In this document: in pieces, positions 1 to 64,000 of the stretch
Numbering within the stretch: position 1 is the first letter of the stretch
Layout of the letters: each line of letters begins with the position of its first letter
DNA from: Alteromonas sp. IB21
GTDB taxonomy: Bacteria; Pseudomonadota; Gammaproteobacteria; Enterobacterales; Alteromonadaceae
Direction: 5' to 3'
Assembly: GCF_016405965.1 (NCBI RefSeq)
Contig: NZ_JAEFCD010000005.1
Span: 1-64,000 of the forward strand
Length of the DNA: 64,000 nucleotides
Program-made: the position numbers and the translations under genes
The notes under the pieces: model-generated
Databases searched by the model: none
What the model saw: the letters and a program-made list of their open reading frames with translations, nothing else
Told to the model about the DNA's origin: nothing

Positions 1-34
1 ATACAACACGAGCAATAAATTCCTTTTTACTCAC
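1..34 (-). CDS. Start of a leftward gene cut by the window edge
   Basis: Reading leftward from 34, a GTG codon opens a frame whose first 11 residues read MSKKEFIARVV before the window ends. A purine-rich GGAAA lies a few bases upstream and would serve as a ribosome binding site. The short N-terminus loosely resembles the beginning of HU/IHF-type DNA-binding proteins, but eleven residues cannot identify a family. A LexA-box-like site about 200 bases upstream faces this gene. Confidence 0.35.
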   Translation of the reverse strand, partial: MSKKEFIARVV

Positions 35-62
35 AGGTTTCCTTTTGCGTATAACAATTTAG

Positions 63-140
63 TATACGGAAAAAATCCTTTATGCAAGGCGGAAAGAATC
101 CGTATATCAATTTAGGGTTATACCAAAATATTACCCTAAA
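63..140. repeat. Two consecutive inverted repeats in the leader left of the SOS box
   Basis: The first inverted repeat pairs TATACGGA (63-70) with TCCGTATA (99-106). The second pairs TTTAGGGT (111-118) with ACCCTAAA (133-140). Both lie between the LexA-box promoter and the GTG start at 34, so they would be in the 5' untranslated leader of that transcript and could fold into two hairpins. Neither has a typical terminator T-run. Confidence 0.5.
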
Positions 141-223
141 ATAATATTTTAATGAACAGATACAATAGTTAGGGCGTCAAAAACGGAAACTATCCTTTTT
201 ATTTTTGCGTGCCCCAAATAGCA

Positions 224-245
224 AGTATACTGTATAAATAAACAG
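224..245 (-). promoter_or_regulatory. LexA (SOS) box with adjacent -10-like element
   Basis: Positions 230-245 read CTGTATAAATAAACAG, a perfect CTGT-N8-ACAG LexA box with an AT-rich core. On the minus strand a TATACT hexamer (224-229) follows it immediately, so a leftward promoter could be repressed by LexA here. The lipoprotein gene at 259-717 points the same way but ends upstream of the box, so the probable target is the gene truncated at the left edge. No clear -35 hexamer is visible. Confidence 0.6.
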
Positions 246-258
246 TTTCTTCGTGTAG

Positions 259-717
259 CTATAGATAGGCGTCGGGGTGAATTTTATTTACCTTCCACTC
301 ACCATCTTCTTTTATCAGGTCTAAGCTACGCAAGTCTTCTACTTTATCACCGTTATAGTTGCCGCTAAGAAAAACGGTGATGGTTGATTTCTCAGAGAAC
401 TCACTTCGGCCAACTTGGCCTGCGCTTTGGGGGGTTACTGTAACAGTGTCGTACTTTAAATTAAGTAGATGTCGCTGTACGTTGTTATTTGTATGGTATC
501 TCGTCAAAATACGCGACATTTTTTCACTTGAAAGACGAATGGCTCTGTCAAGGTTATCGTCTTCGTAAACACTTTTAAGGAACATCACTGTTGTATATTC
601 GGGGGTGCTTTCATCAAGCATTCCGTATCTACCAATTCCTTCTTCTTTTTTACCACAGGCCGATAGAATCAAAACTGTAAAAAGCCCGATAAGGGCGCAC
701 CACATACGCGTTTTCAT
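259..717 (-). CDS. Small putative lipoprotein with NTF2-like C-terminus
   Basis: The 152-residue product starts with a basic MKTR, a hydrophobic stretch and a lipobox ending LSAC, so Cys21 should be lipidated and the protein anchored in an envelope membrane. The mature part looks like a small NTF2-like or DUF4878-like fold: an N-terminal helical part (roughly residues 35-75) and a C-terminal beta-rich part with a final EDGEWKV-type strand typical of such domains. No catalytic motif is evident. It stands alone between the cysK terminator and the LexA box. The function is unknown; the family assignment is inference from overall pattern only. Confidence 0.75.
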   Translation of the reverse strand: MKTRMWCALIGLFTVLILSACGKKEEGIGRYGMLDESTPEYTTVMFLKSVYEDDNLDRAIRLSSEKMSRILTRYHTNNNVQRHLLNLKYDTVTVTPQSAGQVGRSEFSEKSTITVFLSGNYNGDKVEDLRSLDLIKEDGEWKVNKIHPDAYL

Positions 718-910
718 TTGGATTACCTTAATTTCAAGAGGTCCATTTCTTATTGATAGTTTTATGTCCTATTGAAGTCAATACACTTGGTGCTTCAATA
801 ACTCTCATGTTGATTATTCACAACATTGAGTTAAAAAGCAAAGTTGAAAGAAAGGCAGAGCGCCTATTTATTAAGAACAGCGTAGGGGAATAGAACAAAA
901 CGTAAGATAT

Positions 911-940
911 AAAAAAGCGAGGCATTGAGCCTCGCTTATT
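911..940 (-). terminator. Rho-independent terminator of cysK
   Basis: The 8-bp perfect stem AGCGAGGC/GCCTCGCT (916-936, loop of 5) is followed on the minus strand by six T residues (911-916). It lies 24 bases beyond the cysK stop codon. Confidence 0.85.
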
Positions 941-960
941 AAATATTACCGCAGTTCGGT

Positions 961-1926
961 TTACTGGACTTCTTCTTGCTCGTCGAAGGCACCGGCAAAC
1001 AATGGGCTACTTAAATAACGCTCTGTTCCACTTGCTAACAATACAACAACAATCTTGTCTTTGTTCTCTGGGCGTTCAGCAAAGCGTTTTGCTGCAACAA
1101 CTGCTGCACCAGAAGAAATACCCGCAAGAATACCTTCATCGGTCATGAGCTTACGCGCCATTTCCATACATTCTTCGTTTGAAACCTGTTCAACTTCATC
1201 AATCAAACTTAGATCTAGGTTACCAGGGATAAAACCAGCGCCAATGCCTTGAATTTTGTGTGGACCAGGCGTTAACTCCTCACCAGCAAGGGCCTGAGTG
1301 ATAACTGGCGAGTCTGTCGGTTCTACAGCTACAGAAGTAATAGCTTTACCCTTAGTATTTTTAAGATAACGACTAACTCCGGTAATAGTACCGCCCGTAC
1401 CTACACCCGCAACGAACGCGTCAACTTTACCATCGGTATCTTCCCAGATTTCTGGGCCCGTGGTTTTTTCATGGATGGCTGGGTTAGCCGGGTTGTCGAA
1501 TTGTTGTAGCAATACGTATTTATCTGGATCTGATGCCACAATTTCTTGTGCAGCGGCAACGGCACCTTTCATACCCTTCGGTGCTTCGGTAAGAACTAGG
1601 TTTGCACCCAATGCTTTTAACAGCTTACGACGCTCTAAACTCATGCTGCTAGGCATTGTAAGCGTAAGTTTGTAGCCGCGAGAGGCTGCAACAAAGGCTA
1701 ACGCAATACCGGTATTGCCACTTGTAGGCTCTACAATTTCTTTGCCTTCGGTTAAAACACCGCGCTTTTCTGCATCCCAAATCATGTTAGCACCGATGCG
1801 GCATTTAACACTGAAACTTGGGTTGCGCGACTCGATTTTTGCGTAAACATTACCTGATGTTACGCGATTCAATTTTACTAGCGGCGTGCGGCCAATAGAT
1901 AGGGAGTGGTCGTCAAATACGTTCAT
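961..1926 (-). CDS. cysK: Cysteine synthase A (O-acetylserine sulfhydrylase)
   Basis: This 321-residue PLP enzyme makes L-cysteine from O-acetylserine and sulfide in the cytoplasm, the last step of sulfate assimilation. The PLP lysine sits at about residue 41 in [11 protein letters not shown]. The substrate-binding loop TSGNTG is at 68-73 and the phosphate-binding glycine loop GTGGTITG lies near 175-182. Length and motifs match the CysK type. A terminator follows the gene, so it is probably monocistronic. It is divergent from the MoxR-type gene; the 270-base intergenic region carries repeated motifs that could be regulator sites. The identification is secure. Confidence 0.97.
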
Positions 1927-1995
1927 TATAAGTCTTTACCTCGTTCCTGATTTAAAGGAAACCCCTTCTGTCGTGATCTGTACGACCTTTTTAGT

Positions 1996-2032
1996 AGTTA
2001 ATAATTCAACGCCTGTGATAGTTAATAATTCA
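1996..2032. repeat. Direct repeat pair in the cysK/AAA ATPase divergent region
   Basis: The 13-mer AGTTAATAATTCA occurs at 1996-2008 and again at 2020-2032, a 24-base period. The second copy also overlaps a GTGA...TCAC dyad (2015-2033). The position, 70-105 bases upstream of cysK, would suit a transcription factor operator, for example a CysB-type activator, but I cannot match it confidently to a known consensus. Confidence 0.4.
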
Positions 2033-2196
2033 CAGCCTAAATTAGGGGATTTCGTTATACCCCTATATCATTGGTCCCAATTATAAAAATGCAAAGTGCT
2101 TTTTAGCTATATGTTATATCGATGGGAAATCATATGAAGGCCTTGATATCATAGCTAAACTAGCAAAGACGAAAAATTAAACGGAGTACAACAATA

Positions 2197-3033
2197 ATGG
2201 CTTTTAGTGGCACGTCTAATTATATCGCAACCAAAGATTTACAGCTGGCTGTTAATGCAGCCATCACGTTAGAGCGTCCGCTTTTAATTAAAGGTGAACC
2301 TGGAACGGGCAAAACCATGCTGGCAGAGGAACTGGCCGAGAGCCTGGGAACCGAGCTAATTCAGTGGCACATTAAGTCGACCACAAAAGCGCAGCAAGGT
2401 TTGTATGAATATGACGCGGTATCTCGTCTTCGCGACTCTCAATTAGGTGATGATCGCGTGCACGATATCGGCAACTACATCGTAAAAGGTAAACTGTGGG
2501 AAGCGTTTAGTGCAGAAAAGCGTCCTGTATTACTGATAGATGAAATTGATAAAGCCGATATTGAATTTCCCAACGACTTATTGTTAGAACTCGATAAGAT
2601 GGAATTTTTTGTTTACGAAACACAGGAGCGTGTGGTTGCGAAGCAGCGTCCTATTGTTATCATCACGTCGAACAATGAAAAAGAACTGCCGGACGCATTC
2701 TTACGCCGCTGTTTTTTCCACTATATTCAGTTCCCGAAACCAGATGAAATGCAGGAAATTGTAAATGTGCATTTCCCTGATCTAAAGAAGAAACTGCTTG
2801 ATGAAGCGTTAAAAGCTTTCTTCGACATTCGCGATGTGCCAGGGCTTAAAAAGAAACCTTCTACGTCAGAACTGATTGATTGGTTAAAGCTACTTGTTGC
2901 TGAAGATATTCCGCCAGAAGCGCTCCATTCAAAAGATGGTAAAGCGGCTATTCCTCCTCTTTATGGAGCGTTGCTTAAAAATGAACAAGATATTCATTTG
3001 TTCGAAAAATTGGTATTTATGGCGCGTCGCTAA
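2197..3033 (+). CDS. MoxR-type AAA+ ATPase
   Basis: The 278-residue protein is a cytoplasmic AAA+ chaperone-like ATPase of the MoxR superfamily (AAA_5 type). Walker A GEPGTGKT is at 33-40, Walker B with DEID at about 115-118, a sensor-1 region ending TSNNEKELP near 165, and arginines in DAFLRRC for the arginine finger. MoxR proteins typically work with a VWA protein to mature or remodel a target complex; the VWA partner is encoded directly downstream, its ATG overlapping this stop codon by one base. CoxD, which acts on molybdenum CO dehydrogenase, and the PA2707-type subfamily are the closest archetypes I recognise. The client is unknown. Confidence 0.88.
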   Translation: MAFSGTSNYIATKDLQLAVNAAITLERPLLIKGEPGTGKTMLAEELAESLGTELIQWHIKSTTKAQQGLYEYDAVSRLRDSQLGDDRVHDIGNYIVKGKLWEAFSAEKRPVLLIDEIDKADIEFPNDLLLELDKMEFFVYETQERVVAKQRPIVIITSNNEKELPDAFLRRCFFHYIQFPKPDEMQEIVNVHFPDLKKKLLDEALKAFFDIRDVPGLKKKPSTSELIDWLKLLVAEDIPPEALHSKDGKAAIPPLYGALLKNEQDIHLFEKLVFMARR

Positions 3034-4214
3034 TGCTTATTCAGTTTTTTTATACACTGCGAAAATATCAGGTTAAAACCACGCTGCGCGAGTTACTTGA
3101 TTTGCTGAGTGCGCTTGAAAAGCACGTGGTGTATGCCGACATTGAAGCCTTTTATAGTTTGTCGCGTACTATTATGGTGAAAGACGAGACCCAATACGAC
3201 AAGTTCGACAGGGCGTTTGCTGAGTATTTTGAAGGGGTCGAGTCTATTGACCTGTTCGGGAAAGACATTCCTGAAGAGTGGTTACGCAAGGAAATTGAGA
3301 AAAATCTAAGTCCAGAGGAGCGTGAAGCGTTGCGCAGGGCTGGCGGTCTTGATGAACTAATGGAAACGCTCAAAAAGCGCTTGGAAGAGCAGGAGAAACG
3401 TCATCAGGGTGGCAACAAGTGGGTGGGTACCGGTGGAACTTCTCCTTTTGGGGCATATGGTGATAACCCCGAGGGAGTGAGAATTGGTCAGAAGGGCAAT
3501 AGAAAGTTTTCTGCGGCTAAAGTATGGGATAAACGCGAGTTTAAAAACCTGAGTTCAGATGTGGAATTGGGTACCCGTAACATTAAAGTGGCATTGAGAA
3601 AGTTGCGTAAGTTTGCCCGCACCGGTGCCAGTGAACAGCTTGACGTACCTACCACCATTGGTGAAACCGCTAAGAAAGGCGGTTTGCTTGATATCCATAT
3701 GGCCCCTGAGCGCCACAACGCGGTAAAGGTACTGATGTTTTTTGATGTGGGAGGCTCTATGGACCCACATGTTAAAAGCACGCAGGAGCTATTTTCTGCT
3801 GTACAAACTGAATTCAAATACTTGGAGTATTTTTACTTTCACAACTGCGTGTATGAAGAGGTGTGGAAAGATAACCTTCGCCGCAACAAAGAGCGCATTC
3901 CAATTTGGGATATCATTCATCGCTATGGCAAAGACTATAAGGTAATTTTTGTTGGCGACGCTACCATGGGGCCTTATGAAATTACGTATCCTGGTGGCAG
4001 TGTAGAGCATTGGAACGAAGAGCCGGGCAGTGTTTGGATGCAGCGCCTATTGAACCATTTCAATAATGCCGTATGGCTCAATCCTCAGCCTGAAAATTAT
4101 TGGCCGTATTATTCTTCAGTCAAAATAATGCGAGAAATAATGGAAGACCGAATGTATGGGCTTACTCTCGAAGGGTTAACGGCGGCTATTAAAGGGCTTA
4201 GCCGAAGTCGCTGA
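3033..4214 (+). CDS. VWA-domain protein, CoxE-like, partner of the MoxR ATPase
   Basis: The 393-residue product has a charged helical N-terminal half and a C-terminal von Willebrand factor A domain (from about residue 230). The MIDAS loop reads FDVGGSMD: Asp238 and Ser242 are present, but the first Ser of the usual DxSxS is Gly240. A lysine/arginine-rich segment at about 110-190 precedes the VWA domain. Start and preceding stop overlap (TAATG), which indicates translational coupling with the AAA ATPase. Such pairs act as ATP-driven metallochaperone or assembly machines (CoxD/CoxE, RavA/ViaA). No client protein is encoded nearby. Confidence 0.85.
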   Translation: MLIQFFYTLRKYQVKTTLRELLDLLSALEKHVVYADIEAFYSLSRTIMVKDETQYDKFDRAFAEYFEGVESIDLFGKDIPEEWLRKEIEKNLSPEEREALRRAGGLDELMETLKKRLEEQEKRHQGGNKWVGTGGTSPFGAYGDNPEGVRIGQKGNRKFSAAKVWDKREFKNLSSDVELGTRNIKVALRKLRKFARTGASEQLDVPTTIGETAKKGGLLDIHMAPERHNAVKVLMFFDVGGSMDPHVKSTQELFSAVQTEFKYLEYFYFHNCVYEEVWKDNLRRNKERIPIWDIIHRYGKDYKVIFVGDATMGPYEITYPGGSVEHWNEEPGSVWMQRLLNHFNNAVWLNPQPENYWPYYSSVKIMREIMEDRMYGLTLEGLTAAIKGLSRSR

Positions 4215-4464
4215 CTTTGTGCTGTTCCGTGTTACTAAACCGAGCGAAGGTAAGGGTAATGCTTTCAATCAGGGCTTTACGCTAATGTTGACCTTGTGAA
4301 TGTGCCATGGTCCACTGCAGCGGTATTGAAGAATCTTGATTAAGCCTAAAAGACTGGCATGGTCGGCGTTTAAAATAAACGCCCGCACAGGGCTCTTTTT
4401 ATAAGTAATTCCAAGTCATGCTGTATGACCGCAGTTAAACTAAACATTAATGGGTGAGTAAACG

Positions 4465-5304
4465 TTGCATAATGAAAGCTATCATTTGGCATTTTTATTA
4501 CTTGCCGGCGGTCGAAGTGCGCGTTACGGGGGGAATAAACTTTTATCCGAGCACCCGGAATCAAATCTACCTCTCGTCGAGCACAGTTTACGCGTGTTTT
4601 TAAATGCGAAAACGGCACATACAGGTACGCAATTCACCAATAGCGAAGCCGCGGTGTCTAAGGTAAGTCATAAAGGTTTATTCGACAAAACGAATCAGGT
4701 TACCCTTGTTGCGGGCAAATGGCATGAAAGCTTAGAAATACAGTTAAGCCACTGTCCTGTTAGCCTTGTGCACAATACACAATGGGAAGAGGGTATTGCG
4801 TCTAGTATTCGTTTTGGATTGCAGTATATTTTATCAGTATCCTGTTCAGTTTCTGAGCTAATAGCGCCAAATTCAAATGGCAATAATCATAGGGGCTTAC
4901 AAGGTGCAGAAATTGCGAGCCGTACCTACTCGCCGAGTCACTTGCTCATTTCTTTGGCAGACTTACCGTGTTTAACAGAGCAGGATTTAGCAAACTTGAT
5001 CCAAGCGTCGCAAAGTAACCCTGATAAAATAGTGTGCTGTGAATGGAAAGCTAAAAACAGTGGAAACGAAGCTCTCAATGGTTCAGAGGCACGGCTAACG
5101 GTACCGGCCATATTTCCTAAGGCTATATTCAGCGAGCTTCTTACGCTTGAGGGAGATACAGGCGCTAAACCCATTATCAAAAAATACATGAAAAAGGGGA
5201 GAGTAGTTGCGATACCTACGCCCAATGCGCAGTTTGATATAGACGTACCACAAGACTGGGTCAATTTAGCAATGCCAGAAAATCGACCCACTCACGAAGA
5301 CTAA
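4465..5304 (+). CDS. MobA/MocA-like nucleotidyltransferase (NTP_transf_3)
   Basis: The 279-residue protein starts with the nucleotide-binding signature LLLAGGRSARYGGNKLL (11-27), typical of MobA/MocA molybdenum-cofactor guanylyl/cytidylyl transferases and related sugar-phosphate nucleotidyltransferases. A metal-binding Asp occurs in ISLADLPCL, and FDIDVPQDW near the C-terminus matches the family's terminal DIDTPED-like motif. MocA proteins are about 190-200 residues, so roughly 80 extra residues are present, mainly around 45-80 and 125-155. The start is a TTG with GGTGAG upstream; no ATG is available before the signature. Together with nearby moeA this suggests a role in molybdenum cofactor nucleotide modification, by inference. 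Confidence 0.75.
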   Translation: MHNESYHLAFLLLAGGRSARYGGNKLLSEHPESNLPLVEHSLRVFLNAKTAHTGTQFTNSEAAVSKVSHKGLFDKTNQVTLVAGKWHESLEIQLSHCPVSLVHNTQWEEGIASSIRFGLQYILSVSCSVSELIAPNSNGNNHRGLQGAEIASRTYSPSHLLISLADLPCLTEQDLANLIQASQSNPDKIVCCEWKAKNSGNEALNGSEARLTVPAIFPKAIFSELLTLEGDTGAKPIIKKYMKKGRVVAIPTPNAQFDIDVPQDWVNLAMPENRPTHED

Positions 5305-5331
5305 CCTAAAACGCTTATTGAAAGTTGTCGG

Positions 5332-6705
5332 CTACAGTGCCCTTAATCTTGCCGCATTACTAGGACGCTGAATATAAAGCAATCGAGCGCCTAACATAAC
5401 GGCAGCTGCGCTTAGCCCCACTATAAAACCAATCCAAAAACCTGCAGCAGCCATAGGCTCTGCCGTTATCCAGTTCGTTCTTCCCAAAATTACACCGGTT
5501 GGCAAACCAATGAGCCAGTAAGAGATAAACGTGATAATAAACATGGCCGTGGTATCTTTATAGCCTCGCAGCGCGTTAGCTGAAATAACCTGAACCGCAT
5601 CTGACAGCTGGAATAGGGCTGCATAAATAAGCAGTGCATTGGCTAGCGTGTAAACTGCTTCATCGCTGGTGTATAAGCCTATGATGAAACCTTTCGCTAA
5701 AAGAGTAAAACTAGCGGTACATGCGGATGTACAAAAGCCAATAAAAATAGCTGCACGGGCTGCGATCTGAGCCTGACGTTGATTGTTTTGGCCTATTCGA
5801 TACCCTATGCGGATAGCCGCTGCCATGCCCATACTCATAGGAAACATGAACATGAGTGCTGAGAAGTTCAGCGCAACTTGGTGTGCAGCCACCGTTGTTG
5901 CCCCAAAAGGTGCAAGTAATAATGCCACCACTGAAAATAGTGTCACTTCAAATAAAATGGTCATAGCGATAGGCAATCCCATTTTAAATGTTCGACTTAT
6001 GGTCACCATATTGGGTTTGTACATTTGCCCAAACAAGTTGTATTTCTGTAGCGCTGGAGCGAAGCGAACGTAAACTATGGTAGCGATAAGCATGGTGTAA
6101 ATGACAATGGCTGTCGCTATACCGCAACCTGCCCCCCCCATGGCGGGGATCGGTCCTACGCCATAAATGAAAAGGTAATTACCCACTACGTTTGCCATAA
6201 GTCCGATAACGGTAATGATCATGGTTGGCTTTGTTTTACCTAATCCTTCGCAATAGTTCCTAAGCCATTGATAAAGGGCAAACCCAGGCATGGCAAACAG
6301 TACATAAAGCACATAATCTACGGTAATGCTAAATAGCGCTGGCGCCATTGGGAATAGTGCAACAATGCTCTCGGTAAAGGGTATTAACCCTGCGATCACT
6401 AATCCTACGAAGAAAACCAAGTAGCCAGCCTGTAGACTGGCATCAGCAATGCCGTTTAAGTTTTTATTGCCTTGTAACCGAGAGATGATGGGAGGTAGCG
6501 CTAAAGCGATACCCTGAATAAAGCATAGCAATGGCACGGTAATGCTAAAACCGAGCGCTACGGCTGCCATATCGGTAGCGCTGTAGCGTCCAGCCATAAT
6601 AGTATCGCTAACACCCATCAGCATTTGCGTTATTTGCGCCACCAGCAATGGCCACGCGAGTTTTAAAATGTCTCGACCTTCTAGAAGAAAGCGTTTTTTA
6701 ATCAC
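5332..6705 (-). CDS. MATE family multidrug/Na+ antiporter (NorM-like)
   Basis: The 457-residue inner-membrane protein has about twelve hydrophobic segments in two homologous halves, beginning LAWPLLVAQITQMLMGVSDTIMAGR, the hallmark first helix of MATE transporters. MATE proteins export cationic drugs or metabolites in exchange for Na+ or H+. The gene is convergent with the MobA/MocA-like gene (27 bases between stops) and lies upstream of moeA on the same strand with 125 bases between. The substrate cannot be deduced; association with the molybdenum cofactor genes is probably incidental. Confidence 0.92.
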   Translation of the reverse strand: MIKKRFLLEGRDILKLAWPLLVAQITQMLMGVSDTIMAGRYSATDMAAVALGFSITVPLLCFIQGIALALPPIISRLQGNKNLNGIADASLQAGYLVFFVGLVIAGLIPFTESIVALFPMAPALFSITVDYVLYVLFAMPGFALYQWLRNYCEGLGKTKPTMIITVIGLMANVVGNYLFIYGVGPIPAMGGAGCGIATAIVIYTMLIATIVYVRFAPALQKYNLFGQMYKPNMVTISRTFKMGLPIAMTILFEVTLFSVVALLLAPFGATTVAAHQVALNFSALMFMFPMSMGMAAAIRIGYRIGQNNQRQAQIAARAAIFIGFCTSACTASFTLLAKGFIIGLYTSDEAVYTLANALLIYAALFQLSDAVQVISANALRGYKDTTAMFIITFISYWLIGLPTGVILGRTNWITAEPMAAAGFWIGFIVGLSAAAVMLGARLLYIQRPSNAARLRAL

Positions 6706-6830
6706 GACAATGTGTCTCTTAACTATTTGCCAAACTACAGGGGGTAATCTGTAAGGCGTATTAACGTTTTTAGCTATCAGCCAAACGCGAGGAAATGTGA
6801 GTTATTTTATGTTGTTAAATCTTGCCCAGG

Positions 6831-8051
6831 CTAAAAGTGAAGAGGCATAACTTCAACTTTGTCGCCTACCTGTAATTCACTGACATCCTCGGGCACAACC
6901 ATTAAGCAATTTGCTGACGTAATAGAGGTCATCACACCCGAACTTTGGGATTTGAAGGGGGTTACTTCCCAATCGCCACACTCATTTTTAACCATGGTTG
7001 CGCGCTGAAAATCTCGGCGTCCAGCACGACGATTAAGTGTTGTTGTGATAGTAGCGCTCACAGAAAATGGCGTGAAGGTGTCTAATTGTCCCTGCATTTT
7101 CTTGATGATTGGCACCACAAGCAATTTGGCAGTTACAAATGACGACACTGGATTACCAGGAAGGCCACAAAATAACGTGTTATTTATGTTGCCTAAAGCG
7201 AAAGGTTTACCTGGCTTTACCGCTATTTTCCAAAAGTCGATTGCGCCTAATTCTGCAATAATATCTTTCACATAGTCTGCGTCGCCAACGGATACGCCTC
7301 CGCTACTTACCATTACATCAACCCGTGAGCTTGCATCGGTAAACAGTTTACGTAAAGAGAGTTCGTTGTCTTCCACAATACCAAAATCTATCAGTTCTAC
7401 ATTTTCGGTTTTTAAAATGCTACTCACGCCAACGCGGTTAGACTCATAAATTTGAGTATCTGCACGTGCTGTGCCTGGTGCAGCTAATTCTGACCCTGTA
7501 GCTACAACGCCAACGCGAAGCTTTCGTATAACGTCTACCGTATTTTTACCCTGTGAAGATAGCAACATTAGGTGCTCTGCATGTAAGCGCGTTCCCTTTT
7601 TTACGAGCGTGTCGCCGCGCGCTATATCATTTGCTTTTTTACGAATATTTTCGTGCGCGACAGGGCGTTTATTCACAACCACTGCGCCCTCAAATTCCGA
7701 GGTGTTTTCTATCATTACAACCGCGTTAGCATTTTCAGGAATGGGCGCTCCCGTCATAATTTTAAATGCTTTCCCGGCTTGAAGGGGAGTATCTGCAAGC
7801 ATACCTGCGGTAATGACACCCTGTACTTCTAACTTTGATTCAGCCGTTTTTTCCAGTTCTGCGGTATTGACGGCATAGCCGTCCATCGCTGAATTATCCC
7901 ATGGTGGTACGTCCACATTTGCAACAACATCTTGTGCCAAAATGCGATTATGGGCATCAAAAATACTCACTTGTTCAACGTCGGTTATTGCTGTTGCAGC
8001 GCTCAACGCTTTTGTGAGGGCTTCTTCTAGCGAAAGCCATTTAGATGACAT
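6831..8051 (-). CDS. moeA: Molybdopterin molybdenumtransferase MoeA
   Basis: The 406-residue enzyme inserts molybdate into adenylated molybdopterin to form molybdenum cofactor in the cytoplasm. MPPWDNSAMDGYAV-like sequence near the N-terminus (VDVPPWDNSAMDGYA), the SGGVSVGDADYV motif near residue 257 and GLPGNPVSS near 285 are the diagnostic MoeA motifs. Length is that of the bacterial family (about 400-410). No other moa/moe gene is adjacent, but a MobA/MocA-like nucleotidyltransferase lies 1.5 kb away. The identification is secure. Confidence 0.95.
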   Translation of the reverse strand: MSSKWLSLEEALTKALSAATAITDVEQVSIFDAHNRILAQDVVANVDVPPWDNSAMDGYAVNTAELEKTAESKLEVQGVITAGMLADTPLQAGKAFKIMTGAPIPENANAVVMIENTSEFEGAVVVNKRPVAHENIRKKANDIARGDTLVKKGTRLHAEHLMLLSSQGKNTVDVIRKLRVGVVATGSELAAPGTARADTQIYESNRVGVSSILKTENVELIDFGIVEDNELSLRKLFTDASSRVDVMVSSGGVSVGDADYVKDIIAELGAIDFWKIAVKPGKPFALGNINNTLFCGLPGNPVSSFVTAKLLVVPIIKKMQGQLDTFTPFSVSATITTTLNRRAGRRDFQRATMVKNECGDWEVTPFKSQSSGVMTSITSANCLMVVPEDVSELQVGDKVEVMPLHF

Positions 8052-8091
8052 ACCAAAACTCCATGAAATTATTTAACAGGCGGATATTACA

Positions 8092-8125
8092 GAAAAAAAA
8101 CACGTTATACCAAAAGTTAACGTGT
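8092..8125 (-). terminator. Rho-independent terminator downstream of gph
   Basis: The stem ACACGTTA/TAACGTGT (8100-8107 with 8118-8125) is followed on the minus strand by a run of T residues (8093-8100). It ends the transcript of gph and possibly of the whole glucosylglycerate operon, and separates it from moeA. Confidence 0.8.
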
Positions 8126-8202
8126 GAAATTAAGTATAGTCAGCTGGCTAATGGCGACGTTTGCTGCACAATTTTTGGAAAAGTTGTGAAACGTTCAGTG
8201 TG

Positions 8203-8883
8203 TTAATGACTCAGGCTTAAAATGTCCAATATGCTGCCAACGTCGTCCATTACCCAGTCAGGGTTTAAACTTGAAATGTCTTGCCCGTAATTATAGCCAT
8301 ATGTAAGGCCAATACTTTTCATATTGGCCGCTCTCGCGGCAAGAATATCGTTTTTAGAATCGCCTACCATGACGCATTGAGAGGATGACACGCTAAATTC
8401 TTTACATACATGTAAAAGAGGTAAAGGCGATGGCTTTTTCTCTTCAAGTGAATCGCCGCCGATACAAAGATCGAATAAATGATTGAGATTGAAACCTTCG
8501 AGAATAGCAGGAATAAACGCTTTTGGCTTGTTAGTTACAAGAGCCAAGTTAAATCCGCTTTGCTTAAGCGTGTGCAAGGTCTCACTTACATTAGGGTAGA
8601 GTGCTGAAGCGTGACATACATACTTTGAATAGTGACGAAGGAAGACTTCGAGCGCTTTGTTTATGTGGGTTTCTGATATAGCGTTATCAAGCTCATGACT
8701 GCCAGATAGTCCTCGATGCACAAGCGTTCTTGCGCCATTGCCCACCCAGCCTCTAATCTCAGGTAAGGAGAATTGAGCTTCGCCTAATTCAGCAAGCGTC
8801 AGGTTTAACGATGTCGCCAAATCCGGTGCCGAATCTACCAATGTGCCGTCAAGGTCAAATAAAAATGTATTAATATCGCGCAT
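8203..8883 (-). CDS. gph: Phosphoglycolate phosphatase-like HAD hydrolase
   Basis: The 226-residue protein belongs to HAD subfamily IA. Motif I FLFDLDGTLVDS has the nucleophile Asp10 and acid/base Asp12; motif II is LVTNKP near 120; motif III/IV is the K in KPSPLPLL and GDSKNDILAA. Gph removes phosphate from 2-phosphoglycolate formed by DNA repair or oxygenase side reactions. The gene lies 79 bases downstream of the phosphorylase on the same strand and before a shared terminator, so it may be the last gene of that operon. Other substrates are possible because Gph-like HADs are promiscuous. Confidence 0.85.
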   Translation of the reverse strand: MRDINTFLFDLDGTLVDSAPDLATSLNLTLAELGEAQFSLPEIRGWVGNGARTLVHRGLSGSHELDNAISETHINKALEVFLRHYSKYVCHASALYPNVSETLHTLKQSGFNLALVTNKPKAFIPAILEGFNLNHLFDLCIGGDSLEEKKPSPLPLLHVCKEFSVSSSQCVMVGDSKNDILAARAANMKSIGLTYGYNYGQDISSLNPDWVMDDVGSILDILSLSH

Positions 8884-8962
8884 TACAAATGTGCATTTTG
8901 AAATGAGAGGTTAATCATAACACCGCAGTATCCTTACCGCGGTAAAAAGTTAATCAGTTGAT

Positions 8963-10717
8963 TTATTCAAAATCTTGGTTACTGATCCAAAGTACTTGGT
9001 ATGGCTTCATTTGTAAAAAGCCACTCGAAAGCGCTATCTCATCGCGAGTGATAAGGTCTATCCAATTATCAGTACCTATTAAATTAATGTCGGATAAAAG
9101 AATTGTCTGCTCTTCGTCACTGATATTGCTGATGCAGAAAATGCTTTGTTTCCGGTCTAAGCTCTGACGCCAGTAGCCAAAGATTTGGTTACCTAACTGA
9201 AGCGTAAACTGGGTTGCATTTGGGTGAAATGCTGGTTGCGCTTTACGGATGCGGATCAATTGAGAAATACGGGTCAAGACCTTGTGATGTTGAGAGAACG
9301 GAGAATCTAACAAGGCCTCTAGCTCGTTAAAGTCCCAGCGTTTTCTATTAATAGAACGATTTTGACCGGTATTCGCAACTTTTTCATAATCATTAGAGGT
9401 ACCCAATAAACTATGTATATAGATGCCAGGAATACCCTCCATACCTAACATAATGGCATGCGCGCAAATAAAACGATCGACTTGATATTTGTCAGGGCCT
9501 TTGATTGTGCCTTGAAGCGCATCAAACAGGGTGATGTTGATCTCATAGGGCTTTTGCTGGCCGTGCTCAGAAGCGCGCCACGAAACTTTTCCACCAAAAT
9601 GCTGCATAGCGTGAACTAAATCAGATATTTCCTCATCGCTTAGCAGACCCTCGGCGGGTCGAAGGCCAATCCCATCGTGTGAAGCTATAAAGTTGAAATA
9701 TGCGGTTCCGTTTTGGGCGGGCGGCATACTCATCATCCAGTTTTTAAGATAGGTGCAGTCTCCGCTCACCAGCGTGTTGACCAGCAGTGGCGGAAGAGAA
9801 AAATTATAGATAGCATGGGCTTCGTTTGCATTACCGAAATAGGTGAGGTTTTCCCTGTTAGGAATATTAGTTTCAGTAATGATTATGATTGACGGGTCAA
9901 CATGCTCTATCAACGTTCTTATCAGCCGAATGACTTCGTGAGTTTGGGACAGGTTAATGCAATTGGTACCGACAATTTTCCATAAAAATGCCACAGCATC
10001 TAAGCGAAATATTTTGGCGCCTTTATCAATGTATAGCTTAATAATGTCGATAAATGCTAAAAGCACCTTTGGGTTTCTAAAATCAAAATCTACCTGATCG
10101 TGACTAAAGGTACACCAAACGTGTTTAGTCCCGTCAGCAGTTTCCGTCTCGCGCAGTAGGGGAGAAACTCGTGGTCTTGTCACCATCGACAAGTCCTCTG
10201 TAGGGTCCGCTGTAAAGAAAAAGTCAGACCCAGGTCCTTCAGCTTTTATAAAATTATCGAACCAAGCGCTGCGCGCCGAACAGTGATTTATTACCAAGTC
10301 GGTCATAAGACCATAGTCTTTAGCTATCGCTTCTATATCGTCCCATGAACCTAGTGCTTCGTTTACTGTCGAATAATCGATAACCGAGAACCCATCGTCC
10401 GAACTATAGGGAAAGAAAGGAAGGATATGCACGTTATTTACAGTGTTCTTACAATAGCGATGCAAAAACTTGTTTAAGGTAACAAGAGGTCGTTCGCCTT
10501 CCTCTACGATGCTATCACCATAGGTAATCATAACTATGTCATCTTCATCCCAATAATTATGATGGGATTGAGGGGAAGCAATGTCGGTTTCTTGTTGAAT
10601 ACCTATCGTATTTAATAACTGAGTGGCGAGCGTCTCATATGAGACGTCTAGCGCTACATCGGCATAAATGCTTTCTAAATGGTGCTTTACTTTGTCATGG
10701 AGGTGCTCCCACGCCAT
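8963..10717 (-). CDS. GH13_18 glycoside phosphorylase, probable glucosylglycerate phosphorylase
   Basis: The 584-residue protein is a sucrose-phosphorylase-type GH13 enzyme. The (beta/alpha)8 barrel carries the expected catalytic residues: nucleophile Asp240 in [11 protein letters not shown], acid/base Glu282 in IIITETNIP and transition-state stabiliser Asp348 in [11 protein letters not shown]. Classical sucrose phosphorylases are nearer 490-510 residues; the longer form fits the glucosylglycerate/glucosylglycerol branch. Genomic context (GT81 synthase, phosphatase and glycerate kinase in the same operon) favours phosphorolysis of 2-O-alpha-glucosyl-D-glycerate to glucose-1-phosphate and glycerate. 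It starts 5 bases after the synthase stop. Family assignment is solid; substrate is inferred, with sucrose or glucosylglycerol as alternatives. Confidence 0.85.
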
Positions 10718-10722
10718 ATTAC

Positions 10723-11946
10723 TTACTCCATAAATTCTGCAGTGTCAGCTTCAACCGCTTCTAATAATCGTTCTAAAATATCGGGTACCGCACTTGTCAC
10801 GCGATTCCAACTTGGAATAAACGGCGTTTCCATCGGATTTTCTAGGAAGTTTTGACCCGCTTTCATGATATTACTGGCAAACATTTCAACCGCTTTTTCT
10901 TCGCTGTGAATGTCTAAGCTCAAGCCGTTCATAACCGCATCGTTGTGATAGGTCTCAATGAAGTCTAGGGCGATACGGAAATATGTCGCTTTGATAGAGC
11001 GGAACATTTCGTTACTGAACGTGTAGCCTTGGGTAGCCAATTTGCGGAATATTGCTTTGGTAATGTCGATAGACATTTTAGATAAACCGCCTTGGTCGTT
11101 ATTGAGCGATAAATCTTGATGCTTGTGATCGTAAATATCGCAAATATCGGCTTGGCACAGTCGATTGTGTGAATAATTGCGGTGCATCTCTGACAGAACG
11201 CCAATTTCCAAACCCCAGTCGCTAGGAATACGAATATCGTTCAATACATCCCTGCGAAACGAGAACTCACCGGCTAATGGATAGCGAAAACTATCCATGA
11301 ACTCTAAATATTCATTGTCACCCATAATGCGTTTTAATGCGCGCAGTAATGGGGTCACTAGAAGGCGAGATACACGGCCATTAATTTTTCCATTAGCTAC
11401 GCGGGCATAATAACCCTTACAAAACTCATAGTTAAACATTGGGTTTGCGACAGGGTAGATGAGCTTTGCCAGAAGGTCTTTGTTGTAGGTAACAATATCG
11501 CAGTCGTGCAATGCTACAGATTCGGCGCAATTAGACGCTAGGACATAGCCCATGCAATACCACACATTACGACCTTTACCTAACTCCTTCGGCGCTAAGC
11601 CTTGTGCCTGAAGCTCCTCGTCTAATGCTTTCAGGCGAGGTCCATCATTCCAAAGAATTCTGTGGTGCTGAGGCAATTTGCCAAAAAACTTTAGGGCGTG
11701 CTTGTATTGGTCTTGGTTTGCACGGTCAAGGCCGATAACAATTTCTGACAAATAGGGAACGTTTGTTAACTCATTAACGATATGGGGAAGTGCATCACCT
11801 TCTAACTCAGAAAAAAGTGAAGGAAGAATAAGTGCCATTGGGCGCTTTTGAGAAAACTGTAGCAGTTCGGCTTCTAGCTCTTCGGTAGGACGACGAGCCA
11901 AGTTATGTAACGTAGTAACAACACCATTTTGATAAAAATCAGCCAT
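10723..11946 (-). CDS. gpgS: Glucosyl-3-phosphoglycerate synthase-like glycosyltransferase (GT81)
   Basis: The 407-residue cytoplasmic enzyme resembles the GT81 glucosyl-3-phosphoglycerate synthases, which transfer glucose from an NDP-glucose donor to 3-phospho-D-glycerate. Seen in the sequence: an N-terminal nucleotide-binding region ([10 protein letters not shown], then [10 protein letters not shown] near 68-77), GKGRN at 133-137, and the metal-binding DxD as DCD at 148-150 followed by IVTYN. A conserved [10 protein letters not shown] region lies near 235. The phosphatase gene directly upstream (12 bases apart) would complete glucosylglycerate formation. A mannosyl donor preference cannot be excluded from sequence reading alone. 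Confidence 0.85.
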
Positions 11947-11958
11947 GTGTCCTCCTGA

Positions 11959-12768
11959 TCATAGGGATATTAATTGAGTAAGCATTTCGTTCCAGCCTTC
12001 AGGGCCGGTTAGGGTGCTGGTATAGACCTCTTCTTTTTTTATTTCAGGCGGAGGATTTACCGGTGATAAAATGCGAATTGGGACGTGCGCTGCTTCGAGC
12101 ATTGCTACGTCATTTTTACCGTCGCCAAGGGCGACGGTTTTAACTTTAGTGATATGTTGTTTTTGGTATTCATTGGCTAGCCACTTAAGTGCTTGGCCTT
12201 TATCACAGTTACCAGAAACATGAATGAAACGCCCGCCTTCTAGCGGAAACGCACCTCGGTCTTTGACAACCTTTAAGAAACGCTGTTTTTCTTCTTCAGT
12301 GCCAAGCCATAAGACAGGTTCGCCAAACTGACGCTTTGCAGCGAGCGATGCCGATAGTTCGTCTAACCCTGTGCAATCTTGGATTTCTTGGACCGACATT
12401 TTTGAAAACTGTTTGTACTTGCCATCAAATTCACTGCCCATTTTCTCCAGTAATTTTATCCAGTAGTTTTTATTAGAGATAAACGCCTTGCACCAATAGC
12501 CATCGATCCAAATAGTGCCCGTAGGTTTTTGCTTGAAGAAACCGTGCGGAATAAAAACAGCGGCGCCATTCTCAATAATGAATGGTCCATCCAGACCAAT
12601 TTTTTCACGTAATGGTTGTAGCTCTGCAAATGTTTTACTGGTAGTAGGGATAACGGGGATGTGCTTTTCTTCTAATGCCGTTAAAGCCGGTTTCGCCGCC
12701 TCAAAAGAGTAGGTATGGTGGTCTAACAGCGTGCCGTCCATATCGGTGAAAACAAGCGTCTTCGTCAT
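11959..12768 (-). CDS. Mannosyl/glucosyl-3-phosphoglycerate phosphatase (HAD, Cof-like)
   Basis: The 269-residue HAD phosphatase belongs to the MPGP/YedP group. Motif I FTDMDGTLLD holds nucleophile Asp9 and Asp11; motif II TTSKTFAEL is near 43; the C-terminal GDGKNDVAML motif is near 218. FIIENGAAVFIP is a characteristic cap-proximal segment. It would dephosphorylate glucosyl-3-phosphoglycerate to glucosylglycerate, the compatible solute. Its ATG overlaps the stop of the upstream kinase (ATGA), and gpgS follows after 12 bases, so the three are translationally linked. Substrate assignment rests on family and operon. Confidence 0.87.
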   Translation of the reverse strand: MTKTLVFTDMDGTLLDHHTYSFEAAKPALTALEEKHIPVIPTTSKTFAELQPLREKIGLDGPFIIENGAAVFIPHGFFKQKPTGTIWIDGYWCKAFISNKNYWIKLLEKMGSEFDGKYKQFSKMSVQEIQDCTGLDELSASLAAKRQFGEPVLWLGTEEEKQRFLKVVKDRGAFPLEGGRFIHVSGNCDKGQALKWLANEYQKQHITKVKTVALGDGKNDVAMLEAAHVPIRILSPVNPPPEIKKEEVYTSTLTGPEGWNEMLTQLISL

Positions 12769-13637
12769 TGGTTTACGTCCTGTTTAGTTATTGTTCTTGT
12801 GTCATCTAGATAGAACACCGTATCGCACTTTTCAGGCAAGTGCTCCAACGTGTGCTCCGTAATGCGTTGGTAATGTTGCACAAAGTTTGCCACTTCTTCA
12901 TCAGACATAATGCCGGCTCTATCTTTCAAGGCTTTACTTGCAAGTTTATGCTCCTGCTCAAGCCGCCATTGATACACGCAATCGAAGCTAGGTGCCTTTA
13001 GCATAATACGATAGTCGATTTTCTCGAATAACGTTTGGTAATCACCGGCAAGTTCTGTGTTTACAAACGAACGCCAGATTGCCAAAGGATCTTCAACCTC
13101 TTCTAAGTTATTGATTGGAGGTTTAATTTCAGCGGGCGACTGTGGCGTGGCGCCCACGCACCATCCCTCAAGTATGATGAAATCAGGTGATGATTCTATG
13201 ACAGGCCACTGTTCTTGAGGGAAGGGGTTATCCGTTGCTTTATTAAAGCGAGGGAGTAGCGTGCGCGCGCCTTTATCTAGACTACGAAATGTATTTAGCG
13301 CTAAGGTAACATCATGTGTTCCCGGTACGCCTCGGGTCTTTAAAAGCGGATGGACTTTTATGGCGAGCGCGTTTCGTTGGCTTTGGTCAAAATAGAAATC
13401 GTCGATAGACAGGGAAACTACCCGTTTCCCATGAACAGACGAGAGGTAAGCGTCAATAAAACTGGTTAGCGTAGATTTCCCAGAACCTTGGCTACCGTTA
13501 ATGCCAACGATAAGCGGGGTGCTTGCCCCTTTTTGGTGCTCCACTAGCCGTTCACATAATGGTTTGAACCATTGTTGTGCAGTTTCTGCATAACTACTTG
13601 GCAATTGATGCGTAGTTAAAAAGCCATGTATATCCAT
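12765..13637 (-). CDS. D-glycerate 3-kinase-like P-loop kinase
   Basis: The 290-residue protein is a P-loop kinase with Walker A GINGSQGSGKST (45-56), a SLSIDDFYF Walker-B-like strand near 97 and the LEGWCVG segment near 165 that marks the plant GLYK/yeast Tda10/YggC group (related to uridine and pantothenate kinases). Plant GLYK makes 3-phosphoglycerate from D-glycerate. As first gene of an operon with synthase, phosphatase and phosphorylase of glucosylglycerate, it could recapture the glycerate released by phosphorolysis. The kinase fold is certain; the glycerate substrate is inferred. Confidence 0.83.
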   Translation of the reverse strand: MDIHGFLTTHQLPSSYAETAQQWFKPLCERLVEHQKGASTPLIVGINGSQGSGKSTLTSFIDAYLSSVHGKRVVSLSIDDFYFDQSQRNALAIKVHPLLKTRGVPGTHDVTLALNTFRSLDKGARTLLPRFNKATDNPFPQEQWPVIESSPDFIILEGWCVGATPQSPAEIKPPINNLEEVEDPLAIWRSFVNTELAGDYQTLFEKIDYRIMLKAPSFDCVYQWRLEQEHKLASKALKDRAGIMSDEEVANFVQHYQRITEHTLEHLPEKCDTVFYLDDTRTITKQDVNQ

Positions 13638-13730
13638 ATTGTTACCTCAATCAATGCAGAATTCACACTTCAATAGCAAGTGAGGTAACAACAATTGTGC
13701 CAATAGCGTTAATAAAATGGATACTAGTAA

Positions 13731-14729
13731 CTACTTCTTATTTGCAACAATAACGGCTCGTTGTGGTGCAGGGTAACCCTCTATGGTGCGAGTAATATCT
13801 TCCGGATCGAGAAAATCTTTCAAAGATTGGGTATCCATCCAGGGTGTTGAGCGCTGTTCGTCAAGCGTCGTATGATTAACATCTACTACACGGATGTTTT
13901 CAAATCCCAATCGGCTTAGCCATACCGAAAGGGCGTCCGTACTTGGCAAGAACCATACATTCCTCATTTGAGCGTAGCGTTCCCCGGCCATCAGCACCGT
14001 ATTCTCATCACCATCTACGACAAGCGTTTCAAGAACAAGCTCTCCGCCTTTTCTCAACTGGTCTTTTAATTGTTGTAAAAAAGCCATTGGGTCTTTTCGA
14101 TGGTACAACACGCCCATAGAAAAAACCGTGTCGAAGGCGTTAAGTGGTTGCATGTCCTCAATGCCCATGGGAAGAAAATGAATATTTTCACACGGTGCAT
14201 CGGTGTTACGAATAAAGTGTTTTATTGCGTGAAATTGAATTAGAAACAGTTGTGTGGGATCGACACCAATAACGCTGCTTGCGCCCTCACCGAGCATACG
14301 CCACATGTGATAACCACTACCACAGCCAACATCCAATACATTTCTATTTTTAAGCGAAGTAATGTGTGGTGATACACGATCCCATTTCCAATCAGAACGC
14401 CATTCTGTATCGATATGTATATCATGGAGATGAAAAGGGCCTTTGCGCCACGGCATAAATTGCTTCAAAAGACCTTCTATCTGTTTCTTCGTGTATTCAT
14501 CAACATCGCTATGACTGCCAATGGAAACTGACGATGTAAGGTCAATGTGGCTAGGTGATGTCTTTGGGAGTTTGTTTAGTAACCGACACCACTTGTCAAA
14601 CTCTCCGTGTTTAGCCGTTCGCTGCCATGAATCCATTAACGAAGGTAGCGTTTGTAGCCAGTGTGAAAGCGGGCTGTCTATTAACGACTTATAACACTCG
14701 TTAAACCAAATCTGTTCAAGTTTAGTCAT
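13731..14729 (-). CDS. cmoB: tRNA U34 carboxymethyltransferase CmoB
   Basis: The 332-residue enzyme transfers the carboxymethyl group of carboxy-S-adenosylmethionine to 5-hydroxyuridine at tRNA position 34, giving cmo5U. The Rossmann methyltransferase core is visible: [14 protein letters not shown] near 130-140 and [12 protein letters not shown] near 210. The N-terminal 110 residues with W-rich helices are typical of CmoB. cmoA, which makes the cofactor, lies 51 bases upstream on the same strand, as expected for a two-gene operon. The length is close to the E. coli protein (323). Confidence 0.95.
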
Positions 14730-14780
14730 GGTTATCTCTGTATATTTATTTAAGCTTTGCGTGAGCGCTATCGGCAGGGT

Positions 14781-15512
14781 TTATGCTTTCATGGCAACCA
14801 TCGATGTGAAGTTATAGCACTTGTACCACATGACAACATCGGAAAAGCCGACCTTTTTCAAACGGGTTTCATGTTCATTAAACGTATCGGTGAGCATAAC
14901 TTTTTCAAGTGCCGCTCGCTTTTGGCTTACCTCTAATTCACTGTAACCGTTATCTCGCTTGAACTGGTGATGCAAGTCTACGAGCAACTCATTGCCGGCA
15001 AGAGTAGGGTGGCGAATTTTCTCAGACAACACAAGCATACCTCCGGGATTCAAGCCGTCGTAAATGCTTTGAAGCAGTGCTTGTCGGTCAGCGGGTGGGA
15101 TAAACTGTAGGGTGAAGTTCATAACAACCAGTGAAGCATTTTGAATCTCTACATGTTGGGCAAAACCATGTTGAATAGAAATAGGGTTGGGAAGTGTAAA
15201 TGTCTGCACAACACGTTTACAACGCTCAACCATCGCTTCTGACGCATCGACACCGATTATTTTGCAGGACGCAGCGGTTACGGCTCTTGATACCGATAAG
15301 CTTGCCGCACCAAGGCTACATCCGAGGTCATAAACCGTCGAATTAGGCGTTACCGCAACCTTAGCCAGTTCTCCGATGGTGTGGACGATAGTTTCATAGC
15401 CGGGCACCGAACGCTGGATCATGTCGGGAAATACATCAACGACAGACTCGTCAAATTTAAAGTCGTCTACTTTATTGAGTGCCTTCGCGTATATATTGTC
15501 GTGCTTCTTCAC
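14781..15512 (-). CDS. cmoA: Carboxy-S-adenosyl-L-methionine synthase CmoA
   Basis: The 243-residue protein converts SAM and prephenate into carboxy-SAM for CmoB. The N-terminal DNIYA...FKFDESVVDVFPDMIQRSVPGY segment is the CmoA signature, followed by the cofactor loop VYDLGCSLGAASLS (about 59-72) and FTLQFIPP near 130. It is the promoter-proximal gene of the cmoA-cmoB operon and is divergent from a LuxR-type regulator. The identification is secure. Confidence 0.95.
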   Translation of the reverse strand: MKKHDNIYAKALNKVDDFKFDESVVDVFPDMIQRSVPGYETIVHTIGELAKVAVTPNSTVYDLGCSLGAASLSVSRAVTAASCKIIGVDASEAMVERCKRVVQTFTLPNPISIQHGFAQHVEIQNASLVVMNFTLQFIPPADRQALLQSIYDGLNPGGMLVLSEKIRHPTLAGNELLVDLHHQFKRDNGYSELEVSQKRAALEKVMLTDTFNEHETRLKKVGFSDVVMWYKCYNFTSMVAMKA

Positions 15513-15685
15513 TGATAGTCTTCACTTGCCTAATTTGGGGCGCAATTTTACCGTCTGACGCGCAAATGCCAATGAAAAACACTAATTTTGTTATAAATTG
15601 CGTGTTTTTTAAGATTAGGGCTTTTCGTTACTATTCTAAAGTATTAATCTATGAACATAATGAAAATAAGGAAGTAGTAACGCTG

Positions 15686-16321
15686 ATGACGAGAATTCTA
15701 GTAGCAGATGATCATCCATTGTTTCGCGAGGCATTGAGTGGCGCATTGGAACCTTACTTTGAAAATGCACAAATAATTCAAGCCGGAAGCTTAGATGATG
15801 CAGTGTCAAAGCTTAAAGAGTTCGATGGCATAGAATTGGTGCTTCTAGACCTAAATATGCCTGGTGGGGAATATTTTAACGGTCTTATTACGCTTAGAGA
15901 GCAATATCCATCTATTCCAGTCGGGGTTATCTCAGGAAGCGACACCGTTGAGGTAGTTGCACAAGTAATGAGTTTGGGTGCTCAAGGTTTCATTCCGAAA
16001 GTGTCTGAAACTCGCGAAATTGCTCAAGCCATCGTTGATATGATCGGCGGTAAAAAATGGCTTCCACAAGGCATGGAAGAGCAGTTAGAAAAGGTTGATG
16101 ACGAGCTTAAACTGCTGCTTCAGCGCTTCCGCGAGCTAACACCTAAGCAAATCCAGGTGCTTTCTTACTTACGAGCAGGGCTTATGAATAAGCAAATTGC
16201 TCATGAAATGAATGTTACAGAAGCAACGATTAAAGCGCACATTAGTGCAATTTTACGCAAGTTAGAAATCAACACGCGTACACAGGCCGTGCTGCTTATG
16301 GACAAACTTCAGCTAAGCTAA
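15686..16321 (+). CDS. LuxR/NarL-type two-component response regulator
   Basis: The 211-residue protein has an N-terminal receiver domain with acidic Asp8/Asp9 (LVADDHP), phosphoacceptor Asp55 in VLLDLNMPGG and Lys105 in GFIPK, then a C-terminal LuxR helix-turn-helix (about 143-205) with ELTPKQIQVL, NKQIAHEM and ATIKAHISAIL. I start it at ATG 15686 because the receiver domain begins there; the open frame extends upstream into cmoA but the extra residues are not conserved-looking. AAGGAAG lies 11 bases upstream. No histidine kinase is adjacent, so it is an orphan regulator. Output genes are unknown. A strong terminator follows. Confidence 0.92.
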   Translation: MTRILVADDHPLFREALSGALEPYFENAQIIQAGSLDDAVSKLKEFDGIELVLLDLNMPGGEYFNGLITLREQYPSIPVGVISGSDTVEVVAQVMSLGAQGFIPKVSETREIAQAIVDMIGGKKWLPQGMEEQLEKVDDELKLLLQRFRELTPKQIQVLSYLRAGLMNKQIAHEMNVTEATIKAHISAILRKLEINTRTQAVLLMDKLQLS

Positions 16322-16340
16322 GCCAAACTTTACGTGATAA

Positions 16341-16369
16341 AAAAACCGGGTTATTGACCCGGTTTTTTT
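16341..16369. terminator. Bidirectional terminator between the response regulator and CAP gene
   Basis: The stem AAAACCGGGT/ACCCGGTTTT has A residues on the left and seven T residues on the right, so it can act in both directions. It lies 20 bases after the regulator stop and overlaps the end of the convergent CAP-domain gene. Confidence 0.85.
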
Positions 16370-16995
16370 GTTTGAAGAATAATTTCCCCATCTTCAGTCA
16401 CAATACCTAACCCTTTGTCAGGCACGTTTTCAAACTTCTTCTTCCGCTTTATCAAAATCGTAGATGACCCTGAACCATTAGTGTCATCACGATTTTCTGC
16501 TTCATCGGCTAATTTAGTTAAGTAAATTGCCCAATATTCCACATGGGGCGTTGAGTAATCTTTATAAAACCCGATGCCAATTTGGTCTTGCTCTTGATAA
16601 AAGGGTAACTCTCCCAACAAATGTTGGCGATGAGATGTTGAGGTTTTCAACGCGTACCAGGCGTCATCCGCTGAGATATAGCCGCCCGCTAGTGCCTCTA
16701 CTTGATTGCTCATTGCATCACCATAGTATTCAGGCAGCGTTAAACCCGCATTGCGGATACGAGTGTTTGGGCTTCCTCCAAGAAAGTGAGATACCAACCC
16801 TCTTTTTGCCATGTCTTTAGCTTTTTCTTCCGCTAACGATACAAGGGTAGGGTTGCATAGCAATACTTTACGTTGTTGTCGTGAGTCGTTAGCTATTAAC
16901 AAAGACAGTGCTCTCGCCTGTTCTGTATTGCCACAGGTCGTTTCGTTAGAAAAAGTAGAAGTGGTTATAAAACTGGCAAAAATTGCCAAGCCCAT
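16351..16995 (-). CDS. Secreted CAP/SCP-domain protein
   Basis: I take ATG 16995 as start, giving 214 residues with a signal-peptide-like N-terminus (MGLAIFASFITTSTFS). A longer frame from 17064 would overlap fadE and read through its terminator hairpin, so it is unlikely. The mature protein has a CAP (SCP/PR-1) domain: ALSLLIANDSRQQ, SLAEEKAKDMAKRGLVSHFLG with the His typical of the CAP cavity, and HRQHLLG followed by IGIGFYKD. Bacterial CAP proteins are secreted and mostly of unknown function. The two-cysteine N-terminal region (ETTCG, LLCNP) could form a disulfide. The ribosome binding site is poor. Confidence 0.78.
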   Translation of the reverse strand: MGLAIFASFITTSTFSNETTCGNTEQARALSLLIANDSRQQRKVLLCNPTLVSLAEEKAKDMAKRGLVSHFLGGSPNTRIRNAGLTLPEYYGDAMSNQVEALAGGYISADDAWYALKTSTSHRQHLLGELPFYQEQDQIGIGFYKDYSTPHVEYWAIYLTKLADEAENRDDTNGSGSSTILIKRKKKFENVPDKGLGIVTEDGEIILQTKKPGQ

Positions 16996-17008
16996 TTTTT
17001 TATGACGA

Positions 17009-17031
17009 AAAAGGCCGCTTATGCGGCCTTT
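17009..17031 (-). terminator. Terminator of fadE
   Basis: The stem AAAGGCCGC/GCGGCCTTT with a 4-base loop is followed on the minus strand by further T residues. It lies 17-39 bases beyond the fadE stop and just ahead of the CAP gene start. Confidence 0.85.
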
Positions 17032-17047
17032 GTTCTTAAGCGTTGGA

Positions 17048-19510
17048 CTAAGCAGCTTTTCCACCTCGCTTCTTAGCGGCAGTTGAAGAGTTTACTTTTG
17101 CTACTAACTCTTCATGGTCAAAATCATCAACGTTGATGGTGCGAAGTCTGCCTGCTTCTGTTTTACGAAGTAGAGCCGCTTCATCCTCGTTAATAACTTC
17201 TTCTGCAAGTGCTTCGTCAGCCAGCACGTCTAAACGAGTGAATGGAAGTTTAGCTTTCTTGTGCTTGCAGATGCGCTCAAAGATAGGTTCACTCGCCAAT
17301 ACATCGTCAAGCGTCTGTTCTAGGTCGCCGAATAAACTACCGTCTTCACGGCTTAAGTACTGACCATAGCCTAACCTACTACGCGCTGTTGACGGTGTTT
17401 GAAGCATTTGAGCAATGGCGTGCTCTGTTTTATCAGAAGGCTTGCCAATACGACGACCAAACGGGATTACCATCACACGCAGTGCCGCAGCAATAGCTCG
17501 ATTTGGGAAGTTCGCTAAGAAATCGACAATTGCCGTCTCAATGTCATGCAATGTGGTTTGCATTGCCCAATGGAGAAGCGGCAAATCTTCTTTCAAACGA
17601 CCATCTTCGTCGAAACGCTTAAGCGTTGTACTGCCCATGTAAAGACCACTCAGAATGTCACCTAAACGTGCTGACAATCGCTCACGACGCTTTAAATCGC
17701 CCCCAAGTACGCCCATCGAAACATCGGTTAACAGTGCTAAGTTAGCGCTGTAGCCCTGAAGCAGCTTGTAGTAACGGGCCGTTTCATCGGTGAAAGGTGC
17801 ACTGCTAAATGCGCCATTAGTCAATGAGAACCAGATACTGCGAACTGTGTTAGCTACAGCAAAGCCAATATGACCGAATACGGCTTTATCAAACGCTTGC
17901 AGCGCCTCTTTTTTGTCTTCAATAGACGCAGCCTGGATCTCTTTGAGCACGAAAGGGTGGCAGCGCATTGCGCCTTGACCGAATATCATCATATTACGAG
18001 TTAGAATGTTTGCACCCTCAACCGTAATAGAAATAGGGACACCTTGATAACCGCGCCCAAGATAGTTATTTGGCCCAAGCATTACGCCTTTACCGCCGTG
18101 AACATCCATCGAGTCGTTGATGACTTGGCGCATTTTCTCGGTTAAGTGGTACTTACAGATAGCTGAGATAACAGAAGGTTTCTCGCCCAGGTCAACACCA
18201 ACAGTTGAAAAGCGCGTTACACCGTCCATCAAGTAAGCATTACCACCAATACGGGCTAGCATTTCTTCAACACCTTCCATATGGCCTACAGGCATGCGGA
18301 ATTGGCGGCGAATACGTGCATAGGCACCAGTAGCAAGTGATACTGATTTGGCGCCACCCGCCGCCGAAGATGGAAGCGTAATGCAACGACCAACAGATAA
18401 ACATTCCATAAGCATGCGCCAACCGCGGCCTGCCATTTTAGGACCACCAATGATGAAATCGATAGGTACGAATATTTCTTCGCCCTTGATTGGACCATTT
18501 TGGAATGGAGTGTTAAGTGGGAAGTGACGACGGCCAATTTCTAAGCCTTTAGTGTCTCTTGGGATAAGTGCGCAGGTAATACCCGGCTCTTTGTTATCAC
18601 CTAATAGACCATCAGGATCTTGAAGTTTAAACGCAAGACCGATAACCGTAGCTACAGGAGCAAGGGTAATGTAACGCTTGCTAAACGTTAAGCGCATACC
18701 TAGCACTTCTTCACCATTCCATTCGCCTTTACATACAACACCCACGTCAGGAATTGCGCCGGCATCTGAGCCTGCTTCAGGACCTGTAAGAGCGAAACAT
18801 GGGATTTCTTCACCAGCGGCGAGACGTGGAAGATAATGGTCTTGCTGTTCTTTTGTTCCGTAGTGCTGAAGCAACTCACCTGGGCCTAATGAATTAGGAA
18901 CACCAACAGTGCTTGATAATACGGCGCTTACGCCTGCAAGTTTTTGTAATACACGTGATTGTGCGTACGCAGAAAACTCAAGGCCGCCATACTCTTTTTT
19001 GATGATCATGGCGAAAAACTTGTGTTTTTTCAGGAACTGCCAAATTTCAGGAGGAAGATCCTGGTCTTGATGGTTTATTTGCCACTCATCAACCATAGAG
19101 CAAACTTCGTCACAAGGACCGTCTAAAAAGGCTTGTTCTTCGGCAGTCAAGCGACCTTTGGGGATGCGATGTAGCTTGTCCCAGTCTGGTTTACCGCTGA
19201 AGATATCGCCGTCCCACCATACGGTACCAGCGTCGATAGCTTCTTGCTCAGTGCTCGACATTTCAGGCATAACTTTGCGGTAGAAGGCAAGCAGCTTCTT
19301 AGAGATGTGCTGTTGTCTGATATTTGCAAGTGTGAATGGCAGCGTTAAAGCGAGAAACACTACCCAACCAAGCAGGCCGATGTCACCGAAAAGGGTGCCT
19401 AAAATCATAACACCTGCGCCCATGGCAACTGCCGTTACCAAACTGGTGCGCTGATAGCTAGCAACCGCTAGTGTCAGAACAACCAGTAAAAACCATATAA
19501 AATCTGCCAT
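17048..19510 (-). CDS. fadE: Acyl-CoA dehydrogenase FadE
   Basis: The 820-residue enzyme carries out the first, FAD-dependent step of fatty-acid beta-oxidation, oxidising acyl-CoA to trans-2-enoyl-CoA. It has the long FadE architecture (E. coli 814): one or two N-terminal hydrophobic segments (about 1-65) for membrane association, an acyl-CoA dehydrogenase core with the [16 protein letters not shown] signature near 243 and [15 protein letters not shown] near 485, and a DUF1974 C-terminal region. It is monocistronic, with its own terminator. Upstream is a 380-base intergenic region. The identification is secure. Confidence 0.97.
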
Positions 19511-19892
19511 ACTTCACTCCTGAAAGGCGTTGAACGTTACGCTAGTCATTTTAATCACTCTACCAATCGCTATATTTCTTTTAGCAAATATCGAGGTCAG
19601 ACCAGCATGCTGTAAACCTATTATTTAACAGTGCAAAGATCAAGATTTTTACATGAATATTCTATTAACAACGCGATAAATAGTAGGCTTTTACCAAGGT
19701 CCCTAATTAAGTATAGCGCTTAGTTATAAATTCTATTAACTATATGAATTATTGTTGTAGGAACACGTCTAAATTTTGGTGATATGGCTTGAGTAAAAAA
19801 ATGCGCCGACTGGAAAGTAGCGGCGCATTTTTGTATTAACTGTAAAAGGTAACGAAGCTTCGAGCGCTGTAAGCGCCATGCAGCAAATCAGG
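19511..19892. other. Intergenic region upstream of fadE
   Basis: This 382-base gap holds the promoter region of fadE on its left side and the DUF3108-gene terminator on its right. It is AT-rich in the middle. I see no open frame with a plausible ribosome binding site and cannot point to a confident FadR- or PsrA-type operator. Confidence 0.4.
19795..19833. terminator. Terminator downstream of purM-purN-DUF3108
   Basis: The stem ATGCGCCG/CGGCGCAT (19801-19808 with 19821-19828) is flanked by seven A residues on the left and five T residues on the right, so it works for the leftward pur transcript and is symmetrical. Confidence 0.85.
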
Positions 19893-20612
19893 TTACTGCA
19901 TTTCGAACGATCTGAGCTTTATATCGCCTTGTTCGTCACCTTCTTTAAACTGTTGCAATCTTACAAGAGTGTAGTTGAGTGATGGTGCAAACCAAGCAAA
20001 CGTTTCTCTCGTTTTCGATTCTCGAATAAGTTTAACCTTCACCGTTTCTATTTTGCCATACGGTAAAGACAGCACCTCTTCGTCTACAACCTGAACGCCG
20101 TAGTGCCTTAGCTCGCCACGATAATTAACAAAATTATAGTCTAACGATGTTTCACCTTGCGCTAAGCGTTTAGCGAGGTCGATTCGGTAAATTTGGTTAT
20201 CGAACTCACCGTTCCATTGAAACGTGTCGCCATTTTCCACAGAAATTTTACCGTCGCCCTGATGGCTAAACGTTACTTTTAATTGTTTATCTGGACCGGT
20301 CCCTGAGCGATTATAGTAGTACTCCGAGGGAACAACCGTATTATCATCTACGGTGAAAATAGAATGTTCACTGCGTTTGTCCGATAAAAAGAACTTAGAC
20401 ACTTTAGACGTATAAAGAAGCGAATATTGCTGATTGCCTAATTCAGATAGCTCTATATTCGCTTCACCGACATCATCACCCCACTTGTAAGCGGTATACG
20501 TTGCTTTGTAGGGCTGAAGTGGCAGCTGTGCAGTACTCCCTGTCTGGGCGGTGGCTACATTCAGCGATAAAGCCAAAAGAAAGCTCAGCGCGAGAGGTTT
20601 AGTCGTTTGCAT
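19893..20612 (-). CDS. DUF3108 exported protein
   Basis: Starting at ATG 20612 gives 239 residues with a signal peptide ([22 protein letters not shown], cleaved near AxA). The upstream ATG at 20639 is possible but less natural for a signal peptide. The mature part is beta-rich with YKATYTAYKWG at the front and a GKIETVKVKLIR segment near 200, as in DUF3108 proteins, which have a LolA-like or outer-membrane-associated fold of unknown role. It overlaps the 3' end of purN and is part of the purM-purN transcript, a common arrangement in gammaproteobacteria. Confidence 0.82.
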   Translation of the reverse strand: MQTTKPLALSFLLALSLNVATAQTGSTAQLPLQPYKATYTAYKWGDDVGEANIELSELGNQQYSLLYTSKVSKFFLSDKRSEHSIFTVDDNTVVPSEYYYNRSGTGPDKQLKVTFSHQGDGKISVENGDTFQWNGEFDNQIYRIDLAKRLAQGETSLDYNFVNYRGELRHYGVQVVDEEVLSLPYGKIETVKVKLIRESKTRETFAWFAPSLNYTLVRLQQFKEGDEQGDIKLRSFEMQ

Positions 20613-21249
20613 AACCAGATTCTGGAAGTTCTTGCTCATCTAAAACTGCCTTATTGTTTCGCATAGAAAGTCGACCGGCACTAAACCAAGATAGCACAAG
20701 CGGGTAAATGCGACGTTCTTGTTCTTGAACACGCTCAGCCAAATCGCTGGCGGTGTCTTCTTCAAACACCGGCACACGACTTTGAATGATAACCGGGCCA
20801 CCATCAAGTTCTGGCGTAACAAAGTGCACGCTTACGCCATGCTCTTCGTCGCCGTTGTCAATAGCTCGCTGATGCGTATTCAAACCTTTGTACTTTGGCA
20901 ACAAAGATGGATGAATGTTCACTAATTTTCCAGTAAAGCTGTCTACAAACTCTGGCGTTAATATACGCATGAAGCCTGCGAGCACGACGCAATCGGCACC
21001 AAACGCATTAATTTGGGCTTTGAGTGCAGCGTCGTAAGACTCTCTGGAGTCGAAGCTAGTGTGATCCAAGCATACTGCTTCAATACCCGCTTCTTTAGCA
21101 CGTTCTAACCCGAACGCATTCGGTCTGTTGCTGATAACACCACTTATTTGGGCGTTAAGACGCCCTGCAGCTATTTCGTCAATAATTGCTTGTAAATTAC
21201 TTCCGTTTCCAGAAATAAGTACACATAGTTTGGTTACAGAATTACTCAC
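20599..21249 (-). CDS. purN: Phosphoribosylglycinamide formyltransferase PurN
   Basis: The 216-residue enzyme transfers a formyl group from 10-formyl-THF to GAR in purine biosynthesis. [13 protein letters not shown] (13-25) binds the ribosyl phosphate; [14 protein letters not shown] near 90 and [14 protein letters not shown] with the catalytic Asn-His pair near 107-109 are diagnostic, as is [13 protein letters not shown]. It overlaps purM by 4 bases (ATGA), so the two are translationally coupled as in E. coli. Confidence 0.97.
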
Positions 21250-22286
21250 GCGTTAATCTCTACTTGCTCATCGCCGTCTTTAGCTGCGATATCGCCAATA
21301 ACCCACGCATTTTCACCGTGCTTCTTAAGAATATTTATTGCCTGGTCAGTGTCTTTCTCGTCAATAACAATTACCAAGCCCACGCCACAGTTAAAGGTGC
21401 GATACATTTCATGACGCGTGACGTTTCCGTTTTCTTGTAACCAAGAGAAAATCTCAGGCCATTCCCACGTGCTTTCGTTAATAACGACTTTCGCATCTTC
21501 AGGCAGCACGCGCGGGATATTTTCCCAAAAACCACCGCCAGTGATGTGTGAAATAGCACTTACCTTCACTTCTTCAAGCAGTGCTAATACTGATTTCACA
21601 TAAATACGTGTAGGCTCTAACAACTGGTCGATGATAGGCTTACCGTTGAGCTCTGCGTTAACATCTGCGCCACTTACTTCGATAATTTTTCTTACTAATG
21701 AATAACCGTTTGAGTGCGGGCCAGATGAGCCAAGGGCGATAAGTTTTTGACCAGGCTTAACGTTAGTACCGTCAATGACTTTGTCAGCTTCAACGACACC
21801 TACACAAAAACCGGCAATGTCGTAGTCGCCGTCGTGGTACATGCCCGGCATTTCAGCAGTTTCACCACCAATTAGTGCACATCCTGCTTGTTCGCAGCCT
21901 GCGCCAATACCGGTAACCACTGAAGTAGCAACATCAACATCAAGTTTTCCTGTCGCATAGTAGTCTAAGAAGAATAGGGGCTCTGCGCCTTGCACAATCA
22001 GGTCGTTTACACACATTGCGACTAAATCGATGCCCACACCGTCGTGACGGTTAGCATCCATAGCAACTCTTAGTTTTGTTCCCACGCCATCCGTACCTGA
22101 AACAAGTAGCGGCTTTTTATATTTGGTAGGCAGTTCGCATAAAGCACCAAAGCCGCCCAAATTACCCTTTACTTCGGGTCTATGGGTTTTCTTGGTAACA
22201 GATTTAATGCGTTCAACAAGTTGATTACCTGCATCGATATCTACGCCTGCATCTTTGTAACTTAAAGAGGTTTTATTTTCGCTCAC
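21246..22286 (-). CDS. purM: Phosphoribosylformylglycinamidine cyclo-ligase PurM
   Basis: The 346-residue AIR synthetase closes the imidazole ring of purines using [23 protein letters not shown] is the N-terminal signature, followed by [12 protein letters not shown] near 64 and [21 protein letters not shown] near 91. [14 protein letters not shown] and the [14 protein letters not shown] motif follow. The length equals that of E. coli PurM. It is the first gene of purM-purN-DUF3108, divergent from the DUF2066-hda pair. Confidence 0.97.
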
Positions 22287-22587
22287 GGTTGGGCCCTGAA
22301 ACTAAGAGGTAGAAAACCGCGGATTCTACCAGCAAGTCTGCACAAGTCCAATTTGTGACGGCTATTTTATGTGCTTTTTGATCTTTTTTATTTTAAGGAT
22401 GAAATTAAACGCAATATAAAAGACAATAGAAACCCACTTTTGGAGAACATCTTGCTAGATAAAACGTCTCGCCCCAAAAGAGGGGACATGCAGTGCGGCA
22501 GTTAAATCGTTTTGTCGCGTATCGGTATAGGCGATTAATGGCTGGTTAGCTAAGTAAGGATTTGATTTGAGAGGGTATGGAGTGTCA
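22287..22587. other. Divergent intergenic region purM / DUF2066
   Basis: This 301-base gap separates two divergent operons and must hold both promoters. I find no confident PurR-type operator, no riboswitch fold and no small ORF. The last 10 bases include GGAG, the ribosome binding site of the DUF2066 gene. Confidence 0.35.
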
Positions 22588-24006
22588 ATGTTAACGGCAG
22601 TAAAACGCAACGGCGGTGGGGCCAACAAAAAGAGACAGCGCGCTAAACATATTGTAGGTCTTTCATTGATTGCCTTGCTGAGCTATACAGGCTTTTCACA
22701 GGCTGCTCAGCGCGTTGTGGTAAATGAAGCGCAGATTCAGGTAGAAGACCAATCTCAGCGAACGCAACAAGCAGCCCAGAAAAAAGCATTGCAGCAGGTA
22801 CTCGTGAAAATGTCTGGCAGCACAGGTGTACTGGAAAATGCCGGCGTTCGCGCTGCATTAACGTCACCTCAATCTTTGCTCCGTTCTTACCGATTTTCCT
22901 TTGAGAACAACAAAACTTATTATGTCGCTGAATTTGACCAATCTAAGCTAAACGAATTATTACAAAGGGAAATGCTTCCACTTTGGGGTGACAGGCGTCC
23001 AGAGACTATCGTGTGGCTTGCCAAAGAAGAGAATAACGACGCCAGAGTGATTTTAGATGAATCATTAGATACGGAATTACAGCGCGCCCTTAAGCAAACG
23101 GCGAAAGAGCGGGGCATTCCCCTTAGTTTACCGCTGATGGATCTCACCGACAGTGTTAATATTTCTTCTTATGATGTGTGGGGGCGTTTCGCCGGTCCAT
23201 TGCGCAAGGCGTCCGCTCGTTACAGCGTAGATAACATCATAGGGGCTCGCGTATATCGCAATGACGCCAGTGCAATTCCAGACCTTCCTGATAATGTTGT
23301 GCCGTCGGGAACGGTTGAATCACTCGATGATGTGCTTCTTGATGAAACACAAAGCGATGAACAAGAGACTGAATCTTTGGAGCCTTCAGCAGATAAGCTA
23401 GACGGGTTTGGCGATGAAAAGGACAGTATGCAAAGTCAGCAGCTAAGTCAGTACGATACGTTACAAGAAAGCATTCCAAGCGAGCAGTCGGATACTGTGA
23501 CGTCTTCACTGATTGATACCAGCAGCAACACAACCCTTCCATTTACAATGGATGAATTTGCTGATTATGCTAGACGTGCAAGCGAGGGGGAATACGCACT
23601 TGATTGGGTGTTTATAGGCGGGGGTAAGGTCAGTTATGGCAGTATTTACGGTGATTCTCCAGAAGCACTAGGCAGTCAACTCATTGACGCGTACTCAAAT
23701 TATCTCTCTTCGCTTTATGCCATTGTTGGCATTGAGGCGTCAGAACGAGAAGTGGTCAATGTTTCAATCGCAAACATTGGGTCAATCAGCAGGTACGCAA
23801 GTGCAACCGATTATCTCAATAGTTTAAGTGTTATTGAAAACGCATCACTAGTTGAGCAATCTGGTACCGTAGCGACCTACTCATTGATTCTAATCGGCAC
23901 CTATGATGATTTACTCAACAGTATAAAACTTGAAAGTAAACTTCGCCCCGTTACTGATGCGTACGGACAAACCGTTGAAGGGCACAGTTTCTATTGGAGC
24001 AACTAA
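22588..24006 (+). CDS. DUF2066 exported protein
   Basis: From ATG 22588, chosen for the GGAG five bases upstream, the product has 472 residues. A basic N-terminus (about 22 residues) precedes a hydrophobic helix ending SQAAQ, a signal peptide. The DUF2066 domain covers roughly residues 40-260 (VVVNEAQIQVEDQSQRTQQAAQKKALQQVL... MLPLWGDRRPE...). A low-complexity acidic, Ser/Gln-rich linker follows (about 240-320) and then a second folded part to the C-terminus. DUF2066 proteins occur upstream of hda in many gammaproteobacteria; their function is unknown. hda starts 6 bases after the stop. Confidence 0.83.
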   Translation: MLTAVKRNGGGANKKRQRAKHIVGLSLIALLSYTGFSQAAQRVVVNEAQIQVEDQSQRTQQAAQKKALQQVLVKMSGSTGVLENAGVRAALTSPQSLLRSYRFSFENNKTYYVAEFDQSKLNELLQREMLPLWGDRRPETIVWLAKEENNDARVILDESLDTELQRALKQTAKERGIPLSLPLMDLTDSVNISSYDVWGRFAGPLRKASARYSVDNIIGARVYRNDASAIPDLPDNVVPSGTVESLDDVLLDETQSDEQETESLEPSADKLDGFGDEKDSMQSQQLSQYDTLQESIPSEQSDTVTSSLIDTSSNTTLPFTMDEFADYARRASEGEYALDWVFIGGGKVSYGSIYGDSPEALGSQLIDAYSNYLSSLYAIVGIEASEREVVNVSIANIGSISRYASATDYLNSLSVIENASLVEQSGTVATYSLILIGTYDDLLNSIKLESKLRPVTDAYGQTVEGHSFYWSN

Positions 24007-24012
24007 TTTAGC

Positions 24013-24756
24013 ATGCAACTGCCTTTGCCAGTCACGTTACCCGTGGACGAAAACTTCGATAGTTTCGTTACTACGGGCAATGAAGAAGTGGTCTCAGTTC
24101 TTGAGCGGATTGCCGACGCACTACCACACTGGCGGGAGTCAATTGAGTTAGGTCCGCTATCATCACTTCAGTTGCCCTTGCTTACCCTTTTGGGTAGCAC
24201 TGCTACTGGTAAAAGTCATTTGCTGTTCGCCACTTGTCATCAATTGGCCGATAAAGCAGTAAGTCACCTCTATCTAAATTTGAATGATTACCAGTCATGG
24301 TCACACGACATTTTTGAAGGGCTTGAAAACCTGTCACTCATTGCGCTCGATAATGTTCACGCAATTTCCGGTGATAGGGTATGGGAAGAAGCACTATTTG
24401 ACTTGCTCAACAGGGTTGTCGAAACCAAGCATGCGTTGGTTATTTGTACCAGTCATTTAGGCCCGTCTAACCCTGCGTTTGCTCTTCCCGATTTGCGGTC
24501 TCGACTTGCTTGGGGGGTGATTTATCATGTAAACCAACTCGATGATGCTGGACGGGAAGAGGCGGTCCGCCTTCGTGCTGAAGAACGTGGATTGAAGCTT
24601 TCTAAACAGGCGCGACAGTTTCTTTTACATCACAGTGAACGAGATTTGAAAAGCTTGATGTCGTTGCTAGCACGATTAGATACCCGTTCATTGCAGGAAC
24701 AAAAGCGACTTTCAGTTGCTATGGTAAAACGAGAACTGGATCTCGGTGAACATTGA
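24013..24756 (+). CDS. hda: DnaA regulatory inactivator Hda
   Basis: The 247-residue AAA+ protein is a DnaA homologue lacking the DNA-binding domain. With the DNA-loaded beta clamp it stimulates ATP hydrolysis by DnaA and so prevents over-initiation. The N-terminal MQLPLPVTL contains the clamp-binding QLxLP motif. Walker A is GSTATGKSH (about 57-65), Walker B LIALDNVHAI near 112, and DLRSRLAWGV near 162 carries the arginine-finger region. It follows the DUF2066 gene by 6 bases. Confidence 0.95.
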   Translation: MQLPLPVTLPVDENFDSFVTTGNEEVVSVLERIADALPHWRESIELGPLSSLQLPLLTLLGSTATGKSHLLFATCHQLADKAVSHLYLNLNDYQSWSHDIFEGLENLSLIALDNVHAISGDRVWEEALFDLLNRVVETKHALVICTSHLGPSNPAFALPDLRSRLAWGVIYHVNQLDDAGREEAVRLRAEERGLKLSKQARQFLLHHSERDLKSLMSLLARLDTRSLQEQKRLSVAMVKRELDLGEH

Positions 24757-24830
24757 CCCTTTAAAACCGATATTACCGACATTTTCATCGACCAGCTGAA
24801 ACTCAATAATCTCGCTCAATAAACAATACC

Positions 24831-26798
24831 TTACCGATGCTCATTTCTGTCGTTAAGTCGTGATGTAGTTTTGAATTCTTCAATAACCGACATGGTTTTC
24901 GCTTGGTCTACGTCTATTACTGGTTCGGTAGCATTAATTAATACGCTAACACCAGCTTCTTGTTCATCTGGGTTAACACTGGATGCAGAGTCACGCCAGG
25001 TGATGTTGGTAGGGAGCATGAAGGGAGCAGGCAATGATGCTTGAATAGCAGGTATGTCCAAATCGGGCAACACTCTACTAGCTACGTAGTCGAGGCGCAT
25101 GGTGACATCATCATCACTTATGCGATTGCGCTGTGCCCACGTCGGTACAAAACTACCGTCATCTAGCGTGTCCCGTGTAAATACGCCAACGTCTGCCTCG
25201 GCGCTCAAGCGGTACAGCATCATAAAGCGTTCAAAGAGCATAGCAAGATCTTCGCGCTCGGTGAAATAAGCATAGAAATCTACCGCACCATCTTCCTCAA
25301 ACCAATTAGCAACCTGTTGTGCAGTGTAACTACGCTGCACATTAGATGCTGTAGCGCCGCCGAACCTTACGTCCGCCAGTGCGTGCAATTGAGATGAGTT
25401 AAGAGGTAGAGAAGACGTCAGCCCTGTCGAAATTGGAGAGCGGTCGTCGTAAGACGAAAGTGGGCTTGCGCTATCATTTAATTGTTGCCACTCAGTATAG
25501 TCAAAAAAGTCGTTGGCGTGCGCGAGTTCATGATATAGAAGGTAGCTCAGCGCTGCCTCAACATCAGTTCCCTTTCTAGGCTGCCGTTGCGCAACATCTG
25601 ATGTGCTGATAATTGGAAAATAATATTCGCCATTTTTTACGTAGCGCCACGTTGTGGTGAAGTCGAGTTCGTTGCCAAAACCACTTCTATAATCTGGACG
25701 CGTGTTCAACGTATCCCGCTCTTGTGGTGTTCGCCAAAAATTATTCCCGTCTAGATAAATAGCGCCTGTAGCCACCCAATAAAACGAAGGGCGAATATCG
25801 TATGAAATAACCACGGCCGTTGTTGCTCGAAAAAGCTTTAGCATATCCTCTTGGGTGGCTGAAGTTTCCAAAAAGTCTTTGAAAGCATCACCCATCCAAG
25901 GGTGAGAAACATACGTTCTATCTAGTATATCGTCGATGGTTGGGCTTTCAGTCACCTGTCCGATCAGTGGTAAGTTTGAAAACGAGCAACTATTTGCCAC
26001 CTGATTGTTGTAAACACACGCTTTTAGCGCTTCGGCGTAAGGGCTGTTCGTGCGATAGGGCATCATGTGGGTGCTAACGGTTTCAGGACGACCTGATTCG
26101 TCGTCTACAAAAAATCCGTTATTGTTGATATCAATATTTTTTACAAGTACTTGTGCAGTGTCGGTAAGCGTTTCGCCATTCGACAATATGACAGTGCTTT
26201 CTATTTCGATAACGGTGTCACTATTGACGCTAGGCGCTTGGAAGTAAATTGAGTGCGAGTAGTCGCCGTCATCAAAAATAAACTGACTCACTGACGGTCC
26301 GGACTTCTGGCGCCATTCAATGTCAGTGATAGCTAAATTCTCTGCATTTACGGTATCTACCCGCAAAGAAACACGCCCGCCTTCAGAGGCCTCGTGACCC
26401 AAGCGTAGGGCCGCTAATGGTGCGTTATTTTCGGCGACCTGTAGCGTGATACTGTCAGTCAACCGAGAGCCATTTACAAGCTCAGCGCTAACCGTAATGT
26501 CGTAACTACCGGAAGAAAGGGCGTCGAAACCAATAGTTTGCGTATGCGCGTTGAGCGGTTGTTGTGAGAGGCCTGTAACTTGCCATTCTATACTGCTTAT
26601 CTCTGCACCCGCTGGCGCTGACACAGCAAAATCGACGGAATCGCCAGCTATCGCATTTTCAGCGCCTGAAATGCTTATCGATAGAGGGGTTGAGGGTGTT
26701 GAAGAGGGGACATTATCGTTAGAGCCTGAGCCGCCACAGGCGGTAAGTAGCGTTAATGGTACTAAAAACCACACTAACACTGGTACTTTGCACTTCAT
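24831..26798 (-). CDS. Putative lipoprotein with Ig-like N-terminus and HExxH zincin motif
   Basis: Start at 26798 is supported by GAGGGG just upstream; the product has 655 residues. The signal ends in LLTAC with Cys21 as the lipidation site, followed by a flexible Gly/Ser/Pro linker. Residues about 40-230 read as two PKD/Ig-like beta domains (ISSIEWQVTG, ITDIEWRQKSGP). The C-terminal half contains YLLYHELAHANDF, an HExxH zinc-metallopeptidase motif with His423, Glu424 and His427; the third ligand is not obvious. The protein is probably exposed on the cell envelope. I do not recognise a characterised family. Neighbours hda and DUF2069 give no functional hint. Confidence 0.8.
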   Translation of the reverse strand: MKCKVPVLVWFLVPLTLLTACGGSGSNDNVPSSTPSTPLSISISGAENAIAGDSVDFAVSAPAGAEISSIEWQVTGLSQQPLNAHTQTIGFDALSSGSYDITVSAELVNGSRLTDSITLQVAENNAPLAALRLGHEASEGGRVSLRVDTVNAENLAITDIEWRQKSGPSVSQFIFDDGDYSHSIYFQAPSVNSDTVIEIESTVILSNGETLTDTAQVLVKNIDINNNGFFVDDESGRPETVSTHMMPYRTNSPYAEALKACVYNNQVANSCSFSNLPLIGQVTESPTIDDILDRTYVSHPWMGDAFKDFLETSATQEDMLKLFRATTAVVISYDIRPSFYWVATGAIYLDGNNFWRTPQERDTLNTRPDYRSGFGNELDFTTTWRYVKNGEYYFPIISTSDVAQRQPRKGTDVEAALSYLLYHELAHANDFFDYTEWQQLNDSASPLSSYDDRSPISTGLTSSLPLNSSQLHALADVRFGGATASNVQRSYTAQQVANWFEEDGAVDFYAYFTEREDLAMLFERFMMLYRLSAEADVGVFTRDTLDDGSFVPTWAQRNRISDDDVTMRLDYVASRVLPDLDIPAIQASLPAPFMLPTNITWRDSASSVNPDEQEAGVSVLINATEPVIDVDQAKTMSVIEEFKTTSRLNDRNEHR

Positions 26799-26893
26799 TT
26801 TAACCCCTCGTAAAATTCGACACTGTAGGCCCCACACTTACACATTACTGGGTATGATTTCTGAGTGTCATTTCTTAGTATTATTTCCGAGTA

Positions 26894-27316
26894 TTACTGC
26901 GAGCCCTGCTCAAAGCGTGCTTTTTCTTCTTCCATCTCGTCTTTCAATTTTTTGATGCCTAGACCAAGTTCTCTGCCACGCTTTCTTGCAAATGCGGCAC
27001 AGCCAATGAACATGCCCGTACACAAAAGTATTTCTACCACAGCATACCAACGTTCGTCGGGAACGGCATAGGCAACAGTGCAGCCGTGAATAAGATAGAA
27101 AAGAACCACAAAGTTCGCCCACGCATGTGTGTATGGCTTGCCTTTCAATACACCCCAGTAAGGTAACAATAAAGGCAAAATGTAAAACAGAGAAATAAAA
27201 AGCGGCGAGTACGTGTGCATCTTAGTAAACGTAAATTGCCATAATGTTATCCAAACAATAAGTCCGGTGTGACTGATGAGTGCGAGATAGCGAAAAAAAC
27301 GCGTATCTGATGCCAT
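26894..27316 (-). CDS. DUF2069 inner-membrane protein
   Basis: The 140-residue product from ATG 27316 (GGAGAA upstream) has about four hydrophobic segments (LALISHTGLIVWITLWQF, LFISLFYILPLLLPYWG, WANFVVLFYLIHGC, VVEILLCTGMFIGCAAF) and a charged C-terminal tail rich in Lys and Glu. This matches the DUF2069 membrane family, which has no known function. It is the last gene of arsC-wrbA-DUF2069, an arrangement seen in other gammaproteobacteria. Confidence 0.85.
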   Translation of the reverse strand: MASDTRFFRYLALISHTGLIVWITLWQFTFTKMHTYSPLFISLFYILPLLLPYWGVLKGKPYTHAWANFVVLFYLIHGCTVAYAVPDERWYAVVEILLCTGMFIGCAAFARKRGRELGLGIKKLKDEMEEEKARFEQGSQ

Positions 27317-27366
27317 GTTAATTCTCCGATGAAATTGTGTTTCCAATTGTCTATTAAATTTCGCTT

Positions 27367-27969
27367 TTACGCTTTTTGCTCAAGTTTTTTGGCCAACATA
27401 GCCAAACGCTTGCCCTGTGCGAAGCACAACGCCTTTTCATCTTCGCTGAGCCTTTCAGGTGTTGTTTGCCCTGCTTGCGCCACATGGGTCACACCATAGG
27501 GAGAGCCGCCTGTTGTGGTACTGTGTAGTTCTGGCTCGCTGTAGGGCAAGCCGCAAATCACCATGCCATGATGCATAAGCGGGATCATCATTGAAAGAAG
27601 CGTAGATTCTTGGCCGCCATGCATGGATGAAGAAGACGTAAATACACATGCAGGCTTATTTATAAGCGAACCTTTTAACCATTGACTGCTGGTCGAATCT
27701 AAAAAGTGTTTCACTGGCGCAGCCATATTGCCAAAACGTGTAGGACTACCTAACGCCAGGCCGCTACACTGTTCAAGTTCTTGAAGCGTGACTTCTGGAA
27801 CCAAGTCTGACGCATTCGCCTCGGTCTCCTCATCCTGTATGTCGTGAATACGCTTCACTGTGCGTACGATAACAGGCATATTCTCAGCTGAAACACCTTG
27901 TGCGATAGCGTCGGCTAATCGCTTAGTGCTGCCGTGGTGGCTGTAGTAAAGTACAAGAATAGGGTGCAC
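27367..27969 (-). CDS. wrbA: WrbA-type NAD(P)H:quinone oxidoreductase / flavodoxin-like
   Basis: The 200-residue flavodoxin-fold protein has the FMN phosphate loop YYSHHGSTKRLAD (8-20), GSPTRFGNMAAPVKHFLD near 75 and FTSSSSMHGGQESTLLSM near 110, all typical of WrbA. It reduces quinones by two electrons and so limits oxidative stress. The central GGSPYGVTHVA segment is also family-like. Its ATG overlaps the arsC stop by one base. WrbA itself is certain at family level; the symbol follows the family. Confidence 0.88.
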   Translation of the reverse strand: MHPILVLYYSHHGSTKRLADAIAQGVSAENMPVIVRTVKRIHDIQDEETEANASDLVPEVTLQELEQCSGLALGSPTRFGNMAAPVKHFLDSTSSQWLKGSLINKPACVFTSSSSMHGGQESTLLSMMIPLMHHGMVICGLPYSEPELHSTTTGGSPYGVTHVAQAGQTTPERLSEDEKALCFAQGKRLAMLAKKLEQKA

Positions 27970-28322
27970 TATAGTATTTCCAGGACTGATTCGGGTGGGC
28001 GACCAATTCTTGCGTTGTCACCATTAACAACGATGGGGCGCTCTATTAGTTTTGGTGTTGACGACATTGCCTCGAACAGCGCATCGTCATTCATTGTGCT
28101 GTCACCTAAATTAGCGTCTTTATATTCATTTTCTTTAGTACGCATCATCTCTCTAACCGATTCAACGTTAAGTTTTTTAAATATATCTTTTAATTCCTGA
28201 ACCGAGAGTGGGTGTTTCAAATACTCAACGACAACGGGCGAGACGCCATGCTCTTCCAAAAGAGCAAGGGTTTGTCTGCTCTTTGAGCAGCGCGGGTTAT
28301 GGATAATCGTAATGGCCGTCAT
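27969..28322 (-). CDS. arsC: Glutaredoxin-dependent arsenate reductase-like protein (ArsC/YfgD)
   Basis: The 117-residue thioredoxin-fold protein has the catalytic cysteine in IIHNPRCSKSRQTL (Cys12), the VVEYLKHPLS loop, REMMRTKE and a late IERPIVVNGDNARIGRP arginine motif. This is the ArsC family that reduces arsenate to arsenite with glutaredoxin. No arsB, acr3 or arsR lies nearby, so it is likely the chromosomal YfgD-type paralogue rather than part of a resistance operon. It is the first gene of a leftward three-gene cluster. Confidence 0.88.
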   Translation of the reverse strand: MTAITIIHNPRCSKSRQTLALLEEHGVSPVVVEYLKHPLSVQELKDIFKKLNVESVREMMRTKENEYKDANLGDSTMNDDALFEAMSSTPKLIERPIVVNGDNARIGRPPESVLEIL

Positions 28323-28424
28323 AGATGCTCCTATGTGAGTTTTCCTTTAAATTGGCGCGAACTATTGCGTTTTTGCCGAAGAATATCAAGCAGTTTACCG
28401 TTAAGTGGCATAGAGCGTGCAATT

Positions 28425-28491
28425 TTCTATAAACGCAAATTCTATAAACGTAAATAGGGATAGGTGAGTTACCAACACACTTTGTGTTGGT
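28425..28491. repeat. Tandem 15-mer and 9-bp dyad upstream of the TlpA-like gene
   Basis: TTCTATAAACGCAAA (28425-28439) is followed directly by TTCTATAAACGTAAA (28440-28454). Downstream, ACCAACACA (28471-28479) and TGTGTTGGT (28483-28491) form a perfect 9-bp inverted repeat with a 3-base spacer. Both lie in the arsC/TlpA divergent region and the dyad has the look of an operator. Confidence 0.5.
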
Positions 28492-28570
28492 TAAAATTAG
28501 AATAGAGATAAAAAATGGAATCTGGCACTATATTTACAGGTAGCGCTATTAAACGAATAAGAAGCCTAAT

Positions 28571-29080
28571 ATGAGTGTGTCAGACACCCAATCTACTTTC
28601 ACGAAAGCCAAACTCTTTCTCTTTACGCTATTAATAGCGTGTGCAGCGCTCGCCGGTGTATTTACCTATCAATACCTTCAACACGATTTTGAAACCTTAG
28701 ACGGAAAAACATATCGCTGGAAAGGGTTAGAGGGGCAGTGGGTAGTCTTAAATTATTTCGCCCCATGGTGCGCGCCATGCCTTCGTGAAATGCCCGAGTT
28801 AGCGATTTTTAATGCTTCGTTGCCAGAAAAAACGCAACTTTTTGCCATCAATTACGACCCTAAATCTGCAAGCGAACTGGCTGAAATGACGAAGGAGTTT
28901 AATATTACCATTCCTGTCATCGTCAGCTCACAGGACACGAAACTGCCGATGAAAAAGCCCCCTTACTTGCCAGCCACATTTATCATTGGGCCAGACGGCA
29001 AGGTAATTGATACCATTATGGGCGAGTTAACCGCTGCTCACTTAAAACAGCACCTCGAAATACTCAAAGGCGCTAATTAA
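28571..29080 (+). CDS. TlpA-like membrane-anchored thioredoxin
   Basis: The 169-residue protein has a short cytoplasmic N-terminus, one transmembrane helix (about 14-32), then a periplasmic thioredoxin fold with active site WCAPC (Cys67 and Cys70) in VVLNYFAPWCAPCLREMPEL and the cis-proline segment YLPATFIIGPDGK near 140. TlpA/ResA-type proteins reduce disulfides, often in cytochrome c maturation or copper-centre assembly. No cytochrome gene is adjacent. It is convergent with the BepA-like gene; only 12 bases separate the stops. Confidence 0.88.
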   Translation: MSVSDTQSTFTKAKLFLFTLLIACAALAGVFTYQYLQHDFETLDGKTYRWKGLEGQWVVLNYFAPWCAPCLREMPELAIFNASLPEKTQLFAINYDPKSASELAEMTKEFNITIPVIVSSQDTKLPMKKPPYLPATFIIGPDGKVIDTIMGELTAAHLKQHLEILKGAN

Positions 29081-29092
29081 CAAGGGAAAGCG

Positions 29093-30556
29093 CTAAAGCC
29101 TTTCTAACCTTTCTTCTTGGTCTCTAAACTGCTTTATTCGTGCCCTTATTCGTTGCTTTTCTAAATGGTCTTCGCCAGCAAAGTTATAAGCATACTGTAA
29201 CTCATCAACTGCGCGGTTATAGGCGCCGTAGAGGGCATAGACTTCTGCTTTGCTCTGATGCATTTGAGAAAAGCGCTTAGACTTCTGATACGCTTCACTC
29301 ATTAATTGATGCGCAATTTGATAATCTTTCTTCACAAGTAAAAAGTCTTTAAGCAAGGAAATTGCATCGTCGTATTTTTGTGCGCTGATATACGCATTCG
29401 CTTGATTAAGCGCCAATACTTGATTTCGAGGGTTATGCGTAACGTGAGGGCTTAGAAGTTCGACAGCTTTAAGCGGTTCACCTAATGAAATGTAAATGTC
29501 CGTTAACGCATCAAGATAGAAAAGGTTGCTACTATCGCCCGCAATCAGCTCGTCCATAATTTTTTTAGCTTTCTCGGTTTGCTCTTTGCGCATATAAGCC
29601 AGTGCGAGTCCATAAAGCGACGCTTCTTTGCTGCGCTGAACGTCTTGTTGCACTGCTGCTTCAAAATATTCAACCGCGTAATCCGCTTTAAATGAATAGC
29701 GGGCTTTAATCCGCGCTTTCGCTAGTTCAAATCGTTTATTAATAGGTAGATATCGGCGCGGGTAGTCTCCAGCTCGACTTCTCGCATCAGCAATACGCGT
29801 TTCCGTTAGTGGATGCGTGAGAAGGCGCGCGGGCGGTCGTGAGACCATACGGTACTCTTCGGCCATGGTAGAAAAGAATGAAGCGGCAGCGTTAGGGTCA
29901 AAGCCAGCTCTTGCTAGCATAGAAATACCGATGCGGTCAGCTTCTTGTTCATTAGTGCGGGTATAATCAATTTGTAACTGAGCAGATGCTGCAGAACCGG
30001 CCTGCATTGCTGCAATCCCTGCTTCTGGATTGGCCATGGCAATCAGCACTCCACCAATAAGTGACGCTAACGCCAGCGGGGATGACCGCTGCTGTGCCTG
30101 CATGCGCCGCGCAATGTGGCGCTGAGTAACGTGTGAAATTTCGTGCGCTAGCACCGAGGCTAACTCACTTTCATTCTCTGCCCGTCGCATTAATCCTGTA
30201 TGAACGCCGATGTGTCCGCCAAAAAATGCGAACGCGTTGATGGCGTCGTTGTTCACCCAAAAAAATTCAAAAGGAAATTTAGCATTGTCGGCATGAACAA
30301 CTAAACGGTTGCCCAAGTCCTGTAAGTATTCGTCCAATACAGGGTCTGATATAACAGGGCTTTGTCCGCGCATTTGTCGCATAACAGCGTCACCTACAAT
30401 CATCTCTTTATCGAGTGATATGGCATCTGATGCAACAACCCCAATTTCAGGAAGCGCGTTTTTATTGCTGTATTTGGCATCTTGTGCAACAGCCGTTAAG
30501 CTCGAAGTGAGCAAGAAGGAAAAGGCAAACAAAGATGCTGAAAACTTTTTTCTCAT
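29093..30556 (-). CDS. bepA: Periplasmic M48 metalloprotease with TPR domain, BepA-like
   Basis: From ATG 30556 the product has 487 residues, the same length as E. coli BepA. A signal peptide (MRKKFSASLFAFSFLLTSSLTAVAQ) is followed by an M48 domain with the zinc site HEISH (His138, Glu139, His142) and the third ligand region NEQEADRIG near 205. The C-terminal half holds TPR helices (about 290-480). BepA degrades or chaperones stalled outer-membrane LptD and other beta-barrel proteins. The longer frame from 30577 lacks a signal-peptide advantage. Confidence 0.92.
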   Translation of the reverse strand: MRKKFSASLFAFSFLLTSSLTAVAQDAKYSNKNALPEIGVVASDAISLDKEMIVGDAVMRQMRGQSPVISDPVLDEYLQDLGNRLVVHADNAKFPFEFFWVNNDAINAFAFFGGHIGVHTGLMRRAENESELASVLAHEISHVTQRHIARRMQAQQRSSPLALASLIGGVLIAMANPEAGIAAMQAGSAASAQLQIDYTRTNEQEADRIGISMLARAGFDPNAAASFFSTMAEEYRMVSRPPARLLTHPLTETRIADARSRAGDYPRRYLPINKRFELAKARIKARYSFKADYAVEYFEAAVQQDVQRSKEASLYGLALAYMRKEQTEKAKKIMDELIAGDSSNLFYLDALTDIYISLGEPLKAVELLSPHVTHNPRNQVLALNQANAYISAQKYDDAISLLKDFLLVKKDYQIAHQLMSEAYQKSKRFSQMHQSKAEVYALYGAYNRAVDELQYAYNFAGEDHLEKQRIRARIKQFRDQEERLERL

Positions 30557-30882
30557 GAACCTACAATCATTGTACACGGTTAATACTGCATAACGCTTAG
30601 AGCGCTAAGTTGATAAACAGTTTCAAATTTTATTTTTTCTTATATGCATTCATCTTGAGAGGACATAATGCCGAAGTTGTCTCGCTTATACTATGTTATT
30701 TGAAGCAAACTCTGTTTCTTTAATCAATATTTATTCAAAAACAGCACAATACCCAACAATACATACGATGAAATCGTCATACCAGTTTGATTTTGAAAGA
30801 TTCTTAAGTTCTGCTTGTTGCTATCTGCTAGTGCTATCAACTATGATGCGTGTCCTATTCTTAGTAATTTCTGGGCGTTTAT
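30557..30882. other. Divergent intergenic region bepA / AI-2E permease
   Basis: This 326-base AT-rich gap holds the promoters of two divergent genes. A rightward 65-codon frame (30693-30890) with a hydrophobic C-terminal half overlaps the start of the permease by 8 bases; it lacks a clear ribosome binding site and family resemblance. I see no terminator or RNA gene here. Confidence 0.35.
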
Positions 30883-31971
30883 ATGATTAGCGTTTTTGGT
30901 CGTTGGTACCGACGCAAATTTTCCGATCCTGACGCAGCGATGCTGCTTATTCTTATCCTCTTAACCACGGCAGTTTTGCTGCTATGGGGGGGGTTAATAA
31001 TGCCCGTGCTGGTAGCGGCAGTGATCGCCTATTTACTAGACTGGCCGGTTTGCAGATTGGTGAATATTGGCGTAGGACGAACTGTTGCTTGCGGCATTGT
31101 GATGCTAGGTTTCATTACTATTACTATTTTTACGCTTATCGGTTTAGTGCCCATCATATCAAAACAAAGCGTTAATCTTATTCAAGAGACCCCGCTTATT
31201 TGGCAAAAAGCCCAAGAGTGGATATTAACGCTACCTGAAAAATACCCCGACTATGTGCAGGTATATCAAATACATCAAATGATGGAAGGGCTCAACGAAA
31301 AGCTTGTTGAAGTGGGCGAAACCCTTATTTCCGCATCGTTTAGTAACATTGCCAACTTTGCTGCGCTGCTTGTTTACATGATACTCGTGCCCTTAATGGT
31401 ATTTTTCATGCTGAAAGATAAGCTTTTCTTTTTAGAGAGCATATCTCGTTTGCTGCCAAAAGAACGCCGTTTAATCACCCAAGTTGGTCACGAGATGAAC
31501 GCGCAAATTGCTAACTATATTCGCGGGAAAGTCATTGAGATCGTTATTGTCGGTGCGGTAAGTTGCGTCACGTTTGTGTTGATGGACCTGCGCTATGCAA
31601 TTCTACTTGGCGTGCTGGTTGGTTTTTCTGTACTTATTCCCTACATCGGCGCGGCTGTGGTTACCATCCCTGTGGCCGTGGTAGCGATGTTTCAATGGGG
31701 AATATCTCCGGAATTTTGGTACTTAATGATTGCCTACGGCATTATTCAGGCTTTAGACGGAAACTTGTTGGTGCCGCTGCTTTTTTCCGAAGCGGTAAGT
31801 TTGCATCCCCTTTATATTATCGTCGCGGTATTAGTATTTGGTGGTTTGTGGGGCTTTTGGGGCGTGTTTTTCGCCATTCCGCTGGCTACACTGGTCAAGG
31901 CAGTTATTACGGCTTGGTCGAGTAACCCCGTCGTTATTCCTGAACAAGCCGGGCAAGAAACAGATTATTAG
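30883..31971 (+). CDS. AI-2E family transporter / PerM-like permease
   Basis: The 362-residue inner-membrane protein has seven to eight hydrophobic segments, beginning ILILLTTAVLLLWGGLIMPV, a central soluble part (about 90-150) and the PF01594 signature region GVLVGFSVLIPYIGAAVVTIPV near 245-266 and GNLLVPLLFSEAVSLHP near 297. The family includes E. coli PerM and TqsA (AI-2 exporter) and Na+/H+ antiporters. The role of this member cannot be fixed from sequence. The ribosome binding site is weak. A terminator follows. Confidence 0.88.
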   Translation: MISVFGRWYRRKFSDPDAAMLLILILLTTAVLLLWGGLIMPVLVAAVIAYLLDWPVCRLVNIGVGRTVACGIVMLGFITITIFTLIGLVPIISKQSVNLIQETPLIWQKAQEWILTLPEKYPDYVQVYQIHQMMEGLNEKLVEVGETLISASFSNIANFAALLVYMILVPLMVFFMLKDKLFFLESISRLLPKERRLITQVGHEMNAQIANYIRGKVIEIVIVGAVSCVTFVLMDLRYAILLGVLVGFSVLIPYIGAAVVTIPVAVVAMFQWGISPEFWYLMIAYGIIQALDGNLLVPLLFSEAVSLHPLYIIVAVLVFGGLWGFWGVFFAIPLATLVKAVITAWSSNPVVIPEQAGQETDY

Positions 31972-32047
31972 AATAATGGTCATGGAACACGTTGGCGGAG
32001 GAAACGCTGTCCACGCTATGTAGAACGAGCCGTTTAATATAAAGAAG

Positions 32048-32082
32048 GCCTCGGGAGTTTAGCACTCGCGAGGCTTTATTAT
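32048..32082 (+). terminator. Terminator of the AI-2E permease gene
   Basis: GCCTCGGGAG (32048-32057) pairs with CTCGCGAGGC (32065-32074) with one mismatch; TTTATTATTT follows. Confidence 0.7.
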
Positions 32083-32103
32083 TTAATGGTGTTTTATGCT
32101 GCC

Positions 32104-32568
32104 TTAGCTATTTAAATAGTCTAAGACCACGGTGTGATGGTCTTTTGTTTTAAATTTATTGAATACGTGCTCCACAACGCCATTTTCATCAATCAAGAAT
32201 GTAAGGCGGTGAATGCCATCATATTCTTTACCCATGAATTTCTTAGGGCCCCATACGCCAAATGCGTCTGCAACAGCGTGGTCTTCGTCAGAAAGGAGCG
32301 TAAAGTTTAGGTTTTCTTTCTCGATAAACTTTGGAAGACGTTTAACTGCGTCAGGACTAATACCAAGAACGATAACATTTTTATCTTGAAGTTCTTGGTT
32401 TACGTCTCGTAAACCCTGTGCCTGAACGGTGCACCCTGGCGTCATGGCTTTTGGGTAAAAATACACTAATACTTTTTTGCCTTTAAAATCAGCGAGGGAT
32501 ACGGTTTTATCATCTTGGTTCTGCAATGAGAATTGCGGCGCGTTGTCACCAGCTTGTAACGTTTTCAT
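32104..32568 (-). CDS. bcp: Thiol peroxidase Bcp (PrxQ-type peroxiredoxin)
   Basis: The 154-residue thioredoxin-fold peroxidase reduces hydroperoxides in the cytoplasm. The peroxidatic Cys46 is in YPKAMTPGCTVQAQGLRD. E. coli Bcp has a resolving cysteine five residues on (VQAC); here that position is Gln and no other cysteine exists in the protein, so it must work as a 1-Cys enzyme with an external thiol. AAAAAAGGATCACAATG marks the start with a good ribosome binding site inside the end of gcvR, which it overlaps by 23 bases, as in other gammaproteobacteria. Confidence 0.95.
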   Translation of the reverse strand: MKTLQAGDNAPQFSLQNQDDKTVSLADFKGKKVLVYFYPKAMTPGCTVQAQGLRDVNQELQDKNVIVLGISPDAVKRLPKFIEKENLNFTLLSDEDHAVADAFGVWGPKKFMGKEYDGIHRLTFLIDENGVVEHVFNKFKTKDHHTVVLDYLNS

Positions 32569-33109
32569 TGTGATCCTTTTTTTGTTTGTCTACTACTTTG
32601 CCTGTCACGTTTAACGACGCAAACAGGGTCATTAGATCAGTTTCTAACGTGTCGACGTTTTCATCGGTAGGAAGGGACACCACGAATTTACATCGCATAT
32701 TGTCCTTACCCGTTATCTTATCCTTGAAAGTGCGCTGTCGAAAGGCGCTTATCATGGCGTGACGCTCTGCAAAAAATCCAGTCACGGATTTGATAAGACC
32801 CGCAGCATCTTCACCGCTAAATTCAACGTTAAAAAGGTGTGCTAGGTTTTGTTTTTCGTGGTGACTCGTTCGCTTCATCATTGATAGCAAATCAAGTTGT
32901 TGAAACAACGGTGGCAGAATACACTCTGCCTTCGTAATTGCGCTTTGCGTTCCTTCAATGATCATAGTCAGAGAGAACTCTTTGCCATAGATACCTTGTC
33001 TGCTATCAAGAATATTGCATTGCGCTTCTGAAACTGTCGTAGCAATTTCACTTAGTATGCCAGTATTGTCTGTACCTAGAATGGTGACGATAAGTTGGTG
33101 TTTCGACAT
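32546..33109 (-). CDS. gcvR: Glycine cleavage system transcriptional repressor GcvR (double ACT)
   Basis: The 187-residue protein contains two ACT domains (about 5-80 and 90-175). The first starts LIVTILGTDNTGILSEIATTVSEA and the second LFNVEFSGEDAAGLIKSVTGFFAE, the pattern of GcvR, which binds glycine and antagonises GcvA. The gcvR-bcp pair and its divergence from dapA is the common gammaproteobacterial arrangement. No gcv genes are in the window. Confidence 0.9.
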   Translation of the reverse strand: MSKHQLIVTILGTDNTGILSEIATTVSEAQCNILDSRQGIYGKEFSLTMIIEGTQSAITKAECILPPLFQQLDLLSMMKRTSHHEKQNLAHLFNVEFSGEDAAGLIKSVTGFFAERHAMISAFRQRTFKDKITGKDNMRCKFVVSLPTDENVDTLETDLMTLFASLNVTGKVVDKQKKDHNENVTSW

Positions 33110-33287
33110 CTACTTCACTTTAATGGTAACTATGAAAAGATGTTAGCACAGAGTTTTTTTAGAAGTCAGTGCCTTTTTGTTGCCTTTGAGTAAGATATTG
33201 TCAATTTCTTGTCATTTTACATGCGCTATTACTTGTGTTTAAGGACTGACATATTTACCATGTGCGCTCACATTTTGCGGAGAGATT

Positions 33288-34172
33288 ATGTTTACTGGTA
33301 GTTACGTAGCACTCGTCACGCCGATGCTCGAAAACGGCGATATTGATTACAAGTCTTTACAGAAACTTGTGGAGTTTCATGTAGAGCAGGGCACTCACGG
33401 CATAGTGTCAGTTGGTACTACTGGTGAGTCAGCAACGCTACCTTTTGAAGAGCATATAAATGTAGTCAAAGAGACCGTTGCTATGGCGTCAGGTGCAATA
33501 CCTGTTATTGCTGGTAGCGGTGCAAACTCTACTGCAGAAGCAATATTTCTTACTGAACAGTTAGGCTCAACAGGTATCGATGGTTTCTTAAGCGTAGTCC
33601 CTTATTACAACAAGCCTCAACAAGCTGGAATGGTTGCTCACTTCAATGCGATTGCAGACGCCAGTGATTTACCCGTTATCTTATACAATGTTCCCGGTCG
33701 CACAGTGGCAGATATGCTGCCAGAAACGGTTGCAACGTTATCTGCGCATCAAAATATTGTTGGTTTGAAAGACGCCACCGGCAGCATTGCTCGTCTTAAA
33801 GCAACGCAACCTCTCGTACCAGATGATTTCGTATTGTTAAGCGGCGACGACGGCACCAGCTGCGAATTTATGCGTGAAGGCGGGCATGGTGTTATCTCTG
33901 TGACGGCCAACATCGTGCCTAAAGCGATTGCACAAATGTGTGAAGCAGCACTTGCTAAAGATTTTGACACGTGTCGCGACATTGATGAAACAATCAAGTT
34001 GCTACATAGCGAACTATTTATAGAGCCAAATCCAGTAATGCCTAAGTGGGCTCTATATAAAATGGGCATGATGGAAAGCGCCGTTATGCGCTTGCCAATG
34101 GTTTTACCGGAACTATCAAGCCAAAAACGTATCGAAGAACTACTAAAAAAATACGCATTGATTTCTGGTTAA
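33288..34172 (+). CDS. dapA: 4-hydroxy-tetrahydrodipicolinate synthase DapA
   Basis: The 294-residue class I aldolase condenses pyruvate and aspartate semialdehyde, the first committed step of lysine and diaminopimelate synthesis. GTTGESATL (about 43-51) binds the pyruvate carboxylate, Tyr in ILYNVPGRT (about 133) is catalytic and the Schiff-base lysine lies in VGLKDATG near 161. GAGAG precedes the ATG. bamC follows after 12 bases, then purC after 12 more: the conserved dapA-bamC-purC operon. Confidence 0.97.
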   Translation: MFTGSYVALVTPMLENGDIDYKSLQKLVEFHVEQGTHGIVSVGTTGESATLPFEEHINVVKETVAMASGAIPVIAGSGANSTAEAIFLTEQLGSTGIDGFLSVVPYYNKPQQAGMVAHFNAIADASDLPVILYNVPGRTVADMLPETVATLSAHQNIVGLKDATGSIARLKATQPLVPDDFVLLSGDDGTSCEFMREGGHGVISVTANIVPKAIAQMCEAALAKDFDTCRDIDETIKLLHSELFIEPNPVMPKWALYKMGMMESAVMRLPMVLPELSSQKRIEELLKKYALISG

Positions 34173-34184
34173 TAAGGAACACAG

Positions 34185-35288
34185 ATGAAAAGAACGCTGG
34201 CTATAGCAAGTTCAGTAGCGATGGTTGCACTTGCAGGTTGTTCAAGCCAAATAGATAGAAAGACCGCGTCGGGCAGCTACGAATACTTAAAAACGAAAGA
34301 AGAAAAGTCGTTAGAAGTACCTTCCGACCTAGAAAAGCCTACATTTTCACGAGAATTTGAAGTACCTGCATTAGGCGAAAGAGCCGATGCTAACCTTGTT
34401 GGCAAGTCGCTAGTGGTACGATCGCCAGCCTTGGTTCTTCCCCTTGTCACCGGCTCACATGTCGAAGAAGGTAAGAGTTCAGCCACGATCTGGTTCGACC
34501 AAGTAGACGACAGTCAACCTTTAAGCCAAGCTATTTGGAACTCGCTGTTGAGCTTCTTGGATGAGCAGGGTATTGGTGTCGATAGTTTCAGTCCTGAAGA
34601 GAAAGTACTGGTTACTGACTGGATAGTGATTAAAAAAGAAATTGATGGGCCTTGGTATAGTTTTACTGATGAAGAAAGTGAAATTGGTGAGCGTTTTGAA
34701 TTCAAACTAGATGTCAAACCACACGGCCGAAGCGCTGCACTGACGGTAGATCTCAAAGATTACATGCAAACCTTAAATGGTGATGTCATCGCCGAGGTAT
34801 CTTCAATGGAAGAAAGACGCGAAGAAGTCGAAGTGCTTAACCAAGTGATTGGTCATTACGAGTACCAAATTCAATTGGCTGAAACTCGACGCATTGCACG
34901 TATACGTCAAGGTATTCAAACTGAGATGGGCTTTAATGACGATGGCGATGCGGCTTACATTGTTGAGGCGCAATATGACGTGGCGTGGCCTAGAATGTTG
35001 CTAGTGCTGCGCAAGCTCGGTTTCGACGTAAAAGATTTAGATAAATCTAACGGCCTGCTATTTGTGACCTATAATGGAGATCAAGGTAGCTGGTGGGATG
35101 GTTTATTCTCAGGCGATGATGAACTTCTTAAGAAGGGCGATTATCGCTTGAAAGTTGCAAAAGCGGGTGCAGATCGCACATCAGTGACTTTCATGAATAA
35201 TGAAAGCGTGCCGTTTGAAGCAAATCAGGTTTCCGACCTTTACAGCGCCTTTGCTGAGGTCATGTCAGAAGATAATCTTGATATATAA
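34185..35288 (+). CDS. bamC: Outer membrane assembly lipoprotein BamC
   Basis: The 367-residue lipoprotein (lipobox VALAGC, Cys19) is a component of the BAM complex that inserts beta-barrel proteins into the outer membrane. An unstructured N-terminal stretch rich in charged residues and prolines (about 25-75, LEVPSDLEKPTFSREFEVPALG) wraps BamD in the E. coli complex. Two helix-grip domains follow (about 90-220 and 240-360), the second with VAWPRMLLVLRKLGFDVKDLD. Synteny with dapA and purC confirms the identity. Confidence 0.93.
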   Translation: MKRTLAIASSVAMVALAGCSSQIDRKTASGSYEYLKTKEEKSLEVPSDLEKPTFSREFEVPALGERADANLVGKSLVVRSPALVLPLVTGSHVEEGKSSATIWFDQVDDSQPLSQAIWNSLLSFLDEQGIGVDSFSPEEKVLVTDWIVIKKEIDGPWYSFTDEESEIGERFEFKLDVKPHGRSAALTVDLKDYMQTLNGDVIAEVSSMEERREEVEVLNQVIGHYEYQIQLAETRRIARIRQGIQTEMGFNDDGDAAYIVEAQYDVAWPRMLLVLRKLGFDVKDLDKSNGLLFVTYNGDQGSWWDGLFSGDDELLKKGDYRLKVAKAGADRTSVTFMNNESVPFEANQVSDLYSAFAEVMSEDNLDI

Positions 35289-35300
35289 CTGAGACTGAGA

Positions 35301-36014
35301 ATGGAAAAACGCGACGAGCTTTACCGCGGTAAAGCAAAAACTGTTTATTACACTGATGATAGCGATAAATTGATCCTTCACTTTAGAAACGACACTTCGG
35401 CGTTTGACGGTGAAAAAATTGAGCAGTTAGATCGCAAGGGTGAAGTGAATAATAAGTTTAATCACTTTATTATGACGAAGCTTGAGGAAGCTGGTATTGC
35501 AACGCAAGTTGAAGCACTGGTGTCTGATACTGAGTCTTTAGTTAAAAAGCTCGACATGATCCCCGTTGAGTGTGTGGTGAGAAACTTGTCTGCGGGTTCA
35601 TTGGTTCGCCGACTAGGTGTTGAGGAAGGCAAAGAACTGAATCCACCTATTTTTGAGTTTTTCCTTAAAAATGATGCGCTTCACGACCCTATGGTTAATG
35701 ATTACCATATTTTATCGTTTGGCTGGGCCACAGAGTCTCAAATTGCTGAGATGAAAGCATTAACGTTCAAAGTGAACAGCGTGCTAAAAGCGCTGTTTGA
35801 TGAGGCGGGTATGTTACTTGTGGACTACAAACTAGAGTTTGGCGTTGATAAAGATGGCAACATTGTTTTAGGTGATGAATTCACGCCAGATGGCTGTCGA
35901 CTATGGGATAAAGAAACCCGTAAAAAGATGGACAAAGACAGATTCAGACAAGGTTTAGGCTCTGTCGTAGAGACCTATATAGAAGTGGCAGAACGTTTAG
36001 GCTTATCGCTGTAA
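35301..36014 (+). CDS. purC: SAICAR synthase PurC
   Basis: The 237-residue enzyme (same length as E. coli) joins aspartate to CAIR with ATP in purine synthesis. [14 protein letters not shown] at the N-terminus is the glycine-rich nucleotide loop; [13 protein letters not shown] near 94 and LVDYKLEFG near 175 are signature regions, and [12 protein letters not shown] near 195 follows. It ends the dapA-bamC-purC operon and is followed by a strong terminator. Confidence 0.97.
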
Positions 36015-36043
36015 CTGGAACAACTTCTTCTATTAATTTTTAA

Positions 36044-36070
36044 AAAGAGGACCAAATGGTCCTCTTTTTG
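36044..36070. terminator. Terminator of dapA-bamC-purC
   Basis: AAAGAGGACC and GGTCCTCTTT form a perfect 10-bp stem with an AAAT loop, followed by T residues; flanking A residues make it symmetrical. Confidence 0.9.
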
Positions 36071-36239
36071 TGTTTTTATGGTACGGATAAATAGCGCCAT
36101 GGAGACATTTTAAACTTGCCAGCGCCTTCTGAGTGGGCAATTATCTGTGCGGACCGGTAATACACAACTTGCTTCCATCGCCATGTCTAAATAAGCTATT
36201 GTAGATAAAAAATATGAGAGCGTATTAGGAAGAGTATTT

Positions 36240-37115
36240 TTGGTTAAGACTCTATTTTTAGTGACTATGGCTATGGTTGCATTTGCTGCAAACTCACTGT
36301 TGTGCCGAATGGCGCTTGCCAATACGTCGATAGACCCTGCGAGCTTTACCGTATTACGTTTGATGAGTGGCGCAATAGCACTTGTCGTGCTCTCGTTTAT
36401 TTCTCAAGGTCGCAGTGGCAAGAATGATACATCAGTAAGCTTGTGGCATAAGTTGAGTAGCAATGCCAGCGTGTTTGGTGGTGTCTCATTGTTTATCTAT
36501 GCAATATGCTTTTCTTACGCATATATATCCATGTCCACCGGCACGGGAGCCTTGCTACTGTTTGGTGCTGTTCAACTAACGATGATAACAGTAGGTCTAA
36601 TTAAAGGAGAGCGATTTAAGAAACTGCAGTGGCTGGGGTTTGTGTTAGCTTTTGCAGGGTTAATCATTCTTCTCCTTCCCGGCGCGTCGGCGCCTTCATT
36701 ATTATCTGGTGTCATTATGACGTCAGCGGGTGTGGCGTGGGGAGTATATTCTCTGTTAGGTAAAAAAAGTGCGTCTGCGCTTTTGTCTACCTCGGGCAAT
36801 TTCATCTATGCAACTTTACTCTGTGTGCCATTAGTTGTCGTTGTTTCGTTCCTAAGTTTGGGCGAGTTTTCGCTAGATAAAGCCGGAATATACTACGCCC
36901 TTGCTTCGGGTATTTTCGCATCAGGTTGCGGTTATGCAATTTGGTACAGCGCTTTGCCGCTGGTTAAATCGACAACCGCTGCTACCGTCCAGTTGAGTGT
37001 TCCTGTGCTTGCTTCAATTATGGGGTGGATGGTATTAGGTGAGGCGTTGACAATGCAAATTGTGCTCGCTTCTATCATTACGCTAGGTGGCATTTCTCTT
37101 GTAATAAGAAAATAG
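36240..37115 (+). CDS. EamA family (DMT superfamily) transporter
   Basis: The 291-residue inner-membrane protein has about ten transmembrane helices in two EamA repeats (about 1-140 and 150-290). The first helix FLVTMAMVAFAANSLLCRMAL and the C-terminal VPVLASIMGWMVLGEALTMQ are family hallmarks. EamA proteins export amino acids or other metabolites. The start is TTG with AGGAAGAG five bases upstream; an ATG nine codons in would remove part of helix 1. Substrate unknown. Confidence 0.88.
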   Translation: MVKTLFLVTMAMVAFAANSLLCRMALANTSIDPASFTVLRLMSGAIALVVLSFISQGRSGKNDTSVSLWHKLSSNASVFGGVSLFIYAICFSYAYISMSTGTGALLLFGAVQLTMITVGLIKGERFKKLQWLGFVLAFAGLIILLLPGASAPSLLSGVIMTSAGVAWGVYSLLGKKSASALLSTSGNFIYATLLCVPLVVVVSFLSLGEFSLDKAGIYYALASGIFASGCGYAIWYSALPLVKSTTAATVQLSVPVLASIMGWMVLGEALTMQIVLASIITLGGISLVIRK

Positions 37116-37419
37116 TGATAACAACTTTAGCCATCAATAAGCGTTTAAAGTTTCCTTTTTTCTGTCCGTATATCAAAAGGCTATTATACTAATGGGCAAT
37201 GCTCGAAACCTTTTTGAGTGATACTCTAGTGAGTACGAACTTTCTTAATTGATGTGAAAAAATCTAACTGTCCAGATGGTTGATTTACAAGTAACTTATC
37301 GGGGCTAGCGTTTAAAAGCATTGAGTTTAGAATACTCTCCGATATGAACATAGAACAATCCGTATGGGTATAAACGCTAAACATTGGCGGCGGGAGTTCC
37401 CTTTGCGAAGGAGTAAGTT
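37116..37419. other. Intergenic region upstream of the GGDEF-EAL gene
   Basis: This 304-base gap carries the promoter of the GGDEF-EAL gene, whose AAGGAG ribosome binding site lies at its right end. No convincing open frame, terminator or RNA structure is visible. Confidence 0.35.
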
Positions 37420-39753
37420 TTGCAATTATCCCCACCCATTTTAAACGATGATGAAAGAGTTAAAGCGGTAGAACGACTGGGTTTACTCGACACCTTGCCG
37501 GAAGAACGCTTTGACCGATTAACCCGTTTAGCGTCAAGCATCTTTGGATGTCACTCCGCGACAATTACTTTTATTGACGCAGAAAGGCAGTGGGTTAAGT
37601 CTTCAGTTAATCTTGATTTGGGTGAAAGTGCCCGTGAACTTTCATTTTGTGCTCACACTATTGCACAAAAAGAAGTGCTGGTTGTTTCTGATACCTGCAA
37701 TGACGATCGTTTTAGAAATCACCCTTACGTAACTGGCTGCCCACATATTCGTTTCTACGCTGGGGTCCAACTTATGTCAGAAGGCCAGCCCGTTGGAGCA
37801 CTGTGTGTATTTGACACCGAAGCAAAAGAGTTTGATGAAAAGAGAATTGAGCAATTAGGCAATTTAGGAAAACTTGTCGAATCAGAGCTTCAGCGGCAAC
37901 AGATTAACGAATTATCCAACCAACTAGAAGAATATCAGCGTCGTCTTGCTCGTACGCAAAAAATAACGCGGGTGAGAAGCGCCATACTCGAAAAAGTAGT
38001 TAATGCGGTGTCTTTGCAAGATGTGCTCAACGACATTGTGTATGCCATTGAAACTGAATTTTCAGAACAGATATGCAGCATTTTATTGTTAGAGGATGGC
38101 AAGCTTAAAAAAGGGGCTGCGCCGTCACTGCCTGATTTTTATAACGAAGCTATTAATGGCGTTGAGATAGGTGCTGGTGTTGGTTCCTGTGGAAATGCCG
38201 CAGCAACCAACACACTGACAATTGTAGAAGATATCAGCACACATCCTTTCTGGTCGGAATGGAAAGGTTTGGCAGCAAAAGCAGGCGTAGGCTCATGTTG
38301 GTCACAGCCCATTCAAGATTCCAAGGGTAATGTTATCGGAACGTTCGCTATCTATCATAAAGATAAAGCCATTCCGTCTTCTGAAGAAATTATTTTAATA
38401 GGGCAGTTTGCACATATCGCAAGCATTGCGGTGGAAAGAGAATTGGCCAAAACGCTCATTTGGAAGCAGGCTAATTTCGATGTGTTGACCGGCTTACCTA
38501 ATCGCAATTTAATGCTGGATCACTTGCAGCTTGCTATGGTCTCGGCGGATCGTGACGGAGAAAAAGTAGCGGTAATTTTCCTAGATTTAGACAACTTTAA
38601 AGATATCAATGACGCCCTTGGCCATGATCTTGGTGATAAATTACTTGTAGAGTGCGCAGAACGTATTAAAAAAGCGTTGCGAGCAAAAGATACTGTATCT
38701 CGGCTAGGTGGCGATGAGTTCATCATTATACTCAATGGCATTACTGGATTGAGTTCCGTCGAAGCTGTAGTTCAAAAGATACTTGATGCTATTGCTAAAC
38801 CATATATGTTAGATCTTCAAAGAGTTCATTCTAGTGCAAGTTTAGGAATTACTATCTACCCTGATGATGGTCGTGATGTAACGAACCTATTGAAGAATGC
38901 TGATCAGGCAATGTATGGCGCCAAGGGGAAAGGAAAAAATAGTTATCAATATTACACTCATGAAATGCAGTCGGCGGCGATTAAAAGGATCACGTTACTC
39001 AATGACCTGCGTTACGCCGTAAAGAACAAGGAGTTGTTTATTGAGTATCAACCTATCTGTAACTTTGACAGTAAAAAGGTTGTGAAAGCTGAGGCATTGC
39101 TAAGATGGCAGCATCCAGAAAAAGGTAGGATCCCGCCAGACGAATTTATTCCACTTGCCGAGGAGTCGGGACTCATTATTGAAATAAGTAATTGGGTCTT
39201 CGATGAAGTGTGCAGGAATATCAAGCATTGGAAGTCGCGCTTTTGTAGCGAACTACAAATAAGTATTAATACATCTCCTAGCCAATATTTTAATGCAGAG
39301 TCTAATATCACTGAGTGGCTGAATTTGTTGTTAGAAAGAGGCATATCAGCGCGCTCCATTCTTTTAGAAGTGACGGAAAACTTGCTAATGGAAGCGAATG
39401 ATATGGTATCTAAAAAGCTGTTTGAATTTAGGCAGGCTGGTGTTGATATCGCACTTGATGACTTCGGCACAGGCTTTTCTTCTATTTCCTATCTTAAGAA
39501 ATTCCCTACCGATTACATCAAAATAGACAAAAGCTTTGTAAAGTCTATGACGGACGTGAGTAACGATAAAGTACTGTGCGAGGCCATTATTGTGCTAGCT
39601 AAAAAGCTTGGAATTAGCGTGGTGGCAGAAGGTGTGGAAACACAGGAGCAGTATGACATCTTAAAACATATGGGATGTGATTATGCGCAAGGTTATCTGA
39701 TTGCTAGGCCACTATTAGAGGCTGATTTTGAGTCTTTTCTTTTAGCGCGCTAG
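37420..39753 (+). CDS. Bifunctional c-di-GMP enzyme: GAF-GAF-GGDEF-EAL
   Basis: The 777-residue protein starts at TTG with AAGGAG six bases upstream. Two GAF sensor domains (about 25-160 and 195-345) are joined by a helical linker, and no transmembrane segment is present, so it is cytoplasmic. The diguanylate cyclase domain has an intact GGDEF at about 429 (SRLGGDEFIIIL). The phosphodiesterase domain has an intact EAL near 558 (KAEALLRWQHPEKG), and DDFGTGFSS plus IKIDKSFV, the catalytic motif regions. Both activities are therefore possible; small molecules or redox state sensed by the GAFs would set the direction. It is monocistronic. Confidence 0.93.
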   Translation: MQLSPPILNDDERVKAVERLGLLDTLPEERFDRLTRLASSIFGCHSATITFIDAERQWVKSSVNLDLGESARELSFCAHTIAQKEVLVVSDTCNDDRFRNHPYVTGCPHIRFYAGVQLMSEGQPVGALCVFDTEAKEFDEKRIEQLGNLGKLVESELQRQQINELSNQLEEYQRRLARTQKITRVRSAILEKVVNAVSLQDVLNDIVYAIETEFSEQICSILLLEDGKLKKGAAPSLPDFYNEAINGVEIGAGVGSCGNAAATNTLTIVEDISTHPFWSEWKGLAAKAGVGSCWSQPIQDSKGNVIGTFAIYHKDKAIPSSEEIILIGQFAHIASIAVERELAKTLIWKQANFDVLTGLPNRNLMLDHLQLAMVSADRDGEKVAVIFLDLDNFKDINDALGHDLGDKLLVECAERIKKALRAKDTVSRLGGDEFIIILNGITGLSSVEAVVQKILDAIAKPYMLDLQRVHSSASLGITIYPDDGRDVTNLLKNADQAMYGAKGKGKNSYQYYTHEMQSAAIKRITLLNDLRYAVKNKELFIEYQPICNFDSKKVVKAEALLRWQHPEKGRIPPDEFIPLAEESGLIIEISNWVFDEVCRNIKHWKSRFCSELQISINTSPSQYFNAESNITEWLNLLLERGISARSILLEVTENLLMEANDMVSKKLFEFRQAGVDIALDDFGTGFSSISYLKKFPTDYIKIDKSFVKSMTDVSNDKVLCEAIIVLAKKLGISVVAEGVETQEQYDILKHMGCDYAQGYLIARPLLEADFESFLLAR

Positions 39754-39774
39754 CGCAACAGACGCTGCGCTAGC
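39749..39774. terminator. Hairpin at the convergent ends of GGDEF-EAL and OYE genes
   Basis: GCTAGCGCA and TGCGCTAGC form a perfect 9-bp stem that overlaps the stop codon of the upstream gene. A T-run is missing, so terminator function is uncertain. Confidence 0.45.
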
Positions 39775-39794
39775 TATATACCTACCTCAACGAC

Positions 39795-40892
39795 TCAAGA
39801 GAGCGTTGCAAGCGATTGACCAGAATATGTTTCAAGCTCTTCTGTTCGGTTTTCTTTTATCTTATTCGCCCAATTAGGATCTTGGAGTAGGGCTCTACCT
39901 ACAGCAACTAAATCAAACTCCTCAGCGTTTAGACGTTCAAGTAGATCGTCAACTGAACGAGTATCTGAGCCTTGACCTTTGAAGGCGCCGAAGAAGTCAT
40001 CATTTAGCCCAACCGAACCAACGGTTATCGTAGGTTTTCCAGTTAGCTTTTTCGTCCAACCCGCAAGATTTAACTCGCTACCTTCGAATTCATTTTCCCA
40101 ATATCGACGCTGAGAACAATGGAATATATCGACGCCAGCCTCGCTCAAAGGAATCAAAAACTTTTCTAATTCTTGAGGTGATTGTGCTAAACGAGCGGTG
40201 TAATCTTGTTGTTTCCACTGTGAATAACGAAGTACTATAGGAAAGTCGGGCGAAGTTGCGCTTCGAATAGCCTTGATAATCTCAACAGCAAAACGTCCAC
40301 GGTTTTCCATGCTGCCACCCCAACTGTCTGTGCGTTGGTTTGTGCCTTCCCAGAAAAACTGGTCAACAAGATAACCATGGGCACCATGGATTTCTATTCC
40401 ATCCATACCAATGGCTTTCGCGTCAGATGCCGCTTGAGCGAATGCAGCAATTACAGATTCAATATGCTCAACCGTCATAGGCTCGGCGCCTTGCTTACCT
40501 GGCTTGAAGAGACCAGAAGGCCCCGCACTTGGAAGTTCAGGGTAGGGGGCTTTTTCTGCAACACGGGCCATACCAACATGCCACAATTGAGGCATTATTT
40601 TTCCACCTGCGCCATGCACTTCATCAACAACCTGCTTCCAACCTATCAGTGCTTGCTCTCCATGAAATTGAGGAATATTTCCATCCATCGTTGCGACTTT
40701 ATCATTTACCGTTGTACCTTCAGTAATAATAAGGCCTGTGCCACCTTGTGCCCGACGTTTGTAGTAAGCAGCAACGTCTGCCGTTGGGATGCCATTTGGA
40801 GAAAATTGACGCGTCATCGGCGCCATCACAATACGGTTAGTTAACGAAAGGTTACCTTGTGAGTAAGGTTTAAACAGGGCGTTAGCTGTCAT
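39795..40892 (-). CDS. Old yellow enzyme family NADH:flavin oxidoreductase
   Basis: The 365-residue FMN-dependent TIM-barrel reductase resembles NemA/OYE-type enoate reductases. LTNRIVMAPMTR near 17-28 binds FMN, GIEIHGAHGYLVDQFFWEG near 170-190 includes the substrate-binding His and Tyr, and NRGRFAVEIIKAIR and VAVGRALLQDPNWANK follow. Such enzymes reduce activated double bonds of unsaturated carbonyls, nitroesters and related electrophiles. It stands alone on the minus strand; the physiological substrate is unknown. Confidence 0.92.
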   Translation of the reverse strand: MTANALFKPYSQGNLSLTNRIVMAPMTRQFSPNGIPTADVAAYYKRRAQGGTGLIITEGTTVNDKVATMDGNIPQFHGEQALIGWKQVVDEVHGAGGKIMPQLWHVGMARVAEKAPYPELPSAGPSGLFKPGKQGAEPMTVEHIESVIAAFAQAASDAKAIGMDGIEIHGAHGYLVDQFFWEGTNQRTDSWGGSMENRGRFAVEIIKAIRSATSPDFPIVLRYSQWKQQDYTARLAQSPQELEKFLIPLSEAGVDIFHCSQRRYWENEFEGSELNLAGWTKKLTGKPTITVGSVGLNDDFFGAFKGQGSDTRSVDDLLERLNAEEFDLVAVGRALLQDPNWANKIKENRTEELETYSGQSLATLS

Positions 40893-41188
40893 CTTTTATT
40901 CCTGATTATTCTTTTGTGTTTAGGGTCTTTTAGCGTCTTTTTTATTTCGGCAAAGGAAATCCACTTTGATGTTACAAGCCCTTTATTAGCGCCACGCATA
41001 TTGTTTAATCGCGTGTTGTTCTCAACGCTTTAAAAGAGTCACTGATACACTAAAAGCACCATAGGTAACATGTGATACTACTTGGGAGATGGGCTAAGTC
41101 AATTTTCCAATGTTGATAGTAAGTCATAAATACAAGTGAACTAAAGGGCGCCTTTGATGGAGGAGTCCTGATTCAAAACTCATCAATG

Positions 41189-41503
41189 TTAATCTAAGAT
41201 TTCTACAATTTCCCTTGTGGCTTCAATAAGTCTTACCACCTTGTTTTCAATACGAACGGTGATCAAGCCGTCGTTACCTAGTGGCACAACAACCCGAGCA
41301 TGGCCGTAAATATCTCGGTCTAAACGTTTGCCAACGGCTAACTTTTTTTCCCAACCGGGCGGTAGTTCACCCGTCCGTTCATATTTTTTCTCTATACCTG
41401 GGGGCAGAGTTTTATCCTTGTGCCCATTGTTCGTGGTGGAATTCGCGGGCAAGCTAATTAATGCCAACACTGCGGAAATACTTAGCAATGGTAAAATTTT
41501 CAT
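41189..41503 (-). CDS. Small exported RcnB-like protein
   Basis: From ATG 41503 (GAGG six bases upstream) the product has 104 residues with a signal peptide (MKILPLLSISAVLALISLPANS). The mature part contains LPPGIEKKYERTGELPPGWEKK, a proline-glycine repeat typical of RcnB/DUF-type periplasmic proteins, and a short C-terminal beta part (RDIYGHARVVVPLG). RcnB in E. coli modulates nickel/cobalt export, but this family is broad and no rcnA-like gene is nearby. Function unknown. Confidence 0.7.
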   Translation of the reverse strand: MKILPLLSISAVLALISLPANSTTNNGHKDKTLPPGIEKKYERTGELPPGWEKKLAVGKRLDRDIYGHARVVVPLGNDGLITVRIENKVVRLIEATREIVEILD

Positions 41504-41778
41504 TGTCATCCTCACATAATGCATGAAAGCGTCACACTATTTTTATCGTTCAGCAAAGGCGTACTAAGACCAAGAGCGTTGAATCTTATACGCTATAAGC
41601 CTTTTTCAAAATTGAAAATTAGTGAACGTAAAATAGCAGCATGATAGTGATACAGCGAAAACTGTACCAGGGTGGACAAGATAAGTTATCAAATGCTTAA
41701 TAAACGTGCGTTCGGTTATGCTACGTTTTAAACTTGCTGTTAATCAGATAGTTAATAAACAAGAATTGAGGAGGCGCA

Positions 41779-42021
41779 ATGAGTGATATTGTATTTTCGC
41801 GTGAGGAAAAAGGCGTATTAGTCGCTAAATTACAACGATATTTTGATGATGAATTAAGTGTTGAGCTTGGTCAGTTCGACGGCGAGTTTCTGCTGGATTT
41901 CATTAGTAAGGAAATGGGCGCATCGTTTTACAACAAAGGGGTAAACGACGCTAGAGCAGTCGTTGCATCGCGCTTACAGGTCATTGATGAAGAATTATAT
42001 GCCATCGAAATAGTGCTGTGA
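41779..42021 (+). CDS. DUF2164 small protein
   Basis: The 80-residue acidic protein matches the DUF2164 pattern: FSREEKGVLVAKLQRYFDDEL, then IGQFDGEFLLDFISKEMG-like and FYNKGVNDARAVV. It is predicted soluble and helical, with no signal peptide. GAGGAGG upstream of the ATG is a strong ribosome binding site. Family members are of unknown function. It converges on yfaE. Confidence 0.85.
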   Translation: MSDIVFSREEKGVLVAKLQRYFDDELSVELGQFDGEFLLDFISKEMGASFYNKGVNDARAVVASRLQVIDEELYAIEIVL

Positions 42022-42051
42022 GAGTGATAGTGAGCGTGATTAATGAAAAGG

Positions 42052-42324
42052 TTATAGCGGTACTTTAATTTTTAACGGGCACTTAGCCACACAGCAGCAC
42101 GGCAGTATTTCGTCGTCATCGATGAATGCAAGAGGGTCGGTAGTATACTCAACTTCGCCTTCTATAAGCTTGGTACGGCACGCGCCACAAAATCCTTCCC
42201 GGCAGTGGTAATGGATATGAACGTCCGCTGCTTCAAGGGCACTTAAGATTGTTTTATCAGAAGGGGCTTGAATGATGCCCACATCGACAACGTCGATGTG
42301 GACAGATTTTTCATTACTACTCAT
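42052..42324 (-). CDS. yfaE: 2Fe-2S ferredoxin YfaE, ribonucleotide reductase maintenance
   Basis: The 90-residue plant-type ferredoxin has the cluster-binding cysteines in CREGFCGACRTK (Cys-x4-Cys-x2-Cys) and a fourth near LPCCCVAKCP. In E. coli YfaE reduces the diiron centre of NrdB so that the tyrosyl radical can be regenerated. It follows nrdB by 14 bases, at the end of the nrdA-nrdB-yfaE operon, the same arrangement as in E. coli. Confidence 0.92.
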   Translation of the reverse strand: MSSNEKSVHIDVVDVGIIQAPSDKTILSALEAADVHIHYHCREGFCGACRTKLIEGEVEYTTDPLAFIDDDEILPCCCVAKCPLKIKVPL

Positions 42325-42338
42325 TAAGCTGTAATTTT

Positions 42339-43469
42339 TTACAGCTCAAAATCGGCAAAGTCGTCTTCGCTTACCGCCGAATCGATTTGGCCAACAAGGT
42401 AAGAGCTAATTTCAGATTCTTGAGGCGCTACTTGGACATTGTCTGAGTTCAGATAATTATTCATCCACGGAAGTGGGTTGCTGCTGATATCAAACGGTGC
42501 ATCTAGACCAATGGCAGACATGCGCTGATTAGCAATGTATTCAACGTACTGGCATAGGATTTCTTTGTTAAGTCCAATCATTGAACCGTTCTGGAACAGA
42601 TAATCTGCCCACTGCTTCTCTTGCTCAACTGCATTCATGAAAATAGCACGAGCTTCATCTTTACACTCTTCTGCAATTTGTGCCATTTCTGGGTCATCTT
42701 TGCTCTTAGCCCACAGGTTAAGAATATGCTGCGTTGAGGACAAGTGAAGGTTCTCATCACGGGCAATCAATCGAATGATTTTAGAGTTACCTTCCATTAA
42801 CTTGCGTTCGGCAAAAGCAAAGGTACAGGCAAAAGACACATAGAAACGGATAGCTTCAAGCGCATTTACCGAGTTCATGCATAGAAACAGCTTCTTTTTG
42901 AGCTCGTACATGTTAACCGTGTAGGCAGTACCATCAACGGTGTGAATGCCTTCACCCTGTGTTTGCCATAGCTGAGTGGCAAAAATGAGATCATCGTAGT
43001 ATTTGGAAATATCAGCAGCGCGGCGCTTAATTTCTTCATTCACTACGATATCTTCAAAGATCTCACTCGGGTCTGAAAACAAGTTCCGAAGAATATGCGT
43101 GTATGAACGAGAGTGGATCGTTTCAAAGAAAGACCATGTTTCTACCCAGGTTTCTAGCTCAGGTAGCGAGATAATAGGCAAAAACGCAATATTTGGACTG
43201 CGGCCTTGTACCGAATCCAGAAGGGTCTGATACTTAAGGTTTGATATAAAGATATGTTTTTCCGGATCGGTTAATTTCTGAAAATCAACGCGGTCACGAG
43301 AAACATCAACTTCTTCAGGACGCCAAAAAAAGCTAATTTGTTTTTCAATAAGCTTTTCGAAAATGGCATGTTTTTGTTGATCATAACGTGCAACGTTTAC
43401 GGGGTTGCCGAAAAACATCGGTTCGATCAATGGATTAGTACTTTGCTGATTAAACGTAGTGTATTTCAT
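42339..43469 (-). CDS. nrdB: Class Ia ribonucleotide reductase beta subunit NrdB
   Basis: The 376-residue protein carries the diiron-tyrosyl radical cofactor that starts nucleotide reduction. The ligands and radical site are visible: Asp85, Glu116 and His119 in [10 protein letters not shown] with radical Tyr123, and the second pair in [13 protein letters not shown] near 240. The length equals that of E. coli NrdB. It forms an operon with nrdA, 123 bases upstream, and yfaE. A hairpin lies in the nrdA-nrdB gap. Confidence 0.97.
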
Positions 43470-43537
43470 GATAGCCTAACTAAAAACTTAATGATTAACG
43501 CGTATTATTGTTTGTGTTCTTGCTGCGAAACGTTAAG

Positions 43538-43571
43538 GGCAAATGCGGTAATATCCGTTTGTGCATTTGCC
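43538..43571. repeat. Hairpin between nrdA and nrdB
   Basis: GGCAAATGC (43538-43546) pairs with GCATTTGCC (43563-43571), with an inner CGG...CCG extension. On the minus-strand mRNA it would sit in the nrdA-nrdB gap. No T-run follows, so it is probably an mRNA stability or processing element. Confidence 0.5.
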
Positions 43572-43592
43572 ACTTAAACAGGTGGGCGCGTA

Positions 43593-45914
43593 TTAAATTT
43601 TACACGCGCCGCCTGCACAATCATCATCTTCCTCTACAACCACTTCTTCTTGGCGTGGCATAGGCTCGCTTGCTTTTGCGTCTAGCGCTGAGGTGTCTGA
43701 TGCACCATCGCGAGTATTGTGATAATAAAGTGTCTTAACACCAAGCTTGTAAGTGGTAAGAAGGTCTTTGAGCAGAAGCTTCATTGGCACCTTGTTACCT
43801 TCAAAACGGCTTGGGTCATAGTTTGTATTTGCTGAGATAGTTTGGTCGATAAACTTCTGCATGATACCAACAAGTTGTAGGTAACCATCGTTTGAAGGAA
43901 TATCCCAAAGTAGCTCATATTTGTCTCTTAAAGTTTCGTACTCAGGTACTACTTGCTTAAGTACACCATCTTTACTCGACTTAATACTGATGAAACCGCG
44001 TGGTGGCTCAATACCGTTCGTCGCGTTAGAAATCTGTGAAGATGTCTCTGATGGCATTAATGCTGACAGCGTAGAGTTACGCAAGCCGTGAGTTTTAATT
44101 TCTTCACGAAGGGCATCCCAGTCGTAATGAAGCGGTTCATTACACACGCTATCAAGATCTTTCTTGTAGCTGTCGATTGGCAAAACACCTTGCGAGTACG
44201 TTGTCTCGTTAAATTTAGGACACGCACCTCGCTCTTTCGCAAGATTGTTCGACGCTTTTAATAGGTAGTACTGCATTGCTTCAAATGTACGGTGAACCAG
44301 ACCATTCGCGCTGTGATCCGAGTATTTAACGCCGTTTTTAGCAAGATAGTAAGCAAAGTTAATAACGCCAACACCAAGTGTACGACGACCCATAGTAGCG
44401 TTGTATGCCGCCGGAACGGGGTAGTCTTGATAGTCGAGTAGGTTATCAAGTGCACGTACCGCAAGATCGGCAAGCTCTTCAAATTCGTCTAGTGACTTAA
44501 TTGCACCGAGGTTAAACGCAGATAGCGTACATAATGCAATTTCGCCGTTTTCATCATTAACATGCTGCAGCGGCTTAGTAGGAAGCGCGATTTCAAGACA
44601 AAGGTTGCTTTGACGTACCGGCGCCACTTCTGGGTTGAACGGGCTGTGTGTATTACAGTGGTCAACGTTTTGAAGGTAAATACGACCTGTGCTTGCACGC
44701 TCTTGCATGAACAAGCTGAACAGTTCCATAGCTTTAATTTGCTTCTTACGGATGCTGTCGTCGTTTTCGTATTTAACGTAAAGCTCTTCGAATTTCTCTT
44801 GGTCGGCAAAGAATGCATCATAAAGACCAGGCACATCAGACGGACTAAACAACGAAATGTAGCCGTCTTTCATCATACGTTGGTACATCAGTTTATTAAA
44901 CTGAACACCGTAGTCGAGGTGACGTACACGGTTTTCTTCTACACCACGGTTGTTTTTAAGAACCAACAAAGATTCAACTTCCATATGCCAGATAGGGTAG
45001 AACAGTGTTGCTGCACCACCACGGACGCCACCTTGCGAACAGCTTTTAACAGCAGTCTGGAAGTATTTGTAAAACGGGATACAGCCAGTGTGAAATGCTT
45101 CGCCACCGCGTATAGGACTGCCGAGTGCACGAATGCGACCTGCATTTACACCGATACCAGCACGCTGGCTTACGTATTTAACAATAGCGCTTGCTGTTGC
45201 GTTAATTGAATCGAGGCTATCGCCCGTCTCAATAAGTACACATGAGCTGAACTGACGCGTTGGTGTGCGTACACCGGCCATAATGGGTGTCGGTAATGAA
45301 AGTTTAAATGTAGATGCCGCATCATAGAAACGACGGATATAATCCATTCGAATTGTTTTGTCGTAGTTTGCAAACAAACACGCTGCCACAAGAATGTAGA
45401 GGAACTGTGCACTTTCATATATCTCGCCGGTAACGCGGTTTTGCACCAGATATTTACCTTCAAGCTGTTTCACCGCTGCATAACTGAAATTCATATCGCG
45501 CCAATGATCGATATAGGTATCCATCTCTGCAAATTCTTCAGCGGTATAGTCTTCAAGCAAGTGCTTGTCATACTTGCCCATATCAACCATTTTACCTACA
45601 TGCGAAATCAGTGAAGGAGGCTCAAACTGGCCGTACGCTTTTTTGCGGAGATGAAAAATGGCTAAGCGCGCAGCTAGGTATTGATAATCCGGAGCGTCAG
45701 TTGAGATCAAGTCCGCCGCTGATTTGATCAAGGTTTCGTGGATCTCGCTGGTGTTTATGCCGTCAAAAAACTGGATTTGGGCTTTTATTTCAACTTGTGA
45801 AACTGAGACGTTATTTAGCCCCTTTGCTGCCCAAGTAACGACTTTGTGAATTTTTTCTAAGTCGATGGTTTCTTTTTCACCGTTGCGTTTGGTGACAAAT
45901 AAGTTGTTGTTCAT
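43593..45914 (-). CDS. nrdA: Class Ia ribonucleotide reductase alpha subunit NrdA
   Basis: The 773-residue catalytic subunit reduces ribonucleoside diphosphates to deoxyribonucleotides. The N-terminal ATP-cone (about 1-95, starting VTKRNGEKETIDLEKI) is the overall activity switch. Active-site cysteines lie in FSSCVLIETGD (about 225), CLEIALPT (about 437-445, with the NLCLE Asn-Cys-Glu) and the C-terminal redox pair CAGGACKI. Tyr residues for radical transfer lie near 720-735 in TLYYHNTRDG. It is preceded by an unusually long untranslated region with NrdR-type sites. Confidence 0.97.
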   Translation of the reverse strand: MNNNLFVTKRNGEKETIDLEKIHKVVTWAAKGLNNVSVSQVEIKAQIQFFDGINTSEIHETLIKSAADLISTDAPDYQYLAARLAIFHLRKKAYGQFEPPSLISHVGKMVDMGKYDKHLLEDYTAEEFAEMDTYIDHWRDMNFSYAAVKQLEGKYLVQNRVTGEIYESAQFLYILVAACLFANYDKTIRMDYIRRFYDAASTFKLSLPTPIMAGVRTPTRQFSSCVLIETGDSLDSINATASAIVKYVSQRAGIGVNAGRIRALGSPIRGGEAFHTGCIPFYKYFQTAVKSCSQGGVRGGAATLFYPIWHMEVESLLVLKNNRGVEENRVRHLDYGVQFNKLMYQRMMKDGYISLFSPSDVPGLYDAFFADQEKFEELYVKYENDDSIRKKQIKAMELFSLFMQERASTGRIYLQNVDHCNTHSPFNPEVAPVRQSNLCLEIALPTKPLQHVNDENGEIALCTLSAFNLGAIKSLDEFEELADLAVRALDNLLDYQDYPVPAAYNATMGRRTLGVGVINFAYYLAKNGVKYSDHSANGLVHRTFEAMQYYLLKASNNLAKERGACPKFNETTYSQGVLPIDSYKKDLDSVCNEPLHYDWDALREEIKTHGLRNSTLSALMPSETSSQISNATNGIEPPRGFISIKSSKDGVLKQVVPEYETLRDKYELLWDIPSNDGYLQLVGIMQKFIDQTISANTNYDPSRFEGNKVPMKLLLKDLLTTYKLGVKTLYYHNTRDGASDTSALDAKASEPMPRQEEVVVEEDDDCAGGACKI

Positions 45915-46168
45915 GTTACTGGCCGTTTTTTTGTTAGCGCTTGATGCGGGGCTATGTGACGCCCATTTTAATTTTAATTATTGTATGAATTACTGCTATT
46001 TACTTTGACTCACGCCAAATAACAGCCCACACAAAAGCGGCCTAGACCAAAACCTTTAAAGTTTGAAGTAGAGACTGCTTGTTAAATTCGTTTACTGCTT
46101 TTTTTCCAGCGAGCTTGTTGTCACACCATCCAAATGAGTTCATTCATCGGCATAAAAGCTGCGATCTG

Positions 46169-46195
46169 GCGATCCCAAGAATGGGTTGGGATCGC
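46169..46195. repeat. Perfect 10-bp hairpin in the nrdA leader
   Basis: GCGATCCCAA (46169-46178) and TTGGGATCGC (46186-46195) are exact inverse complements with a 7-base loop. On the minus strand the stem is followed by AGATCGCAGCTTTT rather than a continuous T-run, so it is a weak terminator candidate or a structured mRNA element. Confidence 0.5.
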
Positions 46196-46406
46196 TTGCT
46201 GAATCAAACACAAGATAGTGAGGTTTTAGCCGTAATGCAACCCAATATCTGGTGGTATTTCGAGCACTCAAACTGGCATGGAATTTATGTTAGTAACAAC
46301 TAACTTTTTAGGGTTCTACAAGCATTAAACATCGGGATTGCAAGCATTTTAATAAGGTTCTTTGACGTAAAAATTAATTTATTCTTAAGATTCAATTTTT
46401 ATAAAA

Positions 46407-46454
46407 ACACGATATATGGTGTTTAAAATATCGCCGCAACCCAAGATGTAGTGT
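46407..46454 (-). promoter_or_regulatory. Tandem NrdR boxes overlapping a candidate nrdA promoter
   Basis: On the minus strand two sites read ACACTACATCTTGGGT (46439-46454) and ACACCATATATCGTGT (46407-46422). Against the NrdR consensus ACACWATATATWGTGT they match at 13 and 14 of 16 positions, and their centres are 32 bases apart, the usual spacing for NrdR tetramer binding. A TTGCGG (46434-46439) and TATATC (46411-46416) separated by 17 bases form a -35/-10 pair overlapping both boxes. NrdR represses ribonucleotide reductase genes when dATP is high. Confidence 0.7.
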
Positions 46455-46458
46455 TAAA

Positions 46459-47163
46459 TTAATTTTGCGCTACTGTATATAGTAAGTAGTTTACATCTAC
46501 ATTGTTAGACGAAAGATAAAAGCCTTGAGTGATAGGGTCCATGTGAAGCCCTGTCATGTCACGGGGGAGTAAACCTGCTCGATCGGTCATCGCCATGAGC
46601 TCAGAAGGTTTAATGAACTTACTGTGATCGTGCGTACCTTTTGGAACGAGTTTAAGAATATACTCAGCGCCAACGATACCCATCAGATAGGATTTGATAT
46701 TCCTGTTTAACGTAGAGAAAAAAACATGGCCACCAGGTTTGACTAACTTTGCGCAGGCCATGACAACAGATGCCGGGTCAGGCACGTGCTCTAGCATTTC
46801 CATGCAGGTTACTATATCAAACTTGCCTGCATTATTTTGTGCAAAATCTTCAGCCGTTGAACACACATAGTCTACTTTTATTCCAGACTCTAAGCCGTGT
46901 AATTTGGCTACTTCCAATGACGCCTCAGCCATATCTAAACCGGTAACCCTAGCGCCCGCACGCGCCATTGACTCTGCTAAAATACCGCCACCACAGCCAA
47001 TATCAACCACCTGTTTATCGAAAAGGCCTTCACTATGTTGATTGATAAAGTCTAGGCGAAGGGGATTAATAAGGTGCAATGGTTTGAACTCACCCTCTGG
47101 ATCCCACCAGCGGGAGGCAAGCTCGGAAAACTTGTTTATTTCTTGTTGGTCTACGTTCGTCAT
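46459..47163 (-). CDS. ubiG: Ubiquinone biosynthesis O-methyltransferase UbiG
   Basis: The 234-residue SAM-dependent enzyme methylates two hydroxyl groups during ubiquinone (Q8) synthesis. The N-terminal [20 protein letters not shown] stretch and [12 protein letters not shown] are UbiG signatures; the SAM loop [15 protein letters not shown] is at 50-64, and [13 protein letters not shown] near 115 is the post-I motif. It is divergent from gyrA and sits ahead of nrdAB, as in E. coli. The NrdR sites begin just 5 bases after its stop. Confidence 0.96.
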
Positions 47164-47464
47164 AGGTAAAACAATCCTTAATATATCTCTTTTTAAGATA
47201 TCGCAAATTAGGCGCGTGTTTCACTGTTTTTAAATAGATTTAGTGTTTTTATATTAAAGGATGAGTGAAAAATAATCGCTTGTCTTTTTGTTGCTTAATA
47301 AGCGTAATTAACCGCTACATAAATCTGTCATCAAGTGGTACACTCAAGCAACGATTATGACCCACATAATAACAAGAGTGCGCGCCCAGTCTTGCTCTCA
47401 CAATGATGTGATGTAAGGCGCTGGATAACGCAGAACAAACCAAAATAAAGGGATTAAGCAGTTT
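47164..47464. other. Divergent promoter region ubiG / gyrA
   Basis: The 301-base gap must hold both promoters. A TACACT hexamer near 47338 is a possible gyrA -10 element but no good -35 accompanies it. ATATCT/AGATAT (47183-47201) is a short inverted repeat near the ubiG start. No open frame or RNA gene is supported. Confidence 0.35.
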
Positions 47465-50179
47465 ATGTCTGATAACGCTAAAGAAATCCTCCCCGTTAAT
47501 ATTGAGGAAGAGTTAAAGAACTCATACCTTGATTACGCGATGAGCGTTATTGTCGGGCGAGCCTTGCCTGACGTAAGAGATGGCTTGAAGCCAGTGCACC
47601 GTCGCGTGCTGTTCGCAATGAACGAACTGAAAAACGACTTTAACAAGCCATACAAAAAATCTGCCCGTGTGGTAGGTGACGTAATAGGTAAATATCACCC
47701 TCATGGTGATTCCGCAGTTTACGATACGATTGTTCGCATGGCGCAGCCTTTCTCTCTCCGTTATATGTTAGTAGACGGGCAGGGTAACTTTGGCTCCGTA
47801 GACGGAGATTCGGCCGCTGCAATGCGTTACACAGAGGTTCGAATGGCAAAGATCGCCCACGAACTTCTAGCTGATTTAGACAAAGAAACCGTAGACTTTG
47901 TACCTAACTATGATGGTACAGAATTTATCCCTGAAGTATTGCCGACGAAAGTACCTAACCTTTTAATCAACGGTTCTTCGGGCATTGCGGTAGGTATGGC
48001 GACGAATATTCCGCCCCATAACCTTACTGAAGTCGTTAACGGTTGTATTGCATTGATCCAAGACCCATCAATTACGATTGATGATCTCATGACCTATATC
48101 CCAGGACCTGATTTCCCAACAGCGGCTATGATCAGTGGTCGTAAAGGTATTGAGGACGCTTACCGTACAGGTCGTGGAAAAATATATCTTCGCGCTAAAG
48201 CTGACATTGAAACTGACGCTAACGGCAAAGAAACGATAATCGTTAACGAAATACCTTATCAGGTCAATAAAGCACGTCTTATTGAGAAGATTGCCGAGCT
48301 TGTAAAGGAAAAACGTATCGAGGGCGTTTCAGCGCTTCGCGACGAGTCTGATAAAGACGGTATGCGAATTGTCGTTGAAGTTAAACGCAACGAATCTGCC
48401 GAAGTGTTACTTAACCATTTATACGCCAATACCCAACTTCAAACGGTATTTGGTATTAACATGGTTGCGCTTGATAATGGCCAGCCCAAAGTATTTAACC
48501 TCAAAGAAACGCTAGAGTGTTTTATCCTTCACCGCCGTGAAGTGGTAACACGCCGTACCGTTTTTGAATTACGCAAAGCCCGCGATCGTGCTCATATCCT
48601 TGAAGGTTTAGCTATCGCGCTTGCCAATATCGACCCAATTATCGAGTTGATTAAAGCGTCGCAAAGCCCTGCAGATGCGAAGAAATCGCTTGTTGCACAA
48701 GGTTGGGACCTAGGTGACGTAGCGCAAATGCTAGAGCGCGCTGGTGATGACGCTGCTCGTCCAGATTGGCTGATGCCGGAATTTGGTATTCGTGATGACA
48801 AATATTATCTGACTGAACAGCAGGCCCAAGCAATTCTTGACCTTCGTTTACACAAGTTAACAGGTCTAGAGCATGAGAAGATCCTCGAAGAATACAAGCA
48901 GCTTCTAGAGCTTATCGCTGAACTACTTCACATTTTAAATAGCCCTGAGCGTTTGATGGAAGTCATTCAAGAAGAACTTGAAAAAATCCGTGACGAGTTC
49001 GGCGACGAGCGTCGTACCGAAATTACCGCTGCAAGTCACGATATAGATATTGAAGACCTAATTGAGCAGGAAGACGTTGTTGTTACGCTTTCTCGCGAAG
49101 GCTATGTGAAATATCAGAAGCTGACGGATTACGAAGCGCAACGCCGTGGTGGGCGAGGCAAATCGGCTACTAAGATGAAAGATGAAGATATCATCGAACG
49201 ACTACTCGTAGCCAATACCCACGATCATATTTTGTGCTTCTCAACCCGTGGTCGCTTATATTGGTTGAAAGTGTATCAATTGCCATTTGCAAGCCGAAAT
49301 GCTCGTGGACGTCCAATTGTGAATATTCTTCCTTTAGAAGATAACGAGCGTATTACCGCCATTCTTCCAATCAAAGAATTTGAAGAAGGTAAGTTTGTAT
49401 TGATGGCAACGGCAAATGGTACGGTCAAAAAGACTGACCTGAGCTTATATTCTCGCCCTCGTTCAAGTGGTATCATCGCGGTGAATCTGAACGACGGTGA
49501 CGAGTTGATCGGTGTTGATATTACTCATGGTGATGACGACATTATGTTGTTCTCTGATGCGGGTAAAGTAGTTCGCTTTAACGAAAAGCTTCGCGACAGT
49601 GAAACCGGAGACGTGAAGCGCGATCCAGAAACTGGTGAAGAGCTGCTAGCCCTTCGTCCAATGGGACGCACTGCAACAGGTGTGCGCGGTATTCGCTTAC
49701 AAGACGGTCAAAAAGTGGTGTCGCTGATTGTACCTAAAGGCGATGGCCCTATACTAACCGCTACGGAAAACGGTTTCGGTAAACGTACACCGCTAGAAGA
49801 TTACCCAGCGAAGAGCCGTGCAACACAAGGTGTTGTATCTATCAAGGTATCTGAGCGCAACGGTAAAGTGGTCGGCGCGGTACAGGTTGACGAAAGCAAT
49901 GAAATAATGCTTATTAGTGACCAAGGCACACTGGTACGAACCCGTGTTAGCGAAGTGTCGGTAGTAGGTCGTAACACACAAGGTGTTCGCTTAATACGCA
50001 CAGTCGAAGGTGAGCACGTTGTTGGGTTGCAGCGAATTGAAGAAGTTGCCGAGTTACAAGAATTAGATGAGGACGGTAACCCAATAATTCTTGATGACGC
50101 GCAAGAACAAGCAGAAACTGCTGTTCAAGAGCAAGACAACACTGCACAAGACGGTGAAGGCTCAACGACAGAAGAGTAG
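47465..50179 (+). CDS. gyrA: DNA gyrase subunit A
   Basis: The 904-residue subunit breaks and rejoins DNA during ATP-driven negative supercoiling. The catalytic Tyr122 lies in [14 protein letters not shown]. The quinolone-resistance region [11 protein letters not shown] has wild-type Ser83 and Asp87. The GyrA-box QRRGGRGK that wraps DNA is present near 560 at the start of the beta-pinwheel C-terminal domain. The tail (about 860-904) is acidic and rich in Glu, Gln and Asp. E. coli GyrA is 875 residues; the difference is mainly this tail. A terminator follows. Confidence 0.98.
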
Positions 50180-50224
50180 GGGTAACGCGCGAGCAACGTG
50201 CTTTGCGTATTATCAGTGTTCTTT

Positions 50225-50250
50225 AAACAAGCGGCTTTTGCCGCTTGTTT
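50225..50250 (+). terminator. Terminator of gyrA
   Basis: AAACAAGCGGC and GCCGCTTGTTT form a perfect 11-bp stem with a TTTT loop; the right arm ends in TTT. Confidence 0.8.
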
Positions 50251-50322
50251 GCCTAATGGCTCACAGAATATAAAGATGCTCGTGAGTTGAATGGTAATTA
50301 TCTACAGGTGTTGAACAACGCG

Positions 50323-51408
50323 ATGAAAGAGGTTTTTAACTTTAGTGCGGGTCCGGCGATGCTTCCTAAAGAAGTTATGCTTAAGGCTCAAGCAGAATTT
50401 ACAAATTGGCGCGATCTAGGCTGTTCTGTTATGGAAGTGAGCCACCGCGGTAAAGATTTCATTGAAATAGCAGCTAAGGCAGAGCAAGACTTGCGCGACC
50501 TGCTATCCATCCCAAACAACTACCACGTGCTTTTTACACATGGCGGTGGTCGTGGGCAGTTTGCAGCGGTACCGCTTAACTTGTCAGACACCAACGATAC
50601 CAGTCTTCACCTAGTAAGCGGCTCTTGGTCGAAAGGCGCGGTAGATGAAGCCAACAAATACAATAATGCTGTTGTTGTTGGTGAGGTGTCTGAGAAAGAC
50701 GGCCTGCATTATATTGCGCCGCCTCAGTTAACCGACATTGATCAGTCTGCTGCATACTATCACTTCTGCCCTAACGAAACGGTTGATGGTATTGCCTTCG
50801 ACTGGTTACCAGAGTCCGGTAAAGTACCGCTGGTTTCTGATATGTCTTCGACTATTTTGTCTCAGCCGCTAGACGTAGCGAAGCACGGTGTTATTTACGC
50901 TGGCGCACAAAAAAATATTGGTCCTAGCGGCTTATCAGTTGTCATCGTGCGTGACGATCTTGTTGGCAATGCACGTCAAGATACTCCGTCTATTTTCGAT
51001 TACGCGCTGGCAGCCAAGTCAGATTCCATGTACAACACACCACCTACGTTCTCATGGTATTTAGCGGGGCTTGTGTTTGAATGGCTCAAAGATATGGGTG
51101 GTGTGGATGCTATGGCTAAGCGCAACGCTGAAAAAGCAGCGTTACTATACTCTGCGATTGATAGTTCTGACTTTTATTCAAGTAAGGTGCACCCGGATAA
51201 CCGTTCGAAAATGAACGTACCATTCCATTTAGCTAACCCTGAGCTAGACAAATTGTTCCTTCAACAGTCACAAGACGCTGGCTTGCTAGCATTGAAAGGG
51301 CATCGTTCGGTAGGTGGCATGCGTGCCAGTATTTATAACGCAATGCCGGTAGAAGGTATTGTTGCGCTTGTTGAATTTATGCGCGAATTTGAAAGAGTGA
51401 ATGGATAA
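50323..51408 (+). CDS. serC: Phosphoserine aminotransferase SerC
   Basis: From ATG 50323 the product has 361 residues (E. coli 362), beginning [15 protein letters not shown] like other SerC proteins; the in-frame TTG at 50287 would add 12 unrelated residues. This PLP enzyme converts 3-phosphohydroxypyruvate to phosphoserine and serves pyridoxal phosphate synthesis as well. The PLP lysine is in [12 protein letters not shown] near 195. It is followed directly by aroA, one base after its stop, as in the conserved serC-aroA operon. Confidence 0.96.
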
Positions 51409-51409
51409 A

Positions 51410-52693
51410 ATGGAGCAGTTAACATTAGACCCGATTGCGAAAGTGTCGGGAGAGGTCAATGTACCTGGTTCAAAAAGTCTGTCTAATCGCGCACTGCTCC
51501 TAGCGGCGTTAGCGGAAGGCGAAACGGAACTGACAAACCTGCTTGATAGTGAGGACATTGAACACATGCTTAATGCCCTTACGAAACTGGGCATTAGCTA
51601 TCGCCTTAATGAAGACAAAACCCAGTGTGTTGTGCAAGGTAACGGTGGTGCATTTGACGTGGCTGAGCCGCTAGAGCTTTTTCTAGGCAATGCCGGAACA
51701 GCAATGCGTCCTCTATGCGCAGCGCTGGCTGCAAGTAATGTGGATACTGTGCTAACTGGCGAGCCGCGCATGGAAGAGCGTCCCATTGGCGACTTAGTCG
51801 ATGCACTGCGTGAAGCCGATGCTGACGTTACCTACCTTAAAAACGAAGGTTACCCTCCGCTTCAAATTAAGGGTAAAACGTTGAGTGGCGGTGAAATGTC
51901 AGTTGACGGTAGTGTTTCAAGCCAATTCTTAACAGCACTGCTGATGGCTGCACCACTTTTTTCTGGTGATGTTACGATTTGTATTAAAGGTGAACTCGTC
52001 TCTAAGCCTTACATAGACATTACTCTTGATACCATGGCGAAATTTGGTGTTGTAGTAGAGAATGACAATTACCAAACGTTTACGGTTTCAGGTGATGCTA
52101 AGTACCTATCGCCGGGTAAATTTATGGTAGAAGGTGATGCATCGTCTGCATCATACTTCCTTGCAGCCGGCGCCATTAAAGGTGGAACGGTACGCGTAAC
52201 CGGGATTGGTCAAAACAGCATTCAAGGAGACATCCGTTTCGCTGACGTGCTTGAAGCCATGGGCGCAAATGTAGTCTGGAACGATGAATATGTAGAAATT
52301 ACCGGTGCACCGCTTAAGGGTGTAGACATGGATATGAACCATATTCCTGATGCGGCTATGACGATTGCGACTACTGCGTTGTTTGCAGAAGGCCCAACAA
52401 CCATAACCAACATCTATAACTGGCGCGTAAAAGAAACCGACCGCTTAGCTGCCATGGCAACCGAGCTGCAAAAGTTAGGGGCTAAGGTGGAAGAGGGTCA
52501 TGACTACATCACAGTGTGGCCAACTGACTCGCTGAAACACGCAGAAATAGACACGTATAACGACCACCGTATTGCCATGTGCTTTTCGTTAGTCGCGCTT
52601 AGTGATACGCCTGTGACCATTAACGACCCAGGTTGTACGCGAAAAACCTTTCCTGACTACTTTGCGCGCTTTAAAACATTATATAGCGCGTAA
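51410..52693 (+). CDS. aroA: EPSP synthase AroA
   Basis: The 427-residue enzyme (same length as E. coli) transfers enolpyruvyl from PEP to shikimate-3-phosphate. I use ATG 51410 because [20 protein letters not shown] aligns with the usual N-terminus. [17 protein letters not shown] (about 18-34), [17 protein letters not shown] near 90-106 and [15 protein letters not shown] near 342 are signature regions. GNAGTAMRP is the class I, glyphosate-sensitive form by family knowledge. Translation is probably coupled to serC. Confidence 0.97.
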
Positions 52694-52775
52694 ATACACT
52701 GCCTAAATATAACATCCATCGAATAAACTTTGGTGAGGCGATGGGTTGATCTATATCAGTATTAGCCAAATGTAC

Positions 52776-52800
52776 AATGCCACCTACGCCAGGTGGCATT
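52776..52800 (+). terminator. Hairpin after serC-aroA
   Basis: AATGCCACCT (52776-52785) pairs perfectly with AGGTGGCATT (52791-52800) around a 5-base loop. Only a short T-rich tail follows, so termination may be incomplete into cmk. Confidence 0.65.
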
Positions 52801-52864
52801 GCTTATCCTGCGCTAAAGCGTATAATTACGCGCGATTTTTAGTAATTTAAATGATGGAGCAGGT

Positions 52865-53536
52865 ATGCATTCCACACCCGTAGTCACGGTTGACGGTCCA
52901 AGTGGTGCTGGCAAAGGTACATTAAGTAGCTTGTTAGCAAAGAAATTAGGGTGGCATTTTCTAGATAGCGGTGCAATTTACCGTGTTTTAGCGGTTGCCG
53001 CACTACACCATGACCTGCCGTGTGATGATGAAGAATGTGTTGTTCCTCTAGCAACCGGTCTCGATGTGAGTTTCGAGACGAATGGCGATACTACTCGTAT
53101 TATCCTAGAAGGCGAAGATGTAACAGATGATATTCGCACTGAAGAGGTGGGAGCGGTAGCATCAAAGGTCGCAGCGTTGCCCCGTGTTCGTGAAGCCTTG
53201 CTTCGCAGACAACGTGCATTTCAGCAAGATCCGGGCTTAGTAGCCGATGGCCGCGACATGGGCACGGTAGTATTTCCCGATGCGCCTGTAAAGATTTTCC
53301 TTACAGCTAGCGCAGAGGCTCGTGCTGAGCGTCGTTATAGTCAGTTGAAAGCAAAGGGCATGGATGTTAATATTGCGCGCCTTTTGACCGATATCAAAGC
53401 CAGAGACGAGCGCGATACACAACGTGCAGTCGCGCCCTTGGTACCGGCACAAGATGCAATAATTATAGATTCAACAGACTTGGATATTGACCAAGTCTTT
53501 GAAAAAGCGATGGATATTATTTCCTCACGCCTTTAA
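52865..53536 (+). CDS. cmk: Cytidylate kinase
   Basis: The 223-residue P-loop kinase phosphorylates CMP and dCMP. The Walker A loop is [21 protein letters not shown] (about 9-29), followed by [11 protein letters not shown], and [15 protein letters not shown] near 126 plus [13 protein letters not shown] near 178, all characteristic of Cmk. It precedes rpsA, as in E. coli, where the two genes share promoters. The cmk-rpsA gap is 119 bases. Confidence 0.97.
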
Positions 53537-53655
53537 TGACGAGAGCTGATCGCATCCAAAGCAGTGTTGCTACAGGGAGTGGCGACTAAATTTAATAACC
53601 CCGCGTTATCCGGATAAGAAGCGTGGATATCAACTTAAAAGTTTATTTGAGACTT

Positions 53656-55326
53656 ATGACTGAAAATTTTGCACAACTTTTTGAAGAAAGCTTACAAGAA
53701 CTAGAAACACGTCCTGGTTCAATTGTAAAAGGTACTGTTGTTTCTATCGATAAAGATATCGTTCTTGTTGACGCAGGCTTGAAATCAGAAAGTGCTATCC
53801 CAGCTGACCAATTTAAAAACGCTGAAGGCGAGCTTGAAATCGCTATTGGTGATGAAGTAGATGTAGCGCTAGATGCAGTAGAAGATGGTTTCGGTGAAAC
53901 TATTCTTTCTCGTGAAAAAGCCAAGCGTCACGAAGCGTGGGTTGAGCTGGAAAAAGCTTACGAAGATAAAGTCACTATCAAAGGCGTTATCAACGGTAAA
54001 GTTAAAGGCGGTTTCACTGTTGAAGTTAACAGTGTACGCGCGTTCCTTCCAGGTTCTCTTGTTGACGTACGTCCAGTACGCGACACTACGCACCTTGAAG
54101 GCAAAGAGCTTGAGTTTAAAGTTATCAAGCTAGATGCTAAGCGCAACAACGTTGTTGTTTCTCGTCGTGCAGTTATCGAAGCTGAAAGCAGCCAAGAGCG
54201 TGAATCACTACTTGCTAACCTTGAAGAAGGTCATGAAATCAAGGGTATCGTTAAGAACCTTACCGATTACGGTGCGTTCGTTGACCTTGGTGGCGTAGAC
54301 GGTCTTCTACACATCACTGATATGGCTTGGAAGCGCGTTAAGCACCCAAGTGAAATCGTGAATGTTGGCGACGAAATCAACGTTAAAGTACTTAAGTTCG
54401 ACAAAGAGAAACAGCGCGTTTCTCTTGGTATGAAGCAAATGGGCAACGATCCATGGCAAGAAATTGCGTCTCGTTACCCAGAAGGTACTAAGATCAACGG
54501 TCAGGTTACTAACCTTACTGATTACGGCTGCTTCGTTGAAATCGAAGACGGCGTTGAAGGTCTTGTACACGTTTCTGAAATGGATTGGACTAACAAGAAC
54601 ATCCACCCATCTAAAGTTGTTAACCTAGGTGACACTGTAGATGTAATGGTTCTTGAAATTGACGAAGAGCGTCGTCGTATTTCTCTAGGTCTTAAGCAGT
54701 GTATTGCTAACCCTTGGGAAACATTTGCTGAGTCACACGAAAAAGGTGACAAAGTGTCTGGTAAGATCAAGTCAATCACTGACTTCGGTATCTTCATCGG
54801 TCTTGACGGCGGCATCGACGGTCTAGTTCACCTTTCTGACATCAGCTGGAACAAGTCTGGTGAAGACGCGGTTCGCGACTACAAGAAAGGCGACGAAATC
54901 TCTGCAGTTGTACTACAAGTCGACCCAGAGCGTGAGCGTATCTCTCTTGGCGTTAAGCAAATCGAAGAAGATCCTTTCAACAAGTATCTGACAGATAACA
55001 AGAAAGGTGCTATCGTTACTGGTACAGTAACAGCAGTTGATGCGAAAGGCGTTACTGTAAACCTAGCTGAAGAAGTTGACGGCTACATCCGCGTTGCAGA
55101 CCTTGCTGTAGAGCGTGTTGAAGACGCAACAGAAGTAGCAAGCGTTGGTGATAGCATCGAAGCGAAGTTTATGGGCGTTGACCGTAAGAACCGCACTGTT
55201 AACCTATCTGTTAGAGCGAAAGATCAGGCTGACGAAAAAGAAGCTATCGATAAAGTTAACCAGCAAGAAGATGTTGGTTTCGCTAACGCGATGGCAGAAG
55301 CATTTAAAGCTGCTAAAGGCGAATAA
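53656..55326 (+). CDS. rpsA: 30S ribosomal protein S1
   Basis: The 556-residue protein (E. coli 557) brings mRNA to the ribosome. I use ATG 53656, where [17 protein letters not shown] matches the family; the GTG at 53623 would add 11 residues. Six S1 RNA-binding domains are present; repeats such as [27 protein letters not shown] (third) and [26 protein letters not shown] (fourth) are clear. Codon use in this gene is biased to a few codons, as expected for a highly expressed ribosomal gene. Confidence 0.98.
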
Positions 55327-55335
55327 TGCTTTTGT

Positions 55336-55355
55336 GGGTGTGCATATGCACACCC
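55336..55355. repeat. Perfect 20-base palindrome between rpsA and ihfB
   Basis: GGGTGTGCATATGCACACCC is self-complementary over its whole length. It lies 9 bases after the rpsA stop and 47 bases before ihfB. No T-run follows. It may be a processing or stability element in the shared transcript. Confidence 0.6.
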
Positions 55356-55402
55356 AATTCGCGATAGCTGTTTAAACAATAATATTGACAATGAGGTTAA
55401 GC

Positions 55403-55690
55403 ATGACCAAGTCTGAATTAATTGAACGGCTCGCGGATCAAGCGCGTCATATTCCGGCGAAAGAACTCGAACTGGCAATAAAAGAACTTCTAGAGCAAAT
55501 GGCGCAAACCCTCCAAAAGGGCGAGCGTATTGAAATTAGAGGTTTTGGTAGCTTCTCGCTTCACTACCGCGCACCTCGCGTAGGTAGAAACCCTAAAACG
55601 GGTGAAACTGTTAAGCTTGATGGTAAATATGTACCTCACTTTAAGCCTGGTAAAGAGCTTCGCGAAAGGGTAGATGCCTCAATCGCATAA
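55403..55690 (+). CDS. ihfB: Integration host factor beta subunit
   Basis: The 95-residue HU/IHF-family protein starts [13 protein letters not shown] at ATG 55403, like its E. coli orthologue; the upstream in-frame ATGs add non-conserved residues. [25 protein letters not shown] (about 41-65) contains the beta-arm with the intercalating proline. With IhfA it bends DNA at sites for recombination, replication and sigma54 promoters. It follows rpsA as in E. coli and is closed by a terminator. Confidence 0.97.
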
Positions 55691-55701
55691 CGTATTTTTT
55701 G

Positions 55702-55729
55702 AAAGCCGCTGCAAAGCGGCTTTTTTGTG
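55702..55729 (+). terminator. Terminator of ihfB
   Basis: AAAGCCGCT and AGCGGCTTT form a perfect 9-bp stem with a GCAA loop followed by TTT. It closes the cmk-rpsA-ihfB transcript. Confidence 0.9.
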
Positions 55730-55897
55730 TCTGCTCGTTTTTCATTTTAACAAGTAAGTTGTGTACATAAATGGTATTTACATTGGTGACCAGACCATCG
55801 CATCAGTATACCAACGTTTAATTTTTAATACCTATTGACCCCAAGTTGAATAGGGTTATATATTATTCTGATAACAATAAACGGTATTTATGAAGTA

Positions 55898-58240
55898 ATG
55901 TCAGCCGGCGACGAACAAGCAATAATAAAACAATATCAGCCGCTAATTCGCGCTTTAATTCCTTACGAACAACAAAATAAGTTGTTAGAAGGGATAAACA
56001 AATTTTCGAAGCGCCTTCCAAGTAGTGTCAGAAAGGTTGTAAAAGAGGAAGTCGTAAGGCTAACCTCACTTACAGACGCGCCTGCCGATAACTCAGCGTT
56101 CGCTCAATTTCCCGTGATGAAATTTAAACATTTCGGGGTTCAAATGCGCCTTGATAAAGTGGGCGCACAGATACTTAAAAACGAAACGTCGCTTTATCAA
56201 GATAGGTATACGGTAGGTGTGTTTGAGTCAGTAATGAACTCAGACTTTTATCAAAATCAGATAAAGAAAGAGCAGTTTAAAAAAATTGTTGATGCCTTTA
56301 ATGTCGAGAGCCAATCATTTACGGATATTGATTTTGGCGAAGATATAGCTATTCGACCTAACTTCACAATTTCTTCTCCCGAATTTGAAAAAGGGCGGCA
56401 TTGCTCAATTAGTTCGATGTCGCACAGGGAAATAACCCTTGAGACAAAAAGGCCTCCTAATGCCTCTACCGGCGATGTACTAACGTTCACTATTCCTGAA
56501 GTTAAGGGTCTCACTAAAGAACCTACTGAGATAACGCTAGCGTTAGATTCGGTAAAATATAACAAGCACCTTGGGAAATATGAAACATCGTTTATCTTTC
56601 AAAACGATGTAGACAAAGACTTTATTGCGTTGGTAAAACGCTATGTCGCTGTAACGGCCTATAAACAGCCGCTGCAACGAGATTTGGAAATAGAACGGGC
56701 AATGCAGGAGTTGGAGCGTGATCGCATATTGGAAAATAGCCCTTGGTTACCGGTTTTTCTTGCGCCTGAAAAAAAATCGTTAAAGCCCGTCATAGCACTT
56801 TTTACCAAAGCCAATGTAGAGCATAACAATGCAGAGAAATTATTAGCGAGTCTGCAAGACAAACCCATTTTTTCAACGCTAGTTGAGGAACTGCGCAAAT
56901 ATAACGAGGCTTATGTTTTTCAGGGGTATATCAAAACAAAAAGTGGTAACGTCCAAATAACCGCAACCCATCGTCAGCTATTGGCGCTCAATCAGCTTAA
57001 TGCCTTGGTCTATTTGCTCGCGAAAAACGGCGATTTTATATGTACACACTGCCGTCTTGATGCCGTGAATAGAGAAGATAAACAGAAAGCCTTTGCGATT
57101 CACGATATTGCCAGTAAAGAGTTTGAACAACTCGCGCAGATATCTCATGTGTTATATTGCAAAGACGTTTCATCCTACCTAACTAATTTAACGCTTTCTG
57201 CTAAATGTGACTTCAAACCTTTATCTAAATCGTTAAAAGCCAGTGGTAATAATTGGCATATTGACTATGTGATGGAAGAAGACTTAGACAGACGGTCAGA
57301 AACCCGATACATCATCGATAAATCCGCGTCAATTAAGGTAGGGTTACTTTCTTCTCTTGATGCTCGTGTGGCAGATTTAAGCGCCAGCGGCATGAAACTC
57401 ATCGTGGCACCGAACAGCGAGTTGCAAAAAGAAATTCGCGTATCGATTCCAGAATTAAAAATCAAAGGTGAGAAGTATAAGGTTGTTCATTACCATGCGA
57501 ATACTGGCGTGGCTAGACTTTGTCTTGTGGAGGACACAAGGAAAGCCAAAATGGGGTCCAGTGTTGATAGCATGGTTGAGGAAAATACGGCCTATTTCAA
57601 GGTGAGAGATATTGCGCGGATCCAGCGCTCAACGCACCGGTTTATATGGGAACTTGCCGTCCGCCATATGCCTTCCTTAGCGGTACTATGCGTTATGAAC
57701 CGCTTTACATTAGACAGGCTGAAAACCGTTTATCAAAGTGATGCATCGGACGATCTTTACCCGTTTTCGCGAACACAAAATATCATTCCGCTGCACGGCT
57801 TCTTCGCTGATAAAGGTCAAGCTAAACCTAAGTCCCGAATACTTGAAGGCATGTTTAAAGAAACTTCTAATCAGGCGCTAGTAGTTCACTGCGTAAGAAA
57901 AAGTGATAATAGACTCGTTTATATAAAAGAACGAGATTTCCTTTTTTCTAAATTGCGCACTCAGATTAAGTCACAGCTTGATGAAGGGAAAATTCAGCTA
58001 AGTGCAACAGATGTGACAGCCATTCGATGTCATGGCGCCATCACTCCTTTAACCAAGAAGCGTCTTGCACAACTGTCTAAAATAGACAAAGCCATGTACC
58101 TAAAACTCGAAACTATGCAAGCGGGCTATACCCATTGCATCTTCATTACCAACATGTCGGCATTGCATCACGATTTAGTTGTAGACAACCTTATCGCTAA
58201 ACCAGAACGTCAAGAGCTGCAAGAACAGGGCGTTGCTTAA
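55898..58240 (+). CDS. Large PilZ-domain protein
   Basis: The 780-residue cytoplasmic protein has a clear PilZ signature: RRSETRY at about 466-472 and DLSASGMKL near 491-499, the RxxxR and D/NxSxxG motifs that bind c-di-GMP. Residues about 170-260 (REITLETKRPPNASTGDVLTF-type beta pattern) may be a degenerate second PilZ or YcgR-N-like domain. The N-terminal 130 residues are helical and charged; the C-terminal 250 residues have no recognised fold. It sits between ihfB and lapA-lapB, where other gammaproteobacteria have no such gene. A GGDEF-EAL protein 16 kb away could supply the ligand. Function unknown. Confidence 0.82.
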   Translation: MSAGDEQAIIKQYQPLIRALIPYEQQNKLLEGINKFSKRLPSSVRKVVKEEVVRLTSLTDAPADNSAFAQFPVMKFKHFGVQMRLDKVGAQILKNETSLYQDRYTVGVFESVMNSDFYQNQIKKEQFKKIVDAFNVESQSFTDIDFGEDIAIRPNFTISSPEFEKGRHCSISSMSHREITLETKRPPNASTGDVLTFTIPEVKGLTKEPTEITLALDSVKYNKHLGKYETSFIFQNDVDKDFIALVKRYVAVTAYKQPLQRDLEIERAMQELERDRILENSPWLPVFLAPEKKSLKPVIALFTKANVEHNNAEKLLASLQDKPIFSTLVEELRKYNEAYVFQGYIKTKSGNVQITATHRQLLALNQLNALVYLLAKNGDFICTHCRLDAVNREDKQKAFAIHDIASKEFEQLAQISHVLYCKDVSSYLTNLTLSAKCDFKPLSKSLKASGNNWHIDYVMEEDLDRRSETRYIIDKSASIKVGLLSSLDARVADLSASGMKLIVAPNSELQKEIRVSIPELKIKGEKYKVVHYHANTGVARLCLVEDTRKAKMGSSVDSMVEENTAYFKVRDIARIQRSTHRFIWELAVRHMPSLAVLCVMNRFTLDRLKTVYQSDASDDLYPFSRTQNIIPLHGFFADKGQAKPKSRILEGMFKETSNQALVVHCVRKSDNRLVYIKERDFLFSKLRTQIKSQLDEGKIQLSATDVTAIRCHGAITPLTKKRLAQLSKIDKAMYLKLETMQAGYTHCIFITNMSALHHDLVVDNLIAKPERQELQEQGVA

Positions 58241-58262
58241 CGTAATTCGGTTACGCTTTTTG
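58241..58262 (+). terminator. Possible weak terminator after the PilZ gene
   Basis: CGTAA/TTACG with a 5-base loop is followed by CTTTTTG. The stem is short, so termination before lapA is uncertain. Confidence 0.4.
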
Positions 58263-58318
58263 TGTTATCTCTTTTCGCATTTTGCTATTCTTGTAAATAA
58301 ATCAATAAAAAGGGTTTA

Positions 58319-58579
58319 GTGTTGAAAGGGATCCTAACGTTTCTCATTATTCTGGCGTTGCTTTTCATTGCGTTTGTTATTGGCTCGCAAAACGAAGCAC
58401 AAGTGACAGTAAATTATCTGATAGCTCAGGCAAATTTACGCCTATCGACGCTCATTGCAATAACCTTATCTATCGGAGTCGGCATCGGCATCCTTATCAT
58501 GCTGCTAAGTTGGCTTAAGTTAAGGGTTCAGTTAATGAGTGCTGAATCGAAAATACAGCGTTTGGAACAAGAACACTAA
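58319..58579 (+). CDS. lapA: LapA family (DUF1049) lipopolysaccharide assembly protein
   Basis: The 86-residue inner-membrane protein has two transmembrane helices (about 2-20 and 40-65) and a C-terminal coiled segment (MSAESKIQRLEQEH). The NEAQVTVNYLIAQ loop between helices is the DUF1049 signature. LapA works with LapB in controlling LpxC proteolysis and LPS synthesis. The start is GTG with AAAAAGGG upstream; lapB begins within the stop codon (TAATG). Confidence 0.9.
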   Translation: MLKGILTFLIILALLFIAFVIGSQNEAQVTVNYLIAQANLRLSTLIAITLSIGVGIGILIMLLSWLKLRVQLMSAESKIQRLEQEH

Positions 58580-59748
58580 TGCTCGAGCTGCTGTTTCTTC
58601 TTCTGCCTGTTGCGGCAGGTTATGGCTGGATAATGGGTCGAAACAGTGTCCGCCAAGCCCAGCGAAAACAGTCGAGCATCCTATCAAAACACTATTATAA
58701 AGGCTTAAACTTTCTTCTTTCCGATCAGCCTGATAAAGCCGTAGACACCTTAATTAAAATGATTAATGTGAACAGCGACACGGTGGAGACGCACATCGCA
58801 ATGGGTAGTTTTTTTCGCCACCGCGGTGAAATTGACCGTGCGATAAAGGTGCATCAGAATTTAGTAAGTAGAGACGAGCTTCAGCCGGCTCAGCGCGAGA
58901 ATGCTCTTAGAGAGCTTGGCCATGATTACACGCAGGCAGGTTTTTTAGAACGTGCTGAGAATGCATTTCTTCAACTGCTTAACAGCGAAAAACATTATCT
59001 TGTCGCTCAACAACAGCTATTTAGCATCTACCAGACCACAAAAGAATGGGAGCGCGCTATAGAGCTAGCTGAGCGGATGGTTCAGTGCCATGGTGACAAT
59101 GATGACGTGTGCGAGCGGCTGGCTCATTTTTATTGTGAGCAGGCAGCAGTAGAGCTTAAAAATGATAGCCAAGGGTCAGCGTTAACTCTGCTGCAAAAGG
59201 CCGTTAATGCAGATGAACACGCCGTGAGGCCTTGGTTAATGTTAGGCGACATTGCATTGGAACAGCAGCGCTATACAGATGCCAACGCCTATTTTACTCA
59301 AGTGGCAGAACGTGACATTAATTGGTTTAGCGAGGCGGTCCCTAGTCTTGAAAAAATAGCCGAAGAAACCGATGACTGGGACAGTTTTCAAAAGAATCTA
59401 GAGGCCCATTGGCAAGAATGCGCCACCTCGTACTTAGCTATGGTTGATATTTTAATGAAGCGAGGCGAAACGCTTCAAGCTGCTGAGTATTTGTTAGAAC
59501 AACTTAGAAAGCGTCCTACCATGCGGGGTTTCAAAACCCTTATGGGGCTCTATATTGATCAGCTAACAGATAAAACCACAGCTGATAGTCTGCGGCTGTT
59601 AAAAGAATTAGTAGAAAAACAAATGCTACAGCGGCCTAAATACCGCTGTGGAAGCTGTGGATTTTCAGGTCGAAAATTATACTGGCTTTGCCCGAGCTGT
59701 AAAAAATGGGGCGTAGTGAAACCAATTAAAGGGCTAGACGGAGAATAA
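58579..59748 (+). CDS. lapB: Lipopolysaccharide assembly protein LapB (YciM)
   Basis: The 389-residue protein (same length as E. coli) has an N-terminal membrane helix (LELLFLLLPVAAGYGWIMG), about nine TPR repeats (45-345) and a C-terminal rubredoxin-like zinc finger: YRCGSCGFSG and WLCPSCKKWG. LapB presents LpxC to FtsH for degradation, balancing LPS and phospholipid synthesis. Translation is coupled to lapA by a one-base overlap, and pyrF starts 6 bases after its stop, the conserved lapA-lapB-pyrF order. Confidence 0.96.
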   Translation: MLELLFLLLPVAAGYGWIMGRNSVRQAQRKQSSILSKHYYKGLNFLLSDQPDKAVDTLIKMINVNSDTVETHIAMGSFFRHRGEIDRAIKVHQNLVSRDELQPAQRENALRELGHDYTQAGFLERAENAFLQLLNSEKHYLVAQQQLFSIYQTTKEWERAIELAERMVQCHGDNDDVCERLAHFYCEQAAVELKNDSQGSALTLLQKAVNADEHAVRPWLMLGDIALEQQRYTDANAYFTQVAERDINWFSEAVPSLEKIAEETDDWDSFQKNLEAHWQECATSYLAMVDILMKRGETLQAAEYLLEQLRKRPTMRGFKTLMGLYIDQLTDKTTADSLRLLKELVEKQMLQRPKYRCGSCGFSGRKLYWLCPSCKKWGVVKPIKGLDGE

Positions 59749-59754
59749 AAAGAC

Positions 59755-60453
59755 ATGCATGACCCACGCGTTATTGTTGCTTTAGATTATGACAATAAAG
59801 ACACTGCCTTGGAGTTTGTGGATAAATTAGATCCAAGCTTGTGTAAGCTAAAAGTGGGCAAAGAAATGTTCACCTTATTCGGGCCAGAGTTTGTGAAGGC
59901 GCTTATCGCCAAAGGCTATGATGTTTTTCTCGATTTGAAATTTCATGATATCCCCAATACGGTAGCCAAAGCATGTAAAGCAGCGGCGGAGCTGGGTGTA
60001 TGGATGGTAAACGTGCATGCTTCTGGCGGGTTGCCAATGATGCAAGCGGCTAAAGAAGCCATTGCAACAAGCAGCAACCCTCAAACCAAACTAATCGCGG
60101 TTACTGTACTCACCAGCATGGACGAGGCGCAGTTAGCTGACGTGGTAAGCAACGTAACACCAGAGCAACAAGTACTGCGTTTAGCAGCGCTGACTGAAAA
60201 AGCAGGGTTAGACGGCATTGTATGTTCAGCGCAAGAAGCCAGCGCGTTGCGTGAAAAACATAGCGACGACTTCCTTCTAGTGACACCTGGTATTCGTCCA
60301 GCAGGCGCAGACGCAGGCGATCAAAAAAGGGTTATGACACCTCCTGATGCAATGAAAGCGGGTGTGAGTTATTTAGTAATGGGGCGACCTATTACTAAAG
60401 CTGACGACCCTATTGCTGTGCTTAACGCAGTAAACGCCTCGTTAGAATGTTGA
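59755..60453 (+). CDS. pyrF: Orotidine 5'-phosphate decarboxylase
   Basis: The 232-residue TIM-barrel enzyme makes UMP from [23 protein letters not shown] opens the barrel, [17 protein letters not shown] near 57-73 contains the catalytic Lys/Asp tetrad, and [21 protein letters not shown] and [14 protein letters not shown] bind phosphate. It is the last gene of lapA-lapB-pyrF. Confidence 0.97.
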
Positions 60454-60495
60454 TGGTGCTACCAACACAATGTGCTTATGTAGTTCAGCTAGCTA

Positions 60496-60546
60496 ATACC
60501 AGTCCGCATAGATAATTACCCACTTATCTATGCGGATTAATGGTAT
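60496..60546. repeat. Long hairpin downstream of pyrF, possible dispersed intergenic repeat
   Basis: TCCGCATAGATAA (60503-60515) and TTATCTATGCGGA (60524-60536) form a perfect 13-bp stem around an 8-base loop. Outer ATACC (60496) and GGTAT (to 60546) extend it after a short internal loop. The pattern of TACC outside and CCGCAT inside resembles intergenic palindromic repeats common in Alteromonadales and Vibrio genomes, but only one copy is in this window. Confidence 0.55.
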
Positions 60547-60598
60547 AAGGTATCATCGTTTTCTAAAGGTAAGAAAGCAAAATGAACTAGCAAAATCA

Positions 60599-60637
60599 AA
60601 AAAGCTCGGCTGTGATAACCACATGCCGAGCTTTTTA
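60599..60637. terminator. Terminator between pyrF and ald
   Basis: AAAAAGCTCGGC and GCCGAGCTTTTT form a perfect stem with a 14-base loop, A-rich on the left and T-rich on the right. It can stop both the pyrF transcript and the convergent ald transcript. Confidence 0.85.
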
Positions 60638-60691
60638 TTGATAGGGTGGGAAGAAAGTGTATGGCCCTCAACTCACCCTAGTGAAACTAAC

Positions 60692-61825
60692 TTATTCGCC
60701 TTTAAGTGCAACTTCAGCAGGCGTATATGTTAGGCCTAGTTCTTCACCTAGTGCATCAACTACTGCCTTATAGGTTACTTTACCCTCGTGAACATTTAGG
60801 CCGTTAAGCAAGTGCTTGTCTTCAAGCATGGCTTTCGCTGGGCCTTTGTTTGCTAGGGCTAAGCCGAATGGCAATGTAGCGTTGTTAAGTGCCATTGTAG
60901 AGGTGCGCGCAACGCCACCTGGCATGTTCGCAACACAGTAGTGAACCACATCATCTACGATATAAACAGGGTCTTGGTGAGTAGTGGCTTTAGAGGTTTC
61001 AAAACAGCCACCTTGGTCGATCGCAACGTCAACAAGTACTGAGCCAGGCTTCATTGCCTTTATCTGTTCGCGAGTAAGCAGTTTTGGCGCCGCTGCACCA
61101 GGGATAAGAACAGCACCAACAACAAGATCAGCTTTTGATGAATAGTGCTCGATAGCATCAACAGTTGAATAAACTGTTTTTACCTGACCATTAAAAATGT
61201 CGTCGAGCTGACGAAGACGTGGAAGAGAACGATCCAAGATGGTCACGTCAGCGCCAAGACCAAGCGCCATTTTCGCGGCGTTAGTCCCTACAACACCACC
61301 ACCAATAACTAGTACTTTGCCTGGCGCTACACCTGGTACGCCACCAAGAAGCGTGCCGCTACCGCCGTGCGCTTTTTCTAAATAATGTGCACCGGCTTGA
61401 ACCGACATACGACCAGCAACCTCACTCATAGGAGCAAGTAGCGGCAGCCCGTTGCGTTCGTCAGTTACGGTTTCATATGCAATACATGTTGCGCCTGATT
61501 CCACGAGAAGTTTAGTTTGTGTAGGATCTGGGGCAAGGTGTAGGTAAGTGTAAAGTGTTTGACCCTTACGCAGCATTTTACACTCGTTAGGTTGTGGCTC
61601 TTTCACTTTTACAATCATTTCTGCTTCTGCAAACACCTGCTCGGCTGTAGTTGCAATTGACGCGCCTGCCTCGATATACAAATCGTCGGTGAAACCAATA
61701 GCATCGCCCGCGTTAGTTTCAACTAAAACACTGTGGCCATGGGTAACAAATTCTTTTACCGCCGCAGGTGTTAAGCCAACACGGTACTCATGGTTTTTAA
61801 TTTCTTTTGGTACACCAACTATCAT
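60692..61825 (-). CDS. ald: Alanine dehydrogenase
   Basis: The 377-residue enzyme interconverts L-alanine and pyruvate plus ammonia with [24 protein letters not shown] at the N-terminus contains Arg and Lys that bind pyruvate, [10 protein letters not shown] has the catalytic His (about 94-96), and the Rossmann loop [22 protein letters not shown] is near 172-193. The length is typical of the family. It is divergent from lrp across 184 bases, which suggests control by Lrp or an Lrp-like alanine response. Confidence 0.96.
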
Positions 61826-62009
61826 GTATCGTCCTCAATTTTAAAGTGAGCTTCTATGCGGCTCGGGTTGAATTTCAATCTATAGTTATGGGTAAAGTTG
61901 CCCAACACGATATTCGGCGAGTATACGCCATAAAAAAACGAACTATCTGCTGAAGAATCATGCTTTATCGAATATAATTTTGCTAATCGTCACTTATGAA
62001 ATATTTTGT

Positions 62010-62495
62010 ATGCTGGTAAAGACGCCAAAACACCTTGACCGAATAGACAGGAATATTCTTATACAACTCCAGAAAAACGGGCGTATATCAAACGTTGAAC
62101 TTGCTAAAGAGGTGGGTTTAAGCCCCAGTCCGTGTCTAGAGAGAGTAAAAAGGCTAGAGTCACAAGGCTATATCAAAGGTTATCACGCCATTGTTGACCC
62201 TGAGAAGCTGGGGGCCGCAATGCTGGTGTTTGTAGAGATAACCTTAACTAAGACATCTGTCGATATCTTTGCAGAATTTTCTGCTGCGGTAAAACTGCAT
62301 GACGATATACAGGAATGTCATTTGGTATCGGGAGATTTTGATTTTCTTTTAAAAGCACGTGTAGCGGATATGGGAAGTTACCGCAAACTGTTAGGCGATA
62401 CGTTGTTACGATTACCTGGGGTTAGCGAGTCACGCACCTATGTCGTGATGGAAGAGGTAAAAAGTACATCGTCACTTCGCATTAATTTGAAGTAA
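62010..62495 (+). CDS. lrp: Leucine-responsive regulatory protein Lrp
   Basis: From ATG 62010 the 161-residue protein closely matches E. coli Lrp: LDRIDRNILIQLQKNGRISN, then the helix-turn-helix NVELAKEVGLSPSPCLERVKRLE (about 25-47), and an AsnC/RAM effector domain with LVFVEITLTK, ECHLVSGDFDFLLKARV and GVSESRTYVVMEEVK. It senses leucine or alanine and controls amino-acid metabolism genes globally. It lies just upstream of ftsK, the same order as in E. coli. Confidence 0.95.
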   Translation: MLVKTPKHLDRIDRNILIQLQKNGRISNVELAKEVGLSPSPCLERVKRLESQGYIKGYHAIVDPEKLGAAMLVFVEITLTKTSVDIFAEFSAAVKLHDDIQECHLVSGDFDFLLKARVADMGSYRKLLGDTLLRLPGVSESRTYVVMEEVKSTSSLRINLK

Positions 62496-62531
62496 TGAAA
62501 GCGTGGCTCAATTGCTTAATTTTATGGTAGG

Positions 62532-62547
62532 CTGTGCAAAAATACAG
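62532..62547 (+). promoter_or_regulatory. LexA (SOS) box upstream of ftsK
   Basis: CTGTGCAAAAATACAG fits CTGT-N8-ACAG exactly. It lies 37 bases after the lrp stop and 234 bases before the ftsK ATG. In E. coli, ftsK has an SOS-inducible promoter (dinH) in the same lrp-ftsK gap, which supports a real site. The N8 core starts with GC, so the box is weaker than the canonical one. Confidence 0.6.
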
Positions 62548-62708
62548 TGTTTGAGTCTTTTTATAGGGAAATGAGAAGAGTCACACGGAAGGGCAGGGAA
62601 CCGGTATGTGAATTTAATCGCACTCTCAGTGACTTGCATAAAATAAAAATTATCTAGGAATAGTAGAGAGTTTGCTAAGCTCTTTGCTGCTATTAGCGCA
62701 TACCTCAT

Positions 62709-62735
62709 GTGACAGCATGTAAAAAAACATGTCAC
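62709..62735. repeat. Hairpin in the ftsK leader
   Basis: GTGAC...ATGT (62709-62720) pairs with ACATGTCAC (62727-62735) with a 3-base bulge and an AAAAAA loop. It lies 46 bases before the ftsK start. Confidence 0.4.
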
Positions 62736-62780
62736 GATAGCTGTGGTAAATGCGATGGAATTTGAAGGTTTTTTAGGGTT

Positions 62781-64000
62781 ATGGCGCGATTAACAGGGGT
62801 TCAGCGAGTGTGGGAAGCAGGCATGATTATCGCCTGTGTTTTCGCCTTCTTTTTATTGCTGGCACTAGCATCTTTTCATCCAGGAGACCCAGGTTGGAGT
62901 CAGGCTGGGTTGCAATTAGACGTACACAACTGGGTTGGAGCAACCGGAGCGTGGGTCGCTGATCTACTACTTTTTTCTTTTGGTTTTCTTGCTTATCTAT
63001 TGCCGTTTGGCGCCGCTTTTTTAGGCTGGTTTTTGTTTCAGCATATCAAAGAACTGGACGAGTTTGACTACCTCACCATTGGATTGCGTATTATTGGCGG
63101 TTTACTCATGGCTCTTGGCGCAACGGGTATTGCCAGTATTAACTTTGACGATATTTACAATTTTTCAGCTGGCGGTTTTGTCGGCGACGTTATTAGTTCA
63201 GCACTTGTGCCATACTTTAATACTGCGGGCACAATACTTTTGCTACTATGCTTTTTCTGCACCGGTTTCACTCTACTTACCGGTATAAGCTGGCTAACCA
63301 TCATCGACAGGCTAGGCGAGGGTACGCTGTGGTTAGGGCGTAAGACACTTTCTGCTCCTCAGAGCCTTCTAGCTTTGGAAATGCCGCGCTTGGCTCTTTC
63401 CAACAAATCCTCTCAACAGTCTAGCGAGGAAAGTACAGAGTTAGATATCACAAGTATGCGTGCTGAGCCCCTTGCGCCAAACGTTGATGCTCAGCAATCG
63501 CGCGCGCAACCTACGGTTTCAAGGCGCAGCGAGCCAACGTTTAGTAGTGATGACCTAGACGACGAGCCCCCGTTTTACGCATATGACACAAAGAAAAACG
63601 CCAACAAGACAGTGCCTGTAAACAGTAGCGAGACGGAAGGTGAAACGGGTGAGAAGGCTGAAACAGAATCTGACAACACACAGGCGGACACCAAAAAGTC
63701 TCCATTTTCTTTGTCAGGTTTACGCAATGCCGTTACTGATACCGTTAAAGATAAAGTCGGGTTCGGCAAATCTCATGAAGATGAAGCTGGTAAAGACAAT
63801 ATACTTGCTGATCATCTGCAAGACGACGCTCCTTTGCAAAGTCCGCACATTAATTTTGACGAGTTAGAAGCGTTTGATGAAGATTTGCCCTATGAAACAG
63901 GTACTAAGCCAGTTTCCTCTGTAAGCAATACACCTTCTAGCGATCACGCAGCGGAAGCAGAACACGAGAATGCTCCGGCACAGGCTCAAAATAATCAAAA
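62781..64000 (+). CDS. ftsK: DNA translocase FtsK, N-terminal part (cut by window edge)
   Basis: An open frame from ATG 62781 runs off the right edge after about 406 codons. The N-terminal 190 residues have four transmembrane helices (MIIACVFAFFLLLALASF, LLLFSFGFLAYLLPFGAAFL, IGGLLMALGATGIA, LLLLCFFCTGFTLLTG) with the SFHPGDPGWS periplasmic segment typical of FtsK. After about 195 comes the long Pro/Gln/Ser/Glu-rich linker. The ATPase motor and gamma domain lie beyond the window. FtsK anchors at the septum and pumps the chromosome terminus during division. The order lrp-ftsK matches E. coli. Confidence 0.93.
   Translation, partial: MARLTGVQRVWEAGMIIACVFAFFLLLALASFHPGDPGWSQAGLQLDVHNWVGATGAWVADLLLFSFGFLAYLLPFGAAFLGWFLFQHIKELDEFDYLTIGLRIIGGLLMALGATGIASINFDDIYNFSAGGFVGDVISSALVPYFNTAGTILLLLCFFCTGFTLLTGISWLTIIDRLGEGTLWLGRKTLSAPQSLLALEMPRLALSNKSSQQSSEESTELDITSMRAEPLAPNVDAQQSRAQPTVSRRSEPTFSSDDLDDEPPFYAYDTKKNANKTVPVNSSETEGETGEKAETESDNTQADTKKSPFSLSGLRNAVTDTVKDKVGFGKSHEDEAGKDNILADHLQDDAPLQSPHINFDELEAFDEDLPYETGTKPVSSVSNTPSSDHAAEAEHENAPAQAQNNQ

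Follow-up and report, generated by a model that had tools for sequence, protein, structure and literature searches.

The window (the whole 64,000-nucleotide stretch analysed here) carries a four-gene operon that probably both makes and drains glucosylglycerate (GGA), is probably read from a sigma-54 promoter of its own and possibly bears a hairpin in its leader. The genes, their motifs and conservation, a promoter-like element and an inverted repeat can be read directly from the DNA (Table 1), and from these we infer the reactions, the transcription start, the use of sigma-54, the activator and the role of the hairpin. Specifically, the synthase GpgS would join NDP-glucose (the same genome encodes GalU) to 3-phosphoglycerate, and the MPGP-type phosphatase would then remove the phosphate to give GGA, a nitrogen-free anionic osmolyte; phosphorolysis of GGA by the phosphorylase GGaP would yield glucose-1-phosphate along with D-glycerate, which the kinase would turn back into 3-phosphoglycerate. 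An enhancer-binding protein acting at the operon's own sigma-54 promoter would induce synthesis and recycling together, and NtrC, the most likely activator in several other Proteobacteria lineages, would couple GGA to a lack of nitrogen. Within the genus of this bacterium, messages that read through from cmoAB may have their kinase ribosome-binding site covered by the leader hairpin, and the sigma-54-started mRNA, without the 5' arm, would be translated. An earlier note on this DNA had proposed the cycle of synthesis and recycling, which is consistent with the four enzyme sequences; its enzymes and cycle hold up as predictions, and the control region, absent from that note, is added here.

Table 1. 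Features of the operon and its surroundings, with positions in the window
Feature	Position	Strand	Remarks
cmoB	13731..14729	-	upstream neighbour, outside the pathway; NF011650, 495.6 bits (cut-off 209)
Sigma-54-type -24/-12 promoter element	13687..13703	-	TTGGCACAATTGTTGTT; upstream of kinase
Inverted repeat, 5' arm	13681..13692	-	overlaps -12 box; upstream of predicted start
Predicted transcription start	13676	-	~13 nt past the -12 G (13689); from sigma-54 geometry
Inverted repeat, 3' arm	13638..13649	-	includes kinase ribosome-binding site
Putative glyK-type D-glycerate 3-kinase, 290 aa	12765..13637	-	first operon gene; phmmer to PDB
Putative glucosyl-3-phosphoglycerate phosphatase, MPGP family, 269 aa	11959..12768	-	NF001218, TIGR01486
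Putative GT81-like glucosyl-3-phosphoglycerate synthase GpgS, 407 aa	10723..11946	-	fold matches; DCD at 148-150
Putative GH13_18 glucosylglycerate phosphorylase GGaP, 584 aa	8963..10717	-	D240, E282, D348, N284, E392
Terminator-like hairpin	8921..8944	-	after GGaP; weak

A four-gene operon core to the genus

The four tightly linked genes that the earlier note had placed at 8963-13637 on the reverse strand are all there as open reading frames, in the order kinase, phosphatase, synthase, phosphorylase, with an overlap of 4 nt between the kinase and phosphatase genes and later intergenic gaps of 12 and 5 nt. The operon is core to the genus and not a chance arrangement, since all four genes occur together in 55/58 same-genus genomes; of the other three, two lack the kinase and one has a contig that stops within gpgS. 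The loci overlap for some species, so that locus counts, here and below, are not independent. Kinase and phosphatase genes are fused in seven loci, as counted with a phosphatase model free of fused members. Among the seven genes compared, median dN was lowest for GpgS (0.057, vs. 0.129-0.375 for the others); dN/dS was obtainable for only 1-13 pairs per gene, with synonymous sites mostly saturated. Upstream, cmoB precedes the operon on the same strand in 54/55 genus loci (in the remaining one, L071, the contig ends before it) and is a possible source of read-through mRNA into the operon. The DNA flanking the operon gave sigma-70 promoters and terminators at no more than the shuffle level (for terminator-like sites, 8 found vs. 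a shuffle mean of 7.6), and an Rfam search of positions 8000-16000 returned zero matches.

As a kind, this gene set is already known from Franceus and Desmet (PMC7178133), whose passages on GH13_18 phosphorylase clusters cover Meiothermus silvanus, Spirochaeta thermophila and E. coli. The clusters described there are alike in having a phosphorylase with (T/S)ETN and a loop-A Glu, often beside glycerate kinase, GpgS or phosphatase genes; unlike them, the four genes here make up one tight, genus-core operon with a conserved sigma-54-type element, of which those passages say nothing. Synthesis and recycling genes also share one operon in Prochlorococcus NATL2A, according to the passages of PMC11631117 that deal with it. 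That operon adjoins a transporter gene, whereas an adjacent transporter was not found here among the seven proteins between 8203 and 15512, and its synthesis and recycling transcripts shift oppositely in dark-tolerant cells (PMC11631117), whereas we predict co-transcription of the four genes here. As to a kinship of the operon with marine cyanobacteria by horizontal transfer, a scan of genome contigs gave no cyanobacterial locus among the 80 matches listed of 587 stretches encoding a relative. The host bacterium is probably marine. It has been proposed that Prochlorococcus receives GGA from Alteromonas (PMC11631117); a genus-core operon in Alteromonas would be the supply side of the feeding proposed there. 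Placing the making and the draining of GGA under one promoter also raises the question of how a futile cycle is avoided when both arms are induced.

The upstream element and the leader inverted repeat

The core of the sigma-54-type element is present in the window and in 55/55 genus loci having the kinase, at 63-67 nt from the kinase ATG (76 nt in two; 54 loci measured); the gap between cmoB and the element, in the same loci, varies from 23 to 1173 nt. Both the GG at -24 and the -24/-12 spacing are fixed in 56/56 sequences, and the -12 box reads GT in 54/56 and GA in 2/56, the consensus being GC. The two kinase-less genus members (L084 and L086) have no clear element (best score 9/13). The DNA upstream of E. 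coli pspA, a sigma-54-dependent gene, has the same -24 box and TTGT at -12, as does the window's element, and the window's own genome encodes RpoN. The pattern TTGGCAYANNNGTTGTW, derived from the element itself, has its sole match in the window there (0/100 shuffles). Single matches, on the other hand, are not telling: a loose pattern gives 3 matches in the same genome vs. 5 for a reversed control, the consensus sigma-54 pattern gives 4 vs. 1 for its control, and a one-mismatch consensus gives 4 matches in the window vs. 5.2 expected.

In standard sigma-54 geometry, transcription begins about 13 nt past the -12 G, and the inverted repeat straddles the start so predicted. The leader can fold into a hairpin that covers the ribosome-binding site of the kinase, perhaps only in read-through mRNA. 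There is, however, close to an even chance that the repeat is something other than such an insulator: an RNA that senses temperature or a ligand, an operator bound by a protein, or a sequence with no role as RNA. In favor of these alternatives, the repeat covers the ribosome-binding site, and with a start that is only predicted, transcription might include the 5' arm after all. Against them, the 5' arm shares bases with the -12 box and does not extend past the predicted start in 32/33 leaders whose stem scores 8 or more, and the stem statistic stands out for the kinase gene only (z of 21.8, vs. -1.5 to 2.1 in the six other genes), with 72.3% paired cells in the leader stem vs. 30-47% when the partner is slid. 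A short distance to cmoB goes with strong stems more often than a long one (31/37 vs. 5/17, kinship uncorrected), which favors the insulator, as does the absence of an Rfam match. Stem scores below 8 in 18/54 genus loci tell against the hairpin. Covariation support for the hairpin is mixed. On the two conservative measures, which are least misled by kinship and were applied to a structure derived from the same sequences, neither pairs changed on both sides (77/500 shuffles as high) nor further pair types (75/500 as high) rose above shuffles; RNAalifold run on the leaders did not predict a common structure either, and both results side with the alternative. The window's leader taken alone is only modestly stable (z of -1.81).

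If the repeat is an insulator, it would have a counterpart in the transposase of IS10, where fold-back inhibits translation in read-through mRNA. By analogy, the ribosome-binding site would be hidden here only in upstream-started transcripts, although, unlike in IS10, the hairpin would protect a metabolic operon that lies behind a tRNA-modification operon.

Elements and NtrC-type sites beyond the genus

Sigma-54-type promoters often belong to the bacterial response to nitrogen shortage. Outside the window's genus, an element score of at least 11/13 was found in 55/129 upstream regions of GGA genes vs. 24/894 control upstreams from the same loci, and 30 dinucleotide shuffles of the former gave a mean of 2.4 and a maximum of 8 element-positive regions. 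Weighting by 80% GpgS clusters (n=47) left element frequencies of 0.307 vs. 0.051 in the controls. Where the GGaP gene is opposite in strand to gpgS, it has an element of its own in 14/30 cases. Scores below 10 were seen in 46/129 non-genus upstreams, including 8/9 from Thalassospira.

An NtrC-type site (TGCAC-N7-GTGCA, at least 9/10 bases) accompanies 21/55 element-positive non-genus upstreams vs. 21/870 element-negative controls; 15 of the 21 sites lie 91-151 bp above the element and 4 below it. Marinobacterium and Halomonas are among the lineages with predicted sites. A motif-free dyad search ranked two NtrC-like dyads on top, each in 4/55 upstreams, where any dyad reached at most 2 in five shuffles. 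NtrC is most likely the activator of the GGA operon in several other Proteobacteria lineages. In the window's genus, an NtrC-type site within 400 bp occurs in 1/56 sequences at 9/10 bases (0.6 in shuffles), and such sites do not exceed chance at 9/10 bases in upstream DNA to 600 bp; dyads and 8-mers found upstream of the genus operons are probably words of the cmoB coding sequence. The same genome does have NtrC-type sites before genes read as glnA and ntrB, and it encodes NtrC (758 bits, cut-off 558.6). A simple motif search of the loci, which could miss some, gave no enhancer-binding-protein gene adjoining the operon.

It is unlikely, in our assessment, that the operon is as we read it but has no sigma-54 or nitrogen control, the conserved element ahead of it being some ordinary binding site or part of a sigma-70 promoter. 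The GT in place of GC in the -12 box, the genus being without an NtrC-type site and the loose pattern not being enriched genome-wide are all in keeping with that explanation, but it does not account well for a -24/-12 spacing that is constant in all 56 sequences, nor for near-consensus elements before the same genes in independent lineages, where most of the NtrC-type sites are as far from the element as expected. Promoters of the glnA type, which depend on NtrC and sigma-54, are nitrogen-regulated, and the putative GGA promoters resemble them in the -24/-12 element and, outside the genus, in the usual distance of the upstream NtrC-type sites; unlike both glnA-type promoters and that of pspA, the element here precedes an osmolyte operon, and the genus is without a recognisable NtrC site.

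On the view that the element is a sigma-54 promoter, a wider scenario may be put forward tentatively, with its chances rated somewhat below even: in much of the marine Gammaproteobacteria, GGA synthesis would be part of the nitrogen regulon governed by sigma-54 and NtrC, and this would be the missing regulatory reason why a nitrogen-free anion replaces glutamate under nitrogen shortage. In the window's genus, the NtrC site would have been lost and the promoter passed to another activator, with the leader hairpin making the operon unresponsive to read-through from cmoB and restricting translation to sigma-54 mRNA. The earlier note's suggestion of nitrogen limitation gains support from the sigma-54-type element. 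GGA accumulates under salt and nitrogen starvation in several bacteria, according to the relevant passages of PMC11009771 and PMC5924519, and among the matches listed from the open-licence PMC literature no report named a regulator for it, be it sigma-54 or NtrC. Transcription from a sigma-54 promoter, with the NtrC-type enhancers predicted in several lineages, would be a direct and testable cause of this accumulation.

Enzyme assignments and the identity of the solute

All four functions given to these genes by the earlier note agree with the family and structural comparisons. The predicted glycerate kinase matches solved D-glycerate 3-kinases in the PDB (phmmer; 7xpc, E 3.7e-23; 6ckg, E 3.3e-22) and has its P-loop residues among the positions at least 98% conserved in 103 relatives; none of the NCBIfam cut-offs was reached by this protein. 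The MPGP-type phosphatase assignment is backed by the curated MPG-phosphatase model NF001218 (423.2 bits, cut-off 362) and by TIGR01486 (222.8 bits, cut-off 164.75). For the phosphorylase, the expected catalytic Asp/Glu/Asp would be D240, E282 and D348, kept in 166/166 aligned relatives, and the protein shares 40% identity with YcjM of E. coli, whose annotation is glucosylglycerate phosphorylase. The passages of PMC7178133 on specificity state that (T/S)ETN and a loop-A Glu set glucosylglycerate phosphorylase apart from sucrose phosphorylase. GGaP reads TETN at 281-284 and QQKPYE in loop A, with E392 in PYE, and these signature residues occupy their alignment columns in 166/166 relatives. It does not have the sucrose-phosphorylase loop-A motif N(L/V)D(I/L/V)YQ, which another GH13_18 protein of the same genome carries as NVDLYQ, and it scores under the sucrose-phosphorylase cut-off of TIGR03852 (218 bits vs. 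334.4). A specificity for glucosylglycerate (EC 2.4.1.352) is thus supported by the published signature.

We regard it as quite improbable that the operon mainly scavenges external glucosylglycerate, with the synthase playing a minor part. GGaP does occur without GpgS in 8/398 genomes of the phylum (GGaP counts being lower bounds; that of L164, found by profile, is uncounted), and in E. coli an ABC transporter accompanies ycjM. However, GpgS and the phosphatase share the operon here, GpgS is the gene with the lowest dN, and no transporter family was matched by the seven neighbouring proteins scanned between 8203 and 15512 (among the matches listed). Farther out, the open reading frame at 5332-6705 looks like a MATE-type exporter.

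The synthase has the DCD motif previously noted, D148-C149-D150, a DxD metal motif kept by 98% or more of 186 relatives, and its AlphaFold model (pLDDT 82.9) is closest in fold to solved GpgS: 27 of the best 30 PDB folds are titled glucosyl-3-phosphoglycerate synthase and three 'Mycobacterial protein', with moderate TM-scores to these GpgS folds (0.45-0.49 by query length). The protein scores below the cut-offs of NF040724 (GpgS_Meth; 378 bits vs. 700) and NF010496 (64 bits vs. 262); the former model is named for methanogens, so that its shortfall may speak only to the sub-family. The fold by itself leaves the sugar unsettled, since a Rubrobacter mannosyl-3-phosphoglycerate synthase follows close behind at rank 31 (query TM-score 0.47). 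Nevertheless, the least probable of the alternatives is that the solute is mannosylglycerate, as the mannosyl name of the phosphatase models and this nearly equal Rubrobacter fold could suggest, given the 30 better-ranked folds and the glucosylglycerate signature of the linked phosphorylase.

The operon and its enzymes

For glucosylglycerate (GGA), the gene set, its enzymes and the concept of a cluster that both makes and recycles the solute are already known (PMC7178133), as is the Prochlorococcus GGA operon (PMC11631117). Cells are also known to accumulate GGA in response to salt and nitrogen limitation (PMC11009771; PMC9062515; PMC5924519). Among the matches listed from the open-licence literature, no paper linked the GGA genes to sigma-54 or NtrC in the text available. 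Novelty lies in the control region of the GGA operon and in its spread.

The four linked open reading frames described in the earlier note were confirmed in the sequence as to place and strand. They are ordered kinase, phosphatase, synthase (GpgS) and phosphorylase (GGaP) in the direction of transcription, joined by one 4-nt overlap and then by gaps of 12 and 5 nt. The genes cmoB and cmoA lie upstream on the same strand, and a phosphoglycolate phosphatase gene lies downstream, past a terminator-like hairpin; that gene was not counted as an operon member because it adjoins the operon in 18 of the 58 genus loci. Just past cmoA, an opposite-strand gene with a weak receiver-domain match reads, by eye, as a LuxR-type response regulator.

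By sequence, the kinase and phosphatase assignments of that note also held: solved D-glycerate 3-kinases are homologues of the kinase, and the phosphatase passed the curated mannosyl-3-phosphoglycerate phosphatase (MPGP) family models. The synthase had no Pfam match at E 0.001 and scored under both NCBIfam GpgS equivalog cut-offs. With its predicted structure (built from 17 sequences, pLDDT 82.9) as query, 27 of the first 30 PDB folds were titled glucosyl-3-phosphoglycerate synthase, and the three titled 'Mycobacterial protein' are presumably the same enzyme. Since the query TM-scores of these 30 were moderate (0.45-0.49) and rank 31 was a Rubrobacter mannosyl-3-phosphoglycerate synthase (0.47), the modelled fold supports GT81-type chemistry but does not settle the sugar. 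The genome encodes GalU, for UDP-glucose.

The phosphorylase is 40% identical across 575 columns to E. coli YcjM, which RefSeq annotates as glucosylglycerate phosphorylase. Its proposed catalytic Asp/Glu/Asp (D240, E282, D348) is kept in 166/166 aligned relatives, as are N284 and E392, which are spaced as Asn275 and Glu383 of the M. silvanus phosphorylase. According to the portions available of Franceus and Desmet (PMC7178133), changing either of the latter residues abolishes activity of the M. silvanus enzyme, and the TETN motif and loop-A Glu, both carried by the window phosphorylase, mark glucosylglycerate phosphorylase specificity. Another GH13_18 protein of the genome (locus L006) bears NVDLYQ, the motif of sucrose phosphorylases. 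It is closest to PDB 7znp, which we take to be the Alteromonas mediterranea enzyme, suggesting that the genus is Alteromonas. A further GH13 match was taken for an amylosucrase-like protein.

Coordinates of the features (window positions unless a locus or contig is named)
Feature	Position	Strand	Remark
GGA operon	8963-13637	-	four genes
Sigma-54-type element	13703-13687	-	-24/-12 type
Leader repeat, 5' arm	13692-13681	-	GTTGTTACCTCA; pairs with 3' arm, one G-U
Leader repeat, 3' arm	13649-13638	-	TGAGGTAACAAT; contains kinase ribosome-binding site
Leader-loop dyad	~13668-13654		GTGY...GCAY
Gene past cmoA	15479-16321	+	receiver-domain match at C55:15695-16024
Sucrose phosphorylase	G000:C66:26271-27689
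Further GH13 match	G000:C13:31617-33215
NtrC-type sites, L259	2084-2121		8 and 9 of 10 bases; before gene read as glnA
NtrC-type site, L259	4640-4656		perfect; at gene preceding ntrC

Conservation of the gene set

The phosphorylase was found in 58/58 same-genus genomes searched (identity at least 78%) and all four genes together in 55: the kinase is missing from the operon in L084 and L086, and the contig of L073 ends inside gpgS. A genome search found the kinase on another contig for L073 and no kinase of D-glycerate 3-kinase type elsewhere in the genomes of L084 and L086 (G026, G053), which keep the other three genes. GpgS had the lowest median dN (0.057) of the seven genes compared.

At the phylum level, GpgS occurred in 50 of 398 genomes and a strong phosphorylase match in 52 (a lower bound), with 44 genomes having both, six GpgS only and eight phosphorylase only; one of the six (G394) does encode the phosphorylase by profile (L164). 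The eight with a GGaP-like gene and no GpgS match (G257, G290, G340, G366, G386, G431, G437 and G455) are candidates for uptake and use of GGA from others. Within the stretches examined, the four functions occur together in 16/50 loci of one non-genus set and 31/80 of a second, and seven loci (L088, L089, L152, L181, L187, L196 and L224; three Methylophaga, one Oleiphilaceae MAG and three further genomes) encode a kinase-phosphatase fusion of ~580-630 aa. The association of the GGA genes is thus strong, and of the kind already described. The GGaP frames of G059 (L089), G302 and G437 have one internal TAA.

A sigma-54-type element before the operon

The 93 bp separating cmoB and the kinase were compared with those of genus-mates. 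A block resembling TTGGCAY-N5-TTGTW precedes the kinase in all 56 sequences compared (the window plus the 55 genus loci that have this gene), with the spacing of the sigma-54 -24/-12 promoter consensus; the -12 dinucleotide is GT in 54/56 and GA in 2/56, instead of the consensus GC, and the stretch before the sigma-54-dependent E. coli pspA reads TTGGCACGCAAATTGTA. The kinase-less L084 and L086 have no clear element left (best score 9/13). In the 54 loci with cmoB present, 63-67 nt (76 in two) separate the element from the kinase ATG, whereas its distance from cmoB varies from 23 to 1173 nt, and hence the element is part of the kinase operon. RpoN is encoded in the genome. Genome-wide, a looser element pattern gave 3 matches vs. 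5 in the reversed control and the consensus with GC gave 4 vs. 1, while the one-mismatch consensus gave 4 in the window vs. 5.2 expected; single matches weigh little, and the case for a predicted sigma-54 promoter stands on conservation.

Outside the genus, the 370 bp preceding the first gene of each gpgS operon were scored against TTGGCACRNNNNTTGYW (13 scored positions) in 129 of 130 loci (L095, without GpgS, was omitted). Scores of at least 11 occurred in 55/129 GGA upstreams (30 dinucleotide shuffles gave 2.4 on average and never more than 8) and in 24/894 upstreams of other genes of the same loci (controls); a stricter regular expression matched 14/129 vs. a mean of 0.8 (maximum 4) in random windows. 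Some species occur twice among these loci (e.g., G163 and L184), and the counts were therefore weighted by GpgS clusters: the mean positive fraction was 0.307 vs. 0.051 for controls at 80% identity (47 clusters, 13 majority-positive) and 0.392 vs. 0.037 at 95% (102 clusters). Scores below 10 were found for 46/129 gpgS upstreams, including 8/9 Thalassospira. Opposite-strand phosphorylase genes with their own upstream region scored at least 11 in 14/30 cases, the remaining 16 being eight of nine Thalassospira loci, the seven loci L137-L143, and L162.

NtrC-type sites and a predicted leader hairpin

A dyad search without preset motif, covering 220 bp above the element in the 55 element-positive non-genus loci, returned GCACC-N5-GGTGC and TGCAC-N7-GTGCA on top (four loci each; no dyad exceeded two in five shuffles), both of which we take to be the NtrC site. 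With at least 9/10 bases within ~620 bp as the criterion, NtrC-type sites accompany 21/55 GGA upstreams with element scores of at least 11, 6/28 with score 10 and 1/46 below 10, vs. 6/24 element-positive and 21/870 other controls. Of the 21, 15 lie 91-151 bp above the element, two more at 20 and 188, and four below it. In the window's genus, no NtrC-type site above chance precedes the operon. The genome does encode NtrC and, in locus L259, has NtrC-type sites before one gene read as glnA and another, adjoining ntrC, read as ntrB; these sites suggest that the motif is valid in the genus. On the simplest reading of these motifs, several lineages may use NtrC to drive GGA synthesis, and the window's genus would have kept the sigma-54 core with another activator or a degenerate NtrC site.

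The leader contains an inverted repeat engaging the kinase ribosome-binding site. Over 48 distinct leaders, the strongest stem that closes on this region averaged 8.9 vs. 5.85 in shuffles. By the same statistic the kinase reaches z 21.8, and cmoA, cmoB, moeA and the three remaining operon genes stay near background (z between -1.5 and 2.1). In the alignment, 72.3% of cells pair vs. 30-47% with the partner slid, the structure being derived from the same sequences, and 64 cells changed on both sides vs. 40.1 in shuffles. The two covariation measures least misled by kinship were not above shuffles (77/500 and 75/500 as high), RNAalifold predicted no structure for the leaders, and the window leader on its own exceeds shuffles in stability by only a modest margin (z -1.81). 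The pairing register differs in some clades, and the stem score is below 8 in 18/54 loci. Strong stems occur in 31/37 loci where cmoB is near vs. 5/17 otherwise (raw counts, kinship ignored). The 5' arm shares bases with the -12 box, and in 32/33 leaders scoring at least 8 it does not extend beyond the predicted start; a sigma-54-started mRNA would lack this arm, and folding would be confined to read-through mRNA. As a hypothesis only, the hairpin might insulate the operon against read-through. Within the leader loop (columns 38-53 of alignment A4), a small dyad pairs in 66.7% of cells.
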